Source: an uncultured Roseburia sp. | GTDB taxonomy: Bacteria > Bacillota > Clostridia > Lachnospirales > Lachnospiraceae | Direction: 5' to 3' | DNA: 46,677 bases | NCBI GenBank assembly: GCA_947567625.1 | Contig: CANONN010000026.1 | Coordinates: 1-46,677 of the forward strand | Shown here: positions 1 to 46,677 of the stretch, piece after piece | Numbering within the stretch: position 1 is the stretch's first letter | How the letters are laid out: the number at the start of each line of letters is the position of its first letter | Made by a program: the position numbers and the translations under genes | The notes under the pieces: model-generated | Database searches by the model: none | The model's input: the letters and a program-made list of their open reading frames with translations, nothing else | Told to the model about the DNA's origin: nothing

Positions 1-492
1 CTGATGAACAGTCTTCATATGTTGGAGACATGGTGGTGTATGATTCTTCCGCTTTGCTTTGCACCTTACAACCTGTTAATTATGAAGAACAACTTCCAGG
101 GCAACATCAACGACAGTTTGGTAGAATCAGCCGTAATCGACGGAGCGGGACACTTCCGTATTTTGTGGAGTATTGTATTGCCGCTTTCCAAACCAATTCT
201 GGCGACGATCGCACTGTTCTACGCGGTAGGCCGCTGGAACGCATATCAGGATGCATTGTATTATATCAAGCAGCGCACTGATTTAAGACCGTTACAGTTA
301 AAATTATACTATTTGATTGTATCTGCGACGGAGTCGTTTCAGGCAGAGGGTGGTGTTGTCGGCGTATTGACAAACCCCGAGGTCTTAAAAGCAAGCTGTG
401 TTATCTTTGCAACGGTTCCGATTATTTGTATTTATCCGTTCATTCAGAAGTACTTTGTGCAGGGTACTATGATCGGTGCCGTAAAGGGTTAA
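1..492 (+). CDS. Carbohydrate ABC transporter permease, C-terminal part (5' end outside window)
   Basis: The reading frame is open from base 1, so this is the last roughly 160 residues of a permease that is normally about 300 aa. The EAA loop that docks on the ATPase is visible as ESAVIDGAGHFRILWSIVLP, followed by PLSKP and two hydrophobic membrane segments. The closing 'GTMIGAVKG' is typical of the LplC/YtcP-type permeases of oligosaccharide importers. These pair with a second permease (expected upstream) and the large lipoprotein binding protein that follows 91 bp downstream. With pectin-degrading genes beside it, the likely cargo is unsaturated rhamnogalacturonan oligosaccharides; that cargo is inferred from context only. 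Confidence 0.9.
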   Translation: MMNSLHMLETWWCMILPLCFAPYNLLIMKNNFQGNINDSLVESAVIDGAGHFRILWSIVLPLSKPILATIALFYAVGRWNAYQDALYYIKQRTDLRPLQLKLYYLIVSATESFQAEGGVVGVLTNPEVLKASCVIFATVPIICIYPFIQKYFVQGTMIGAVKG

Positions 493-524
493 TGACCCGC
501 TGATTTATTTTGAATGGTCCCCTA

Positions 525-545
525 ACGCCAGGATAGTCCTGGCGT
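525..545 (+). other. Intercistronic hairpin between permease and binding-protein genes
   Basis: Bases 525-533 (ACGCCAGGA) and 537-545 (TCCTGGCGT) pair perfectly over 9 bp with a 3-nt loop. No T-run follows, so it is not a standard terminator. Hairpins at this place usually protect the mRNA end or partly stop transcription, helping the binding protein be made in different amount from the permease. The function is inferred. Confidence 0.55.
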
Positions 546-583
546 GGGTTCCAGATATATATACCAAAACAGGAGGGTATTTT

Positions 584-2281
584 ATGAGAAAAAGTACTAT
601 GAAAAAAGGCATGTCAGTGCTTCTCACAGCAGCTATGGCAGCTACTATGTTAGCTGGCTGTGGTGACAAGGATGCCGAAACAACAACGCCGCCAGCTGAT
701 GATGCTAACACACCGGCTGACGATGTGAATGACACACCGGATGATACTACGACTGCAGATGCGCCGGAAGAGAACACTCCTTCCGCTGATTACACAGATT
801 ACTCTGCAGGTTTCCCGGAGCGTGTTACCATCCAGATTCCGGTTTATGACCGTTCTTTCGAGGGATGGAATGTAACAGATAACTACTATACCAAGTGGGT
901 ACAGACTGAGTTCGGCGATAAGTACAACGTAGACGTGAAATACGTTGCAATCAACCGTGGCGACGAGGTTCAGGATTACATGCAGTTAATCGCTGCAGGC
1001 AATGCACCGGACATCATCATGCACTATGATATGCCGCAGGCTGTAAACTATGACGGTGAGGGCGCTATGCAGGCAATCGATCTTGACGAGCTTGCTTTCT
1101 ACGCACCGAACTACTATGCTAAGATGGGTGATACCATTGCAAAATACGGCACATTAAACGGCGAGACAAAGTTCATCTTTGCAGAGCGTAAAGCAATTTA
1201 CTACAACTGGGTAACCTTAATCCGTCAGGATTGGCTGGATCAGGTTGGATTGGCTATGCCGACCAATCGTGAAGAGCTTGTTGCAGTAGGCGAGGCTTGG
1301 AAAGAGGCTGGTCTTGGTACTTTAGGCGAGTCCCTGAAGAAGAACGCATTTACGATGGAGTATCCGTTCTTTACAGACAGCATCGCTACAGAAGAGTATG
1401 CTAAATATCTTGACTTAAATGTGGCTCCGTTCACATGGAAACCGACTGAGGATTATTTAAGAGCATTAAACGCAGAGTACAATGCAGGCATCATTGATCC
1501 TGAGTTCTACATGAAAGAGGATGATGCAGCAATCAAAGCTGACTTTGTAGCTGGTAAGACTGGTACTTACGCATTCTACATCAACAGCTCTACGGATGTA
1601 ATCAGCTCACTCCTTGCTAACCAGCCGGATGCAAAGGTTGCAGTTATGGATCTTGGCGCTGGTTCTCCGACAGGTAACGGCTATTACTATCAGTATCCGC
1701 CTTACGGTATGATTATGGGTATCAACTCTAAGTCTACCGACGAGCAGAGAGCAGCAGTATTTATGTTCCTTGAGTGGATGAGCGATTCTGATAACCTGAT
1801 GTTCTTACAGAACGGTCCGGAAGGCGAAGCTTACAACATGGAGAACGGTCTTCCGATCGCAGTTGCTGACTACGCTGGCGAAGCAAAACGTTCTCAGAAC
1901 AACAACAAAGACTACTGGTGCTTAGTACAGGAGATCATTGACTACGGCGATGACGACCTTACTTACCAGGCAAACCTTCTTAACTTAGCTCCGGCTGGTT
2001 ACGAAGATCTGATTAAGAGCGCATACGATATGGCTAAGGCAGAGGAGCCTTACGGTATTGTAACACCGATCTTCACAAAGGCTGTTGCATCTACTCAGGA
2101 GTACTCCGCAGACTTAAATGCTATGTGGCAGCAGTTCTATGTAGACTGTGTAACCTGCAAACCGGAAGAGTTTGATGCGAAATATGCTGATTACTGCCAG
2201 CAGTACTTAGATGGCGGTTACCAGGCTATCTTAGATGAGAAACAGGCTCTTTGGGATGAGGGAAGCTATATCGCTGACTAA
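584..2281 (+). CDS. Extracellular sugar-binding lipoprotein of an ABC importer (LplA/YtcQ type)
   Basis: This 565-aa protein starts with a lipoprotein signal: basic MRKSTMKKG, a hydrophobic stretch and the lipobox LAGC, so Cys25 or so is lipidated and the protein sits on the outer face of the membrane. A Thr/Asp/Pro-rich linker (about residues 30-70) tethers the binding domain. The rest has the look of family 1 solute-binding proteins of oligosaccharide importers (AAGNAPDIIMHYD, NREELVAVGEAWKEAG). Length over 500 aa fits the LplA/YtcQ group rather than the 420-aa maltose type. The ribosome site AGGAGG lies just ahead of ATG 584. It follows its permease and ends at a strong terminator. Substrate is inferred from the GH105/CE12 neighbours. 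Confidence 0.9.
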   Translation: MRKSTMKKGMSVLLTAAMAATMLAGCGDKDAETTTPPADDANTPADDVNDTPDDTTTADAPEENTPSADYTDYSAGFPERVTIQIPVYDRSFEGWNVTDNYYTKWVQTEFGDKYNVDVKYVAINRGDEVQDYMQLIAAGNAPDIIMHYDMPQAVNYDGEGAMQAIDLDELAFYAPNYYAKMGDTIAKYGTLNGETKFIFAERKAIYYNWVTLIRQDWLDQVGLAMPTNREELVAVGEAWKEAGLGTLGESLKKNAFTMEYPFFTDSIATEEYAKYLDLNVAPFTWKPTEDYLRALNAEYNAGIIDPEFYMKEDDAAIKADFVAGKTGTYAFYINSSTDVISSLLANQPDAKVAVMDLGAGSPTGNGYYYQYPPYGMIMGINSKSTDEQRAAVFMFLEWMSDSDNLMFLQNGPEGEAYNMENGLPIAVADYAGEAKRSQNNNKDYWCLVQEIIDYGDDDLTYQANLLNLAPAGYEDLIKSAYDMAKAEEPYGIVTPIFTKAVASTQEYSADLNAMWQQFYVDCVTCKPEEFDAKYADYCQQYLDGGYQAILDEKQALWDEGSYIAD

Positions 2282-2317
2282 TTCTTTGTTGTGTAATTTC
2301 ATACAGAGACCTTTTAA

Positions 2318-2351
2318 GGGGGTTGCTGCTATTTGCAGCAACCCTCTTTTT
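2318..2351 (+). terminator. Rho-independent terminator after the binding-protein gene
   Basis: A 10-bp perfect stem (2320-2329 GGGTTGCTGC with 2335-2344 GCAGCAACCC) with a 5-nt loop is followed by TCTTTTTT. Confidence 0.95.
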
Positions 2352-2586
2352 TGCCATTTTAACCGTCGGCCTTTTCATAAATTTTGGTAGAAGATGATAA
2401 AAAAGCATTTATTTCTTAGGAAAAATAGTGTAAAATAGACTTATCATTTTATATGGAACTGACAACCAGGATTGCATAGGAAAAAGGTGGAGTGTGGTAA
2501 ACTGTCACACTTGTACTTTGTGTCTGCGCGCTGCTTGACACAATTTTTCTATGCGCGAGAGCGGCGCAGAAATGGAGAATAATAAT
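2352..2586. other. Spacer ahead of the pectin-degradation genes
   Basis: No gene is seen. It contains AT-rich sequence with TAAAAT at 2431-2436 as a weak -10 candidate. Near the gene start is an inverted repeat TTGTGTC (2518-2524) / GACACAA (2537-2543) followed by TTTTT, which could act as a weak attenuator or operator. The 17 bases 2517-2533 recur exactly at 46661-46677. None of these is certain. Confidence 0.4.
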
Positions 2587-3639
2587 ATGGCAGGATTAGA
2601 ATTTGACAAGGCACAGGTCGAAGAGATAGTAGACAAAATTGTGGAGCGCACCATGCGCATGGATATGACATGGGACTGGCCATGCGGGGTAGCCTACTAC
2701 GGGATTAGCTGCGCCTATGAAGTGACAAAAAATGAGAAATACTTCAATCTGCTGAAAGAGAGGGTGGATAAATATATCGAGATCGGTCTGCCGCAGGTGT
2801 GGACGGTAAATACCTGTGCGATGGGACATTGCCTGTTGACAATATATGATGCGACGAATGATCAGAAATACTGGGATATCATTATGAGTAAGGTCAATTA
2901 TCTGAGAAACGAAGCGCTTCGTTTCGGTGATTCTGTGTTGCAGCACACGGTATCAGCCAACAATGATTTCCCGGAGCAGTGCTGGGCAGATACGTTATTT
3001 ATGGCGGCATTTTTCCTGCTGCGCGTGGGCGTGAAACTCAAAGATGAGGAGATCATTGAGGATGCATTGAACCAGTATTACTGGCATATTCAGTATCTGC
3101 AAAATGAGAATACCGGTCTCTGGTATCACGGTTATGACAATATTGCCGGTGATCATATGTCAGGCTTTTACTGGGGCAGAGCGAACTGCTGGGGTGCGTA
3201 CACCATGTCACAGGTGGGCATTATACTGCCGGAGAGCTATCTGTATCCCAAATTCCTGGAGATTGTCGGCTCCATCAATGAACAGCTGGCAGCGCTAAAG
3301 GTATTGCAGACAGAGAACGGTCTGTGGAGAACCATATTGGACGACCCGGAATCTTACGAGGAGGTGTCCGCTTCCGCAGGTATTGCGGCAGCCATGATCG
3401 CAAAGGGAAATCCGTTACATATCGAGTATATCAACAAGGCGATCAAGGGCATCATCGACAATGTGACGGAGGATGGACGTGTCATGAACGTATCCGGCGG
3501 CACGGCAGTGATGAAAGACAGAGACGGTTATCGCAATATCTCCAAAAAATGGATTCAGGGCTGGGGACAGGGCATGGCGCTCGCATTTTTTGCAGGCGTG
3601 TTAAATTACGATAATTCCAGAAACGACGGTGCACTGTAA
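2587..3639 (+). CDS. GH105 unsaturated rhamnogalacturonyl hydrolase
   Basis: The family (YteR/YesR) removes the unsaturated galacturonic acid left by pectate or rhamnogalacturonan lyases from the non-reducing end of oligosaccharides. The (alpha/alpha)6-barrel pattern is visible: DMTWDWPCGVAYYGI near the start, CWADTLFMAAFFLL with the expected catalytic Asp near residue 135, and YHGYD...HMSGFYWGRANCWGAY in the middle. I chose ATG 2587 because GGAG at 2574-2577 is well placed for it; in-frame ATGs at 2551 and 2572 lack a ribosome site. At about 350 aa it is of normal family length. There is no signal peptide, so it works in the cytoplasm on imported oligosaccharides. It opens a run of same-strand pectin genes. 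Confidence 0.9.
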   Translation: MAGLEFDKAQVEEIVDKIVERTMRMDMTWDWPCGVAYYGISCAYEVTKNEKYFNLLKERVDKYIEIGLPQVWTVNTCAMGHCLLTIYDATNDQKYWDIIMSKVNYLRNEALRFGDSVLQHTVSANNDFPEQCWADTLFMAAFFLLRVGVKLKDEEIIEDALNQYYWHIQYLQNENTGLWYHGYDNIAGDHMSGFYWGRANCWGAYTMSQVGIILPESYLYPKFLEIVGSINEQLAALKVLQTENGLWRTILDDPESYEEVSASAGIAAAMIAKGNPLHIEYINKAIKGIIDNVTEDGRVMNVSGGTAVMKDRDGYRNISKKWIQGWGQGMALAFFAGVLNYDNSRNDGAL

Positions 3640-3699
3640 TTTGAAAAATCATTGCCGGAGTCACAGGCGACGGTGAAAGGTTCGTAACAAGGAGATAGA

Positions 3700-5340
3700 A
3701 TGAGCGTGATAAAGTATCAATTTAATTGTCCCACAAGGGATGGTTATGTCGATGCAGATTGTCTGTATCAGATTGCTGACGGAATCAGGTACGGCTTTTT
3801 GACCGAAGAAAACCGTAAGCAGGCGAAGCGTTTGCAGATACCGGAGCTTAACAGCGGAATGGATGCGGTATACTGGCTGTGCGGGCAGGAGGTTACCAGA
3901 CTGGTGTCGGATGACAAAGGCTGTTTCGCGTCATGGGACAGTGAAGGTGAGATACCGGTTACTTTTGTGACGGATGTGCCCGCGGAGGGGAACTATCAGG
4001 TAAAAGTGGCGGTGACGGCGCAAGGGGCCGTCTCCGATGCGATGATATATTTGGGGCGCAGGCGCTTGGCCTGGCGCGGCAGCCTTGCGGCGGGCGAGCG
4101 TTTTGAGGGAACATTTCTCACCAATATCTGTCCGATCGTTCCTAGGACTTACAGTGATGCCATGGAGGATTTAACGTTGGATATCACCGTGATCGGGCGC
4201 GGGCTCCATCTGACGGCCGCAGAGGTCTCGCCATGGCAGGGGCCGACCCTTTACATAGCGGGAGACTCTACGGTGACGGACCAGAGCGCGGATTATCCCT
4301 ATCTGCCGGGCAGCAGTTACTGCGGCTGGGGGCAGATGATCTCTGCTTTCCTGGGGACACAGATGGCAGTGTCCAATCACTCCCACTCAGGTCTCACCAC
4401 AGAGAGTTTCCGCACAGAGGGACATTATGATATTTTAATTAACCGAATCAAGGAAGGAGATATCTGTCTGTTTCAATTCGGCCATAACGATCAGAAATTA
4501 ATGCATTTGATGGCGGACGGCGGCTATCGGGACAGACTGGCGGACTATATCAGAGAGATCAAAGAAAAGGGAGCTAGGCCGGTGCTGGTTACGCCGCTGG
4601 CACGCAATAGCTGGAAGGGCAACGACGGTTCTTACAACGACCTTTTGGAACCGTTTGACAGAGCGTGTATCCGTTTGGCCAAAGATTCCGACATACCGGT
4701 GCTTCACCTGCATCAAAAGAGCATGGATTTTGTCGCCGCACAGGGCAGGGAGTCGGCAAAGCGCTTTTTCTTCCCGTCCGACTATACGCACAGCAACGAT
4801 TACGGCGCCTATCTGTTTGCAGGATATGTGTACGGGGAGCTGGCGGCCAACGGTCTGGTGAACGGTGAAATGCTGCCTGCATGGATGCCGCCGGCAGAGC
4901 TTCCGGTGTTAAGTATCCCGGAAGAATATGCCAGCATGGAGAATCCGAATGCGGAGCATTTATTTGAAGGTCTGGAGCGGCCGCAGGAACATGCGACGCG
5001 CACGGACGCGCTGGAGTTTGTAATCACCGCTATGCATTTCTTCCCCACCAATGTGTACAACGATATGTTTGAGGATGTGATCGGCCATGAGTTGTATGCC
5101 GGAACGGTGGAATGTGCTTACCAGAACGGTCTGATACCGGATGAAATGGTCAAAGACGGTAAGCTTCACCCGGATTGGCCGGTGACCGGAGGGGAATTTA
5201 TCGAGATTCTGCGAAATGGCTACCAGAGCAGGAAGAGCGACGCTGTGGACGTAGCCGCGATTACACCGGAAGGCTTCGACGAGAAGGCGCCGATTGCGCG
5301 CGGCGTGGCGGCGGAGATTTGTAAAAAATTACATATTTAA
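3700..5340 (+). CDS. Rhamnogalacturonan acetylesterase-like SGNH hydrolase (CE12 type) with SLH-like C-terminal region
   Basis: Residues about 1-180 form a beta-rich accessory domain. Residues about 185-390 are an SGNH esterase: nucleophile Ser190 in GDST, Asn263 in GHND and the D361-T-H364 pair in SDYTHSNDYG. This is the pattern of rhamnogalacturonan acetylesterases (RhgT/YesY), which take acetyl groups off galacturonate residues. Residues about 434-546 read like S-layer-homology repeats (FEDVIGHELYAGTVECAYQ then DWPVTGGEFIEIL). That is odd because no signal peptide is present and the neighbours are cytoplasmic. AAGGAG precedes ATG 3700. It lies 60 bp after the GH105 gene and 11 bp before the GH112 gene, so all three are probably co-transcribed. 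Confidence 0.87.
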   Translation: MSVIKYQFNCPTRDGYVDADCLYQIADGIRYGFLTEENRKQAKRLQIPELNSGMDAVYWLCGQEVTRLVSDDKGCFASWDSEGEIPVTFVTDVPAEGNYQVKVAVTAQGAVSDAMIYLGRRRLAWRGSLAAGERFEGTFLTNICPIVPRTYSDAMEDLTLDITVIGRGLHLTAAEVSPWQGPTLYIAGDSTVTDQSADYPYLPGSSYCGWGQMISAFLGTQMAVSNHSHSGLTTESFRTEGHYDILINRIKEGDICLFQFGHNDQKLMHLMADGGYRDRLADYIREIKEKGARPVLVTPLARNSWKGNDGSYNDLLEPFDRACIRLAKDSDIPVLHLHQKSMDFVAAQGRESAKRFFFPSDYTHSNDYGAYLFAGYVYGELAANGLVNGEMLPAWMPPAELPVLSIPEEYASMENPNAEHLFEGLERPQEHATRTDALEFVITAMHFFPTNVYNDMFEDVIGHELYAGTVECAYQNGLIPDEMVKDGKLHPDWPVTGGEFIEILRNGYQSRKSDAVDVAAITPEGFDEKAPIARGVAAEICKKLHI

Positions 5341-5351
5341 AGGAGAATAGC

Positions 5352-7514
5352 ATGTCAGAATTTGATAAGGGAGGATTTACCCTGCCGGGTGAGTCTGGAT
5401 ATGAAGCTTTAACGTTAAAGATGGCGGATAAATGGGGAGCGGATGTCATCCGTGACAGTGACGGAACCGTTTTGTCGGATGAGATTGTCAATGCCGGGTA
5501 CGGTATTTATTCCACGATCTGTATTATCCGCGACCATAACGAGTGGGCGAGAGCGCATATGGATAAGTTGCAGCAGAGCTTTTTGATGACGGAGCCGCAG
5601 ATCGCCGCAGAAAGCGCCTTGACCATACGTTTGATGGATGGATTTTTTGAGGAGCAGTTTGTCGTCAACGACAGTGATGCTTCTCTCAAATATTGGGAGG
5701 TATATGACCGCACAGCGGAAGAGAAGGTCGATGCCTCCAACTGGAGTTATGACAAAGCGAGCGGCAGTGTTACCATTCATAATATTACGCCGTTTCATGC
5801 CTATACGGTAAGTTTTCTGGCATACCGTATCTGGGAAGAGATTTCCATGTACAATCATGTGACCAATAACTGGGACAAAGAGCATCTGATGCCCATCGAC
5901 CCGAGAACCCAGGAAGCAAAAGACTACATGTATCAGTGGATGGAAAACTGGTGCAAGACGCATCCCACGACAACCGTAGTGCGTTTTACGTCCATGTTCT
6001 ATAATTTTGTATGGATTTGGGGCAGCGACGAGAGAAACAGAAGCCTGTTTTCCGACTGGGGATCTTATGATTTTACCGTGAGTCCCGAAGCGCTGGATGA
6101 TTTTGAGAAAGAATATGGCTACGCGCTCTGTGCGGAGGATTTCATCAATCAGGGCAAGCTGCATGTGACCCATATGCCTGCCGGCAAGAAACAGCGCGAT
6201 TATATGGAGTTTACGAATCGCTTTGTCGTAGAGTTCGGCAAGCAGCTGGTGGATTTGGTGCACAAGTACGGCAAGAAAGCGTATGTATTCTATGACGACA
6301 GCTGGGTAGGCGTGGAGCCTTACAGTGAGCATTTTGAGGAGTTTGGCTTTGACGGGTTAATCAAATGTGTGTTCTCTGGATACGAGGCAAGGCTCTGTGC
6401 CGGCGCTAAGGTGGAGACGCACGAGCTGCGCCTGCATCCGTATCTGTTCCCGGTCGGCCTCGGCGGGGCGCCCACTTTCACCGAGGGCGGCAATCCCACG
6501 CTTGAGGCAAAGAAGTACTGGAACAGTATTCGGCGCGCGCTGCTGCGCCAGCCGGTAGACCGCATCGGTCTTGGCGGTTACCTGCATCTGGTTGAGCCGT
6601 ATCCAGATTTCTGTGATTATATCGAGACAGTCGGAAAAGAGTTCCGCAGAATTAAGTCCATGCACGGTGACGGCGGCGTGTATACGCTGCCCTGCAAGGT
6701 AGCCGTACTGCACAGCTGGGGCAGCCTGCGTTCCTGGACCTTGTCGGGACATTTCCATGAGACCTATATGCACGATCTGATTCATGTCAATGAGGCGCTT
6801 TCGGGACTTCCGGTTGATGTCAAATTTATTGACTTTGAGGATGTGAAAGCGGGAGCCCTTGCGGATGTCAATATCGTCATCAATGCGGGCCGCGCGGGTA
6901 CTGCGTGGAGCGGCGGCGATGCCTGGAAGGATGCGGCTCTTGTGGAGACGTTGCAGAAGTGGGTATATGAAGGCGGCGTGCTGATCGGCGTGGGCGAGCC
7001 CTCGGCGACGGAAGGTTATCAGACGTATTTCCGCATGGCGTCCGTGCTCGGCGTCGATGAGGATACCGGCGCCAGAGTGTGCCACGGCAAATGGCAGTAT
7101 GAGGTAAACAGTGAGCTTGCCGGGAAAGTGTTCCCGGAGGGGGCAAGCGTTCCGGCGAGAGATTATCTGTATTTAACTGACGGCAAGGCGGATGTGCTCT
7201 CCGATGCAAACGGTATTCCCACGGCAGCCGTACACGATTTTGGCAAGGGCAAGGGTATCTATCTTGGCGGCTTTGAAGTCAATAATGCCAACACGCGCCT
7301 GCTGCTCAATCTTATGCTGTACGGACTGGGGCTCGACCTTGACCAGAACTATCTGACGGATAATGCAAAAGCGGAGTGTGCTTATTATCCGGCGAGCGGC
7401 AAGCTCGTTGTGATCAACAACAGCGGTGAGAAGATCAGCACCGGCGTTAAGACCGAGAAGGGAACCAAGAACTTTGTGCTCGACGCGTTTGAGACGCAGA
7501 TTGTAGACCTGTAG
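5352..7514 (+). CDS. GH112 galactoside phosphorylase, probably D-galactosyl-beta-1,4-L-rhamnose phosphorylase
   Basis: The 720-aa protein has the GH112 hallmarks: GGFTLPGESGYE at the start, KWGADVIRDSDGT, and YDDSWVGVEPY at residues 314-324, whose Asp is the probable general acid. Length matches the family. Characterised members split beta-1,3-galactosyl-N-acetylhexosamines, or galactosyl-beta-1,4-L-rhamnose in Clostridium phytofermentans, into galactose-1-phosphate and the acceptor sugar. Here the gene stands between rhamnogalacturonan enzymes and L-rhamnose mutarotase, so galactosyl-rhamnose from side-chain stubs of rhamnogalacturonan I is the likeliest substrate. That choice is inference; family membership is well supported. 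It has no signal peptide and is cytoplasmic. A good AAAGGAG site lies ahead of ATG 5352. Confidence 0.9.
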   Translation: MSEFDKGGFTLPGESGYEALTLKMADKWGADVIRDSDGTVLSDEIVNAGYGIYSTICIIRDHNEWARAHMDKLQQSFLMTEPQIAAESALTIRLMDGFFEEQFVVNDSDASLKYWEVYDRTAEEKVDASNWSYDKASGSVTIHNITPFHAYTVSFLAYRIWEEISMYNHVTNNWDKEHLMPIDPRTQEAKDYMYQWMENWCKTHPTTTVVRFTSMFYNFVWIWGSDERNRSLFSDWGSYDFTVSPEALDDFEKEYGYALCAEDFINQGKLHVTHMPAGKKQRDYMEFTNRFVVEFGKQLVDLVHKYGKKAYVFYDDSWVGVEPYSEHFEEFGFDGLIKCVFSGYEARLCAGAKVETHELRLHPYLFPVGLGGAPTFTEGGNPTLEAKKYWNSIRRALLRQPVDRIGLGGYLHLVEPYPDFCDYIETVGKEFRRIKSMHGDGGVYTLPCKVAVLHSWGSLRSWTLSGHFHETYMHDLIHVNEALSGLPVDVKFIDFEDVKAGALADVNIVINAGRAGTAWSGGDAWKDAALVETLQKWVYEGGVLIGVGEPSATEGYQTYFRMASVLGVDEDTGARVCHGKWQYEVNSELAGKVFPEGASVPARDYLYLTDGKADVLSDANGIPTAAVHDFGKGKGIYLGGFEVNNANTRLLLNLMLYGLGLDLDQNYLTDNAKAECAYYPASGKLVVINNSGEKISTGVKTEKGTKNFVLDAFETQIVDL

Positions 7515-7527
7515 GAGGCCGTGCATC

Positions 7528-7623
7528 GCTGACAGATTGAAAAAGAGAGCCATTAAACAGCTGACAGATTGTAAAAGAAAGCTGGAGAACAGCTGACAGA
7601 TTGTAAAAGAGAGCCGGTGAGCC
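7528..7623 (+). repeat. Three tandem copies of a 32-bp unit between the phosphorylase and mutarotase genes
   Basis: GCTGACAGATTG recurs at 7528, 7560 and 7592, a period of exactly 32 bp, each followed by AAAAGAGAGCC-like sequence. Copies differ at a few bases only. The array fills most of the 165-bp spacer and does not encode a gene I recognise. Confidence 0.9.
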
Positions 7624-7679
7624 GATAACAGGCCAAAGGGCCGGAGAACCGGAATGAAATTGGAAAAGGAGAGGAAGCA

Positions 7680-7991
7680 ATGGTAAAAGGTTTTAAAATG
7701 AAGCTCTATCCGGGACAGGAAGCGGAGTATGAGAAACGCCACAACGAATTGTGGCAGGAAATGAAAGATATGATTCATGAGCACGGCGGAAAGAATTATA
7801 CCATTTTTCTTGACAAAGAGACGTTGACGTTATTTGGCTATATTGAAATTGAGGATGAAGAGCTCTGGGCAAAAGGCGCGGATACTGCAATCAACCGCAA
7901 ATGGTGGGATTTTATGGCGGATATTATGGAGACGAACCCGGACAACAGTCCTGTGTCCATCGACTTAAAACCGTTATTCCATTTGGATTAA
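7680..7991 (+). CDS. rhaM: L-rhamnose mutarotase
   Basis: The 103-aa dimeric alpha/beta-barrel protein interconverts the alpha and beta anomers of L-rhamnose so that rhamnose isomerase can use it. Family signatures are present: YPGQEAEYEKRHNELWQEM with the conserved His and Trp near residues 20-25, TLFGYIEI in the middle, and KWWDFMADIMETNPDNSP near the end. Length is normal for RhaM. The ribosome site GGAGAGGAAG precedes ATG 7680. Its presence directly after the GH112 gene is the strongest hint that the phosphorylase releases L-rhamnose. A strong terminator follows. Confidence 0.92.
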   Translation: MVKGFKMKLYPGQEAEYEKRHNELWQEMKDMIHEHGGKNYTIFLDKETLTLFGYIEIEDEELWAKGADTAINRKWWDFMADIMETNPDNSPVSIDLKPLFHLD

Positions 7992-8017
7992 CCAGGGGAA
8001 GGGAAAAAGACAATGTG

Positions 8018-8056
8018 AAACCGGAAGGATAGGAAGAAGTCTGTCCTTCCGGTTTT
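8018..8056 (+). terminator. Rho-independent terminator after rhaM
   Basis: AAACCGGAAGGA (8018-8029) pairs over 12 bp with TCCTTCCGGTTT (8044-8055), and a short T-run ends the element. Confidence 0.88.
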
Positions 8057-8115
8057 GCAATCTGTATTTCATGCGCTGACACAGTGCAGCTTGCGAAAGG
8101 GGAAAAAGCGTTTAT

Positions 8116-9444
8116 ATGAGAATGGAGCCAAAAGCAGTTGACGTGAAGCCGATCGAGGAGCTTCATGTGGAAAAAGATGGCAAACTTGCAGAAAAGCTGA
8201 TGCAGAGACGGCAAACTGTCATATACAGTGACGGCAGTGAGAAGGATTTTGCTGTAAAATGGAATGAGGGCGACCTTGCGGCTATAGACACGGCGCGGAC
8301 GGGGACATATGAAATAGAGGGGACGGTGGTATTTCCCCAATACGGAGACGTTTTGGTGGAACAGCGGGCAGATCCTTATGTATTGCGGGCCGATGACGGC
8401 TATTATTATTTTACGGCTTCCTATCCGGTATGCGGCAGTGAGGAAAACAGGAAGAAAGTGGGGTATGACCGCATTGTGTTGCGGCGCGCAAAGACGATCG
8501 CCGGGCTGCGGCAGGCCAGTGAGGTGACGATCTGGCATCAGAAAGATTCCGCGCGTGTGCACCGCTATGTATGGGCACCGGAGCTGCATCGGATTGGCGG
8601 CAGCTACTATATATTATTTACAGCCAGCGTGGAGGAGAATAACGTCTGGGGAATACGCCCCCATATGTTAAAGTGTGTCGGGGAAGATCTCATGGACCCC
8701 GCAAGCTGGCATACCGCGGACGAGTCCAACCTTTACCGTGTCGAGGGATGTGGGGGAGATTGTTTGCCGTTCCAGGATTTTTCGCTGGATATGACATATT
8801 TTGAGAACCGCGGGAGACATTATGTGGCGTGGGCGCAGAAAGAGAGCGAATTTTCCGATATCTATCTGGCTGAGATCGGTGCAAACGAGCCCTGGAAGCT
8901 GACGAGTCCCTGTGTGCTTTTGACGAGACCGGAGTATCCTTGGGAAATGCAGGGCAATGTAAAAGTAAACGAGGGACCGATTCTTTTGAAAAATGCCGAT
9001 AAACTCTATCTTGCATTTTCAGCGTCGGCAGTTGACTACAACTATTGTATCGGTTTTTTGGAAGCCTCCTGCGAGGCGGATTTGCTGGCACCAGGCGCCT
9101 GGAAAAAATACGAGTATCCGTTTTTGACCAGCGACGATTTTGAAGATCAGTGCGGGCCGGGTCACAATTCATTTACGACGGACGAGAACGGCAATGTGGT
9201 GCTGGTTTACCATGCGAGGCCATTTGCTTGTTCCAACGCACAGGACGCGGCCGGGCACTATGGCAGGTGTTCTTATGTGGAGCCGGGAAAAGAGGCATTG
9301 AGCGACCCTTGCCGTCATGCGCGGGCGAAGGGAGTCAATTTTGCGGCGGACGGACTGCCGGTGCTGCACTTGACCAGGGAGCAGGAACTGCCGGAGCGAT
9401 TCCGTCTGGTGAAAACAAAGCTTATTGTGGAAGGAGAGGATTGA
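8116..9444 (+). CDS. GH43 family glycosidase with N-terminal Ig-like region
   Basis: The 442-aa enzyme has a short N-terminal beta-domain (about residues 30-85; DFAVKWNEGDLAAI, GTYEIEGTVVFP) like bacterial Ig-type modules. A five-bladed GH43 propeller follows. The catalytic base is probably Asp in RADPYV; WAPELH is a typical GH43 block; the general acid is probably Glu in VNEGPILL. GH43 enzymes mostly act as alpha-L-arabinofuranosidases, beta-xylosidases or exo-galactanases; arabinan or arabinogalactan side chains fit the locus. There is no signal peptide. AAAGGGG lies upstream of ATG 8116, and ATG 8122 is an alternative start. The next gene begins 2 bases after its stop, so the two are translated together. 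Confidence 0.87.
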   Translation: MRMEPKAVDVKPIEELHVEKDGKLAEKLMQRRQTVIYSDGSEKDFAVKWNEGDLAAIDTARTGTYEIEGTVVFPQYGDVLVEQRADPYVLRADDGYYYFTASYPVCGSEENRKKVGYDRIVLRRAKTIAGLRQASEVTIWHQKDSARVHRYVWAPELHRIGGSYYILFTASVEENNVWGIRPHMLKCVGEDLMDPASWHTADESNLYRVEGCGGDCLPFQDFSLDMTYFENRGRHYVAWAQKESEFSDIYLAEIGANEPWKLTSPCVLLTRPEYPWEMQGNVKVNEGPILLKNADKLYLAFSASAVDYNYCIGFLEASCEADLLAPGAWKKYEYPFLTSDDFEDQCGPGHNSFTTDENGNVVLVYHARPFACSNAQDAAGHYGRCSYVEPGKEALSDPCRHARAKGVNFAADGLPVLHLTREQELPERFRLVKTKLIVEGED

Positions 9445-9445
9445 T

Positions 9446-10357
9446 ATGCGGCAGGCTGGATATCTTTTTGTGACATTTACGGATGGGAGGGAGGACGGCG
9501 AGCAGATCTATTTTGCCATCAGCCGGGACGGGCTGCACTGGCAGGATTTAAATGGCGGCAATCCGGTGCTCACTTCGTCAATCGGCGAAAAAGGGGCCAG
9601 AGATCCGTTTTTGCTGCGCTCTGTAGACGGCAGTCATTTTTATCTCATCGCCACGGATTTGCGCATCGCGAACGGGAAGGGCTGGGATGCGGCGCAGTAT
9701 GCGGGCAGCAGAGACTTGCTCATCTGGGAATCCGACGATCTCATACATTGGAGCGAGGAGCGGAGTGTGACGCTCGGCGTGGAGGGCGCCGGCTGCGTCT
9801 GGGCGCCGGAAGCCATCTATGACAGGAAGCGCGACGCTTACCTGGTATTTTATGCTTCGATGGTGAAGCTTGCGAAAGACGCGGAACCAAAGCAGCGGAT
9901 TTACAGCGTCTATACCAGAGATTTCAAAGAGTTTACCGAGCCGAAGGTTTATATCGAGCGGGAGAATCATGTCATTGATACCACGATCGTGGAGGATAAC
10001 GGCAAGTATTACCGTTTTTCCAAAGATGAGACGACAAAATTGATACGCATGGACTGCGGTTTTGATTTACAGGGGGAGTTTCAGGAGATTTCCTCGGAAG
10101 CGCTTGCGGCTCTCTACGGCGTGGAGGGGCCGGAGATCTACTATTTGCAGGAGGAGGCGCAGTGGTGTTTGATCGTCGATCAGTTTGCGACGCACAAAGG
10201 ATATCTGCCGCTGGTGTGCAAAGATCTTGCCACGGGAGACTTTTCTGTCAAAGAAGAGGGGAGCTATGATATGGGAGGCTTTAAAAAGCGCCACGGCTCT
10301 GTTGTCTCTCTGACACAGGAGGAATATGAGCGGCTGCTAGACGCGTATCAGGGGTAA
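9446..10357 (+). CDS. GH43-type glycoside hydrolase (probable arabinosidase)
   Basis: The roughly 303-aa single-domain propeller has the three expected acidic blocks: ARDPFLL (base), HVIDTTIV (pKa-tuning Asp) and VEGPEIYY (acid). It also has WAPEAIYD. I placed the start at ATG 9446 because GGAGAGG lies about 9 bases before it; an upstream in-frame ATG at 9425 would overlap the previous gene and has no ribosome site. No export signal is seen, so it probably trims imported arabino- or galacto-oligosaccharides. It is the last gene of the pectin locus. Exact sugar specificity cannot be read from the sequence. Confidence 0.87.
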   Translation: MRQAGYLFVTFTDGREDGEQIYFAISRDGLHWQDLNGGNPVLTSSIGEKGARDPFLLRSVDGSHFYLIATDLRIANGKGWDAAQYAGSRDLLIWESDDLIHWSEERSVTLGVEGAGCVWAPEAIYDRKRDAYLVFYASMVKLAKDAEPKQRIYSVYTRDFKEFTEPKVYIERENHVIDTTIVEDNGKYYRFSKDETTKLIRMDCGFDLQGEFQEISSEALAALYGVEGPEIYYLQEEAQWCLIVDQFATHKGYLPLVCKDLATGDFSVKEEGSYDMGGFKKRHGSVVSLTQEEYERLLDAYQG

Positions 10358-10607
10358 GACCCGAACCGCTTCGTATCCATTATATGAGGCAGTTTCAAAT
10401 AGTTTCATAGGGCTATGATATAAAATCCCCGATCGGGGAAGACTACACGGTGCACAGGAAAGTTTGGCACCCGGACGGAGTCTTCTGCGGCAGGGGATTT
10501 GTCTGTTTCGGGCTGACGGTGCCGGATTTTAAGCGACGTGCGGGGCATCGTTCCTTATCATAAAAAATGAAAAAAATATAAACTTTGCCAGAATATAAAA
10601 AATAAGG
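10358..10607. other. Spacer with a long nested inverted repeat, possible structured RNA
   Basis: No gene is seen. Bases 10423-10430 (AAATCCCC) pair with 10493-10500 (GGGGATTT); inside, 10438-10444 (GAAGACT) pair with 10479-10485 (AGTCTTC); inside that, GGTGC 10449-10453 pairs with GCACC 10467-10471. The 12-bp palindrome CCCCGATCGGGG (10427-10438) offers a competing hairpin using the same C-run, so two folds are possible. No T-run follows. It matches no riboswitch class I can recall. Confidence 0.5.
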
Positions 10608-10636
10608 TTGACAAAGAAAAATATTGGTGCTATCTT
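10608..10636 (+). promoter_or_regulatory. Sigma-A promoter of the hrcA-grpE-dnaK-dnaJ operon
   Basis: TTGACA (10608-10613), a 17-bp spacer and TATCTT (10631-10636) place transcription start near 10643, just before the CIRCE operator. Confidence 0.85.
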
Positions 10637-10651
10637 AAGTACATAAAGATA

Positions 10652-10678
10652 TTAGCACTCTATACAAACGAGTGCTAA
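10652..10678 (+). promoter_or_regulatory. CIRCE operator (HrcA binding site)
   Basis: A perfect CIRCE element: TTAGCACTC (10652-10660), 9-nt spacer, GAGTGCTAA (10670-10678). HrcA binds it and shuts the operon at normal temperature. It sits right after the predicted start of transcription and upstream of hrcA itself, so the repressor controls its own gene. Confidence 0.98.
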
Positions 10679-10722
10679 CAAAACACCCGCGAAAGCGAGA
10701 TCAAAGATAGCTGGAGAAGTGG

Positions 10723-11772
10723 ATGGAAGAATTTGAATTAGATGATCGCAAAACCAAAATTTTACATGCTGTCATCCGCAATTATCTGGAGACAGGAGAA
10801 CCGGTGGGGTCGAGAACGATTTCCAAATATACGGACTTAAATCTCAGTTCTGCGACAATCCGCAACGAGATGGCCGATCTCGAGGAGCTGGGCTATATCT
10901 TGCAGCCACACACCTCGGCCGGGCGGATTCCTTCCGACAAAGGCTATCGATTCTATGTGGACCATTTGCTGGAGGAGAAGGAGCAGGAAGTAAAGGAGAT
11001 GAAGCAGTTTGTCATCGAGCACACCGAGAAGATGGATACGGTGCTGCAGCAGGTGGCAAAAGTGCTTGCAAACACGACGAACTATGCCACGATGGTGACG
11101 GCCCCCTCCTACCACAGGAACAAAGTAAAGTTTATTCAGCTTTCCAATGTGGACGCGGAGCAGATACTGGCGGTGATCGTCACGGAGGGAAACCTGGTCA
11201 AAAACAAGATCATTCCGGTGAGCGAGCCGATCGACAATGAGACCATGCTGAAGCTGAATATTTTGCTCAATTCCAATCTGAACGGACTGGCGCTGCAGGA
11301 GATCAATCTTGGCACGATCGCCAAGCTGAAAGCGCAGGCGGGCATACACAGCGACATCGTGAGCAACGTTTTGGACACTCTGGCGGAGACGATGAGCCAG
11401 GAGGAGGATATCCGCGTATACACCAGCGGAACCACCAACTTTTTCAAATATCCAGAGCTCAGCGATTCCGAGAAAGCGAGCGAGCTGATCTCGACCTTTG
11501 AGGAAAAACAGCAGTTGGCGACCCTGGTGACGGAAAATCTTCTCGGCGAAGAGAATACCGGCATACAGGTCTATATCGGCAATGAGAGCCCGATACAGAC
11601 GATGAAAGATTGCAGCGTCGTGACTGCCACTTACGAATTGGGCGAAGGGGTCAGAGGCACGATCGGGATTGTGGGACCAAAACGCATGGATTATGAGAAA
11701 GTGATGGACAATTTAAAAATGTTGAAAAATTCCCTGGACGGAATTTTAGATAAATCAAGAGGCAGCACATAA
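10723..11772 (+). CDS. hrcA: Heat-inducible transcription repressor HrcA
   Basis: The 349-aa repressor binds CIRCE operators and is kept active by GroEL; heat releases it. The N-terminal winged helix is clear (TKILHAVIRNYLETGEPVGS, SATIRNEMADLEELGYI, HTSAGRIPSDKGYRFYVD), followed by the GAF-like dimer domain, ending in GIVGPKRMDYEKV...LDGIL. Length is normal. The ribosome site TGGAGAAG precedes ATG 10723. It is the first gene of the chaperone operon, controlled by the CIRCE element 45 bp upstream. Confidence 0.98.
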   Translation: MEEFELDDRKTKILHAVIRNYLETGEPVGSRTISKYTDLNLSSATIRNEMADLEELGYILQPHTSAGRIPSDKGYRFYVDHLLEEKEQEVKEMKQFVIEHTEKMDTVLQQVAKVLANTTNYATMVTAPSYHRNKVKFIQLSNVDAEQILAVIVTEGNLVKNKIIPVSEPIDNETMLKLNILLNSNLNGLALQEINLGTIAKLKAQAGIHSDIVSNVLDTLAETMSQEEDIRVYTSGTTNFFKYPELSDSEKASELISTFEEKQQLATLVTENLLGEENTGIQVYIGNESPIQTMKDCSVVTATYELGEGVRGTIGIVGPKRMDYEKVMDNLKMLKNSLDGILDKSRGST

Positions 11773-11792
11773 TATATAGGAGAATAGTGGAT

Positions 11793-12461
11793 ATGATAGA
11801 AAATAATGAAGACATATTAGAGGTAGAGGAGACTGTGGAGGAGGCCGCCGGGAAAGAGGCAGAGGAAGTGACAGAGACGACAGAGGAGACCGGTGAGGGC
11901 ATTTCGCAGGATGAAACAGAGTCCGACGAGACTGACGCGGAGGAAGTTACGGCCGCAGAGGAGGAGCAGGACGGTGATGGCGCCGCGGGTTCGGCGAAAA
12001 AGAGTTTTTTCAAAAAAAAGAAAGATAAGCGCGACGAGCAGATCGAAGAATTGAACGACAGGCTCAAGCGCCAGATGGCAGAGTTTGATAATTTCAGGAA
12101 GCGCACCGACAAAGAAAAGTCGCAGATGTACGATATGGGCGCTAAGACGATCATCGAAAAGATGCTTCCGGTGGTGGATAATTTTGAGCGAGGTCTTGCC
12201 GCCGTCCCCGAAGAACAGAAAGAAGACGCGTTTGTCATGGGGATGGATAAGATCTATAAGCAGTTGATGACAGAGTTCGAGGCGATCGGTGTTAAGCCGA
12301 TCGAGGCGGTGGGTAAGGAGTTTGACCCCGAGTATCACAATGCCGTTATGCAGGTTGAGAGCGAGGAGTATGAATCCGGTGTGATCGCGCAGGAGCTTCA
12401 GAAAGGCTACACCTACAAGGAAACGGTAGTGCGTCACAGTATGGTGGCGGTGGTGTCCTGA
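11793..12461 (+). CDS. grpE: Nucleotide exchange factor GrpE
   Basis: GrpE is the homodimeric co-chaperone that swaps ADP for ATP on DnaK. The protein begins with a long acidic low-complexity tail (about residues 5-70, many Glu/Thr). A basic patch KKSFFKKKKDK follows, then the long dimer helix (RLKRQMAEFDNFRKRTDKEK) and the C-terminal beta-domain with GVKPIEAVGKEFDPEYHNAV. I chose ATG 11793: AGGAG (11778-11782) is 10 bases away, whereas the in-frame GTG at 11787 is only 4 bases away. The acidic tail is longer than in many homologues. The gene lies 20 bp after hrcA. Confidence 0.97.
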   Translation: MIENNEDILEVEETVEEAAGKEAEEVTETTEETGEGISQDETESDETDAEEVTAAEEEQDGDGAAGSAKKSFFKKKKDKRDEQIEELNDRLKRQMAEFDNFRKRTDKEKSQMYDMGAKTIIEKMLPVVDNFERGLAAVPEEQKEDAFVMGMDKIYKQLMTEFEAIGVKPIEAVGKEFDPEYHNAVMQVESEEYESGVIAQELQKGYTYKETVVRHSMVAVVS

Positions 12462-12656
12462 TCAGACAACATATGTCAGGGCAGGCACCGCGAAACGTAT
12501 GGCGGCAGCCATATCATAAATAAGGCACCAAGATTGCTGCGTGAACCGGATGAATCGCACGGCGCGCGTTTACAGCGCCAGGCATATGTTTACGGAGACA
12601 GTCTATCATATTATATAACTTATGGGTACAATCTATAGAATGATTAGGAGGAATAG

Positions 12657-14530
<1,874 letters not shown>

Positions 14531-14531
<1 letters not shown>

Positions 14532-14567
14532 GTTGAAAAATCAGCTTGATCGTTGATTTTGTCAACC
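14531..14567 (+). other. Hairpin in the dnaK-dnaJ spacer
   Basis: GGTTGA (14531-14536) pairs with TCAACC (14562-14567), and inner bases continue the stem with a bulge. It begins at the dnaK stop codon and lacks a T-run. Such a hairpin could protect the dnaK message and lower dnaJ expression relative to dnaK; this is inferred. Confidence 0.5.
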
Positions 14568-14666
14568 GGCAATTTGAGACTCTGACTTGAAAGATTAGTA
14601 TGAAAAATGCGCCGGTAAGCTGAGGGAAACTTGAGCGTAAATTAGAGATTAAAATGAGAGATGGCT

Positions 14667-15848
14667 ATGGCAGATAAGAGAGATTATTATGATGTTCTAG
14701 GAGTGCAGAAGAACGCCGGCGACGCGGAGATCAAAAAAGCGTTCCGTGTATTGGCCAAGAAGTATCACCCGGATATGAATCCGGGTGATGCCGAAGCGGA
14801 GAAAAAGTTTAAAGAGGCGCAGGAAGCGTATGCCGTCTTGAGCGATCCTGACAAGAGGCGTCAGTATGACCAGTTTGGGCATGCTGCGTTTGAAGGCGGC
14901 GGGGGAGGAGCCGGCGGTTTTGATTTCTCCGGCATGGATATGGGAGATATCTTTGGAGATATCTTTGGAGATCTCTTTGGAGGCGGTTCGCGCAGAAGAG
15001 CCAACGACGGTCCCATGAAGGGCGCCAATCTCAGAACGAGCGTTCGCATTACCTTTGAGGAGGCGGTGTTCGGCTGCGAGAAAGAAATTGAGATGGTACT
15101 TAAGGATGAGTGTAAGACCTGCCACGGGAACGGCGCAAAGCCGGGAACCTCACCGGAGACCTGTACGAAGTGCGGGGGAAAGGGCAAGGTCGTTTACAGT
15201 CAGCAGTCGTTTTTTGGCACGGTACAGAATGTACAGACCTGTCCCGAATGTAACGGAACCGGCAAAATCGTAAAAGAGAAATGTCCCGATTGCCGTGGAA
15301 CCGGCTATATCGCCAGCAAGAAAAAGATTCAGGTGTCGATTCCGGCAGGTATCGACAACGGACAGAGCGTGCGCATCCGCGAGAAAGGCGAACCTGGTAT
15401 AAACGGCGGCCCCAGGGGCGACTTGCTGGTTGAGGTGGTGGTATCCCGCCATCCGGTCTTCCAGCGGCAGGATATGAATATTTATTCTACCGCCCCGATT
15501 ACTTATGCACAGGCCGCTCTGGGCGGGGAAATTCGCATCAGTACGGTGGACGGCGATGTTTTGTATGACGTCAAGCCGGGCACCCAGACGGATACCAGAA
15601 TCCGCCTCAAAGGAAAAGGCGTTCCGTCATTGCGCAACAAGGCGGTGCGCGGCGATCAGTATGTGACGCTGGTGGTGCAGGTGCCGACCAATCTGAGCGG
15701 GGATGCCAAAGAGGCTTTGCGCAGGTTTGACGAATTGAGCGGCAACTCGTTGAATCGGGGATTCACGAAAGAGAGCGGCGACAAAGAGAGAGGCAAGAAG
15801 AAAAAGGGCTTCAAAGAAAAGTTAAAAGAAACGTTTGAGGATATCTAA
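14667..15848 (+). CDS. dnaJ: Chaperone protein DnaJ (Hsp40)
   Basis: A type I J-protein that stimulates DnaK ATP hydrolysis and delivers clients. It has the J-domain ([12 protein letters not shown] in [10 protein letters not shown]), a Gly/Phe-rich stretch with repeated DIFGD units, four zinc-finger repeats ([32 protein letters not shown]) and the C-terminal substrate domain. The preferred start is ATG 14667, which has GAGAG (14656-14660) six bases upstream; ATG 14661 touches that site directly. It is the last gene of the CIRCE operon and is followed by a strong terminator. Confidence 0.98.
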
Positions 15849-15900
15849 ACATCGGGATATGGGAACGGGCCTGATACGAACAAATAGTCAAAATGTGAGA

Positions 15901-15944
15901 AAAGCTCCCCCGGCGCATAGTGGACTGCGCCGGGGGAGCTTTTG
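15901..15944 (+). terminator. Strong terminator of the chaperone operon
   Basis: An 18-bp perfect stem (15901-15918 with 15927-15944) around an 8-nt loop, GC-rich in the core, ends in TTTT and starts with AAAA, so it could also work in the other direction. Confidence 0.95.
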
Positions 15945-16062
15945 CGCACAGCCCGCTTGGTTAGATATACGCGTTCATACGGACTTTGCAGCGAGTGCAA
16001 AGTCCTGAGCTGAACTGTTACGAACGGTTCCCATCAATGCATAAGAAATGACAAAAAAAGCC
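15945..16062. other. Spacer with a perfect 10-bp hairpin
   Basis: No gene is seen. GGACTTTGCA (15981-15990) pairs with TGCAAAGTCC (15996-16005) around a 5-nt loop; no T-run follows. Confidence 0.5.
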
Positions 16063-16091
16063 TTGCATGATGCGGGGAAATATAGTAAGAT
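16063..16091 (+). promoter_or_regulatory. Predicted promoter of the J-domain protein gene
   Basis: TTGCAT (16063-16068), a 17-bp spacer, then TAAGAT (16086-16091). It implies an approximately 130-nt leader before GTG 16232. There is no CIRCE element, so this gene is not under direct HrcA control. Confidence 0.6.
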
Positions 16092-16231
16092 ACCGATATG
16101 TGTTTTATAAATTAGCGCTGATTATATCAGGCAGACCGTTCGTTTTGTAAACGGTTTTGATACTTTATCGCAGGCAAACAGCAATGATTGGATGATGCGT
16201 TCGTCTTTCTTAGGAGAGGCAAGGGCATCTG

Positions 16232-16789
16232 GTGGAAGGGATAGTGAGAATTGTCATGGATCAGTCGGCAGTACAGACAGATAGGACAGAGCTTATATTT
16301 GGAAAGTGGAATTTTGGCGAAACAGTAGAAGAGGATGGTAATTGGCAGAAGCTTATGGAAGAGCGCCGGAGATTTGAGGAGGAGCGCCGTGAGTTCGAGC
16401 AGGAGAAGAAAGCTTTTTCTATACACAAAAGTATGGAGGACAGGCGAATCGAATCGGAGCGTCATCTGTTCGAGATGAAGTGGAAGATATTGGAGGACGA
16501 GGTCAAGAAGCTGGCGAGCGAGAGGGAGCGCGTAGAAAAACAGCGGGACTTTTATAAGCGGGTGAGCTCTTTCGATCAGACGGAGAGCCAGGAGAGCGGC
16601 CGTGTCATACACGGAGACATGTTTTTTGTGGGGGTGAAGAACGTCCGGTCTTTGAGGAAACGGTATAAAGATCTGCTCAAAATCTACCACCCGGACAATC
16701 TCTCCGGCGATACCGGCGCATTGCAGGAAATCAACAGGGAGTACGATATCTTAAAACAGCGGTACGGGGACAAAAAAGAAAATATTTGA
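16232..16789 (+). CDS. Coiled-coil protein with a C-terminal J-domain
   Basis: The 185-aa protein has a charged N-terminal half that is almost one long coiled coil (about residues 35-115, heavy in Glu, Arg, Lys). A J-domain-like segment closes it: LRKRYKDLLKIYHPDN carries the HPD tripeptide, followed by LQEINREYDILKQRYG. Only J-domains with HPD stimulate Hsp70 ATPase, so it probably recruits DnaK to some site bound by the coiled coil. The J-domain is at the end instead of the start, unlike DnaJ. Start is GTG 16232 with AAGGG six bases ahead; ATG 16256 is an alternative. No membrane segment or signal is seen. The partner is unknown. Confidence 0.8.
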   Translation: MEGIVRIVMDQSAVQTDRTELIFGKWNFGETVEEDGNWQKLMEERRRFEEERREFEQEKKAFSIHKSMEDRRIESERHLFEMKWKILEDEVKKLASERERVEKQRDFYKRVSSFDQTESQESGRVIHGDMFFVGVKNVRSLRKRYKDLLKIYHPDNLSGDTGALQEINREYDILKQRYGDKKENI

Positions 16790-16797
16790 CATAATCA

Positions 16798-16828
16798 CGG
16801 GGATGTCGTACTGATTACGACATCCCCG
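16798..16828. terminator. Hairpin between convergent genes (J-domain protein and luxS)
   Basis: A 13-bp perfect stem (16798-16810 with 16816-16828) with a 5-nt loop lies between the two stop codons. T-rich sequence is weak on both sides, so its strength as a terminator is uncertain, but the position suggests two-way termination. Confidence 0.7.
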
Positions 16829-16852
16829 GTTGCGGCCGCGCCGTTTCGTTTA

Positions 16853-17329
16853 TTAGGGATAAATCAGCCGCGCATCGTCGAGGTGATAGAGAACCTGGTC
16901 GAGAAAACGGTTCGCAAGATAATTGGCCATGGGCAGATTCATATCGAGATAGTTGCCGCAGTCCTTGGCGCTCGCGCCGGGCACATCCTCGGCAAAATCG
17001 CGGATAAATTCAAACAGTTCAATCATCAGCGGCACAATGTCCCTGGAGGCGTAGTCTCCGGCGAGCAGCAGATAAAAACCGGTTCTACAGCCCATCGGTC
17101 CAAAATAGATCGTTTTGCTGCCATAGACCGGATGGTTTCTAAGAAATGTCGCGGCCAGATGCTCGATCGTGTGCATTTCCGCGGTATTCATGACGGGCTC
17201 CTCGTTCGGCGAGGTCATGCGCAGGTCAAACGTGGTGACAGTCTCGGAGCCGACCGTGTCTTTGCGGGAGACGTAGACGCCCGGCTGTAATTTGATATGA
17301 TCAATTGTAAAACTAGTGATTTTTTCCAT
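16853..17329 (-). CDS. luxS: S-ribosylhomocysteine lyase LuxS
   Basis: LuxS splits S-ribosylhomocysteine into homocysteine and DPD, the precursor of autoinducer-2, as part of the methyl cycle. The metal site is visible in HTIEHL (the two His) with Cys in AKDCGNY, plus the conserved GPMGCRTGFYLL. The 158-aa length is normal. I set the start at ATG 17329, which has AGGAGG six bases before it; an upstream in-frame ATG at 17344 would make that ribosome site part of the coding region. The gene stands alone between divergent prmA and a convergent J-domain gene; no pfs or methyl-cycle gene is nearby. Confidence 0.98.
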   Translation of the reverse strand: MEKITSFTIDHIKLQPGVYVSRKDTVGSETVTTFDLRMTSPNEEPVMNTAEMHTIEHLAATFLRNHPVYGSKTIYFGPMGCRTGFYLLLAGDYASRDIVPLMIELFEFIRDFAEDVPGASAKDCGNYLDMNLPMANYLANRFLDQVLYHLDDARLIYP

Positions 17330-17398
17330 TGGAATCCTCCTCATTTATACGGCCAGTACCTGCACCCGCGTGCGGCCTGTGGCTTCTTTTAAAATAAC

Positions 17399-17425
17399 AT
17401 TATAGCAGAAATCAAAAATCGTCAA
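17399..17425 (-). promoter_or_regulatory. Predicted luxS promoter
   Basis: On the minus strand an extended -10 (TGCTATAAT; TATAAT at 17404-17399) stands about 70 bases before the luxS start. A TTGACG box at 17425-17420 is a little close (15-bp spacer), which the TGC extension could offset. Confidence 0.55.
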
Positions 17426-17443
17426 GAGGAATCCCGGAAAGTG

Positions 17444-17473
17444 TTGAAAAAGGCCGTCAAACTGTGGTAATAT
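17444..17473 (+). promoter_or_regulatory. Predicted promoter of the prmA-rsmE-desulfurase-thiI operon
   Basis: TTGAAA (17444-17449), an 18-bp spacer and TAATAT (17468-17473) lie 40 bases before prmA. Confidence 0.65.
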
Positions 17474-17512
17474 AGGAAAGAATCTCAAGAGAGAAGAGAG
17501 GAAACTGGAAAA

Positions 17513-18472
17513 ATGCGGTGGAATAAATATACCATTGAGACCACAACGGCGGCGGAAGATTATATGAGCGCCATGCTGATGGATTTGGGGATTATGGGTG
17601 TGGAGATCGAGGACAACGTGCCTCTGACAAAAGAAGAGCAGGCGGATATGTTTATCGACTTTCTGCCCGAACTGCCGCCGGACGACGGTGTGAGCCATGT
17701 GAGCTTTTATCTGGAGGATGATGGCGCGGATAAGCGGGAATTACTAAAACAGGTAAAAACTGCGCTGGAGGAGCTGCGCGGCACGGTGGAGGTTGGCAGC
17801 GGCCTGATCACTTCGAGCCAGACCGAGGATTTGGATTGGATTAACAATTGGAAAAAATATTTCCGTTCGTTCTATATCGAGGATATTTTAATCAAGCCCA
17901 CCTGGGAGCAATTAAAACCGGAGGATGCGGACAAGTTTGTCATCGAGATCGATCCGGGCATTTCCTTTGGCACGGGCAAGCATGAGACCACGCAGCTGTG
18001 CATCCGCCAGCTGTTAAAGCTTAAGAAGAGCGGTGCGCCGTTCCAGAGGGTATTGGATGTGGGATGCGGCAGCGGTATTTTGTCAATCGTCGCGCGAAAG
18101 CTCGGCGCGCGCGAAGTCGTGGGAACGGACCTGGACGCGGACTGCCTGATCTCCACGCGGGATAATATGGCGGTCAACCATCTGGACGAGCAGTCGGGAA
18201 CCTTTTATATCGGCAATCTGATCGACGATACTGCCTTGCAGCAGAAAGTGGGAACCGGATACGACATTGTGGTTGCCAACATACTGGCGGATGTCATCAT
18301 CCCCATGGCGCCGGTAATTCCGGGATGCCTGAAGGAGGGCGGCTATTTTATCACGTCCGGCATCATCGACTTTAAGGAAGCGGACGTGCGGGCCGCGATC
18401 GAGGCGGCCGGGCTTACCGTGGTGGAAGTCAATCATCAGGGAGAGTGGGTAGGCATTACCGCCCGCAAATAA
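17513..18472 (+). CDS. prmA: Ribosomal protein L11 methyltransferase
   Basis: The 319-aa enzyme trimethylates ribosomal protein L11 using SAM. An N-terminal substrate-recognition domain (WNKYTIETTTAAEDYMSAML) and linker precede a Rossmann methyltransferase domain. The SAM motif is VLDVGCGSGILSIVA, with the acidic VVGTDLDADCL, the catalytic-loop motif DIVVANILADVI, and the FGTGKHETTQLCI segment typical of PrmA. Length fits. It heads a tight same-strand set with rsmE, the desulfurase and thiI, a common arrangement in clostridia, often close to dnaJ as here. Confidence 0.96.
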   Translation: MRWNKYTIETTTAAEDYMSAMLMDLGIMGVEIEDNVPLTKEEQADMFIDFLPELPPDDGVSHVSFYLEDDGADKRELLKQVKTALEELRGTVEVGSGLITSSQTEDLDWINNWKKYFRSFYIEDILIKPTWEQLKPEDADKFVIEIDPGISFGTGKHETTQLCIRQLLKLKKSGAPFQRVLDVGCGSGILSIVARKLGAREVVGTDLDADCLISTRDNMAVNHLDEQSGTFYIGNLIDDTALQQKVGTGYDIVVANILADVIIPMAPVIPGCLKEGGYFITSGIIDFKEADVRAAIEAAGLTVVEVNHQGEWVGITARK

Positions 18473-18541
18473 AGAAAACGCATGTTTCCCGGTCACTTTG
18501 CAGGGCGGGAAAACAATGTAATATTGCAGGAGTGGATTCTA

Positions 18542-19306
18542 ATGTACCAGTTTTTTGTAGAGGATGGCGCGGTGAGCGAGGGCTTCGTGTACATTTCGGG
18601 CAGTGATGTGCATTATATCCGAGATGTCATCCGCCTGCGCGCGGGCGAGACGGTCCGCGTGAGCACCGCATCGGCCAATTATCTGTGTGTGGTGGAGGAG
18701 ATTGGCGCGGATTTTGTGCGGGCCGCGATTGCCAAGCGCGGTATCGCGGGCACGGAGTTAAAGAGCCGCATTGTGCTGTTTCAGGGCCTGCCAAAGGGCG
18801 ATAAGATGGAGCTCGTGATACAAAAGGCGGTGGAGCTTGGGGCCGCGGAGATCGTTCCGGTGGCGATGAAGCATTGTGTCGTAAAGCTTGACGAGAAGAA
18901 GGCGGCCGTTAGGACGGCGCGCTGGCAGAGTATCGCAGAGAGCGCGGCCAGACAGGCCAAGCGCAGTGTGATACCGGGCGTGTCGCTGCCGCTGTCTTTT
19001 GCGGAAGCGGTGGGTTATGCAAAAACATTGGATGTGGTCTTGCTTCCCTACGAAAATGAGAGTGGTATGCAAGGTACAAAGCGGGCGTTAGAACAGCTTC
19101 GTCCCGGGCAGTCCATCGGTCTTTTTATCGGCCCGGAGGGCGGTTTTGCGCCGGAGGAGATTGCGGCGGCCGGTGAGGGGGTGCAGCGCATTTCCCTTGG
19201 CAGGCGGATTTTGCGCACGGAGACGGCGGGGCTTGCGGCGCTGTCCATACTGATGTATTATTTGGAATTGGAAGAGGAGAGAGAAGATGCAGGTATATCT
19301 CGATAA
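18542..19306 (+). CDS. rsmE: 16S rRNA m3U1498 methyltransferase
   Basis: RsmE is a SPOUT-class methyltransferase acting on the small subunit rRNA. The N-terminal PUA-like part (YQFFVED, VHYIRDVIRLRAGE) is followed by the knot: GLFIGPEGGFAPEEI and ISLGRRILRTETAGLAAL are textbook RsmE. The 254-aa length fits. Start ATG 18542 has GCAGGAG upstream; a longer in-frame reading from 18482 lacks a ribosome site and family similarity. Its 3' end overlaps the next gene by 20 bases, showing translational coupling. Confidence 0.96.
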   Translation: MYQFFVEDGAVSEGFVYISGSDVHYIRDVIRLRAGETVRVSTASANYLCVVEEIGADFVRAAIAKRGIAGTELKSRIVLFQGLPKGDKMELVIQKAVELGAAEIVPVAMKHCVVKLDEKKAAVRTARWQSIAESAARQAKRSVIPGVSLPLSFAEAVGYAKTLDVVLLPYENESGMQGTKRALEQLRPGQSIGLFIGPEGGFAPEEIAAAGEGVQRISLGRRILRTETAGLAALSILMYYLELEEEREDAGISR

Positions 19307-20441
19307 TGCGGCGACGACAAGGTGCAGCGACAGGGCAAAAGAGCTGCTGCTGCGGTATATGACGGAAGAGTACGGCAACCCTTCCTCTCTGCATCGGATG
19401 GGAAAGGAGGCCGAGGACGCAGTCCGGGAGGCGGCGAAAAAGATTGCCAAAACGATCAAAGCGGAGGAGAAAGAGATTCTTTTTACCTCCGGCGGAACAG
19501 AATCGAACAACCTGGCCCTTTTTGGCGGGGCTTTTGCCAATATGCGGGCCGGCAAACATATCATTACCACGTCTATTGAACATGCCTCCGTATCCGCGCC
19601 GGTGGAATTTCTTGCAAAGCAGGGGTTTTTGGTGACGTATCTCTCCGTGGATACCTGCGGCAGGATTTCGATAGAAGAGCTGAAAAAAGCTTTGCGGCCC
19701 GACACGATACTGGTCTCGATTATGATGGTCAACAATGAGATCGGGACACTCCAGCCGGTGGAGGAAGCCGCGGCGGTGATAAAGGCCAACAACCCGGACA
19801 CGCTGTTTCATGTCGATGCGATTCAGGCATACGGAAAATACCGCATTTATCCAAGGCGCATGGGGATAGATCTTATGTCTGTCAGCGGACACAAGGTTCA
19901 TGCGCCCAAAGGGACCGGTTTTCTCTATATCAGGGATAAGGCCAAAATCAAACCCGTGCTCTACGGCGGCGGACAGCAGAGAGGGATGCGAAGCGGCACG
20001 GAGAATGTGCCGGGCATTGTAGCGCTCGGCGAAGCGGCCGCAGAGAGCTATGAGGATTTTGAGAGCAAGGCAGCGCATATGCGCGCGCAAAGAGAGCGAT
20101 TGATCGAAGGCATTACCGCTGTGCCTGGCGCAAGCGTCAACGGGGCGCGCCAGGACGGGGCGGCGCCTCATATCGTCAGTGTCAGCATCGAGGGAGTGCG
20201 CGCCGAGGTGATGCTGCACGCGCTCGAAGAAAAAGGCGTCTTTGTCTCCGCCGGCAGCGCCTGCTCCTCGAACAAACCGGCCGTCAGCCGGACCTTAAAA
20301 AGTATCGGGTTAAGGCCGGAATTGCTGGATGCGACGGTTCGTTTTAGTCTATGCGCGCATACGACATGTGAGGAGATCGACTATGCGGTAGAGGTTCTGC
20401 GTGAGACGGCGCCAAGATTGCAAAAGTATACATCCAAGTAG
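19287..20441 (+). CDS. Cysteine desulfurase (NifS/IscS type)
   Basis: The PLP enzyme takes sulfur from cysteine to form a persulfide. Visible features: YLDNAATTRCSDRAKELLL at the start, TSGGTESNNLALFG (cofactor pocket), HVDAIQAYGK, the PLP lysine in SVSGHKVHAPKGTGFLYI and the persulfide cysteine in SAGSACSSNKP. 384 aa is normal. It lies directly before thiI, so its most likely job is to hand sulfur to ThiI for 4-thiouridine in tRNA, as NifZ does in Bacillus; supply for Fe-S clusters or thiamine is also possible. It overlaps rsmE by 20 bases. Confidence 0.93.
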   Translation: MQVYLDNAATTRCSDRAKELLLRYMTEEYGNPSSLHRMGKEAEDAVREAAKKIAKTIKAEEKEILFTSGGTESNNLALFGGAFANMRAGKHIITTSIEHASVSAPVEFLAKQGFLVTYLSVDTCGRISIEELKKALRPDTILVSIMMVNNEIGTLQPVEEAAAVIKANNPDTLFHVDAIQAYGKYRIYPRRMGIDLMSVSGHKVHAPKGTGFLYIRDKAKIKPVLYGGGQQRGMRSGTENVPGIVALGEAAAESYEDFESKAAHMRAQRERLIEGITAVPGASVNGARQDGAAPHIVSVSIEGVRAEVMLHALEEKGVFVSAGSACSSNKPAVSRTLKSIGLRPELLDATVRFSLCAHTTCEEIDYAVEVLRETAPRLQKYTSK

Positions 20442-20463
20442 GTAAAAAGGAAAGAACGGTATC

Positions 20464-21660
20464 ATGAGTGAGAATCAATATCAATCATTTTTAATCAAAT
20501 ATGCGGAGATTGCGGTGAAAGGAAAAAACCGCTATCTGTTTGAGGATGCGCTGGTGGGACGTATCCATCAGGCCCTAAAATCTGTGGACGGCAGTTTTTT
20601 GGTGCGCAAGCAGCAGGGGCGAATCTATGTGGACGCCCAGGGCGAGTATGATTTTGACGGGACGGTAGATGCCTTAGGGCATGTGTTCGGCATTGTTGGC
20701 ATCTGTCCTGTGGTCCTTTTGGAGGACGAGGGGTTTGATCTGCTCGCGCGTGCGGTGATCGACTGCATAGACAGAGAGTTTGCGGATAAGAAATTCACCT
20801 TTAAGGTCAACGCGCGGCGTGCGCGCAAGAACTATCCGATGGAGTCGATGGAGATCAACGCGAGCCTGGGCGAGCGCATATTGGAGGCATTTCCCGATAC
20901 CCGCGTGGATGTGCACAAGCCGCAGGTGACGGTGTGCGTCGAGATTCGCAATCAGATCAATGTCTATTTTCAGGTGATTGCGGGTCCGGGCGGTATGCCG
21001 GTCGGTACCAACGGAAAAGCGATGTTATTGCTTTCCGGCGGTATCGACAGTCCGGTGGCCGGCTATATGATCGCCAAGCGGGGCGTGGCCATTGACGCCA
21101 CTTATTTTCATGCGCCGCCCTACACTTCGGAGCGCGCGAAACAGAAGGTAGTGGATTTGGCGAAGATCATTTCCCGCTATACCGGGCCGATTCGCCTGCA
21201 TGTGGTAAACTTCACCGATATACAGCTCTACATCTACGAACAATGTCCGCACGAGGAGCTGACCATCATTATGCGCCGCTATATGATGAGGCTGGCGGAA
21301 CATTTTGCGAAAGAGAGCGGCTGCCTGGGACTGATCACTGGGGAGAGTATCGGGCAGGTGGCGAGCCAGACGATGCAGTCGCTGGCGGCGACCAACGAGG
21401 TCTGCACGATGCCGGTCTACCGTCCGCTGATCGGGTTTGACAAGCAGGAGATCGTGGAGATTTCCGAGAAGATCAAGACATACGAGACTTCTATTCTGCC
21501 GTATGAGGACTGCTGTACGATCTTTGTCGCCAAGCACCCGGTCACCAAGCCAAGTTTGCAGGTGATTCAAAACGACGAGAAAAAATTGTCCGAAAAAATC
21601 GATGCGCTGGTCGCGCAGGCAATCGAGACGGCCGAGAAGATACTGGTGCTGCCCGATTAG
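20464..21660 (+). CDS. thiI: tRNA 4-thiouridine synthase ThiI (short form)
   Basis: ThiI adenylates U8 of tRNA and installs sulfur; it can also serve thiamine thiazole synthesis. An N-terminal ferredoxin-like and THUMP region (about 1-170, with KVNARRARKNYPMES) precedes the PP-loop ATP pyrophosphatase domain (LLLSGGIDSPVAGYM). The conserved GESIGQVASQTMQSL follows. At 398 aa it lacks the C-terminal rhodanese domain found in E. coli, as usual in Firmicutes, so it should take sulfur straight from the adjacent desulfurase. Ribosome site AAGGAAAG precedes ATG 20464. Confidence 0.96.
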   Translation: MSENQYQSFLIKYAEIAVKGKNRYLFEDALVGRIHQALKSVDGSFLVRKQQGRIYVDAQGEYDFDGTVDALGHVFGIVGICPVVLLEDEGFDLLARAVIDCIDREFADKKFTFKVNARRARKNYPMESMEINASLGERILEAFPDTRVDVHKPQVTVCVEIRNQINVYFQVIAGPGGMPVGTNGKAMLLLSGGIDSPVAGYMIAKRGVAIDATYFHAPPYTSERAKQKVVDLAKIISRYTGPIRLHVVNFTDIQLYIYEQCPHEELTIIMRRYMMRLAEHFAKESGCLGLITGESIGQVASQTMQSLAATNEVCTMPVYRPLIGFDKQEIVEISEKIKTYETSILPYEDCCTIFVAKHPVTKPSLQVIQNDEKKLSEKIDALVAQAIETAEKILVLPD

Positions 21661-21733
21661 AGCGCTGCGGGAAAGGGAACAACTACCGGAGAAGACCAAT
21701 TCTGGTATGGGTGAATCAGAGAATTTGGTATAA

Positions 21734-21763
21734 GAAAAAAACCACTGGAGAAATCCAGTGGCT
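21734..21763 (-). terminator. Terminator of the HPr-like gene (minus strand)
   Basis: CCACTGG (21742-21748) pairs with CCAGTGG (21755-21761); read on the minus strand the hairpin is followed by a run of seven T. Confidence 0.9.
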
Positions 21764-21785
21764 CTTGGGAACATTCTGTGGATGA

Positions 21786-22016
21786 TTAAACTAAGTAGGG
21801 CTTTAATGTCTCCATGATCTCGTCGATGTTGCTCTCCGCATGGATTGCAAGGTCGATGGGCTTGGATAAATCCAGACTGAAGATACCCATGATTGATTTT
21901 GCGTCGATGACATATCTGCCAGAGATCAAATCAAAGTCATACTCAAACTGAGCGATTGCATTGACGAACGCTTTTACTTTGTCGATGGAATTTAAAGAAA
22001 TCTGAACTGTTTTCAT
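21786..22016 (-). CDS. HPr-like protein without the catalytic histidine
   Basis: The 76-aa protein has the size and fold pattern of HPr, the small phosphocarrier of the PTS. The region around Ser46 is kept (AKSIMGIFSLDLSKPIDL matches the HPr regulatory serine block). The active-site segment normally reading G-[IL]-H-A-R-P is missing: the corresponding stretch is SIDKVKAFVNAIAQF, with no His. It therefore cannot pass phosphate to sugar transporters. It may act like Crh as a regulatory partner of CcpA, or do something else. It has its own promoter, a perfect AAAGGAGG ribosome site and a terminator, so it is probably well expressed. Confidence 0.82.
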   Translation of the reverse strand: MKTVQISLNSIDKVKAFVNAIAQFEYDFDLISGRYVIDAKSIMGIFSLDLSKPIDLAIHAESNIDEIMETLKPYLV

Positions 22017-22055
22017 ACAAATAACCTCCTTTAATGGGTCTTTATGGTTGCTTTT

Positions 22056-22084
22056 ATAGTAAAGGTTTTTGGTAAAAAAGTCAA
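22056..22084 (-). promoter_or_regulatory. Strong promoter of the HPr-like gene
   Basis: On the minus strand: TTGACT (22084-22079), a 17-bp spacer, TACTAT (22061-22056), 40 bases before the start codon. Confidence 0.8.
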
Positions 22085-22178
22085 CATAAAACTTGTTGTG
22101 AAAACTTTCTGCGTAACAGGAAAGCCGAAGACGGAACGGTTATTATAATGCCGCATACGCGGCGGAATGAGAGGATAT

Positions 22179-23486
22179 ATGAAAAAAGCGGCGCTTCATA
22201 ACCTGGGCTGTAAGGTCAATGCCTACGAGACGGAGGCGATGCAGCAGTTGTTGGAAAATGCGGGTTACGAGATCGTTCCGTTCAATCAAAATGCGGATAT
22301 CTATGTCATCAATACCTGTGCGGTCACCAATATGGCGGATCGCAAGTCCAGGCAGATGATTCACCGGGCCAAAAAGTTAAATCCAAACGCGATCGTGGTG
22401 GCCGCGGGCTGTTATGTGCAGACAAAAGAGGCTGCGGGCCTGGTGGACCGTATGGCCGATATCGTGATCGGGAATAATAAAAAACACGAACTGATAAGGC
22501 TGATCGAACAGTATGAAAAGACCGGACGCAAAACGGTGGAGGTTTGCGATATCAACCGTGAAAAACAGGAATATGAACCGTTGTCCCTTGTGCGCACGGC
22601 AGAGCATACGAGAGCTTTTATCAAGGTACAGGACGGCTGCGACCAGTTCTGCAGTTACTGTATTATTCCATTTGCCAGGGGCCGGGTCCGAAGCCGGGCA
22701 TTGTCCCAGGTGCTAGGGGAGGTGGAAACACTCGCCGCGTCCGGTTATCAGGAGATTGTGCTGACAGGTATTCATCTAAGCTCTTACGGGAAAGATAACG
22801 GAGAGAGCCTGCTTGGCCTGATACAAAAGGTGCACGAGATCGATGGCATCTCAAGGATTCGTCTGGGCAGCATAGAACCGCGCATCGTCACCGAGGACTT
22901 TGCGCGTCAGTTGGCTGCGCTGCCCAAAGTCTGCCCCCATTTTCATCTGTCCTTACAGAGCGGGTGCGACAGCGTGTTAGAGCGGATGAACCGGCGTTAT
23001 CGTACAGCAGAATATGCGGCGGGGTGCGGGCTTTTGCGCAAATATTTTGTGCAGCCGGCCATCACGACGGATGTGATTGTGGGATTTCCCGGGGAGACGG
23101 AAGAGGAGTTTCGTGTTACGAAAGAATACCTGGAGCGGATTCATTTCTATGAAATGCACATTTTTAAATATTCCGCGCGGGATGGAACCCGGGCGGCGGC
23201 TATGGAGGGACAGATACCGGAGCCCGTGAAGGCCGCCCGCAGCGCCTCTCTGCTGGCATTGGCCGATCAGATGTCAAAGAGCTTTCGCGACGCGTATCTT
23301 GGGCAGCGTGTGACCGCGCTTTTGGAGGAGCCTATGTTTTATGAGGGGGTTCGTTATATGACGGGTTATACGCCCGAGTATATCCGCGTGGCGATACGGA
23401 CGGAGGAGAGCGGTGCAAATCGGTTTGTGACCGGTCAAATCGCGCGGCAGCTCGTCGGCGATATCTATCTTTTGGTTGAATTTTAG
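22179..23486 (+). CDS. mtaB: tRNA t6A37 methylthiotransferase MtaB
   Basis: MtaB is a radical-SAM enzyme that turns t6A37 into ms2t6A in tRNAs reading ANN codons. The N-terminal domain supplies three cluster cysteines (LGCKVNAYETEA, NTCAVTNMADRKSRQ, AAGCYVQT). The radical-SAM cluster motif is CDQFCSYCIIPFARG, followed by VGFPGETEEEF and a short C-terminal TRAM region. About 435 aa, as expected. Start ATG 22179 is favoured because GAGAGGA lies just ahead of it; an in-frame ATG at 22167 overlaps that ribosome site. Confidence 0.95.
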   Translation: MKKAALHNLGCKVNAYETEAMQQLLENAGYEIVPFNQNADIYVINTCAVTNMADRKSRQMIHRAKKLNPNAIVVAAGCYVQTKEAAGLVDRMADIVIGNNKKHELIRLIEQYEKTGRKTVEVCDINREKQEYEPLSLVRTAEHTRAFIKVQDGCDQFCSYCIIPFARGRVRSRALSQVLGEVETLAASGYQEIVLTGIHLSSYGKDNGESLLGLIQKVHEIDGISRIRLGSIEPRIVTEDFARQLAALPKVCPHFHLSLQSGCDSVLERMNRRYRTAEYAAGCGLLRKYFVQPAITTDVIVGFPGETEEEFRVTKEYLERIHFYEMHIFKYSARDGTRAAAMEGQIPEPVKAARSASLLALADQMSKSFRDAYLGQRVTALLEEPMFYEGVRYMTGYTPEYIRVAIRTEESGANRFVTGQIARQLVGDIYLLVEF

Positions 23487-23576
23487 GACAAACTATATTA
23501 CAATAGATAACAGCAATGCTTTTTATGGAATGGTGAAAAGGGATGCACAGCATGTAGTGCGGGTGTGAGGAAAACT

Positions 23577-23843
23577 ATGCAGAATATCAATAATACACAA
23601 TTTTTTAAAGTAGAGAAAGGGCCGGAGCTTAAAGTCAGCGACGTGTTGGAGATCGTATATCAGGCGCTGAAAGAAAAGGGCTATAATCCGGTCAATCAGA
23701 TCGTCGGATACATTATGTCGGGAGATCCCACTTATATCACCAGTCATAATAATGCCAGAAGCCTGATTATGAAAGTGGAGCGTGATGAGTTAGTGGAGGA
23801 GGTGCTGCGGTTTTATATCCGCAATCACCGTTGGGATGCGTAG
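23577..23843 (+). CDS. IreB family regulatory phosphoprotein
   Basis: IreB (DUF965) is a small protein phosphorylated by the IreK/PrkC Ser/Thr kinase and linked to cephalosporin resistance in Enterococcus. The 88 residues match well: NNTQFFKVEKG, LEIVYQALKEKGYNPVNQI, GYIMSGDPTYITSHNNAR and the C-terminal EEVLRFYI. Conserved Thr residues near the start are the phosphorylation sites in the studied protein. Start ATG 23577 has TGAGGA upstream. The order IreB-RuvX-DUF1292 is a standard Firmicute cluster and supports the call. Confidence 0.95.
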   Translation: MQNINNTQFFKVEKGPELKVSDVLEIVYQALKEKGYNPVNQIVGYIMSGDPTYITSHNNARSLIMKVERDELVEEVLRFYIRNHRWDA

Positions 23844-23879
23844 GCTTTTGATTTTGAAATGTTAGGATGGTAGAGATAT

Positions 23880-24299
23880 ATGCGTATATTGGGCTTGGAC
23901 TTTGGCTCAAAGACAGTGGGTGTGGCTGTCAGTGATGAGCTTTTACTGACGGCGCAGGGGAAGGAGATCATAAGGCGGCAGTCTGCCGGCAAGCTCAGGC
24001 AGACCCTGGCGCGGATTGAGGCCATAATTGCTGAGCATCAGGTGGAGCGTATTGTTCTGGGGTATCCGAAAAACATGAACAATACCGAGGGAGAGCGTTG
24101 CGAAAAGACCAAAGAGTTTAAAGAGATGTTGGAGCGCAGAACGGGACTTCCCGTTGTGCTGTGGGACGAACGGCTCACTACCGTGGCGGCGGACAGACAT
24201 ATGATGGAATCCGGTATCCGCAGAGAGGAGCGCCGCAATTATGTCGATGAGATCGCGGCGGTATTTATCCTGCAAGGATATCTGGATTCTTTGCGCTAG
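23880..24299 (+). CDS. ruvX: RuvX/YqgF family RNase H-like nuclease
   Basis: The 139-aa RNase H-fold protein is linked to Holliday junction resolution and to 16S rRNA 5' end maturation in E. coli. Catalytic acids are in place: [16 protein letters not shown] (first Asp), [15 protein letters not shown], and [14 protein letters not shown] (Asp/Glu), with a late conserved Asp in [17 protein letters not shown]. Length is normal. It sits between IreB and DUF1292 genes with short gaps. Confidence 0.95.
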
Positions 24300-24311
24300 A
24301 AGGGATTATTT

Positions 24312-24569
24312 ATGCAGAAGGTTAGTTTTTTAGATCCGAAGACGGCGGAGAATACGGATTTTTTTGTGCTCGAGGAGACGCAGGTGAACGGTCGTAAGTA
24401 TCTCTTGGTCACTTTGGAGGAGGACGCCGACGGGGATGCCTATCTACTCAGAGAGGTAACGCAGGAGGCGGAGGAAGCCGTTTACGAGATGGTGGATGAG
24501 GATGAAGAGCTAAAAGCGATCGGCAAAGTATTTGCGGAGCTTTTGGAGGATACGGACATCACATACTGA
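24312..24569 (+). CDS. DUF1292 domain protein
   Basis: This 85-aa acidic protein has the DUF1292 (YrzB-like) pattern: FFVLEETQVNGRKYLLVTLEED, DAYLLREV, and a Glu-rich tail with DEELKAIGKVFAELLED. No function is established. It begins 12 bases after ruvX and completes the IreB-RuvX-DUF1292 trio. AGAAGG precedes ATG 24312. Confidence 0.92.
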   Translation: MQKVSFLDPKTAENTDFFVLEETQVNGRKYLLVTLEEDADGDAYLLREVTQEAEEAVYEMVDEDEELKAIGKVFAELLEDTDITY

Positions 24570-24659
24570 TGTGTTCAGAAATCCGTTATGGTTGCCGGAT
24601 ATCTGGAAACATCGGGAGTGGACGAAAAAGAAGAGAACGGAAAATAATGGAGGTTTATA

Positions 24660-26324
24660 GTGAAGAAAGCAAAAACTGAAAAGTTAAAAATCATTCCTTT
24701 GGGAGGCTTAGAACAGATTGGAATGAACATTACTGCCTTTGAGTACAAAGACAGTATTATTGTTGTGGATTGCGGATTGTCTTTTCCGGAAGATGATATG
24801 TACGGAATCGATCTGGTAATCCCGGATATTACCTATTTGAGAGAGAATATTGAGCGTGTGAAGGGATTTTTTATTACCCATGGGCATGAGGACCATATCG
24901 GCGCCATACCATATGTCCTCAAAGAGATCAACGTACCGATCTATGCAACCAAATTGACGATCGGGATTATCGAGCACAAGCTGAGAGAGCACAATATGCT
25001 GACAAAAGTAAAGCGCAAGGTGGTGCGCTACGGCCAGCATATCAATTTGGGATGCTTTCGCGTGGAGTTTATCAAGACGAACCACAGTATCCAGGATGCG
25101 GCGGCCCTTGCCATCTACTCGCCGGCGGGGACTGTGATACACACGGGAGACTTTAAAGTGGATTACACGCCGGTATTTGGAGACGCCATAGATTTACAGC
25201 GCTTTGGCGAGATCGGCAAAAAGGGCGTGCTGGCGTTGATGTGCGACAGCACCAATGCGGAACGCCAGGGCTTTACGATGTCGGAGAAGACGGTGGGCCG
25301 TACGTTTGACGAGATATTTTCTGACTATAAGAATCACCGCATCATCATTGCCACGTTCGCGTCAAATGTGGACCGTGTGCAGCAGATTATCAATACGGCG
25401 CACAAAAACGGCAGGAAAGTGGTGGTCGAAGGCCGCAGTATGGTAAATATTATCGGCATTGCTTCGGAGCTTGGGTATATCAATATTCCCGAGAATACCC
25501 TGATCGATATTGAAGAGCTCAGGCATTATCCCGATGAGCAGACCGTTTTGATCACCACGGGAAGCCAGGGCGAGGCCATGGCAGCGCTCTCCCGCATGGC
25601 AAGCGGTATGCACAAAAAGGTGACGATCAAGCCGCGGGATACGATTGTCCTCAGCTCGCACCCGATTCCGGGAAATGAGAAGGCAGTGTCCAAGATCATC
25701 AATGAGCTCTCGATGAAAGGGGCAAAGGTGATCTTTCAGGATGTTCATGTGTCGGGGCACGCCTGCCAGGAGGAGATCAAACTCATCTATTCGCTCGTGC
25801 GGCCAAAGTATTCGATTCCGGTGCACGGCGAGTACCGTCATCTGATCGCGCAGGCGAGACTGGCGGAGGAGCTTGGAATAGAAAAAGACAATATTTTCAT
25901 CCTCTCTTCGGGAGAGGTGTTGGAGCTGGATGAAGAGGGCGCTGCCATTAAAGGACACGTGCCGGTGGGCGCGATCATGGTGGATGGCCTTGGCGTCGGT
26001 GATGTGGGCAATATCGTACTTCACGACCGTCAGCATCTGGCGGAGGACGGCATCATCATCGTGGTTCTGACCCTGGAGAGCGGTTCGGGCATGGTGCTTG
26101 CGGGACCGGATATCGTTTCGCGCGGATTTGTCTATGTGCGCGGCGCCGAGAGCCTTATGGAGGAGGCAAAACACATTCTGATCGACCGCATGGATTACTG
26201 CATGAACAAGAATATTACCGATTGGGGCCGTATCAAGACCGAGATCAAGGATTCCCTCAGCGAGTTCGTCTGGAAGGAGACGAAACGCAGGCCGATGATT
26301 ATGCCGATCATCATGGAAGTATAA
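24660..26324 (+). CDS. rnjA: Ribonuclease J
   Basis: A metallo-beta-lactamase/beta-CASP RNase that trims mRNA from the 5' end and also cuts internally, the main decay enzyme of Gram-positives that lack RNase E. Zinc ligands are seen in FITHGHEDHIGAIPYVL and HTGDFKVDYTP; LSSHPIPGNE and VHVSGHACQEE belong to the beta-CASP part, and the C-terminal dimer domain follows (ILIDRMDYC). 554 aa is normal. The start is GTG 24660, with TGGAGG six bases ahead. Confidence 0.96.
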   Translation: MKKAKTEKLKIIPLGGLEQIGMNITAFEYKDSIIVVDCGLSFPEDDMYGIDLVIPDITYLRENIERVKGFFITHGHEDHIGAIPYVLKEINVPIYATKLTIGIIEHKLREHNMLTKVKRKVVRYGQHINLGCFRVEFIKTNHSIQDAAALAIYSPAGTVIHTGDFKVDYTPVFGDAIDLQRFGEIGKKGVLALMCDSTNAERQGFTMSEKTVGRTFDEIFSDYKNHRIIIATFASNVDRVQQIINTAHKNGRKVVVEGRSMVNIIGIASELGYINIPENTLIDIEELRHYPDEQTVLITTGSQGEAMAALSRMASGMHKKVTIKPRDTIVLSSHPIPGNEKAVSKIINELSMKGAKVIFQDVHVSGHACQEEIKLIYSLVRPKYSIPVHGEYRHLIAQARLAEELGIEKDNIFILSSGEVLELDEEGAAIKGHVPVGAIMVDGLGVGDVGNIVLHDRQHLAEDGIIIVVLTLESGSGMVLAGPDIVSRGFVYVRGAESLMEEAKHILIDRMDYCMNKNITDWGRIKTEIKDSLSEFVWKETKRRPMIMPIIMEV

Positions 26325-26400
26325 AAGCGGGTTTGCGTGTGCCGGGGAGCCCGGGGTACAGCCGAAAAGCGGCGGCAGATACAGAAAGAAGGGAAGACAC

Positions 26401-26751
26401 ATGAGAGAGGAAGATCAGGTGGAGCAGGCGCTTTTGAATCTTGTGGACCGGATAAAAGAGAGCGACGAGTATATCCGTTACCGTGTGATACAGGATAAGA
26501 TACATGCGATGCCCAAGCTCGAGCAGGAGATCAATGCGTTTCGCAGTGAAAACTACCGGGTACAGAACAGCAACGGCACGCTTGACATCTATGAAGAAAC
26601 GGACCGCATGGAACGGGAGTACCGCGAATGGCGCACAAATCCGCTCGTGTCGGAGTATCTTGCGGCAGAGAGCGCTTTTTGCCGTATGTTTCAGCACATT
26701 AACTGGACATTGATCGAGGCAATGGACTTCGAGGCAGGACTGGTAGATTAG
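26401..26751 (+). CDS. YlbF/YmcA family protein (DUF964)
   Basis: The 116-aa all-helical protein resembles YlbF and YmcA, which in Bacillus form a complex (the Y-complex) that helps RNase Y process certain mRNAs. The pattern is a charged N-terminus, helix with RIKESDEYIRYRVIQDKIHA, and MERE...SEYLAAESAFCRMFQHI. Its position next to RNase J fits RNA metabolism. The exact role is unknown here. Confidence 0.87.
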   Translation: MREEDQVEQALLNLVDRIKESDEYIRYRVIQDKIHAMPKLEQEINAFRSENYRVQNSNGTLDIYEETDRMEREYREWRTNPLVSEYLAAESAFCRMFQHINWTLIEAMDFEAGLVD

Positions 26752-26764
26752 GGAGCGGCAGGAT

Positions 26765-27373
26765 ATGAACATTCACAAAATCATATTAAAATTTGTCAGT
26801 ATCAGTTTTTCGATCTTGGTTACTTTGCTGGTAGCCATAGGTCTGCTTCGGTTGGGGGAATATTGCTATCATTTCGGTTACCGCGTTTTTACCGAGCCGG
26901 CCATGGAAGAGGAGCCGGGAACGGATGTGGTGGTGCTGCTCACAGGCGATATGTCCGAGTATGACATCGGCGGTGCGCTTTTGGAGAAGGGGCTGATTCG
27001 CGACAAGAACCTGTTCTTCGCGCAGCTTATGCTTTCCGCTTATGCGGGAGAGCTGCAGAGCGGCACCTACACGCTGAACACCTCTATGACTGCCAAGGAA
27101 ATGATGGCGGTCATGGCAGCAGATACGGCGGAGAGCACGGAGGAGACCGAAGAGCCGCTTTCGACCGAAGGAACCGGGGCTTCGGAAGCGCCGGGAACCC
27201 TTGACGGAGCCGGTACGAACGAAGATTCCGGTGAGGAAGAGGAAGGCGACGGGCAAGGAAACGATACGCCGGGAGCAGAGGAAGGCGACGGGCAAGGAAA
27301 CGATACGCCGGCAGCAGAGGAAGGCGACGGGCAAGGAAACGATACGCCGGAAGCAGAGGGGAATGAGCCGTGA
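26765..27373 (+). CDS. Membrane protein like the N-terminal part of MltG/YceG, with Asp/Gly repeats
   Basis: Residues about 9-31 are one membrane helix. Residues about 55-120 resemble the small LysM-like domain at the start of MltG (VVVLLTGDMSEYDIGGALLEKGLI, AGELQSGTYTLNTSMTAKEMM). The catalytic transglycosylase domain that should follow is absent. Instead there is an acidic, Ser/Thr/Gly-rich tail holding three 13-residue repeats (EEGDGQGNDTP plus two). The tail would lie outside the membrane. It may be a regulator or decoy of septal or lateral cell wall synthesis; that is a guess. It ends where the next gene begins (GTGA overlap). Confidence 0.78.
   Translation: MNIHKIILKFVSISFSILVTLLVAIGLLRLGEYCYHFGYRVFTEPAMEEEPGTDVVVLLTGDMSEYDIGGALLEKGLIRDKNLFFAQLMLSAYAGELQSGTYTLNTSMTAKEMMAVMAADTAESTEETEEPLSTEGTGASEAPGTLDGAGTNEDSGEEEEGDGQGNDTPGAEEGDGQGNDTPAAEEGDGQGNDTPEAEGNEP
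27239..27355 (+). repeat. Three tandem 39-bp copies inside the MltG-like gene
   Basis: The block GGAAGGCGACGGGCAAGG recurs at 27241, 27280 and 27319, a period of 39 bp, encoding a 13-residue acidic unit. Near identity at DNA level suggests recent expansion by slippage. Confidence 0.95.
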
Positions 27374-28041
27374 TCGTGGATACGCGTCTCTCGACTTACA
27401 TCAATTCGCTCGGTACCGGCAATACCGAGATTTTAGAGACGATCGAGAGAGAAGCAATCGCTGCCTGCGTGCCGGTGATACGCAAAGAGATGCAGCAATT
27501 TTTAAAAACGCTGCTTGCCATAAAGCGGCCTGGCAGAATACTTGAGGTGGGGACGGCAGTCGGGTTTTCCGCAATTCTGATGGCGGAGTACAACCCCGTT
27601 CCCTGCCATATCACAACCATAGAAAATTATGAAAAACGAATTCCTGTGGCAGAGGCAAATTTTCGCCGTGCCGGCCGTGAACAGCAGATTACGCTGTTAG
27701 CGCAGGATGCGGCGGATGCGCTGAAAACATTGCAGGGACCGTTTGATTTTATATTTATGGATGCCGCTAAGGGACAGTATATTCATTTTCTGCCGGATGT
27801 GATGCGGCTGTTGGAGGCCGGCGGAGTCCTGGTATCCGACAATGTATTGCAGGACGGCGATATTATAGAGTCGCGCTTTGTGGTGACAAGGAGGAATCGG
27901 ACGATTCATAAACGTATGCGGGATTATCTGTACGAATTGACCCACAGCAAAGAGCTTGTCACTTCCGTGCTGCCCATCGGCGACGGGGTGACAGTCAGTA
28001 CGCGTCAATGTACCGCAACAGAAATTACAGATGGAAGGTGA
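27370..28041 (+). CDS. trmR: tRNA 5-hydroxyuridine methyltransferase family protein
   Basis: A 223-aa SAM-dependent O-methyltransferase of the catechol-OMT-like family. SAM motif: ILEVGTAVGFSAILMAE; metal/substrate region: FDFIFMDAAKGQYIHFLP; then VLVSDNVLQDG. In Bacillus the homologue YrrM (TrmR) makes 5-methoxyuridine at tRNA position 34, and its operon continues with U32 proteins that make the 5-hydroxyuridine precursor. The same order is found here (U32 gene next), which supports the tRNA role. Start is GTG 27370, overlapping the previous stop. Confidence 0.87.
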   Translation: MIVDTRLSTYINSLGTGNTEILETIEREAIAACVPVIRKEMQQFLKTLLAIKRPGRILEVGTAVGFSAILMAEYNPVPCHITTIENYEKRIPVAEANFRRAGREQQITLLAQDAADALKTLQGPFDFIFMDAAKGQYIHFLPDVMRLLEAGGVLVSDNVLQDGDIIESRFVVTRRNRTIHKRMRDYLYELTHSKELVTSVLPIGDGVTVSTRQCTATEITDGR

Positions 28042-28045
28042 GGCC

Positions 28046-29275
28046 ATGCGGGGAGACGGACCGGAGCTTTTGATACCGGCGAGCAGTCTTGAGGTATTAA
28101 AAATAGCGGTAATATACGGTGCCGATGCCGTCTATATCGGCGGGGAAGTGTTTGGGCTTCGCGCGAAAGCGAAGAATTTTTCCATGGAGGAGATGGGGGA
28201 GGGCATTGCCTTTGCCCACGACCGCGGCGTGCGCGTTTTTGTGACCGTCAACATACTGGCGCACAATGATGACCTGGCGGGAGTGCGGGAATATCTGACA
28301 GAGCTTGGGGAGCTTGGCCCGGACGCGCTCATTATCTCGGACCCCGGAATCTATGCGATCGCCAAGGAGGTGTGCCCGGATATCGAGCGTCATATCAGCA
28401 CGCAGGCGAACAATACCAATTACGGCACCTATTTATTTTGGTACGGCCTTGGGGCGAAGCGCGTGGTGTCGGCGAGGGAGCTGTCGCTGGCGGAGATCAA
28501 AGAGATTCGCGCCCATATCCCAAACGATCTGGAGATCGAGACTTTTATCCACGGCGCGATGTGCATTTCTTATTCCGGGAGATGTCTGCTGTCCAATTAC
28601 TTTACGGGCAGAGACGCCAACCAGGGAGCCTGCACGCATCCCTGCCGTTGGAAATACGCAGTCGTGGAAGAAAAGCGCCCGGGAGAGTATTTGCCTGTCT
28701 ACGAAAATGAGCGCGGCACCTATATTTTTAACTCCAAAGACCTGTGTATGATCGAGCACATACCGGAGCTGATTGCGGCCGGCATCGACAGCTTTAAGAT
28801 CGAGGGCAGGATGAAGACGGCGCTGTATGTCGCGACGGTGGCCAGGACATACCGCCTGGCGATCGACGATTACCGCCGCTCCAAAGACCTTTACCGCGAA
28901 CATATGCCCTGGTATTTAGAACAGATCTCCCGCTGCACTTATCGGCAGTTTACAACCGGGTTTTTCTTTGGCAAGCCCACAGAGGAGGCGCAGATCTACG
29001 ACAACAATACCTATGTCAAAGAATACACTTATCTGGGCATCGTCGGGGAACAAAATGAGGCGGGGCTGTACCGCATCGAGCAGCGCAATAAGTTTTCGGT
29101 CGGGGAGGCGATCGAGGTGATGAAGCCCGACGGCACCGACTGTCAGGTCACCGTGCGGCGTATCGTCGACGAGAAGGGGCAGGAAATGCAATCCGCGCCG
29201 CATCCGAAGCAGACGCTCTACATTGATCTGGGGCAGCCGTTGGAAACATATGATATCCTGCGCAGGCAGGAATAA
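28046..29275 (+). CDS. U32 family protein, probable tRNA prephenate-dependent hydroxylase (TrhP type)
   Basis: A protein of about 410 aa of the peptidase U32 family. The family signature with its cysteines is clear: ETFIHGAMCISYSGRCLLSN, then GACTHPCRWKY, and EGRMKTALYVATVARTYRLA. The C-terminal part is the small beta-barrel seen in long U32 proteins. Members called TrhP/YegQ make 5-hydroxyuridine at tRNA wobble position; none of these is a proven peptidase there. The partner TrmR gene lies directly upstream. Start ATG 28046 has AAGGTGAGG ahead; an in-frame ATG at 28031 lies inside the previous gene. Confidence 0.88.
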   Translation: MRGDGPELLIPASSLEVLKIAVIYGADAVYIGGEVFGLRAKAKNFSMEEMGEGIAFAHDRGVRVFVTVNILAHNDDLAGVREYLTELGELGPDALIISDPGIYAIAKEVCPDIERHISTQANNTNYGTYLFWYGLGAKRVVSARELSLAEIKEIRAHIPNDLEIETFIHGAMCISYSGRCLLSNYFTGRDANQGACTHPCRWKYAVVEEKRPGEYLPVYENERGTYIFNSKDLCMIEHIPELIAAGIDSFKIEGRMKTALYVATVARTYRLAIDDYRRSKDLYREHMPWYLEQISRCTYRQFTTGFFFGKPTEEAQIYDNNTYVKEYTYLGIVGEQNEAGLYRIEQRNKFSVGEAIEVMKPDGTDCQVTVRRIVDEKGQEMQSAPHPKQTLYIDLGQPLETYDILRRQE

Positions 29276-29302
29276 TTTTAAAAAGAAAGGGAGAGTTGAC
29301 CG

Positions 29303-30364
29303 ATGAAAGAGGACAGATATGTTGCTTATGTGGGCACCTATACCCATGAAAACAGTGTTGGGATTCACATCTATGATGTGGATGTGCCAAACGGAACGAT
29401 GAGAGAGCGAAAGGTAGTGCCGATCAACAATCCTTCCGACTTGATTGTGTCAAAAAACCGCCAGTTTTTATATTCGATTGCGGACGAGGGCGTGGAGGCG
29501 TTTCGGATATTGCCGGACGGCGATTTAGAGCCGATCAATAAAAAGTGGATTGGCGGTATGCGCGGCTGTTATGTGGAGGTGGATGACGCCAACCGGTATC
29601 TTTTTGTGGGTGGGCATCATGACGGGCGCGTTACCATGATGCGTCTCAACGAGGATGGCAGTGTCGGTGAGATCGCGGACGGCGTATTTCATATTGGGAT
29701 GGGGCGCAGCATCGCGCAGCGCAATTTTATCCCGCATGTGGATTGTGTGAAGTTGACCCCGGACGAGAAGTTTCTCTGCGCCGTCGACAACGGTCTTGAT
29801 CAGGTAAAAGTATACCGGATTGACTATGAGCGCGGAAAGCTGGAGGTGATCGATATCATCCGCGGACAGCTGGAGTCGGCACCGCGCATGATACGCTTTT
29901 CTAAGAGCGGTAAATATGCCTATATCTTGTATGAACTGTTAAATACGGTGGAGGTTTACCGCTATGATGTGATTGGCGAAGAGCCGGTATTTGAGAAGAT
30001 TCAGTCGGTTTCGACGACGCTGGGTTCCTACGACGATCTCTGCGCGGCTTCGGGCATGGAGGTTTCCCCGAGCGGCAAGTATCTGTTCTGCAGCAACGCC
30101 GGGGTAAACTCTGTCATCTGTTATCAGATCGACGAGATAACGGGGCTGTTGGAGTGCGTCTTCAGCTCAAAAGTCAACAGCGACTATCCCAAGGTGATGG
30201 CGGTATTCCCGGATGAGAGACATTATATGACCTTAAACAACAACTCCAATGACATATATTTTTATCAGATTCATTTTGATAAAAAATACTCGTTGCAGAA
30301 AGGCCCTGCCGTGCAGGTGGATAAACCAAACTGTATATACATCATGAAATTAAATCAAGATTAA
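29303..30364 (+). CDS. Lactonase family seven-bladed beta-propeller protein
   Basis: The 353-aa protein belongs to the Pgl/YbhE family: starting YVAYVGTYTHENSVGIHIYDV and repeating blade motifs such as PSDLIVSKNRQFLYSI, GCYVEVDDANRYLFVG, HVDCVKLTPDEKFLCAVDNGLDQVKVY and GMEVSPSGKYLFCSN. Some members hydrolyse 6-phosphogluconolactone; many are uncharacterised lactonases. No signal peptide. It stands after the tRNA modification genes and before a terminator. Confidence 0.86.
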   Translation: MKEDRYVAYVGTYTHENSVGIHIYDVDVPNGTMRERKVVPINNPSDLIVSKNRQFLYSIADEGVEAFRILPDGDLEPINKKWIGGMRGCYVEVDDANRYLFVGGHHDGRVTMMRLNEDGSVGEIADGVFHIGMGRSIAQRNFIPHVDCVKLTPDEKFLCAVDNGLDQVKVYRIDYERGKLEVIDIIRGQLESAPRMIRFSKSGKYAYILYELLNTVEVYRYDVIGEEPVFEKIQSVSTTLGSYDDLCAASGMEVSPSGKYLFCSNAGVNSVICYQIDEITGLLECVFSSKVNSDYPKVMAVFPDERHYMTLNNNSNDIYFYQIHFDKKYSLQKGPAVQVDKPNCIYIMKLNQD

Positions 30365-30370
30365 ATTTTA

Positions 30371-30416
30371 AGAGGAGTGTCGCCCTGTTTTTACAGAATC
30401 CGACATTCCTCTTTTT
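30371..30416 (+). terminator. Terminator after the lactonase gene
   Basis: AGAGGAGTGTCG (30371-30382) pairs with CGACATTCCTCT (30401-30412), one wobble pair, and TTTT follows. Confidence 0.9.
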
Positions 30417-30507
30417 CCCTGACGTTCTTTCGCATAAAAGACCGATTTCCATGGAAAACATAATCATAACAACAAGAGACGAGTTTACAGAGAATGAGGA
30501 AAATGCC

Positions 30508-31569
30508 ATGGAAAAAGAAAAACGTACCCAAGCACAAATTACAGTTTTGATAAAGACCGCCTATTATGGCCTGTGGGCCGGAGCGGCCTACGTCGCGGTT
30601 AAGTTGTTGGGCACGGTGCTGCTGCCCTTTCTGGCGGCCTTTTTTTTGGCCTATCTTTTGAATTATCCGGTGGAATTTTTGCAGAAAAAAGTAAAATTAA
30701 AGCGCGGTTTGTCGTCCGTGCTCGTGGTGGGCGTTTTCTATGTGCTGCTGGCCGCTGCCGTCTGCGGACTGATTTATCTCGTCTGTAGTATGGCTGTCAG
30801 TTTCTTTTCGGGAATGGGAGGCGTCCTCACCGAAAAGCTGCTGCCCGTCATCGAATCGTTTCTGCGGGATTACGATAACGTGCTTGGGGGCAGTATTTTC
30901 GGCGGCAGAGGCGCCGCGCCTTCCGGGGAGCTGGTATCTAAGGCATCAACCTGTGTGACCGACTGTATTTCCGGGGCGGCATCCTGTCTGCCGGGAATCG
31001 GCATGAATACCTTAATCGTGGTGATCGCCACATTTTTTATTGAGATGGAATTGCCCGGGATACGGCAATTTTTGTGGAAAAATATACCGGAGCGTTTTCG
31101 CTGTTTCTGTCAGCCAGGGAAGAAAAAAGTGGCAAGAGCCATGGGAAAATATCTGGGGGCGTACGCGCTGATCTTTCTCATGACGTTTGGCGAACTCGCG
31201 GTCGGCCTGCTGATTCTAAAAGTGGAGGGAGCGCTGTTTCTGGCTTTGGTGATTGCGATTTTGGATATCCTGCCGATTCTGGGCACAGGTACGGTGCTGC
31301 TGCCCTGGGGGCTTATCACGCTGGTCTGCGGCAACCGCACGCTCGGGATTGGTCTGCTGCTTTTGTATCTGATTATCACGGTGGTGCGCAATTTTGTGGA
31401 ACCAAGGCTGGTGGGACGTCAGATGGGCATCTCGCCTGTCGTGACGCTGCCGGCCATGCTGATCGGTTACCGTCTGTTAGGAATCTGGGGGCTGTTTTTG
31501 CTTCCGATGTTTATCGCCGTACTCCACTATCTGAACCGGAAGAATGTGATTCATCTGTACAAAAACTAG
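30508..31569 (+). CDS. AI-2E/YtvI-type integral membrane protein
   Basis: About 353 residues with seven to eight hydrophobic spans in the AI-2E (PerM) pattern: paired N-terminal helices, a large extracytoplasmic loop (about residues 110-170), then ILDILPILGTGTVLLPWGLI and a final VRNFVEPRLVGRQMGISPVVTL block, the family signature. In Firmicutes the nearest named members are YtvI, a sporulation membrane protein; other members export AI-2 or ions. I prefer ATG 30508, with TGAGGA ahead, over ATG 30451, which has no ribosome site. The exact cargo is unknown. Confidence 0.85.
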   Translation: MEKEKRTQAQITVLIKTAYYGLWAGAAYVAVKLLGTVLLPFLAAFFLAYLLNYPVEFLQKKVKLKRGLSSVLVVGVFYVLLAAAVCGLIYLVCSMAVSFFSGMGGVLTEKLLPVIESFLRDYDNVLGGSIFGGRGAAPSGELVSKASTCVTDCISGAASCLPGIGMNTLIVVIATFFIEMELPGIRQFLWKNIPERFRCFCQPGKKKVARAMGKYLGAYALIFLMTFGELAVGLLILKVEGALFLALVIAILDILPILGTGTVLLPWGLITLVCGNRTLGIGLLLLYLIITVVRNFVEPRLVGRQMGISPVVTLPAMLIGYRLLGIWGLFLLPMFIAVLHYLNRKNVIHLYKN

Positions 31570-31667
31570 AAAATAGGAGCAGTTTGGGCTGCGGCTTCCC
31601 TGTCACGGAATCCGTCCCGTTTTCGCTGAATTGTTTATAGAAAATACAAAATCCTTCCATATTCTAC
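31570..31667. other. Spacer between the YtvI-like gene and the glnS promoter
   Basis: No gene and no strong terminator hairpin is seen; a T-rich, AT-rich tail leads into the promoter at 31668. Confidence 0.4.
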
Positions 31668-31696
31668 TTGCGCCAAACGCCTTTTTTAGGTATAGT
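31668..31696 (+). promoter_or_regulatory. Predicted glnS promoter
   Basis: TTGCGC (31668-31673), a 17-bp spacer and TATAGT (31691-31696) give transcription start near 31703, leaving a leader of about 170 nt. Confidence 0.65.
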
Positions 31697-31702
31697 ATAT
31701 TA

Positions 31703-31874
31703 CGAGACTGTGCTATGTGTACGGACGCATACATTCCCAAGTTGCGGAGCAACCGGCAAAGAATCACGAAGTGATTCCTTATCGGAAACTGCGTGGCCTG
31801 ATGTATTAAAAAAACACGAAGAGATTCATTTTTTGGCACAGGGGCGCGTTATTGGCAGGGAGGAGATAGACATT
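31703..31874 (+). other. Hairpin-rich leader of glnS
   Basis: The leader holds GTTGC-GGA-GCAAC (31741-31753) and AATCAC-GAA-GTGATT (around 31764-31778) hairpins and a weaker one around ATGTGT/ATACAT near 31717-31736. No T-box sequence (AGGGTGG) and no glnA-type glutamine riboswitch consensus was recognised. Confidence 0.45.
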
Positions 31875-33536
31875 ATGGAAAATGTCTCAAAGAATTTTAT
31901 CGAGCTGATTATTGATAAAGATATAGAGGAGGGACACTGCAGGGAAGTGCACACGCGTTTTCCGCCGGAGCCGAACGGATATCTTCATATCGGACATGCC
32001 AAGTCCATATTATTGAATTATGGGCTGGCGCAAAAGTACGGCGGCAAGTTTCATCTGCGTTTTGACGATACCAATCCGACGAAAGAAAAAACCGAGTTTG
32101 TCGAGGCCATCAAGGAAGATATCGCCTGGCTTGGGGCAGACTGGGAGGACCGTCTGTTTTTTGCCTCGGACTATTTTCCCCAGATGTATGAGGCCGCGGT
32201 GAAGCTGATAAAAAAGGGGAAGGCGTATGTGTCTGATCTGTCTGCGGACGAGATCAGGGAGTACCGCGGTACGTTGACGGAGCCTGGCAGGGATGACCCG
32301 AGTGCGGGCAGAACCGTGGAAGAAAATCTTGCCATGTTTTTGGATATGAAAAACGGAAAGTACGCGGACGGCGAGAAAGTGCTGCGCGCGAGGATAGATA
32401 TGACTTCGTCCAATATCAATATGAGAGACCCGGTCATATACCGGGTGGCGCACATGCATCACCATAACACCGGCGATCAGTGGTGCATTTATCCGATGTA
32501 CGATTTCGCGCACCCGATCGAGGACGCCATTGAAGGTATCACCCACTCGATCTGTACGCTGGAGTTTGAAGATCACAGACCGCTCTATGACTGGGTGGTG
32601 CGTGAGCTGGAGTATGAGATGCCGCCCAAGCAGATTGAGTTTGCGAAGCTGTATCTGACCAACGTGGTGACCGGCAAGCGCTATATCAAGCGCCTGGTGG
32701 ACGAGGGGATTGTGGACGGCTGGGATGACCCGCGGCTGGTTTCCATCGCCGCACTGCGCCGCAGGGGATTTACGCCGGAGTCTTTGAAGCTGTTTGTAGA
32801 GCTCTGCGGGATATCCAAAGCAAACAGCTCGGTGGACTATGCTATGCTGGAGTACTGTATCCGCGAGGACTTGAAGATGAAACGGCCCCGCATGATGGCG
32901 GTGTTAGACCCGGTGAAAGTCGTCATCGACAATTACCCGGAAGGGCAGACCGAGGAGCTTACCGTTACCAACAATCTGGAAAATGAGGAGCTTGGCAGCC
33001 GCACGGTGCCGTTTACCCGAGAGCTCTATATTGAGCGCGAAGATTTCATGGAGGAGCCGCCGAAAAAATATTTCCGCATGTTCCCGGGCAACGAAGTGCG
33101 CCTGATGAACGCATATTTTGTCACCTGCAACAGTTTTACGAAGGATGAAAGCGGCAGAGTGACAGAGATTCACTGTACTTATGACCCGGCCTCTAAGGGC
33201 GGCAACAGCCCGGACGGCAGAAAGGTGAAGGGAACGATTCACTGGGTGTCCGCACAGCACGCCGTAAGCGCGGAAGTCCGGTTATACGAGAATATTGTGG
33301 ATGAGGAGAAAGGGGTATACAACGAGGACGGAAGCCTCAACCTCAATCCCAATTCCCTGACTGTTTTGACAGACTGTGTCGTGGAGGAAAATTTAAAAGA
33401 TGCGGCGCCGTATGACAGTTTTCAGTTTGTGCGCCAGGGATTTTTCTGCGTGGACGCGAGAGATTCCAGACCGGAACATCTTGTATTTAACAGAATTGTA
33501 TCATTGAAGAGTTCATTTAAGCTGCCGACGCCTTAG
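31875..33536 (+). CDS. glnS: Glutaminyl-tRNA synthetase
   Basis: The 553-aa class I synthetase charges tRNA-Gln with glutamine. Clear features: [20 protein letters not shown] (HIGH motif), [40 protein letters not shown] and the GlnRS-specific [21 protein letters not shown], then the two C-terminal beta-barrels. The KMSKS-like loop reads [12 protein letters not shown] instead of the E. coli VMSKR form. Start ATG 31875 has AGGAG seven to ten bases before it; an open frame continues upstream to 31668 but that part has no similarity and covers the promoter. Confidence 0.96.
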
Positions 33537-33573
33537 TCGGTCACAGGATATAGAAAGGTATGGTTATTGTATC

Positions 33574-34425
33574 ATGAATATTTTTGCAGGATTAGAGAAA
33601 TTTGGTCTGAAAGTGGAAAACAAGTCTTTGTTTGAGGAGGAGAAGAAAGCGCAGGCGAAAGAGACGGGGGCTGCTGCGGAGGAAGCGCCCACGGAGGAGA
33701 GCTTTTTGTTAGACAAGGCCATTCGCTGTCCGGTCTGTGATAAGGTATTCAAGACAAAGATGATCAAAAACGGCAGGACCAAGCGTTTAGAGCCCGATGA
33801 CGACCTGCGTCCCCGTTTTGAGTATATTGACACGATCAAATATGACGTGGCATCCTGCCCGTCGTGCGGTTATGCCGCAATGAACCGCTATTTTGAACAT
33901 TTGACGGCAGGACAGATCAAGTTGGTGCAGGAGGGAGTCTGTGCGAATTTTAAGCCGGGAGCCGAGGGAGCGGAGAAAGCCACCTACGATTACGATACCG
34001 CGTTAGACCGTTATAAGCTGGCATTGTTTAATACGATCGTAAAGAGAGGCAAGACGAGTGAGCGGGCGTATACCTGCCTGAAAATTGCCTGGCTCTACCG
34101 CGGGAAAGCGGAGACGTTAGACAAGGCGGACCCCAAGTACGCGGAAGTCTTCAAAGAGTGCAAGGAGCAGGAAGAGGCATTTTACGAGCAGGCATATGAG
34201 GGATTTACCAAGGCAATCTCCAAGGAAATGTTCCCGATGTGCGGCATGGACCAATGCACGGTAGATTATTTGCTGGCAGTGATGTCATTTCATTTTAAGA
34301 AGTTTGACGTCGCTTCCAAGTGTATCTCGCGCATCCAGAGCGCGCCTTCCGCTTCTAAGCGTATGAAAGACAAGGCGTTTGATTTAAAGGAGCGCATTGT
34401 TGCCCAGATGAAACAGAGCAAGTAG
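33574..34425 (+). CDS. DUF2225 protein with zinc-ribbon cysteines
   Basis: The 283-aa protein matches DUF2225: CPVCDKVFKTKMIKNGRTK and CPSCGYAAMNRYFEHLT give four cysteines for a zinc site, then helical TPR-like pairs (about residues 140-280; AYTCLKIAWLYRGKAE, ASKCISRIQSAPSASKRMKDKA). Function is unknown. A Lys/Glu/Ala-rich linker fills residues 18-48. It is 3 bases upstream of the MocR-type regulator, so the two are probably co-transcribed. Confidence 0.88.
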   Translation: MNIFAGLEKFGLKVENKSLFEEEKKAQAKETGAAAEEAPTEESFLLDKAIRCPVCDKVFKTKMIKNGRTKRLEPDDDLRPRFEYIDTIKYDVASCPSCGYAAMNRYFEHLTAGQIKLVQEGVCANFKPGAEGAEKATYDYDTALDRYKLALFNTIVKRGKTSERAYTCLKIAWLYRGKAETLDKADPKYAEVFKECKEQEEAFYEQAYEGFTKAISKEMFPMCGMDQCTVDYLLAVMSFHFKKFDVASKCISRIQSAPSASKRMKDKAFDLKERIVAQMKQSK

Positions 34426-34427
34426 CG

Positions 34428-35921
34428 ATGATTGATCTTATGGTAAATTTACAGGGGGACTCCAAAATCCCCCTGTATCAGAAGATATATGAGCATATCA
34501 AATGTGAAATGGAAGACGGCAGGATTTCCCAGGGGGAAAGACTGCCGTCTACGCGTATGCTGTCCAAAAATTTGTCGGTAAGCCGCAGTACCGTGGAGCT
34601 GGCTTATGAGCAGCTTTTGGCGGAGGGATATATAAAAGCGGAACCCTGCCGGGGATATTTTGCCTGCGATATCACAGAATTGTACCGGCTGAAACAGCGG
34701 CAGAGTGTCTGTGGCAGAGCCGGAGATGCAGGAGAGGGCCGGCGGCCGGAAATTGAATTTTCCCCGTATGCGATCGACGCGTTAAGCTTTCCGTTCGATG
34801 TCTGGCGCAGATTGAGCAGAACCATGCTGCAACAGGAGCGGGAGGAGCTTTTATATGCCAAAGACGGGCAGGGCGAGTATGAACTCAGGCAGGCGATCGC
34901 GGTTTATCTGCATCAGGCCAGAGGCGTCAACTGCCGGCCCGACGAGATCATTGTGGGCGCCGGAAATGAGTATCTTGAGCTGATTTTAGGGCAGCTGTTT
35001 GGCGCCGGGAAACGCATATTGATGGAAAATCCGGGGTATCCGCAGGCATACCATACGTTTTGTGCCATGGGTTATGATGTGGTCACCGTGGACGGAGGCC
35101 ACAGGGAGAAGCTCATGGAAAAGCTGGCGGCAAAAGCCCCCGATCTTGTCTATGTGATGCCATCCCACCAGTTTCCGCTGGGCGATGTGATGACGTTAAA
35201 CCTGCGTCTGCAATTGATCAAGTGGGCCGGGGAGGAAGAAAACCGCTATCTGATCGAGGATGACTATGACAGTGAATACCGCTACCGCGGCAAACCGATT
35301 CCCTCCATGCAGAGTATCGATCACAGCGGAAAAGTCGTTTACCTGGGGACATTTTCGCGCAGTATCGCGCCGTCCCTGCGCGTCAGCTATATGGTGCTGC
35401 CGCCGCGGCTGATGGAGAAGTACCGCGACTGCTGCGGCTTTTATTCGGCCACCGTGCCCAAAATGCAGCAGGAAATACTGCGCACATTTTTGACGGAGGG
35501 CTATTTTGAGCGCCATTTGAATAAGATGCGCGGCATCTACAAAAACAAGCGCGATCAGTTGCGCGATCAGTTGAAAAAATATGACTGGGTGGAGGCGATT
35601 CGCGGCGATCATGCGGGGCTTCACATCCTGGTAAAGATTAAGACGAAAATGAGCGAGCAGGAATTGTGTCTGGCCGCAAAAGAGAGGGGACTTGGCATCA
35701 CGGGTATCTCTGCGTATGCCCTGCCGCCGCGTCAGGCGGCGGGGCCGGGAGACCGAGAGGATGAAAATGGGGGGCCGGGAGGGCAGGACGTCACGCTGCT
35801 GCTGGGATACGGGCGGCTTGACGGCAGGCAGATGGAAAAAGGGTTAAAGATACTCGATGAACTGCTCTCGGATTACGGCAGCCGGATAAATTCGGGTTTG
35901 CGTTCCCGAAATACGGTGTAG
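34428..35921 (+). CDS. MocR-type regulator (GntR domain fused to aminotransferase fold), PLP lysine replaced
   Basis: Residues about 8-80 are a GntR winged helix (IPLYQKIYEHIKCEMEDG, GERLPSTRMLSKNLSVSRST); residues about 110-490 are a fold-type I aminotransferase domain. Cofactor motifs kept: GAGNEYLELILGQLFG, ENPGYPQAY, MPSHQFPLGDVM and EDDYDSEYRY. The lysine that normally binds PLP in TFSK-x-hydrophobic-x-P is Arg311 here (YLGTFSRSIAPSLRVSYM, codon CGC at 35358). MocR proteins (PdxR, GabR) sense PLP or amino-acid adducts, so this one may bind cofactor without a covalent link. A Gly-rich insert sits near residues 440-460. The 3' end overlaps the opposite-strand phosphatase by 49 bp. Confidence 0.9.
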   Translation: MIDLMVNLQGDSKIPLYQKIYEHIKCEMEDGRISQGERLPSTRMLSKNLSVSRSTVELAYEQLLAEGYIKAEPCRGYFACDITELYRLKQRQSVCGRAGDAGEGRRPEIEFSPYAIDALSFPFDVWRRLSRTMLQQEREELLYAKDGQGEYELRQAIAVYLHQARGVNCRPDEIIVGAGNEYLELILGQLFGAGKRILMENPGYPQAYHTFCAMGYDVVTVDGGHREKLMEKLAAKAPDLVYVMPSHQFPLGDVMTLNLRLQLIKWAGEEENRYLIEDDYDSEYRYRGKPIPSMQSIDHSGKVVYLGTFSRSIAPSLRVSYMVLPPRLMEKYRDCCGFYSATVPKMQQEILRTFLTEGYFERHLNKMRGIYKNKRDQLRDQLKKYDWVEAIRGDHAGLHILVKIKTKMSEQELCLAAKERGLGITGISAYALPPRQAAGPGDREDENGGPGGQDVTLLLGYGRLDGRQMEKGLKILDELLSDYGSRINSGLRSRNTV

Positions 35922-36676
35922 TATTGAAAGCCGGCATGCTTTAAGAGAGCGGGAACTTTTTGAAAATCGTAGGCGACATGCTCCGGTTTGTGGGCGTCAG
36001 CGCCGACGGTGATAATTTCTCCCCCCAGCGCCCGGTAGCGGGCGATGATCTCTTCCGTCGGATTGGGGTGGTTCAGTCCGTATTTAAAACCCGCGGTATT
36101 GATTTCAATGCCCTTTCCGTGCTCAATGAGATGCTTTAAAATTTCGTCGATGGTATCCTGATACTGGCTCCAGTGATAATGTTGATTTTTTGTAGGGCCG
36201 TAGCGGACCACATAGTCAAGGTGCCCATAGACGTCAAAACCGTCAAACGATCTGATATTTTCCAGAATCGAGTCAAAGTATTCCCGGTAACAGGTTTGCT
36301 CGTCGCGCCCCTCATAAAACACGGGATAATAGGGGTCAACGCCGTGCACGAGATGGGAGGAGCCGATCACAAAATCAAACGGATATTGCCGCAAAATCTC
36401 ATCGTGGAGAGCGGCGAGATGGGGCTGCATCCCGAGCTCGATGCCAAGGCATATGGGAAGCCTGCCGCGAAAGCGTTCCCTGTGGGCGAGCACGGAAGCG
36501 GTATAATTGGGCAAATCCAGTAAAAACAACCCGGGTTCTACAGGGTAATCAATGTCCAGATGGTCGGTAAAACAGATGCCGGACAAGTCTTTTTGTATGG
36601 CTGCCTCAATCATCGACTCCTGGGTGGCTTCGCTGTCGCCGGAGTACTGACTGTGCATGTGTGTGTCCCATAACAT
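35873..36676 (-). CDS. PHP-domain phosphatase, probable histidinol-phosphatase
   Basis: The 267-aa PHP enzyme starts with DTHMHSQYSGDS (metal His pair) and carries CFTDHLDIDYP, GIELGMQPH, IGSSHLVHGVDPYY, GHLDYVVRYG and GADAHKPEHVAYDF, all metal-site segments of the HisK/HisJ family. Histidinol-phosphatase removes phosphate in the next-to-last step of histidine synthesis; no other his gene is close, so another phospho-substrate is possible. Normal length. Its end overlaps the convergent MocR gene by 49 bp. GAAAGGAG lies ahead of ATG 36676. Confidence 0.88.
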   Translation of the reverse strand: MLWDTHMHSQYSGDSEATQESMIEAAIQKDLSGICFTDHLDIDYPVEPGLFLLDLPNYTASVLAHRERFRGRLPICLGIELGMQPHLAALHDEILRQYPFDFVIGSSHLVHGVDPYYPVFYEGRDEQTCYREYFDSILENIRSFDGFDVYGHLDYVVRYGPTKNQHYHWSQYQDTIDEILKHLIEHGKGIEINTAGFKYGLNHPNPTEEIIARYRALGGEIITVGADAHKPEHVAYDFQKVPALLKHAGFQYYTVFRERKPEFIRLP

Positions 36677-36723
36677 AGGCGGGCTCCTTTCCTGCTGCGG
36701 TATGTTTTTTTAAGATACCTGAC

Positions 36724-37185
36724 CTATAAAATCGTTTCCATGCCGTATTTTTGTATGTTCATACCGCACTTTTCATAAAACTTCCTTGCCGGTTCATTTA
36801 AGGCCCAGACATTGAGCGTTACATTGTAACACCCGGACGATCGGGCGATTTGCAGCACATGTTCGTAGAGACGGGAGCCGACGGCCTGTCCCCTGACGTT
36901 CTCCGATACGCACAGATCGTCGATGTAGAGCGTTTTAATGTTTTGCATAGAATGTCCGCTAGTCTGCTGGAAGATACAAAAAGCGTAGCCCAGCAGCCGT
37001 TCGCCGTCCACGGCGACATAGATTGGCCGGTCGGCGTCGTCAAACAAAAGCTCCAGTTCTTCGCGGGAATACTTTTTTTCGCCCGCTTTGAATAAATCGG
37101 GCCTGCCGTCGGCGTGAATCTGTTGCACCTGGTACAGTAAATCCAGGATTTGCGGAATATCCGTTGTCACTGCCTGTCTTATCAT
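36724..37185 (-). CDS. GNAT family N-acetyltransferase
   Basis: The 153-aa GNAT protein begins MIRQAVTTDIPQILDLLYQV. The acetyl-CoA loop appears as CVSENVRGQAVGSRLYEHV (R-G-Q-x-x-G-S pattern) and the C-terminal NVWALNEPARKFYEKCGM is typical. Substrate is unknown. Start ATG 37185 has GGAGG seven bases before it; a longer frame back to 37335 has no ribosome site or similarity. It is 47 bp upstream of the PHP gene on the same strand, so both may share a transcript. Confidence 0.9.
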   Translation of the reverse strand: MIRQAVTTDIPQILDLLYQVQQIHADGRPDLFKAGEKKYSREELELLFDDADRPIYVAVDGERLLGYAFCIFQQTSGHSMQNIKTLYIDDLCVSENVRGQAVGSRLYEHVLQIARSSGCYNVTLNVWALNEPARKFYEKCGMNIQKYGMETIL

Positions 37186-37455
37186 AAGAAATCCTCCGTT
37201 TCTGCGCCGCCAAACGATCACTCCTCGCGGATTGAAAAGCGGTTTACGATGCTTCCATCTTACTCTACGGCTGCAAAAATGTCCATCCTTTTCTTCGCGG
37301 ACAATCAAGCGCTCAGAAAAGTGCGGCCCGAGCACTTTACTGAGCGGGTGAAAACGACATCAAACCCGGTTTTCCTAGAGGTTTGTAGAAAATAATGGAA
37401 AATTATCAAAAAAGGAAAAAAATGGTGAAAGATTTAACAAAGTATCGAAAAAGGG
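37186..37455. other. Divergent spacer between the GNAT gene and gap
   Basis: No gene is recognised. It turns strongly A-rich toward 37390-37455, ahead of the gap promoter. Confidence 0.4.
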
Positions 37456-37484
37456 TTGAACTTTAGAAAAAAATTGGTTAGAAT
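37456..37484 (+). promoter_or_regulatory. gap promoter
   Basis: TTGAAC (37456-37461), a 17-bp spacer and TAGAAT (37479-37484), preceded by A-tracts resembling an UP element. Start is expected near 37491. Confidence 0.8.
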
Positions 37485-37563
37485 ATAGGAAGTACGGAAC
37501 AAGGGGTTCCATGGAGCTCAGTTTCCAGAGTATATCATTTACAAATTCTAGGAGGAATTAAAA

Positions 37564-38565
37564 ATGGCAGTAAGAGTAGCAATTAATGGTTTTGGCCGTA
37601 TCGGTCGTCTTGCTTTCAGACAGATGTTCGGAGCAGAAGGATATGAAGTAGTAGCAATCAATGATTTAACCAGCCCGAAAATGTTGGCGCACTTATTAAA
37701 ATACGATTCATCTCAGGGCAAATACGCATTAGCTGATACTGTGTCTGCTAGTGAAGATTCCATTACGGTAGATGGACAGACTATCAAAATCTACGCTTTC
37801 CCGGATGCGAACAACTGCCCGTGGGGCGAGTTAAAAGTCGATGTAGTATTAGAGTGCTCCGGCTTCTATACCAGCAAAGAGAAAGCGCAGGCGCATATCA
37901 ATGCAGGCGCGAGAAAAGTTGTCATCTCTGCTCCGGCGGGAAATGATCTTCCTACTATCGTATATAATGTAAACCATACCACTCTGACACCGGAAGACAC
38001 GATCATTTCCGCTGCTTCCTGTACGACAAACTGCCTGGCTCCGATGGCAAAAGCATTGAATGACCTTGCAGGCATCAAATCCGGTATCATGAGCACAATC
38101 CACGCTTACACCGGCGACCAGATGATTCTTGACGGACCGCAGAGAAAAGGCGATCTGAGAAGAAGCCGTGCGGGCGCTGTGAATATCGTGCCGAACAGCA
38201 CAGGTGCAGCAAAGGCGATCGGCCTGGTTATTCCTGAGCTGAACGGTAAGCTGATCGGTTCTGCACAGCGTGTACCGACCCCGACAGGTTCTACAACGAT
38301 TTTAGTTGCGACCGTTGAGAAATCCGTGACAAAAGAGGAGATCAACGCAGCAATGAAAGCCGCAGCTACCGAGTCTTTCGGATACAATGAGGATGAGATC
38401 GTATCTTCCGATATCGTGGGAAGCACTTACGGTTCTATCTTCGATGCAACCCAGACAATGGTTGGCGCTTCCAATCTGGTACAGGTTGTTTCCTGGTATG
38501 ACAATGAGAACAGCTATACCTCTCAGATGGTTCGTACCATCAAATATTTCAGCGAGTTATCCTAA
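37564..38565 (+). CDS. gap: Glyceraldehyde-3-phosphate dehydrogenase
   Basis: The 333-aa glycolytic enzyme oxidises glyceraldehyde-3-phosphate with NAD and phosphate. [15 protein letters not shown] is the NAD site and [17 protein letters not shown] contains the catalytic Cys; the substrate loop and [19 protein letters not shown] end are standard. Strong AGGAGG ahead of ATG 37564. Codon choice is noticeably smoother than in neighbours (AT-ending codons such as GTA, GCA), consistent with high expression. It has its own promoter and terminator, with pgk and tpiA following. Confidence 0.99.
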
Positions 38566-38596
38566 TTCGTGCACAAAGCTTATATGTGACTTTTCA

Positions 38597-38628
38597 GAGG
38601 TCCGGTCCCGTTTGGACCGGGCCTCTTT
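38597..38628 (+). terminator. Terminator after gap
   Basis: GAGGTCCGGTCC (38597-38608) pairs with GGACCGGGCCTC (38614-38625), one wobble, and TTT follows. The short T-run may let some transcripts continue into pgk. Confidence 0.82.
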
Positions 38629-38712
38629 CGGTGAGAGAAACGGTATGTTTGTGTCATAAGAAACTGCTTGTTTTTGCCTAAAATGATATATTTATTAAAG
38701 GAGGATATAACA

Positions 38713-39936
38713 ATGTCATTAAACAAAAAGTCTGTGGACGATATCAACGTAAAGGGAAAACGCGTGCTCGTGAGATGTGATTTTAATGTGCCCTTAAAAG
38801 AGGGAAAAATCACGGACGAGACGCGCATCAATGCGGCCCTGCCCACGATTCAGAAATTATTAAATGACGGCGGCAAGGTGATTCTCTGCTCTCATCTTGG
38901 CAAGGTGAAGAACGGTCCGAACGAGGGCGAGTCCTTAGCGCCGGTTGCCGCAAGGCTCTCCGAGAAGCTCGGCAAAGATGTCAATTTTGTATCCGATTAC
39001 AATGTGACGGGTGAGGCGGCGACCAAAGCCGTAGAAGCGATGAACGAGGGCGACGTTGTGCTGCTGCAGAATACGCGTTTCCGCGGGGCAGAGGAGACAA
39101 AAAACGGCGAGGAATTCAGCAAAGAGCTGGCGGATTTGGCTGACGTCTATGTATGCGACGCCTTTGGTTCCTCCCACAGGGCTCACGCGTCGGTTGCGGG
39201 CGTTACAAAGTTTATCAGCGCAAAGGGCGGCGAGAATGTCGTTGGATACTTAATGCAGAAAGAGATTGATTTCCTTGGCAATGCCGTGGAGAATCCGGTT
39301 CGTCCGTTTGTGGCAATCCTTGGCGGCGCTAAGGTGGCGGACAAGTTAAACGTGATCTCCAATCTGCTGGAGAAATGCGATACCTTAATCATCGGCGGCG
39401 GTATGGCATATACATTTTTAAAGGCGCAGGGCTATGAGATCGGCAAATCGCTGGTGGACGATACCAAGCTCGATTACTGTAAGGAGATGCTGGAAAAGGC
39501 AAATAAGCTCGGCAAGAAGCTGCTGCTTCCGGTGGATTCCGTGACAATCACAGACTTCCCGAACCCGATCGACGCCAAAGTTGACGTTGAGGTTTATGAC
39601 GTGGCCAATATGCCGGCAGACCGCGAGGGATGCGATATCGGACCGAAGACGGCAGAGATGTACGCGGACGCTGTGAAAGCGGCCAAGACCGTTGTGTGGA
39701 ACGGGCCGATGGGCGTGTTCGAGAATCCAACGCTCGCAGCAGGTACGGTTGCGGTGGCAAAAGCGCTCGCCGAGACCGACGCAACGACGATTATCGGCGG
39801 CGGAGATTCCGCAGCGGCTGTAAATCAGCTGGGATTTGGCGATAAGATGAGCCATATCTCCACCGGCGGCGGAGCATCCCTTGAGTTCCTCGAGGGCAAA
39901 GAGCTTCCCGGCGTGATTGCCGCAGACGATAAGTAA
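38713..39936 (+). CDS. pgk: Phosphoglycerate kinase
   Basis: The 407-aa enzyme makes ATP from 1,3-bisphosphoglycerate. Signature [21 protein letters not shown], nucleotide site [11 protein letters not shown] and the end [13 protein letters not shown]...[20 protein letters not shown] are all present. Start ATG 38713 has AAAGGAGG seven bases ahead; a longer frame from 38668 lacks this. The 3' end is unusual: the last coding bases are repeated, inverted and direct, in the following spacer. Confidence 0.99.
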
Positions 39937-39994
39937 AAAAGCCAAAACGAGAATCGGCAATCACGCCGTAGTGATCTGCCGCAGACGATAAGTA
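39909..39994 (+). repeat. Inverted and direct repeat of the pgk 3' end
   Basis: CGGCGTGATTGCCG (39909-39922), inside pgk, is perfectly complementary to CGGCAATCACGCCG (39955-39968), a 14-bp stem across the stop codon. TGCCGCAGACGATAAGTA at 39918-39935 returns at 39977-39994. The hairpin has a 32-nt loop and no T-run. Confidence 0.92.
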
Positions 39995-40030
39995 TTCACA
40001 AATTATATGAGCGTTGATAGGGAGGAAGAT

Positions 40031-40780
40031 ATGGCAAGAAAGAAAATAGTAGCGGGCAATTGGAAGATGAATATGACGCCAAGCGCCGCAGTAAAGCTGG
40101 TAGAAGAGTTAAAGCCGTTAGTGGCCAGCGATGAGGTTGAGGTAGTCTATTGTGTGCCGGCCATCGACATTGTCCCGGTCGTCGAGGCCGTAAAGGGGAC
40201 CAATGTGGCAGTCGGCGCCGAGAATATGTATTTTGAGGAGAAAGGCGCCTACACGGGAGAGATTTCCGCGGAGATGTTAGTGGACGCCGGCGTGAAATAT
40301 GTAATTATCGGACACTCCGAGAGACGTGATTACTTTAAGGAGGACGACGCGCTCCTCAACAAAAAGGTAAAGAAAGCTCTCGAGGCAGGGCTCACACCGA
40401 TTCTTTGCTGCGGGGAGACCTTAGAGCAGCGCGAGATGGGAATCACCCTCGACTGGATTCGCATGCAGATCAAGTCGGATTTAGTCGGCGTGTCTGCGGC
40501 GCAGGTGGCTTCTATGGTGATTGCATACGAGCCGATTTGGGCGATCGGCACCGGGAAAACGGCCACTTCCGATCAGGCAGAGGAAGTCTGCGGTGCAATC
40601 CGTGCATGCATCGCCGAAATCTATGACGATGCGACCGCAGAAGCTGTCCGCATCCAGTACGGCGGTTCCGTCAATGCGGCAAATGCGGCGGAATTGTTTG
40701 GAAAGCCCGATATCGACGGCGGACTCGTCGGCGGGGCGTCCTTAAAGGCGGATTTTGGGAAGATTGTGAACTATAAATAA
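40031..40780 (+). CDS. tpiA: Triosephosphate isomerase
   Basis: The 249-aa barrel interconverts dihydroxyacetone phosphate and glyceraldehyde-3-phosphate. [11 protein letters not shown] holds the Asn/Lys pair, VIIGHSERR the catalytic His, [14 protein letters not shown] the catalytic Glu, and YGGSVN plus GGLVGGASL the phosphate site. Start ATG 40031 follows AGGGAGGAAG; the frame from 40007 is an upstream extension without support. It closes the gap-pgk-tpiA run and is followed by a terminator. Confidence 0.99.
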
Positions 40781-40798
40781 TTAGGTTTAAAAAGAAGA

Positions 40799-40847
40799 TT
40801 GGGCCTTGCGATAGGGCAGTTTCGTACCTATTGCAGGGCTCTTTTTA
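40799..40847 (+). terminator. Terminator after tpiA
   Basis: A stem of GGGCCTTGCGATAGG (from 40801) with CCTATTGCAGGGCTC (to 40842), two or three wobble or weak pairs, is followed by TTTTT. The first copy of the dispersed repeat begins at the very next bases. Confidence 0.85.
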
Positions 40848-40930
40848 TGCACAGGGGCGCACAAATGAAATTGTTGCTCGTGCAACGTGCGCCCCGCGCG
40901 GCGAGTAGGGGGAAATCTTCCCTACCCGAT
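40848..40930 (+). repeat. Dispersed structured repeat, copy 1
   Basis: It begins TGCACAGGGG and ends CCCTACCCGAT. It can form two hairpins: an outer GGGGCGCAC/GTGCGCCCC stem with inner GTTGC/GCAAC, and a second GTAGGG...CCCTAC stem. No gene is encoded that I can support. Confidence 0.93.
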
Positions 40931-41019
40931 TGCACAGGGGTGCCCAGATGAAATTGTTGCGCATGCAACGTGCGCCCCGCGCGGCGAGTAGGGGAAGATG
41001 GCTCGTCTCTACCCGATTG
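40931..41019 (+). repeat. Dispersed structured repeat, copy 2 (tandem with copy 1)
   Basis: It starts TGCACAGGGGTGCCCAGATG directly after copy 1. The first hairpin keeps the GTTGC/GCAAC inner stem; the second hairpin is diverged. Confidence 0.93.
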
Positions 41020-41131
41020 TGTATGGGAAGAAGCGCAGTTGCTGTTGTAGAACACGTCCTGTGCGACAAGTAAGAAGATTTTTGTGCAGGAAGTGTGCGA
41101 TCAGTATCTGTAGAAATACGGCAAATATAGG
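41020..41131. other. Spacer before the Septu-like promoter
   Basis: No gene is recognised. AT content rises from about 41060 on, marking the boundary of the lower-GC cassette. Confidence 0.4.
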
Positions 41132-41160
41132 TTGCAGGTGAAAATTGTGTAGAGTATAAT
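41132..41160 (+). promoter_or_regulatory. Promoter of the ATPase-HNH cassette
   Basis: TTGCAG (41132-41137), a 17-bp spacer and TATAAT (41155-41160). The start would be near 41167, which rules out the ATG at 41164 as the first codon. Confidence 0.78.
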
Positions 41161-41187
41161 TGTATGAAAGGAAAAGAAGGTGATAAA

Positions 41188-42441
41188 ATGAAAATAGACT
41201 TTTTAGAACTGCTTAATTTCAGAAATATAAAGCATCAAAAAATAGATTTCAATAATAGAAAATTTGTTGTATTGATTGGGGACAATGGCAGCGGCAAGAC
41301 ATCTATTTTGGAGGCTATTACAAAGGCATTTGTGCCGGTATTGAGAGCAATCAACGGCGAGGCAGTAAAAAAATGTGATTTGACAAATAGTGATATTCGG
41401 TCAGGAGCAGTTGGAACGGCAATTACAGTAGGCATTTCGCTGGATGATGGGCAATATATATGGACAAATAAAAGAAGGTTATCGGCTCAGATGCCATTAG
41501 AAAATAATTCGGAGCAAAAAAGTCCCGGACAAAGTGATTTAAAGAAATTAAAATCTAAATATGTCAGTTGTGTGGAACAGCGGAAATTGCCGTTAGTGTT
41601 ATATTATGGCACCGACAGAATTATTCGTGAAGTTCCAAAACGTGGTCATATTAAGGATTTTAATGTAACGGATGCACTACGAAATTGTTTTGATAATATA
41701 AATTATTTCAGGGATTTTTATGATTGGTTTAAAACAGAAGAAGATATAGAACTTCGAGGTCTCAGAGAAAATATTAATTATAAAAATCCGAAATTAAACT
41801 GTGTCCGTACTGCTTTAGAACGAATGATTAAAGGTTACACAAATTTGAGGATTGAACTGGCTCCTTCCAGAATGATTCTGACAAATGCGGAGGGGGTCGA
41901 TCTACAGGTAGATCAATTGAGCGGTGGATATAAAGCGGTTTTGTCTGTGATGGCAGACATCGCAAAGAGAATGTCTATTGCAAATCCTGATTCAGAGAAT
42001 CCGCTGGAGGAGGAGGCAGTGATTCTGATTGATGAATTAGATTTACATCTTCATCCCAAATGGCAAAAAACAATAGTGGATGATTTGAAAAGAACGTTTC
42101 CAAATTGTCAGTTTATTATATCAACACATTCACCGTTTATTATTCAATCGTTAAATGCGGAAGAACTGTTTGATATTAGTACAATGCAATATGCGGTAGA
42201 AAATGGTAGTTATAATGGATGGAGCATTGATGCGATTCAAGAGCAGAAAATGGGAGTATCACCCAAAACTTCTGTTTTTAATAAACAACTGGAAGATTTT
42301 TCCCGTGCAATGGATCAAGAAAATTATGATGAGGCAAAGGCTTTATATAGCCAATTGAAAAAAATGGTAGATCCTACAAGCCATGAGAGCAAGATATTAG
42401 ATCTGGATATGGAGATGATCGAAGCAGATGATAAAGATTGA
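41188..42441 (+). CDS. Septu-like defence ATPase (PtuA type)
   Basis: A 417-aa ABC/SMC-like ATPase of the RecF/OLD class. Walker A GDNGSGKTS at residues 31-39, signature LSGGYK at 244-249, Walker B VILIDELD at 278-285 and the switch His in STHSP (about 314). An insert of about 200 residues separates Walker A from the signature. There is no TOPRIM domain as in OLD proteins, and the HNH nuclease is a separate gene overlapping by 14 bases; that pairing is the Septu arrangement (PtuA plus PtuB). Start ATG 41188 has AAGGTG six bases ahead. The gene is richer in A/T than its neighbours, which suggests transfer. The trigger is not known. Confidence 0.85.
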   Translation: MKIDFLELLNFRNIKHQKIDFNNRKFVVLIGDNGSGKTSILEAITKAFVPVLRAINGEAVKKCDLTNSDIRSGAVGTAITVGISLDDGQYIWTNKRRLSAQMPLENNSEQKSPGQSDLKKLKSKYVSCVEQRKLPLVLYYGTDRIIREVPKRGHIKDFNVTDALRNCFDNINYFRDFYDWFKTEEDIELRGLRENINYKNPKLNCVRTALERMIKGYTNLRIELAPSRMILTNAEGVDLQVDQLSGGYKAVLSVMADIAKRMSIANPDSENPLEEEAVILIDELDLHLHPKWQKTIVDDLKRTFPNCQFIISTHSPFIIQSLNAEELFDISTMQYAVENGSYNGWSIDAIQEQKMGVSPKTSVFNKQLEDFSRAMDQENYDEAKALYSQLKKMVDPTSHESKILDLDMEMIEADDKD

Positions 42442-43174
42442 GCGAGGGGAGCGCCCGAAAGCGTTGACATTGGAAGTTTGTGAGGAGTTGACGAAAATAT
42501 ACTCTGAAAATCGTGATAGGGATGTTTGGAATTGTCCCAAGATAAAAAAGCCTTTAAAAGAAGCATTACTTAAAATGAGTCGAGGTAAATGCGTATACTG
42601 TGAATGTATATTGAATATAGAGTCAAAAGATGTCACGATAGATCATTTTTTGCCAAAATCGACTCACGCGAATGAGGTGGTCAAGTGGGAGAATTTATTG
42701 CCTGCTTGTTTGCGTTGCAACAGAGAGAAGGGAGATTATGAAGGTATAATCGTAAATCCTTGTGTGGACAGTCCAAAGGATTATATCGCATTAGATTCCA
42801 AAAGCAGATATCGTTTGAGAGGGATTGATGAGAAGGGCATAGGGAAAAACACAATCATTTCAGTCAAGCTAAATGATATTCAAAGGGTAATGGTTCCGAG
42901 AATGATTGAATGGGAAATTATTCGTCAAAGATTGGTTAATATTTTAGAAGATCTGGAAGAAAGAGGATATCATAAGAAATATAAAAGCCGTTTGGAGGTT
43001 CTTATGAGCGAATGTATGCCTGATTGTTCTTATGCTGCAATAAAGGCTGCTAATATGCTGGATGATGATAATTATAAGAGAATAAAAGATATTTTAACGG
43101 TCGAGGGTAAATGGACTGATAAGTTAGAAATATATGAGGATACAATGAAAAATATTTGTTTGCAATTCGTCTAA
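42428..43174 (+). CDS. Septu-like HNH endonuclease (PtuB type, TIGR02646-like)
   Basis: The 248-aa protein starts MIKIERGERPKALT, typical of the TIGR02646/PtuB group. The HNH core is complete: CVYC (Cys55, Cys58), DHFLPKS with Asp72-His73, WENLLPACLRC (Asn89, Cys94, Cys97) and NREKGDYEG. The four Cys hold zinc and the His is the catalytic base. C-terminal helices (about 150-248) may bind the ATPase. It overlaps the ATPase stop by 14 bases, so the two are made together. In Septu systems the nuclease attacks invading DNA under control of the ATPase. The same HNH family also accompanies some retrons, but no reverse transcriptase is present here. Confidence 0.86.
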   Translation: MIKIERGERPKALTLEVCEELTKIYSENRDRDVWNCPKIKKPLKEALLKMSRGKCVYCECILNIESKDVTIDHFLPKSTHANEVVKWENLLPACLRCNREKGDYEGIIVNPCVDSPKDYIALDSKSRYRLRGIDEKGIGKNTIISVKLNDIQRVMVPRMIEWEIIRQRLVNILEDLEERGYHKKYKSRLEVLMSECMPDCSYAAIKAANMLDDDNYKRIKDILTVEGKWTDKLEIYEDTMKNICLQFV

Positions 43175-43220
43175 AGGGGCAAAAGTGTTTGTGGGCCAAA
43201 TACTTTTGCCCCTTGTTTTC
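43174..43220 (+). terminator. Terminator of the ATPase-HNH cassette
   Basis: AAGGGGCAAAAGT (43174-43186) pairs perfectly with ACTTTTGCCCCTT (43202-43214), then GTTTTC. Copy 3 of the dispersed repeat begins two bases later. Confidence 0.92.
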
Positions 43221-43221
43221 T

Positions 43222-43307
43222 TGCACAGGGGTGCCCAGATGAAATTGTTGCTCACGCAACGTGCGCCCCGTGCGGCGAGTAGGGGGGATAATCTTCCTTA
43301 CTCGATT
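43222..43307 (+). repeat. Dispersed structured repeat, copy 3
   Basis: TGCACAGGGGTGCCCAGATG at its start and ACTCGATT at its end match copies 1-2 at 40848-41019. The second hairpin is kept by wobble pairs (GAGTAGGGGGGA with TCTTCCTTACTC), so structure is retained while sequence differs. Confidence 0.93.
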
Positions 43308-43332
43308 CTTACATTTCGATGGTCATATCACA

Positions 43333-43341
43333 TGTTAAAAT
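43333..43341 (+). promoter_or_regulatory. Possible extended -10 promoter of the WHH nuclease gene
   Basis: TGTTAAAAT (TG-N-TAAAAT) lies about 35 bases before the start codon; no good -35 box is seen. Confidence 0.4.
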
Positions 43342-43374
43342 TGCATAGACATGATAGTGGGAGGGGGTGAACGG

Positions 43375-43842
43375 TTGCTTGTCATTCATGGAAAACGCAT
43401 AGAGGAGGTCGACGATCCCGTTTTGTGCAGGGCATTTGGATACAGCTATCAGAGAAATGAAGTGATCGCGCAGATTATTGACTGGTGTTTGGGAAACGGA
43501 ATGCATCGATTTCCCTCGATCGACAAATTTAAACGATTTGTATTGGACGAAGGAAGCGATATGAAAGTCCTCACGATCTTATGTACACATCCAATATATC
43601 CGGGGCCGTATACCATACATATGCAGGGAAACAGAGCGGACGACTTTGACGAGGCAAACCGCAGGGCGGGTTTATGGCAGACACCGGAAGGATATACATG
43701 GCATCATAAGGAGGGGATCGTAAAAAGCGGAAAAGAATATCTATGCGATATGTATCTGATTGCTTCGGCTTATCATGGCAGTCGCCGGCACAGGGGCGGC
43801 GTTTATGAGTACGAACACCTGACGGGCAGGACATACGGATAA
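43375..43842 (+). CDS. Free-standing WHH-type HNH/ENDO VII nuclease domain protein
   Basis: About 155 residues. The C-terminal half carries DFDEANRRAGLWQTPEGYTW followed by HHKEG (W109-H110-H111 when counted from 43375) and later His134, His139 and RGG. This is the order found in the WHH/LHH class of HNH/ENDO VII nuclease toxins, usually the tail of large secreted polymorphic toxins. Here no secretion or repeat domain precedes it. I favour TTG 43375, because GGAGGGGGTG lies five bases ahead; ATG 43351 has no ribosome site. The N-terminal 60 residues match nothing I know. It may be a defence or housekeeping nuclease, or a toxin remnant. Confidence 0.72.
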   Translation: MLVIHGKRIEEVDDPVLCRAFGYSYQRNEVIAQIIDWCLGNGMHRFPSIDKFKRFVLDEGSDMKVLTILCTHPIYPGPYTIHMQGNRADDFDEANRRAGLWQTPEGYTWHHKEGIVKSGKEYLCDMYLIASAYHGSRRHRGGVYEYEHLTGRTYG

Positions 43843-43882
43843 TGTAAGCTTTTGGGGAGAAAATAAATGCGATTTGGAGCGC

Positions 43883-44030
43883 CGTTGGGCAGTGAAAGAA
43901 TGATACGGTGAAACGGTACCGTCGAGCAGTGAAAGAGTGATGCGGTGAAACGGCGCCGTCGGGCAGTGAAAGAGTGATGCGGTGAAACGGCACCGCCGGG
44001 CAGTGAAAGAGTGATGCGGTGAAACGGCCC
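43883..44030 (+). repeat. Four tandem copies of a 37-bp minisatellite
   Basis: CAGTGAAAGA recurs at 43890, 43927, 43964 and 44001, an exact 37-bp period. Each of the first three units can form a small hairpin CGGTG-AAACGG-YRCCG in which changes keep pairing (TACCG, CGCCG, CACCG). No spacers of equal length between identical repeats exist, so it is not CRISPR. Confidence 0.92.
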
Positions 44031-44084
44031 CTTTAAGCAACGAAAAAATATTAGCGGTTTAGGCCAGAAGGGAAACGGAGCAAT

Positions 44085-44309
44085 ATGGTAAAATGGACGG
44101 AATTAATGAACGGAAAAGCCTTTATCACGGATCTCGGGGAAAATCAGACGGCGATCATCGATGACGAAGAGACGGCTGTGGGCCGGTATGCGGTCTGGTC
44201 ACCGGTCAAAAACAGCAGCGGACATCAGGTGGTGGAAGTGAGTGACAGGCTTGAGATGTTGATGGAAAAATATAAAATACCCGACGAGCGCGTCTGTTAC
44301 CTGTCGTAA
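44085..44309 (+). CDS. Small protein of unknown function
   Basis: The 74-aa protein is not recognised. It mixes short beta-like stretches (KAFITDLGENQTAIIDD, GRYAVWSPV) with a C-terminal helix (DRLEMLMEKYKIPDER). There is no signal, membrane segment or Cys cluster (one Cys). CGGAG stands five bases before ATG 44085. It lies between the WHH nuclease gene and the DUF2589 pair with short gaps, so it probably belongs to the same transcript; an immunity or adaptor role is only a guess. Confidence 0.7.
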   Translation: MVKWTELMNGKAFITDLGENQTAIIDDEETAVGRYAVWSPVKNSSGHQVVEVSDRLEMLMEKYKIPDERVCYLS

Positions 44310-44323
44310 GAAAGGATGGAAAT

Positions 44324-44812
44324 GTGAAGCTTGGCATTAACGAGTTAATAGAATCGATCGGCAAGGCCGTATCGGAGGCACAGCAGAATATCGAGTTACA
44401 TTCCCTGTACCGTTTTTTCAATTACTTTGAGGAGGAGGCGGAAGACGGGGAGCGTGATGAGGGAGGCCAGGTATTGTCTCCGAAGACGGCCAAAATGGCT
44501 GTACCAAAGAGCGATGATATCACCGGCACGGTGGTAACGGAGATACCGCTGCTCTCGCTGGTTCCTCATAATCAGGTTTCGCTGCAACAGGTTTCGGTAA
44601 AAATGAAAGTCTGTCTGTATACGGATGACACAGATGAAATCATGGCGGACATGAATGTGCCGGCGAGAAATGTGTCCGCTTCGCCCGACGCGTCGGGCGA
44701 AGCGTGCAGCGGCGCCACGACGCAGATGCACGAGGTGGAACTTGTATATAATGTATCCGAAAAATCGGAAGGTTTGTCGAGAGTGGTAGAGAACATAACC
44801 AAAACAATATAA
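44324..44812 (+). CDS. DUF2589-like protein, divergent paralogue with palindromic insert
   Basis: The 162-aa protein starts with a helix (INELIESIGKAVSEAQQNIE), then EIPLLSLVPHNQVSLQQVSV followed by KMKVCL. This aligns with APILSLVPVPAFTMDEATVR in the next gene, so the two are paralogues. Residues SASPDASGEAC are encoded by a 28-bp perfect palindrome (44677-44704) and look like an insert. Start is GTG 44324 with AAAGGATGG ahead. It has no signal or membrane segment. Function is unknown; the pair could assemble into one structure. Confidence 0.75.
   Translation: MKLGINELIESIGKAVSEAQQNIELHSLYRFFNYFEEEAEDGERDEGGQVLSPKTAKMAVPKSDDITGTVVTEIPLLSLVPHNQVSLQQVSVKMKVCLYTDDTDEIMADMNVPARNVSASPDASGEACSGATTQMHEVELVYNVSEKSEGLSRVVENITKTI
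44677..44704 (+). repeat. 28-bp perfect palindrome inside a coding sequence
   Basis: The 14 bases CGCTTCGCCCGACG (44677-44690) are followed at once by their exact reverse complement (44691-44704). It is GC-rich, in frame, and absent from the paralogue that follows. Confidence 0.97.
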
Positions 44813-44828
44813 ATCGGGAGGGTTTTAT

Positions 44829-45383
44829 ATGGCTGATTTAGGGAAAAGTTTTGCATCGCTGCCGATCGGACAGCTGATCTGTTCGCCGATTCTCGCCGTT
44901 GCGCAGGGGCAGGCGGAATTGTGCAGAGTGTATCTGGATTACTTATTTAAACTTGCATTTATCGAGGGAGATCCCGATAAGGGTGTGAACGTTGTGAAGT
45001 TTACGCTGAACAGACAGATCGTCGACGAGAACGGTGACAGCAAAATACAGCCGATTCAGGTGGAAGCGCCGATCTTGTCGTTAGTTCCGGTACCGGCTTT
45101 TACTATGGACGAGGCGACGGTGCGTTTTACGATGGAGGTAAAGGAGGTAACTTCTCAAAAAGATATTAACAAATCCGAGAGTTCCTATGGTACCGGCTTT
45201 TCCTACTGGGGTTACAGTGCCAATATCAGCGGAAAAGTCACCGCTTCTTCTGAAAATACGCGCACCAGCGACCAGTCCGCAAAATATGAGATCTATGCGA
45301 GGGCGGCTCAGCAGCCGGCCGCAGAGGGTATGGCGAAGCTTACGAATGTCTTTGCATCGGTGATTGAGCCGATTGAAGTGTAG
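44829..45383 (+). CDS. DUF2589 domain protein
   Basis: The 184-aa protein has the DUF2589 pattern: an N-terminal helix with GQLICSPILAVAQGQAELCR, VNVVKFTLNRQIVDENG, then APILSLVPVPAFTMDEATVR leading into FTMEVKEV, a Ser/Tyr/Gly-rich middle and a C-terminal KYEIYARAAQQP helix, expected to be a beta-sandwich with helical ends. Function is not established. GGGAGGG precedes ATG 44829. It is the last gene before a strong terminator and probably shares a transcript with the genes from 43375 on. Confidence 0.85.
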   Translation: MADLGKSFASLPIGQLICSPILAVAQGQAELCRVYLDYLFKLAFIEGDPDKGVNVVKFTLNRQIVDENGDSKIQPIQVEAPILSLVPVPAFTMDEATVRFTMEVKEVTSQKDINKSESSYGTGFSYWGYSANISGKVTASSENTRTSDQSAKYEIYARAAQQPAAEGMAKLTNVFASVIEPIEV

Positions 45384-45420
45384 ACGGATTGTGATGAAAA
45401 TCAGTTATAGAGGGGTTAAT

Positions 45421-45460
45421 AGGGGGCAGGGCCGAATATTCGGCGTCTGCCCTGCTTTTC
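45421..45460 (+). terminator. Terminator after the DUF2589 genes
   Basis: A nested hairpin: perfect palindrome GCCGAATATTCGGC (45431-45444) inside GGGCAG/CTGCCC arms, followed by TTTTC TTTTC. Confidence 0.88.
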
Positions 45461-45689
45461 TTTTCAACTGGTAAATATATCCAAACAAAAGAGGCTTGTT
45501 TAATCCGGCAAAAAAACGGTAAAGAATAAATCAGAGCTTTTTCTATTGCTTTTCAATGGAAATAGTGATATGTATATTGTGTAGCGATCGGAACGGACGA
45601 TACTGTCGGGGACGATAGAAAGGCATGGATAAGTCAGAACCTTCACTATGCCCGGATCGCAGTAGACTGCACTGACATGGAGGATTCGT
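45461..45689. other. Spacer before the flavin reductase gene
   Basis: No gene is seen. TTGCTT at 45546-45551 with TATGTA or TATATT near 45569-45578 is a possible but weak promoter. Confidence 0.35.
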
Positions 45690-46583
45690 ATGGAGCGGGC
45701 AGAGATTGCAATTATAGGGACGGGACCGGCCGGGATTTCTGCGGCCATCACCGCGAAGGCCAGAAACAAAGATATTATTTTGCTCGGCAGCAATAATCTG
45801 AGTGAGAAAGTCAGCAAGGCACATGAGATACTCAATTATCCGGGATTCCCGGAAATTTCAGGGGAGACGTTGGCTTTCAACCTGAAAAAGCATTTGCAGC
45901 ATATGGAGATTGCCATCACGGAAAAAAAGGTGACGGCGGTATATGCGATGGATCAATATTTCGGACTTCAGGCGGGCGGCGATATGGTGGAGGCCCAAAC
46001 AGTAATCCTGGCTACCGGTGTGGTACAGGATAAAACTTTTCCCGGAGAAAACGAGTTTTTGGGGCGGGGCGTCAGTTATTGTGCTACCTGTGATGCGCCG
46101 TTTTATAAGGGAAAGACTGTCGCGGTCGTCGGCTACGACGAAGAGTCCGAAAGAGAGGCAGATTATCTGGCGGAGGTGACGGGGAAAGTCTATTATTTTC
46201 CCATGTACCAGCGGGAGCCTGAAGTGACGGATGCCGTGGAGGTGGTACGCCAAACGCCAAAGGAGATACTTGGCACGTTGAAAGCCGGTACACTGCGCAC
46301 CGATACGGAGGACTGGCAGGTGGACGGTATCTTTATTTTGCGCGATGCGGTTTCGCCGGGCCAGCTGGTGCCGGGGCTTACGATAGCCGATCGCCATGTG
46401 AATGTGAATGCCATGATGGAGACGGATATACCGGGCTTGTTTGCCTGCGGCGATATTGCAGGCAGACCGTATCAGTATGTCAAGTCGGCGGGGCAGGGCA
46501 ATGTGGCTGCGCTCTCGGCAGTGACGTATCTAAGCCGGTTAAAGCAGGCACAGACGAAGGGCAAAAGCAGCACAAACAGCTGA
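45690..46583 (+). CDS. Thioredoxin-reductase-like flavoprotein without a normal NADPH motif
   Basis: A 297-aa FAD protein of the TrxB class. The FAD dinucleotide motif IIGTGPAGISAAI, ILATGV, the redox pair CATC in VSYCATCDAPFYKGK and the C-terminal FACGDIAGRPYQYVKSAGQGN are intact. The second Rossmann motif, normally GGGDSA, reads VVGYDEESEREADYL, and that domain is short. Ferredoxin-dependent flavin thioredoxin reductases of clostridia also lack an NADPH site, so this may be one, taking electrons from ferredoxin. No thioredoxin gene is next to it in the window. GGAGG lies six bases before ATG 45690. Confidence 0.83.
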   Translation: MERAEIAIIGTGPAGISAAITAKARNKDIILLGSNNLSEKVSKAHEILNYPGFPEISGETLAFNLKKHLQHMEIAITEKKVTAVYAMDQYFGLQAGGDMVEAQTVILATGVVQDKTFPGENEFLGRGVSYCATCDAPFYKGKTVAVVGYDEESEREADYLAEVTGKVYYFPMYQREPEVTDAVEVVRQTPKEILGTLKAGTLRTDTEDWQVDGIFILRDAVSPGQLVPGLTIADRHVNVNAMMETDIPGLFACGDIAGRPYQYVKSAGQGNVAALSAVTYLSRLKQAQTKGKSSTNS

Positions 46584-46630
46584 ATTTCAGGCTTTTGTAT
46601 AAAAGAAATCAGAATATGAGGAGAGGATAA

Positions 46631-46654
46631 GATTGAAAATTAAAATTTTCAATC
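46631..46654 (+). promoter_or_regulatory. Inverted repeat over the start codon of the last gene
   Basis: GATTGAAAATT (46631-46641), AA, AATTTTCAATC (46644-46654): an 11-bp perfect stem that would cover the TTG start in mRNA and could also be a protein-binding site. Confidence 0.55.
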
Positions 46655-46677
46655 GCGAGATTTGTGTCTGCGCGCTG
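46633..46677 (+). CDS. Start of a gene cut by the window edge
   Basis: TTG 46633 follows GAGGAGAGG (46618-46626) with a good 6-base gap and opens a frame reading (M)KIKIFNREICVCAL to the window end. The start codon lies inside a 24-bp inverted repeat (46631-46654). Too short to name. Confidence 0.55.
   Translation, partial: MKIKIFNREICVCAL

Follow-up and report, generated by a model that had tools for sequence, protein, structure and literature searches.

The stretch of 46,677 nucleotides from an uncultured Roseburia sp. that was analysed here (the window) carries a pair of Septu anti-phage genes between copies of a repeat of about 83 nt. These repeats are a small mobile element that targets sites directly behind transcription terminators, as revealed by the statistics of its positions and by empty insertion sites. 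The gene pair and the repeats are best explained as two unrelated things lying side by side, and repeats flank the pair because one terminator closes tpiA and another closes ptuB. Taken as a whole, an ordinary Septu system next to a terminator-anchored mobile element with ends resembling those of group IIC introns is the explanation we hold with reasonable confidence.

Structure and distribution of the element

The element is non-coding, too short to carry an ORF, folds into two hairpins and runs from TGCRCAG to CCTACTCGAT. Three copies are found in the window, all on the + strand: copy 1 at 40848..40930 (structural model 85.2 bits, 4.2e-17), copy 2 at 40931..41017 (68.5 bits), which abuts copy 1 and is 86% identical to it, and copy 3 at 43222..43306 (76.9 bits, 3.4e-15). 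The repeat search and the structural model agree on the two units upstream and the one downstream of the gene pair that an earlier note on this DNA had described. The source genome contains 20 DNA matches to the repeat and 35 matches to the structural model, which is not a chance result, and the model finds matches in 16 of 61 genomes of the genus and 17 of 200 of the family. The 76 source loci are a selection of the DNA and model matches rather than every structural-model match. From 98 model matches, three weak ones on the opposite strand were dropped, and the remaining 95 units form 77 arrays (23 in G000, 22 in G004, which is marked 7% contaminated, 12 in G075, 8 in G048, 7 in G056, 2 in G020, and one each in G019, G041 and G058).

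The ends were counted in the 92 of the 95 units with a length of at least 75 nt. The last 10 nt are CCTACTCGAT in 49 of these, and the units start mostly with TGCAC (TGCACAG in 49), less often with TGCGC (TGCGCAG in 16). The stems covary strongly, with 92.6% of the alignment cells paired and 304 both-side cells where shuffles have 112, and an alignment based on sequence only shows compensated changes in 18 of 26 pairs. Alignment A1 comprises 22 units, omitting a short one of 48 nt, one truncated at the edge of its contig and some others, with the identical L167/L168 unit entered once, while alignment A3 comprises 33 chosen diverse copies, omitting L356. Adjoining units follow each other with no gap in 13 of 16 pairs (gaps of 4, 5 and 28 in the other three), and these 13 neighbours are 0.58-0.98 identical to each other. 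In the source genome there are two pairs of identical copies, each behind different terminators, which indicates recent activity.

Rfam matched the element in none of four loci at E ≤ 1, and we found no account of it in the open-licence PMC literature on miniature or non-autonomous group II derivatives and terminator-anchored repeats. The pneumococcal BOX, RUP and SPRITE repeats are likewise small, structured, non-coding and often near gene ends, but are separate families by their description. In the accessible part of that source, one BOX makes a composite with T-boxes and SPRITE is itself terminator-like, whereas no insertion at a terminator T-tract is described (PMC3049150).

Insertion behind terminators

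Of the 77 arrays, 62 start directly 3' of an intrinsic terminator; among control positions, the same holds for 11 of 385 chosen at random and 13 of 574 in non-coding DNA. The orientation of the element is that of the terminator's strand, an A precedes 66 of the 77 arrays, and the preceding hexamer is TTTTTA in 39. Outside the genus, 10 of 11 copies were judged by eye to lie behind terminators, L356 being the sole exception. In the window, copies 1 and 2 follow the tpiA terminator (40800..40847, + strand; −27.3 kcal/mol, z −6.4), which has the T-tract TTTTTA and passes the terminator test, though it is absent from the terminator/promoter scan listing. Copy 3 follows the ptuB terminator (43174..43221, + strand; −27.6 kcal/mol, z −5.5), an 18-pair stem and then GTTTTCT. 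Several copies elsewhere are located between a T-box-type terminator and the next gene; the Rfam T-box match at L167 has 91.1 bits, slightly below the cut-off of 93, and the other T-box motifs were recognized by eye. The element inserts on the terminator strand, directly behind a terminator-like T-tract (TTTTTA^T), and repeated insertion at one point would yield head-to-tail arrays, as the abutting and often unlike neighbours suggest.

The insertion can be followed at single-base resolution between ffh and rpsP, where exact empty sites are present in the genome pairs G004/G064 and G048/G056. Here two different copies have inserted at the identical base, TTTTTnA^T, with neither duplication nor loss of target. 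This cleanest of the empty sites is a T-run at a stop codon, has a hairpin of only moderate strength (−9.8 and −9.3 kcal/mol) and fails the terminator test. Two further G004/G064 sites are exact except for one neighbouring base. Among 16 filled/empty pairs that were aligned, four are exact or nearly exact (L176/L268, L250/L284, L229/L328 and L228/L331), L252/L330 shows a rough insertion only, L254/L338 and L251/L335 have element-like sequence in both members of the pair, and in the other nine (L230, L245, L234, L232, L237, and further partners of L230 and L228) the site is too diverged. The ends of the element, TGCRCAG and CTCGAT, are not inverted repeats. A DNA-transposon MITE does not fit, given the lack of terminal inverted repeats and of target-site duplication at the empty sites.

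Possible relationship to group IIC introns

According to the accessible parts of the published accounts, class C (IIC) introns insert just behind terminators (PMC8919778, PMC4424553), and the element does likewise, just behind intrinsic terminators and in the same orientation (PMC8919778, PMC7161350, PMC4424553). The element also has the 3' end CCTACTCGAT and a similar 5' start in common with these introns. In the same genus, group II introns with IIC-like reverse transcriptases end in CCTACTCGAT in 6 of 10 inspected cases, three Intron_gpII matches end exactly at the 3' end point of the element type, and the 5' start is similar and the type of site common to both. Two of the intron reverse transcriptases were tested against the GsI-IIC RT (6ar1) and gave 1.8e-110 or better, far above the IIA protein LtrA; one reverse transcriptase matches 7uim at 1.1e-262. 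In the source genome, the intron remnant L366 ends in CTCGAT, followed immediately by TGCGCAGG.

The differences are considerable. The introns are about 1.9 kb in length and the element about 83 nt, without a reverse transcriptase and with a covarying hairpin A of its own; domain V was not detected by Rfam in the element at four loci (E ≤ 1). The 5' TGCRC resembles, yet differs from, the group II GUGYG, and since most units start with TGCAC rather than TGCGC the 5' resemblance is loose. The counterpart of the branch A is paired with U and not bulged, and is sometimes replaced (UA to CG). Beyond the ends, we saw no convincing similarity between the element and intron interiors: of 24 comparisons, only 11 have a best local match that stops exactly at the 3' end of the intron, in 2 of the 24 as few as 1 in 200 shuffles scored equally high, and the repeat query R1 found no match in five intron loci searched or in the TGCGCAGG sequence that follows the L366 intron. 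CTACTCGAY is also found at the 3' end of the other group II introns L368 and L374, and is thus a group II mark, which does not prove descent from IIC introns. The element is not tracked by the group II maturase PF08388, which is present in 3 of 11 carrier and 8 of 17 non-carrier genomes (a sample from 16 carriers and 45 non-carriers), and both maturase matches in the source genome contain a stop.

The 3' end, target type and orientation of IIC introns, together with the similar 5' start, make a non-autonomous miniature relative of these introns the most likely identity of the element. We give about an even chance to its being such a relative with the intron machinery as putative mobiliser, which would act in trans by RNA integration and reverse transcription. 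A fuller version, held more tentatively and at slightly less than even, is a SINE-like retroelement: an RNA of about 83 nt with neither ribozyme nor protein, combining IIC ends with a structured body, that would borrow the reverse transcriptase/maturase of an intron and spread into terminators of Lachnospiraceae.

The repeat family is, in our opinion, weightier than the Septu pair, as a very small mobile element under structural constraint whose target is precise and probably mild. Its end resembles that of group II introns, from which spliceosomal introns are proposed to descend, yet a ribozyme core is not detectable in it. Should group II machinery indeed move it in trans, bacteria would have a counterpart of SINEs, and the natural copies would show which end features are minimally required for integration directed to terminators.

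Other explanations for the repeats

Repeats of IS200/IS605 or REP type, mobilised in single-stranded DNA form by a Y1 HUH transposase or a RAYT, would also account for the two imperfect hairpins, the absence of target duplication, the GTAG/CTAC motifs in hairpin B and the short conserved target ahead of the insertion, behind which HUH elements insert as well. However, the 3' end instead matches group II introns, and a profile search found no Y1_Tnp in the source genome (controls matched in 5 of 14), which leaves this origin unlikely. A host regulatory RNA or transcription device, immobile and kept behind terminators by selection, is rather improbable: it agrees with the strong covariation, the terminator-matching orientation and the copies next to T-box-type terminators, but not with the patchy spread (16 of 61 genomes), the precise empty sites, the identical copies at different loci, or the copies that follow ordinary 3' terminators, as at tpiA and ptuB. 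We consider it very improbable that the repeats are degenerate remnants of full-length IIC introns with the interior deleted in place. Ends and sites are indeed common to both, and broken introns are present in the source genome; against this, the element is fairly uniform in size, has identical copies at separate loci and a covarying body, all of which indicates that it replicates as a unit.

The earlier note had proposed that the gene pair entered as a cassette by recombination between the repeats. Direct repeats do flank it on both sides, its GC content is low, and a search of 24 genomes of the genus, several of which are incomplete, gave no PtuA above 40% identity. This reading is nevertheless improbable, and the proposed entry route does not hold, as the repeats belong to a genome-wide family behind terminators and copy 3 closes ptuB, not the insert. 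In addition, six relatives of the pair (L081-L086, PtuA 68-80% identical) lack the element in the flanking DNA examined (6.9-17.2 kb each, with only 242 bases upstream in L084), yet are also AT-rich relative to their own loci. In comparison with related genomes, a stretch of about 6.7 kb between tpiA and a CapA-like gene is extra in the source species, and this insert outruns the downstream repeat by about 4 kb. For readers of genomes this is a caution that repeats around a gene may merely mark two terminators.

The Septu gene pair and its surroundings

By its sequence, PtuAB is an ordinary two-gene Septu system of an already-known type, routine here. The gene ptuA (Septu ATPase, 41188..42441, + strand) and the gene ptuB (Septu HNH endonuclease, 42428..43174, + strand) are complete, adjacent, co-oriented ORFs that overlap by 14 nt, and the same arrangement is present in L081-L086. 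An in-frame ATG lies upstream of ptuA at 41164, while the start at 41188 agrees with the relatives. The Septu assignment of the earlier note was borne out by the PADLOC profiles (PtuA1 PDLC00271, 8.9e-109; PtuB1 PDLC00342, 2.9e-64) and by the alignment of PtuA residues 1-385 with the solved PtuA 8ee4 (2.2e-32), presumably from the E. coli Septu. The motifs and the overlap that it listed are also present. Eight aligned PtuA sequences share the residues of Walker A, SGGYK, Walker B and THS without variation (G31, N33, G34, G36, K37, T38, S245-K249, D282, E283 and H314), and six PtuB sequences likewise share D72H73, N89, C94 and C97N98. PtuB matches PF01844 above the cut-off and the PtuB profiles, but reaches only 46.0 bits with TIGR02646, the family named in the note, slightly below the cut-off of 52.15. 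No solved structure of a PtuB relative was found at 0.001.

The pair has the ATPase, HNH gene and motifs of type I Septu, and scores below the cut-offs of the NCBIfam PtuA/PtuB equivalogs, named for the retron Ec78 effectors. The PtuAB effectors of retron I-A (Ec78, Ec83) belong to the identical families, but neither a reverse transcriptase nor msr-msd was seen among the neighbouring genes read here (Pfam covered seven ORFs, starting with PtuA and reaching the end of the window; the remaining genes up to gpmI, as well as the glycolytic ones, were inspected by eye), and Rfam at gathering scores gave no match across the window. By analogy with the family, the ABC-type ATPase PtuA would hold and control the nuclease PtuB, which upon phage infection would cut nucleic acid and halt phage growth; its predicted target is phage DNA or host tRNA, as for studied Septu relatives.

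Regarding the transcription signals attributed to the pair, the terminator is clear (43174-43214), whereas the promoter is weaker: TTGCAG-17-TATAAT at 41132..41160 (+ strand), upstream of ptuA, was picked out by eye as a possible promoter and is absent from the scan listing, and promoter-like sites occur in this region no more often than expected by chance (8 found against 8.7 in shuffles). The lower GC content previously remarked upon is real, at 0.356 for PtuA and 0.360 for PtuB, compared with 0.51 for gap-pgk-tpiA and 0.498 for the downstream genes. It is plausible that the Septu region is mobile in a wide sense. In relatives, the CapA-like gene and/or gpmI follows tpiA (the names CapA-like, gpmI, Trx-like, integrase-like and methyltransferase-like were assigned by eye and recall, with no profile). 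The additional DNA of the source species holds PtuAB, a WHH-nuclease-domain ORF (43351..43842, + strand; PF14414, 2e-7), a 74-aa ORF, two DUF2589 genes (44324..45383, + strand; PF11655), and TrxR-like and Trx-like genes.

A family of two-hairpin repeats

The element, a non-coding repeat of about 83 nt that lies at 40848-40930, 40931-41017 and 43222-43306 of the window, has units reading TGCRCAG...CCTACTCGAT. A DNA search gave 20 matches in the window genome, and R1, a covariance model made from 22 units (alignment A1), gave at least 35. R1 matches occur in at least 16 of 61 genomes of the genus, with a maximum of at least 47 in one genome, and at 1e-6 in at least 17 of 200 genomes of the family, taken one per genus and including the window's own. 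No Rfam family matches the element, either in the window at gathering scores or in four loci at E<=1, and no description of it was found in the open-licence papers searched.

In hairpin A, a bulge on the 5' side, about 10 nt long and frequently containing GGAA, separates the outer stem from the inner one; hairpin B is CGAGTAGG...CCTACTCG. In an alignment of 98 matches, fitted to R1 and hence biased toward the structure, 92.6% of the cells are paired and both-side changes number 304, versus 112 in shuffles. When 33 diverse copies are aligned by sequence alone, a nearly identical fold is predicted, with compensated changes in 18 of 26 pairs.

Short forms of about 32-48 nt, which have no hairpin A and keep a TGCRCAGG-like start and a CTCGAT-like end, were seen in loci L168 (after 2823), L173 (2578-2625), L174 (after 2468) and L366 (after 2468). 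Other palindromic repeats, TTAGRAATTGCGT...ACGCATTCTAA or similar, are present in several genus genomes, in the ffh-rpsP spacers of L277, L278, L282, L283, L286 and L291, and adjoining the element in L170, L172 and L173.

Insertion behind terminators

Arrays of one or more units begin directly 3' of the T-tract of differing intrinsic terminators. An automatic test, which asks for a hairpin with 5 or more pairs and -5.5 kcal/mol or better near the element and then 5 or more T in 8, picks out 62 of 77 arrays (76 sources). Of 385 positions drawn at random it picks out 11, and of 574 non-coding ones from the same loci, leaving out the window, 13. The 15 arrays that fail include the two copies between ffh and rpsP, and several of the 15 also look terminator-like by eye. 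An A directly precedes 66 of the 77 arrays, and 39 have TTTTTA as the six bases before them; outside the genus, 10 of 11 copies read sit behind such a T-tract, as judged by eye. In the window, two units follow the tpiA terminator (-27.3 kcal/mol, z -6.4) and one follows that of ptuB (-27.6 kcal/mol, z -5.5).

Filled and empty sites were compared between ffh and rpsP, where a T-run crosses the ffh stop codon beside a moderate hairpin (-9.8, -9.3 kcal/mol) that is no full terminator. In genome G004, TTTTTGA and TAAATAATC flank a unit of 82 nt, and these two flanks are joined directly in G064; G048 has an 87-nt unit of a different sequence type at the same base, and G056 is empty. Two more G004 sites, compared with G064, are exact insertions but for one base beside the insertion point. 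These comparisons reveal neither target duplication nor loss, the boundary being ambiguous by one T. Neighbouring units abut in 13 of 16 pairs, with gaps of 4, 5 and 28 nt in the other three, and the abutting pairs are 0.58-0.98 identical. The sequences of the unlike pairs fit repeated insertion at one point, and those pairs that are alike may instead stem from tandem duplication. In the window genome, units at different loci are identical in two cases, which indicates recent movement. The element is almost certainly mobile and directed to terminator-like T-tracts.

Comparison with group II introns

According to passages of PMC8919778, PMC4424553 and PMC7161350, introns of group IIC insert directly behind terminators. 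Because of this shared preference, we examined the introns of the genus, located with PF08388. Where read (L359-L365, L375), their 5' starts are TGCGCGCC or TGTGCGCC after T-rich tracts, the first base being provisional, and several are preceded by a terminator hairpin, by eye. Among ten 3' ends, six are CCTACTCGAT, also the commonest last ten bases of the element (49 of 92 units); CCTACCCGAT accounts for two, and CCTACTCGAC and TCTACTCGAC for one each. Rfam finds group II domains in 5 of 6 intron loci, and three Intron_gpII matches stop exactly at the intron 3' end point. Both of the reverse transcriptases that were tested qualify as group II maturases by TIGR04416. They match the GsI-IIC enzyme (6ar1) at 6.9e-114 and 1.8e-110, and one matches 7uim at 1.1e-262, with LtrA far behind at 1e-39 to 1e-41. 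From these match scores, rather than a tree, we take both as class C. On contig C57 of the window genome (L366), an intron remnant ending in CTCGAT is followed directly by TGCGCAGG, a short stretch to which R1 gives no score.

These likenesses make intron machinery acting in trans a candidate for moving the element, and we hold it to be close to an even call; the element itself may be a descendant, a mimic or a parasite of group IIC introns. Between the ends, no convincing similarity of element and introns was seen, and no domain V was found in the element. In our own reading, GAG-AGG of intron domain VI pairs with CCT-A-CTC and leaves the branch A bulged, whereas GAG-U-AGG of the element pairs it. 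Maturase genes do not co-occur with the element (3 of 11 carriers tested versus 8 of 17 non-carriers tested). Movement by a single-strand DNA transposase appears improbable, and the remaining likelihood falls to some other means.

The Septu pair and its surroundings

An earlier note had described a Septu-like ATPase and HNH nuclease pair, and the profiles bear this out: PtuA (41188-42441) matches PADLOC PtuA1 at 8.9e-109 and PtuB (42428-43174) matches PtuB1 at 2.9e-64, the ORFs overlapping by 14 nt. TIGR02646, which the note named, is narrowly missed by PtuB (46.0 bits, cut-off 52.15). NCBIfam cut-offs, named for retron effectors, are not reached by either protein. The solved PtuA 8ee4 aligns with residues 1-385 at 2.2e-32, and PtuA of retrons Ec78/Ec83 also aligns with the window protein; unlike in retron systems, no reverse transcriptase or retron RNA was seen among the surrounding genes. 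On phage infection, relatives that have been studied cut phage DNA or host tRNA. Catalytic residues are unchanged across the aligned near relatives (8 PtuA, 6 PtuB sequences). One relative has an in-frame stop within ptuB (L083 9241-9984). The pair is an ordinary, routine Septu member, and it is the element family that is worth following.

The note also suggested a mobile cassette of low GC that had entered by recombination between the repeats bracketing it. Two units do lie upstream and one downstream, and they bracket the pair because two separate terminators, of tpiA and ptuB, were each hit by a terminator-directed mini-element. GC is indeed lower in the pair (0.36) than in the window (0.50), but six relatives are similarly low (0.34-0.42 in loci of 0.42-0.52), so this is partly inherent to PtuAB.

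Nor do the repeats bound the insert. The window comprises all of contig C26, one of 110 that make up the 3.42-Mb genome, and L087, from a near-identical genome (99.4% over 4986 bases), begins within ptuA and runs beyond the window end through TrxR-like, Trx-like and CapA-like genes to gpmI (names partly by eye). Recognised by its start, gpmI lies 0.2-4.1 kb from tpiA in 10 of 15 genus tpiA loci, often preceded by the CapA-like gene; two of the 15 end too early, L075 is probably one more locus with gpmI, and at L078, where G004 carries its second tpiA, an integrase-like ORF stands in its place. In the window species, tpiA and the CapA-like gene are about 6.7 kb apart. From this comparison, the insert holds PtuAB and several more genes and extends some 4 kb past the downstream repeat; among those genes are two adjacent DUF2589 genes (44324-45383), close to an ORF for a WHH nuclease. 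PtuA of >40% identity was absent from the 24 same-genus genomes searched, several of them incomplete. Behind tpiA in L079, from a different species (G008), stand a gene that by eye resembles a methyltransferase and a further ORF, and the spot may collect defence genes.

A tandem array of 37-bp units (43879-44063) lies between the WHH gene and the following ORF, and other tandem repeats of the window have units of 39 bp (27238-27359) and 32 bp (7528-7631). A second interspersed repeat (window 15952-16025; L087 5527-5600; L086 7801-7860) is common to another Lachnospiraceae genome and also occurs near the CapA-like gene.
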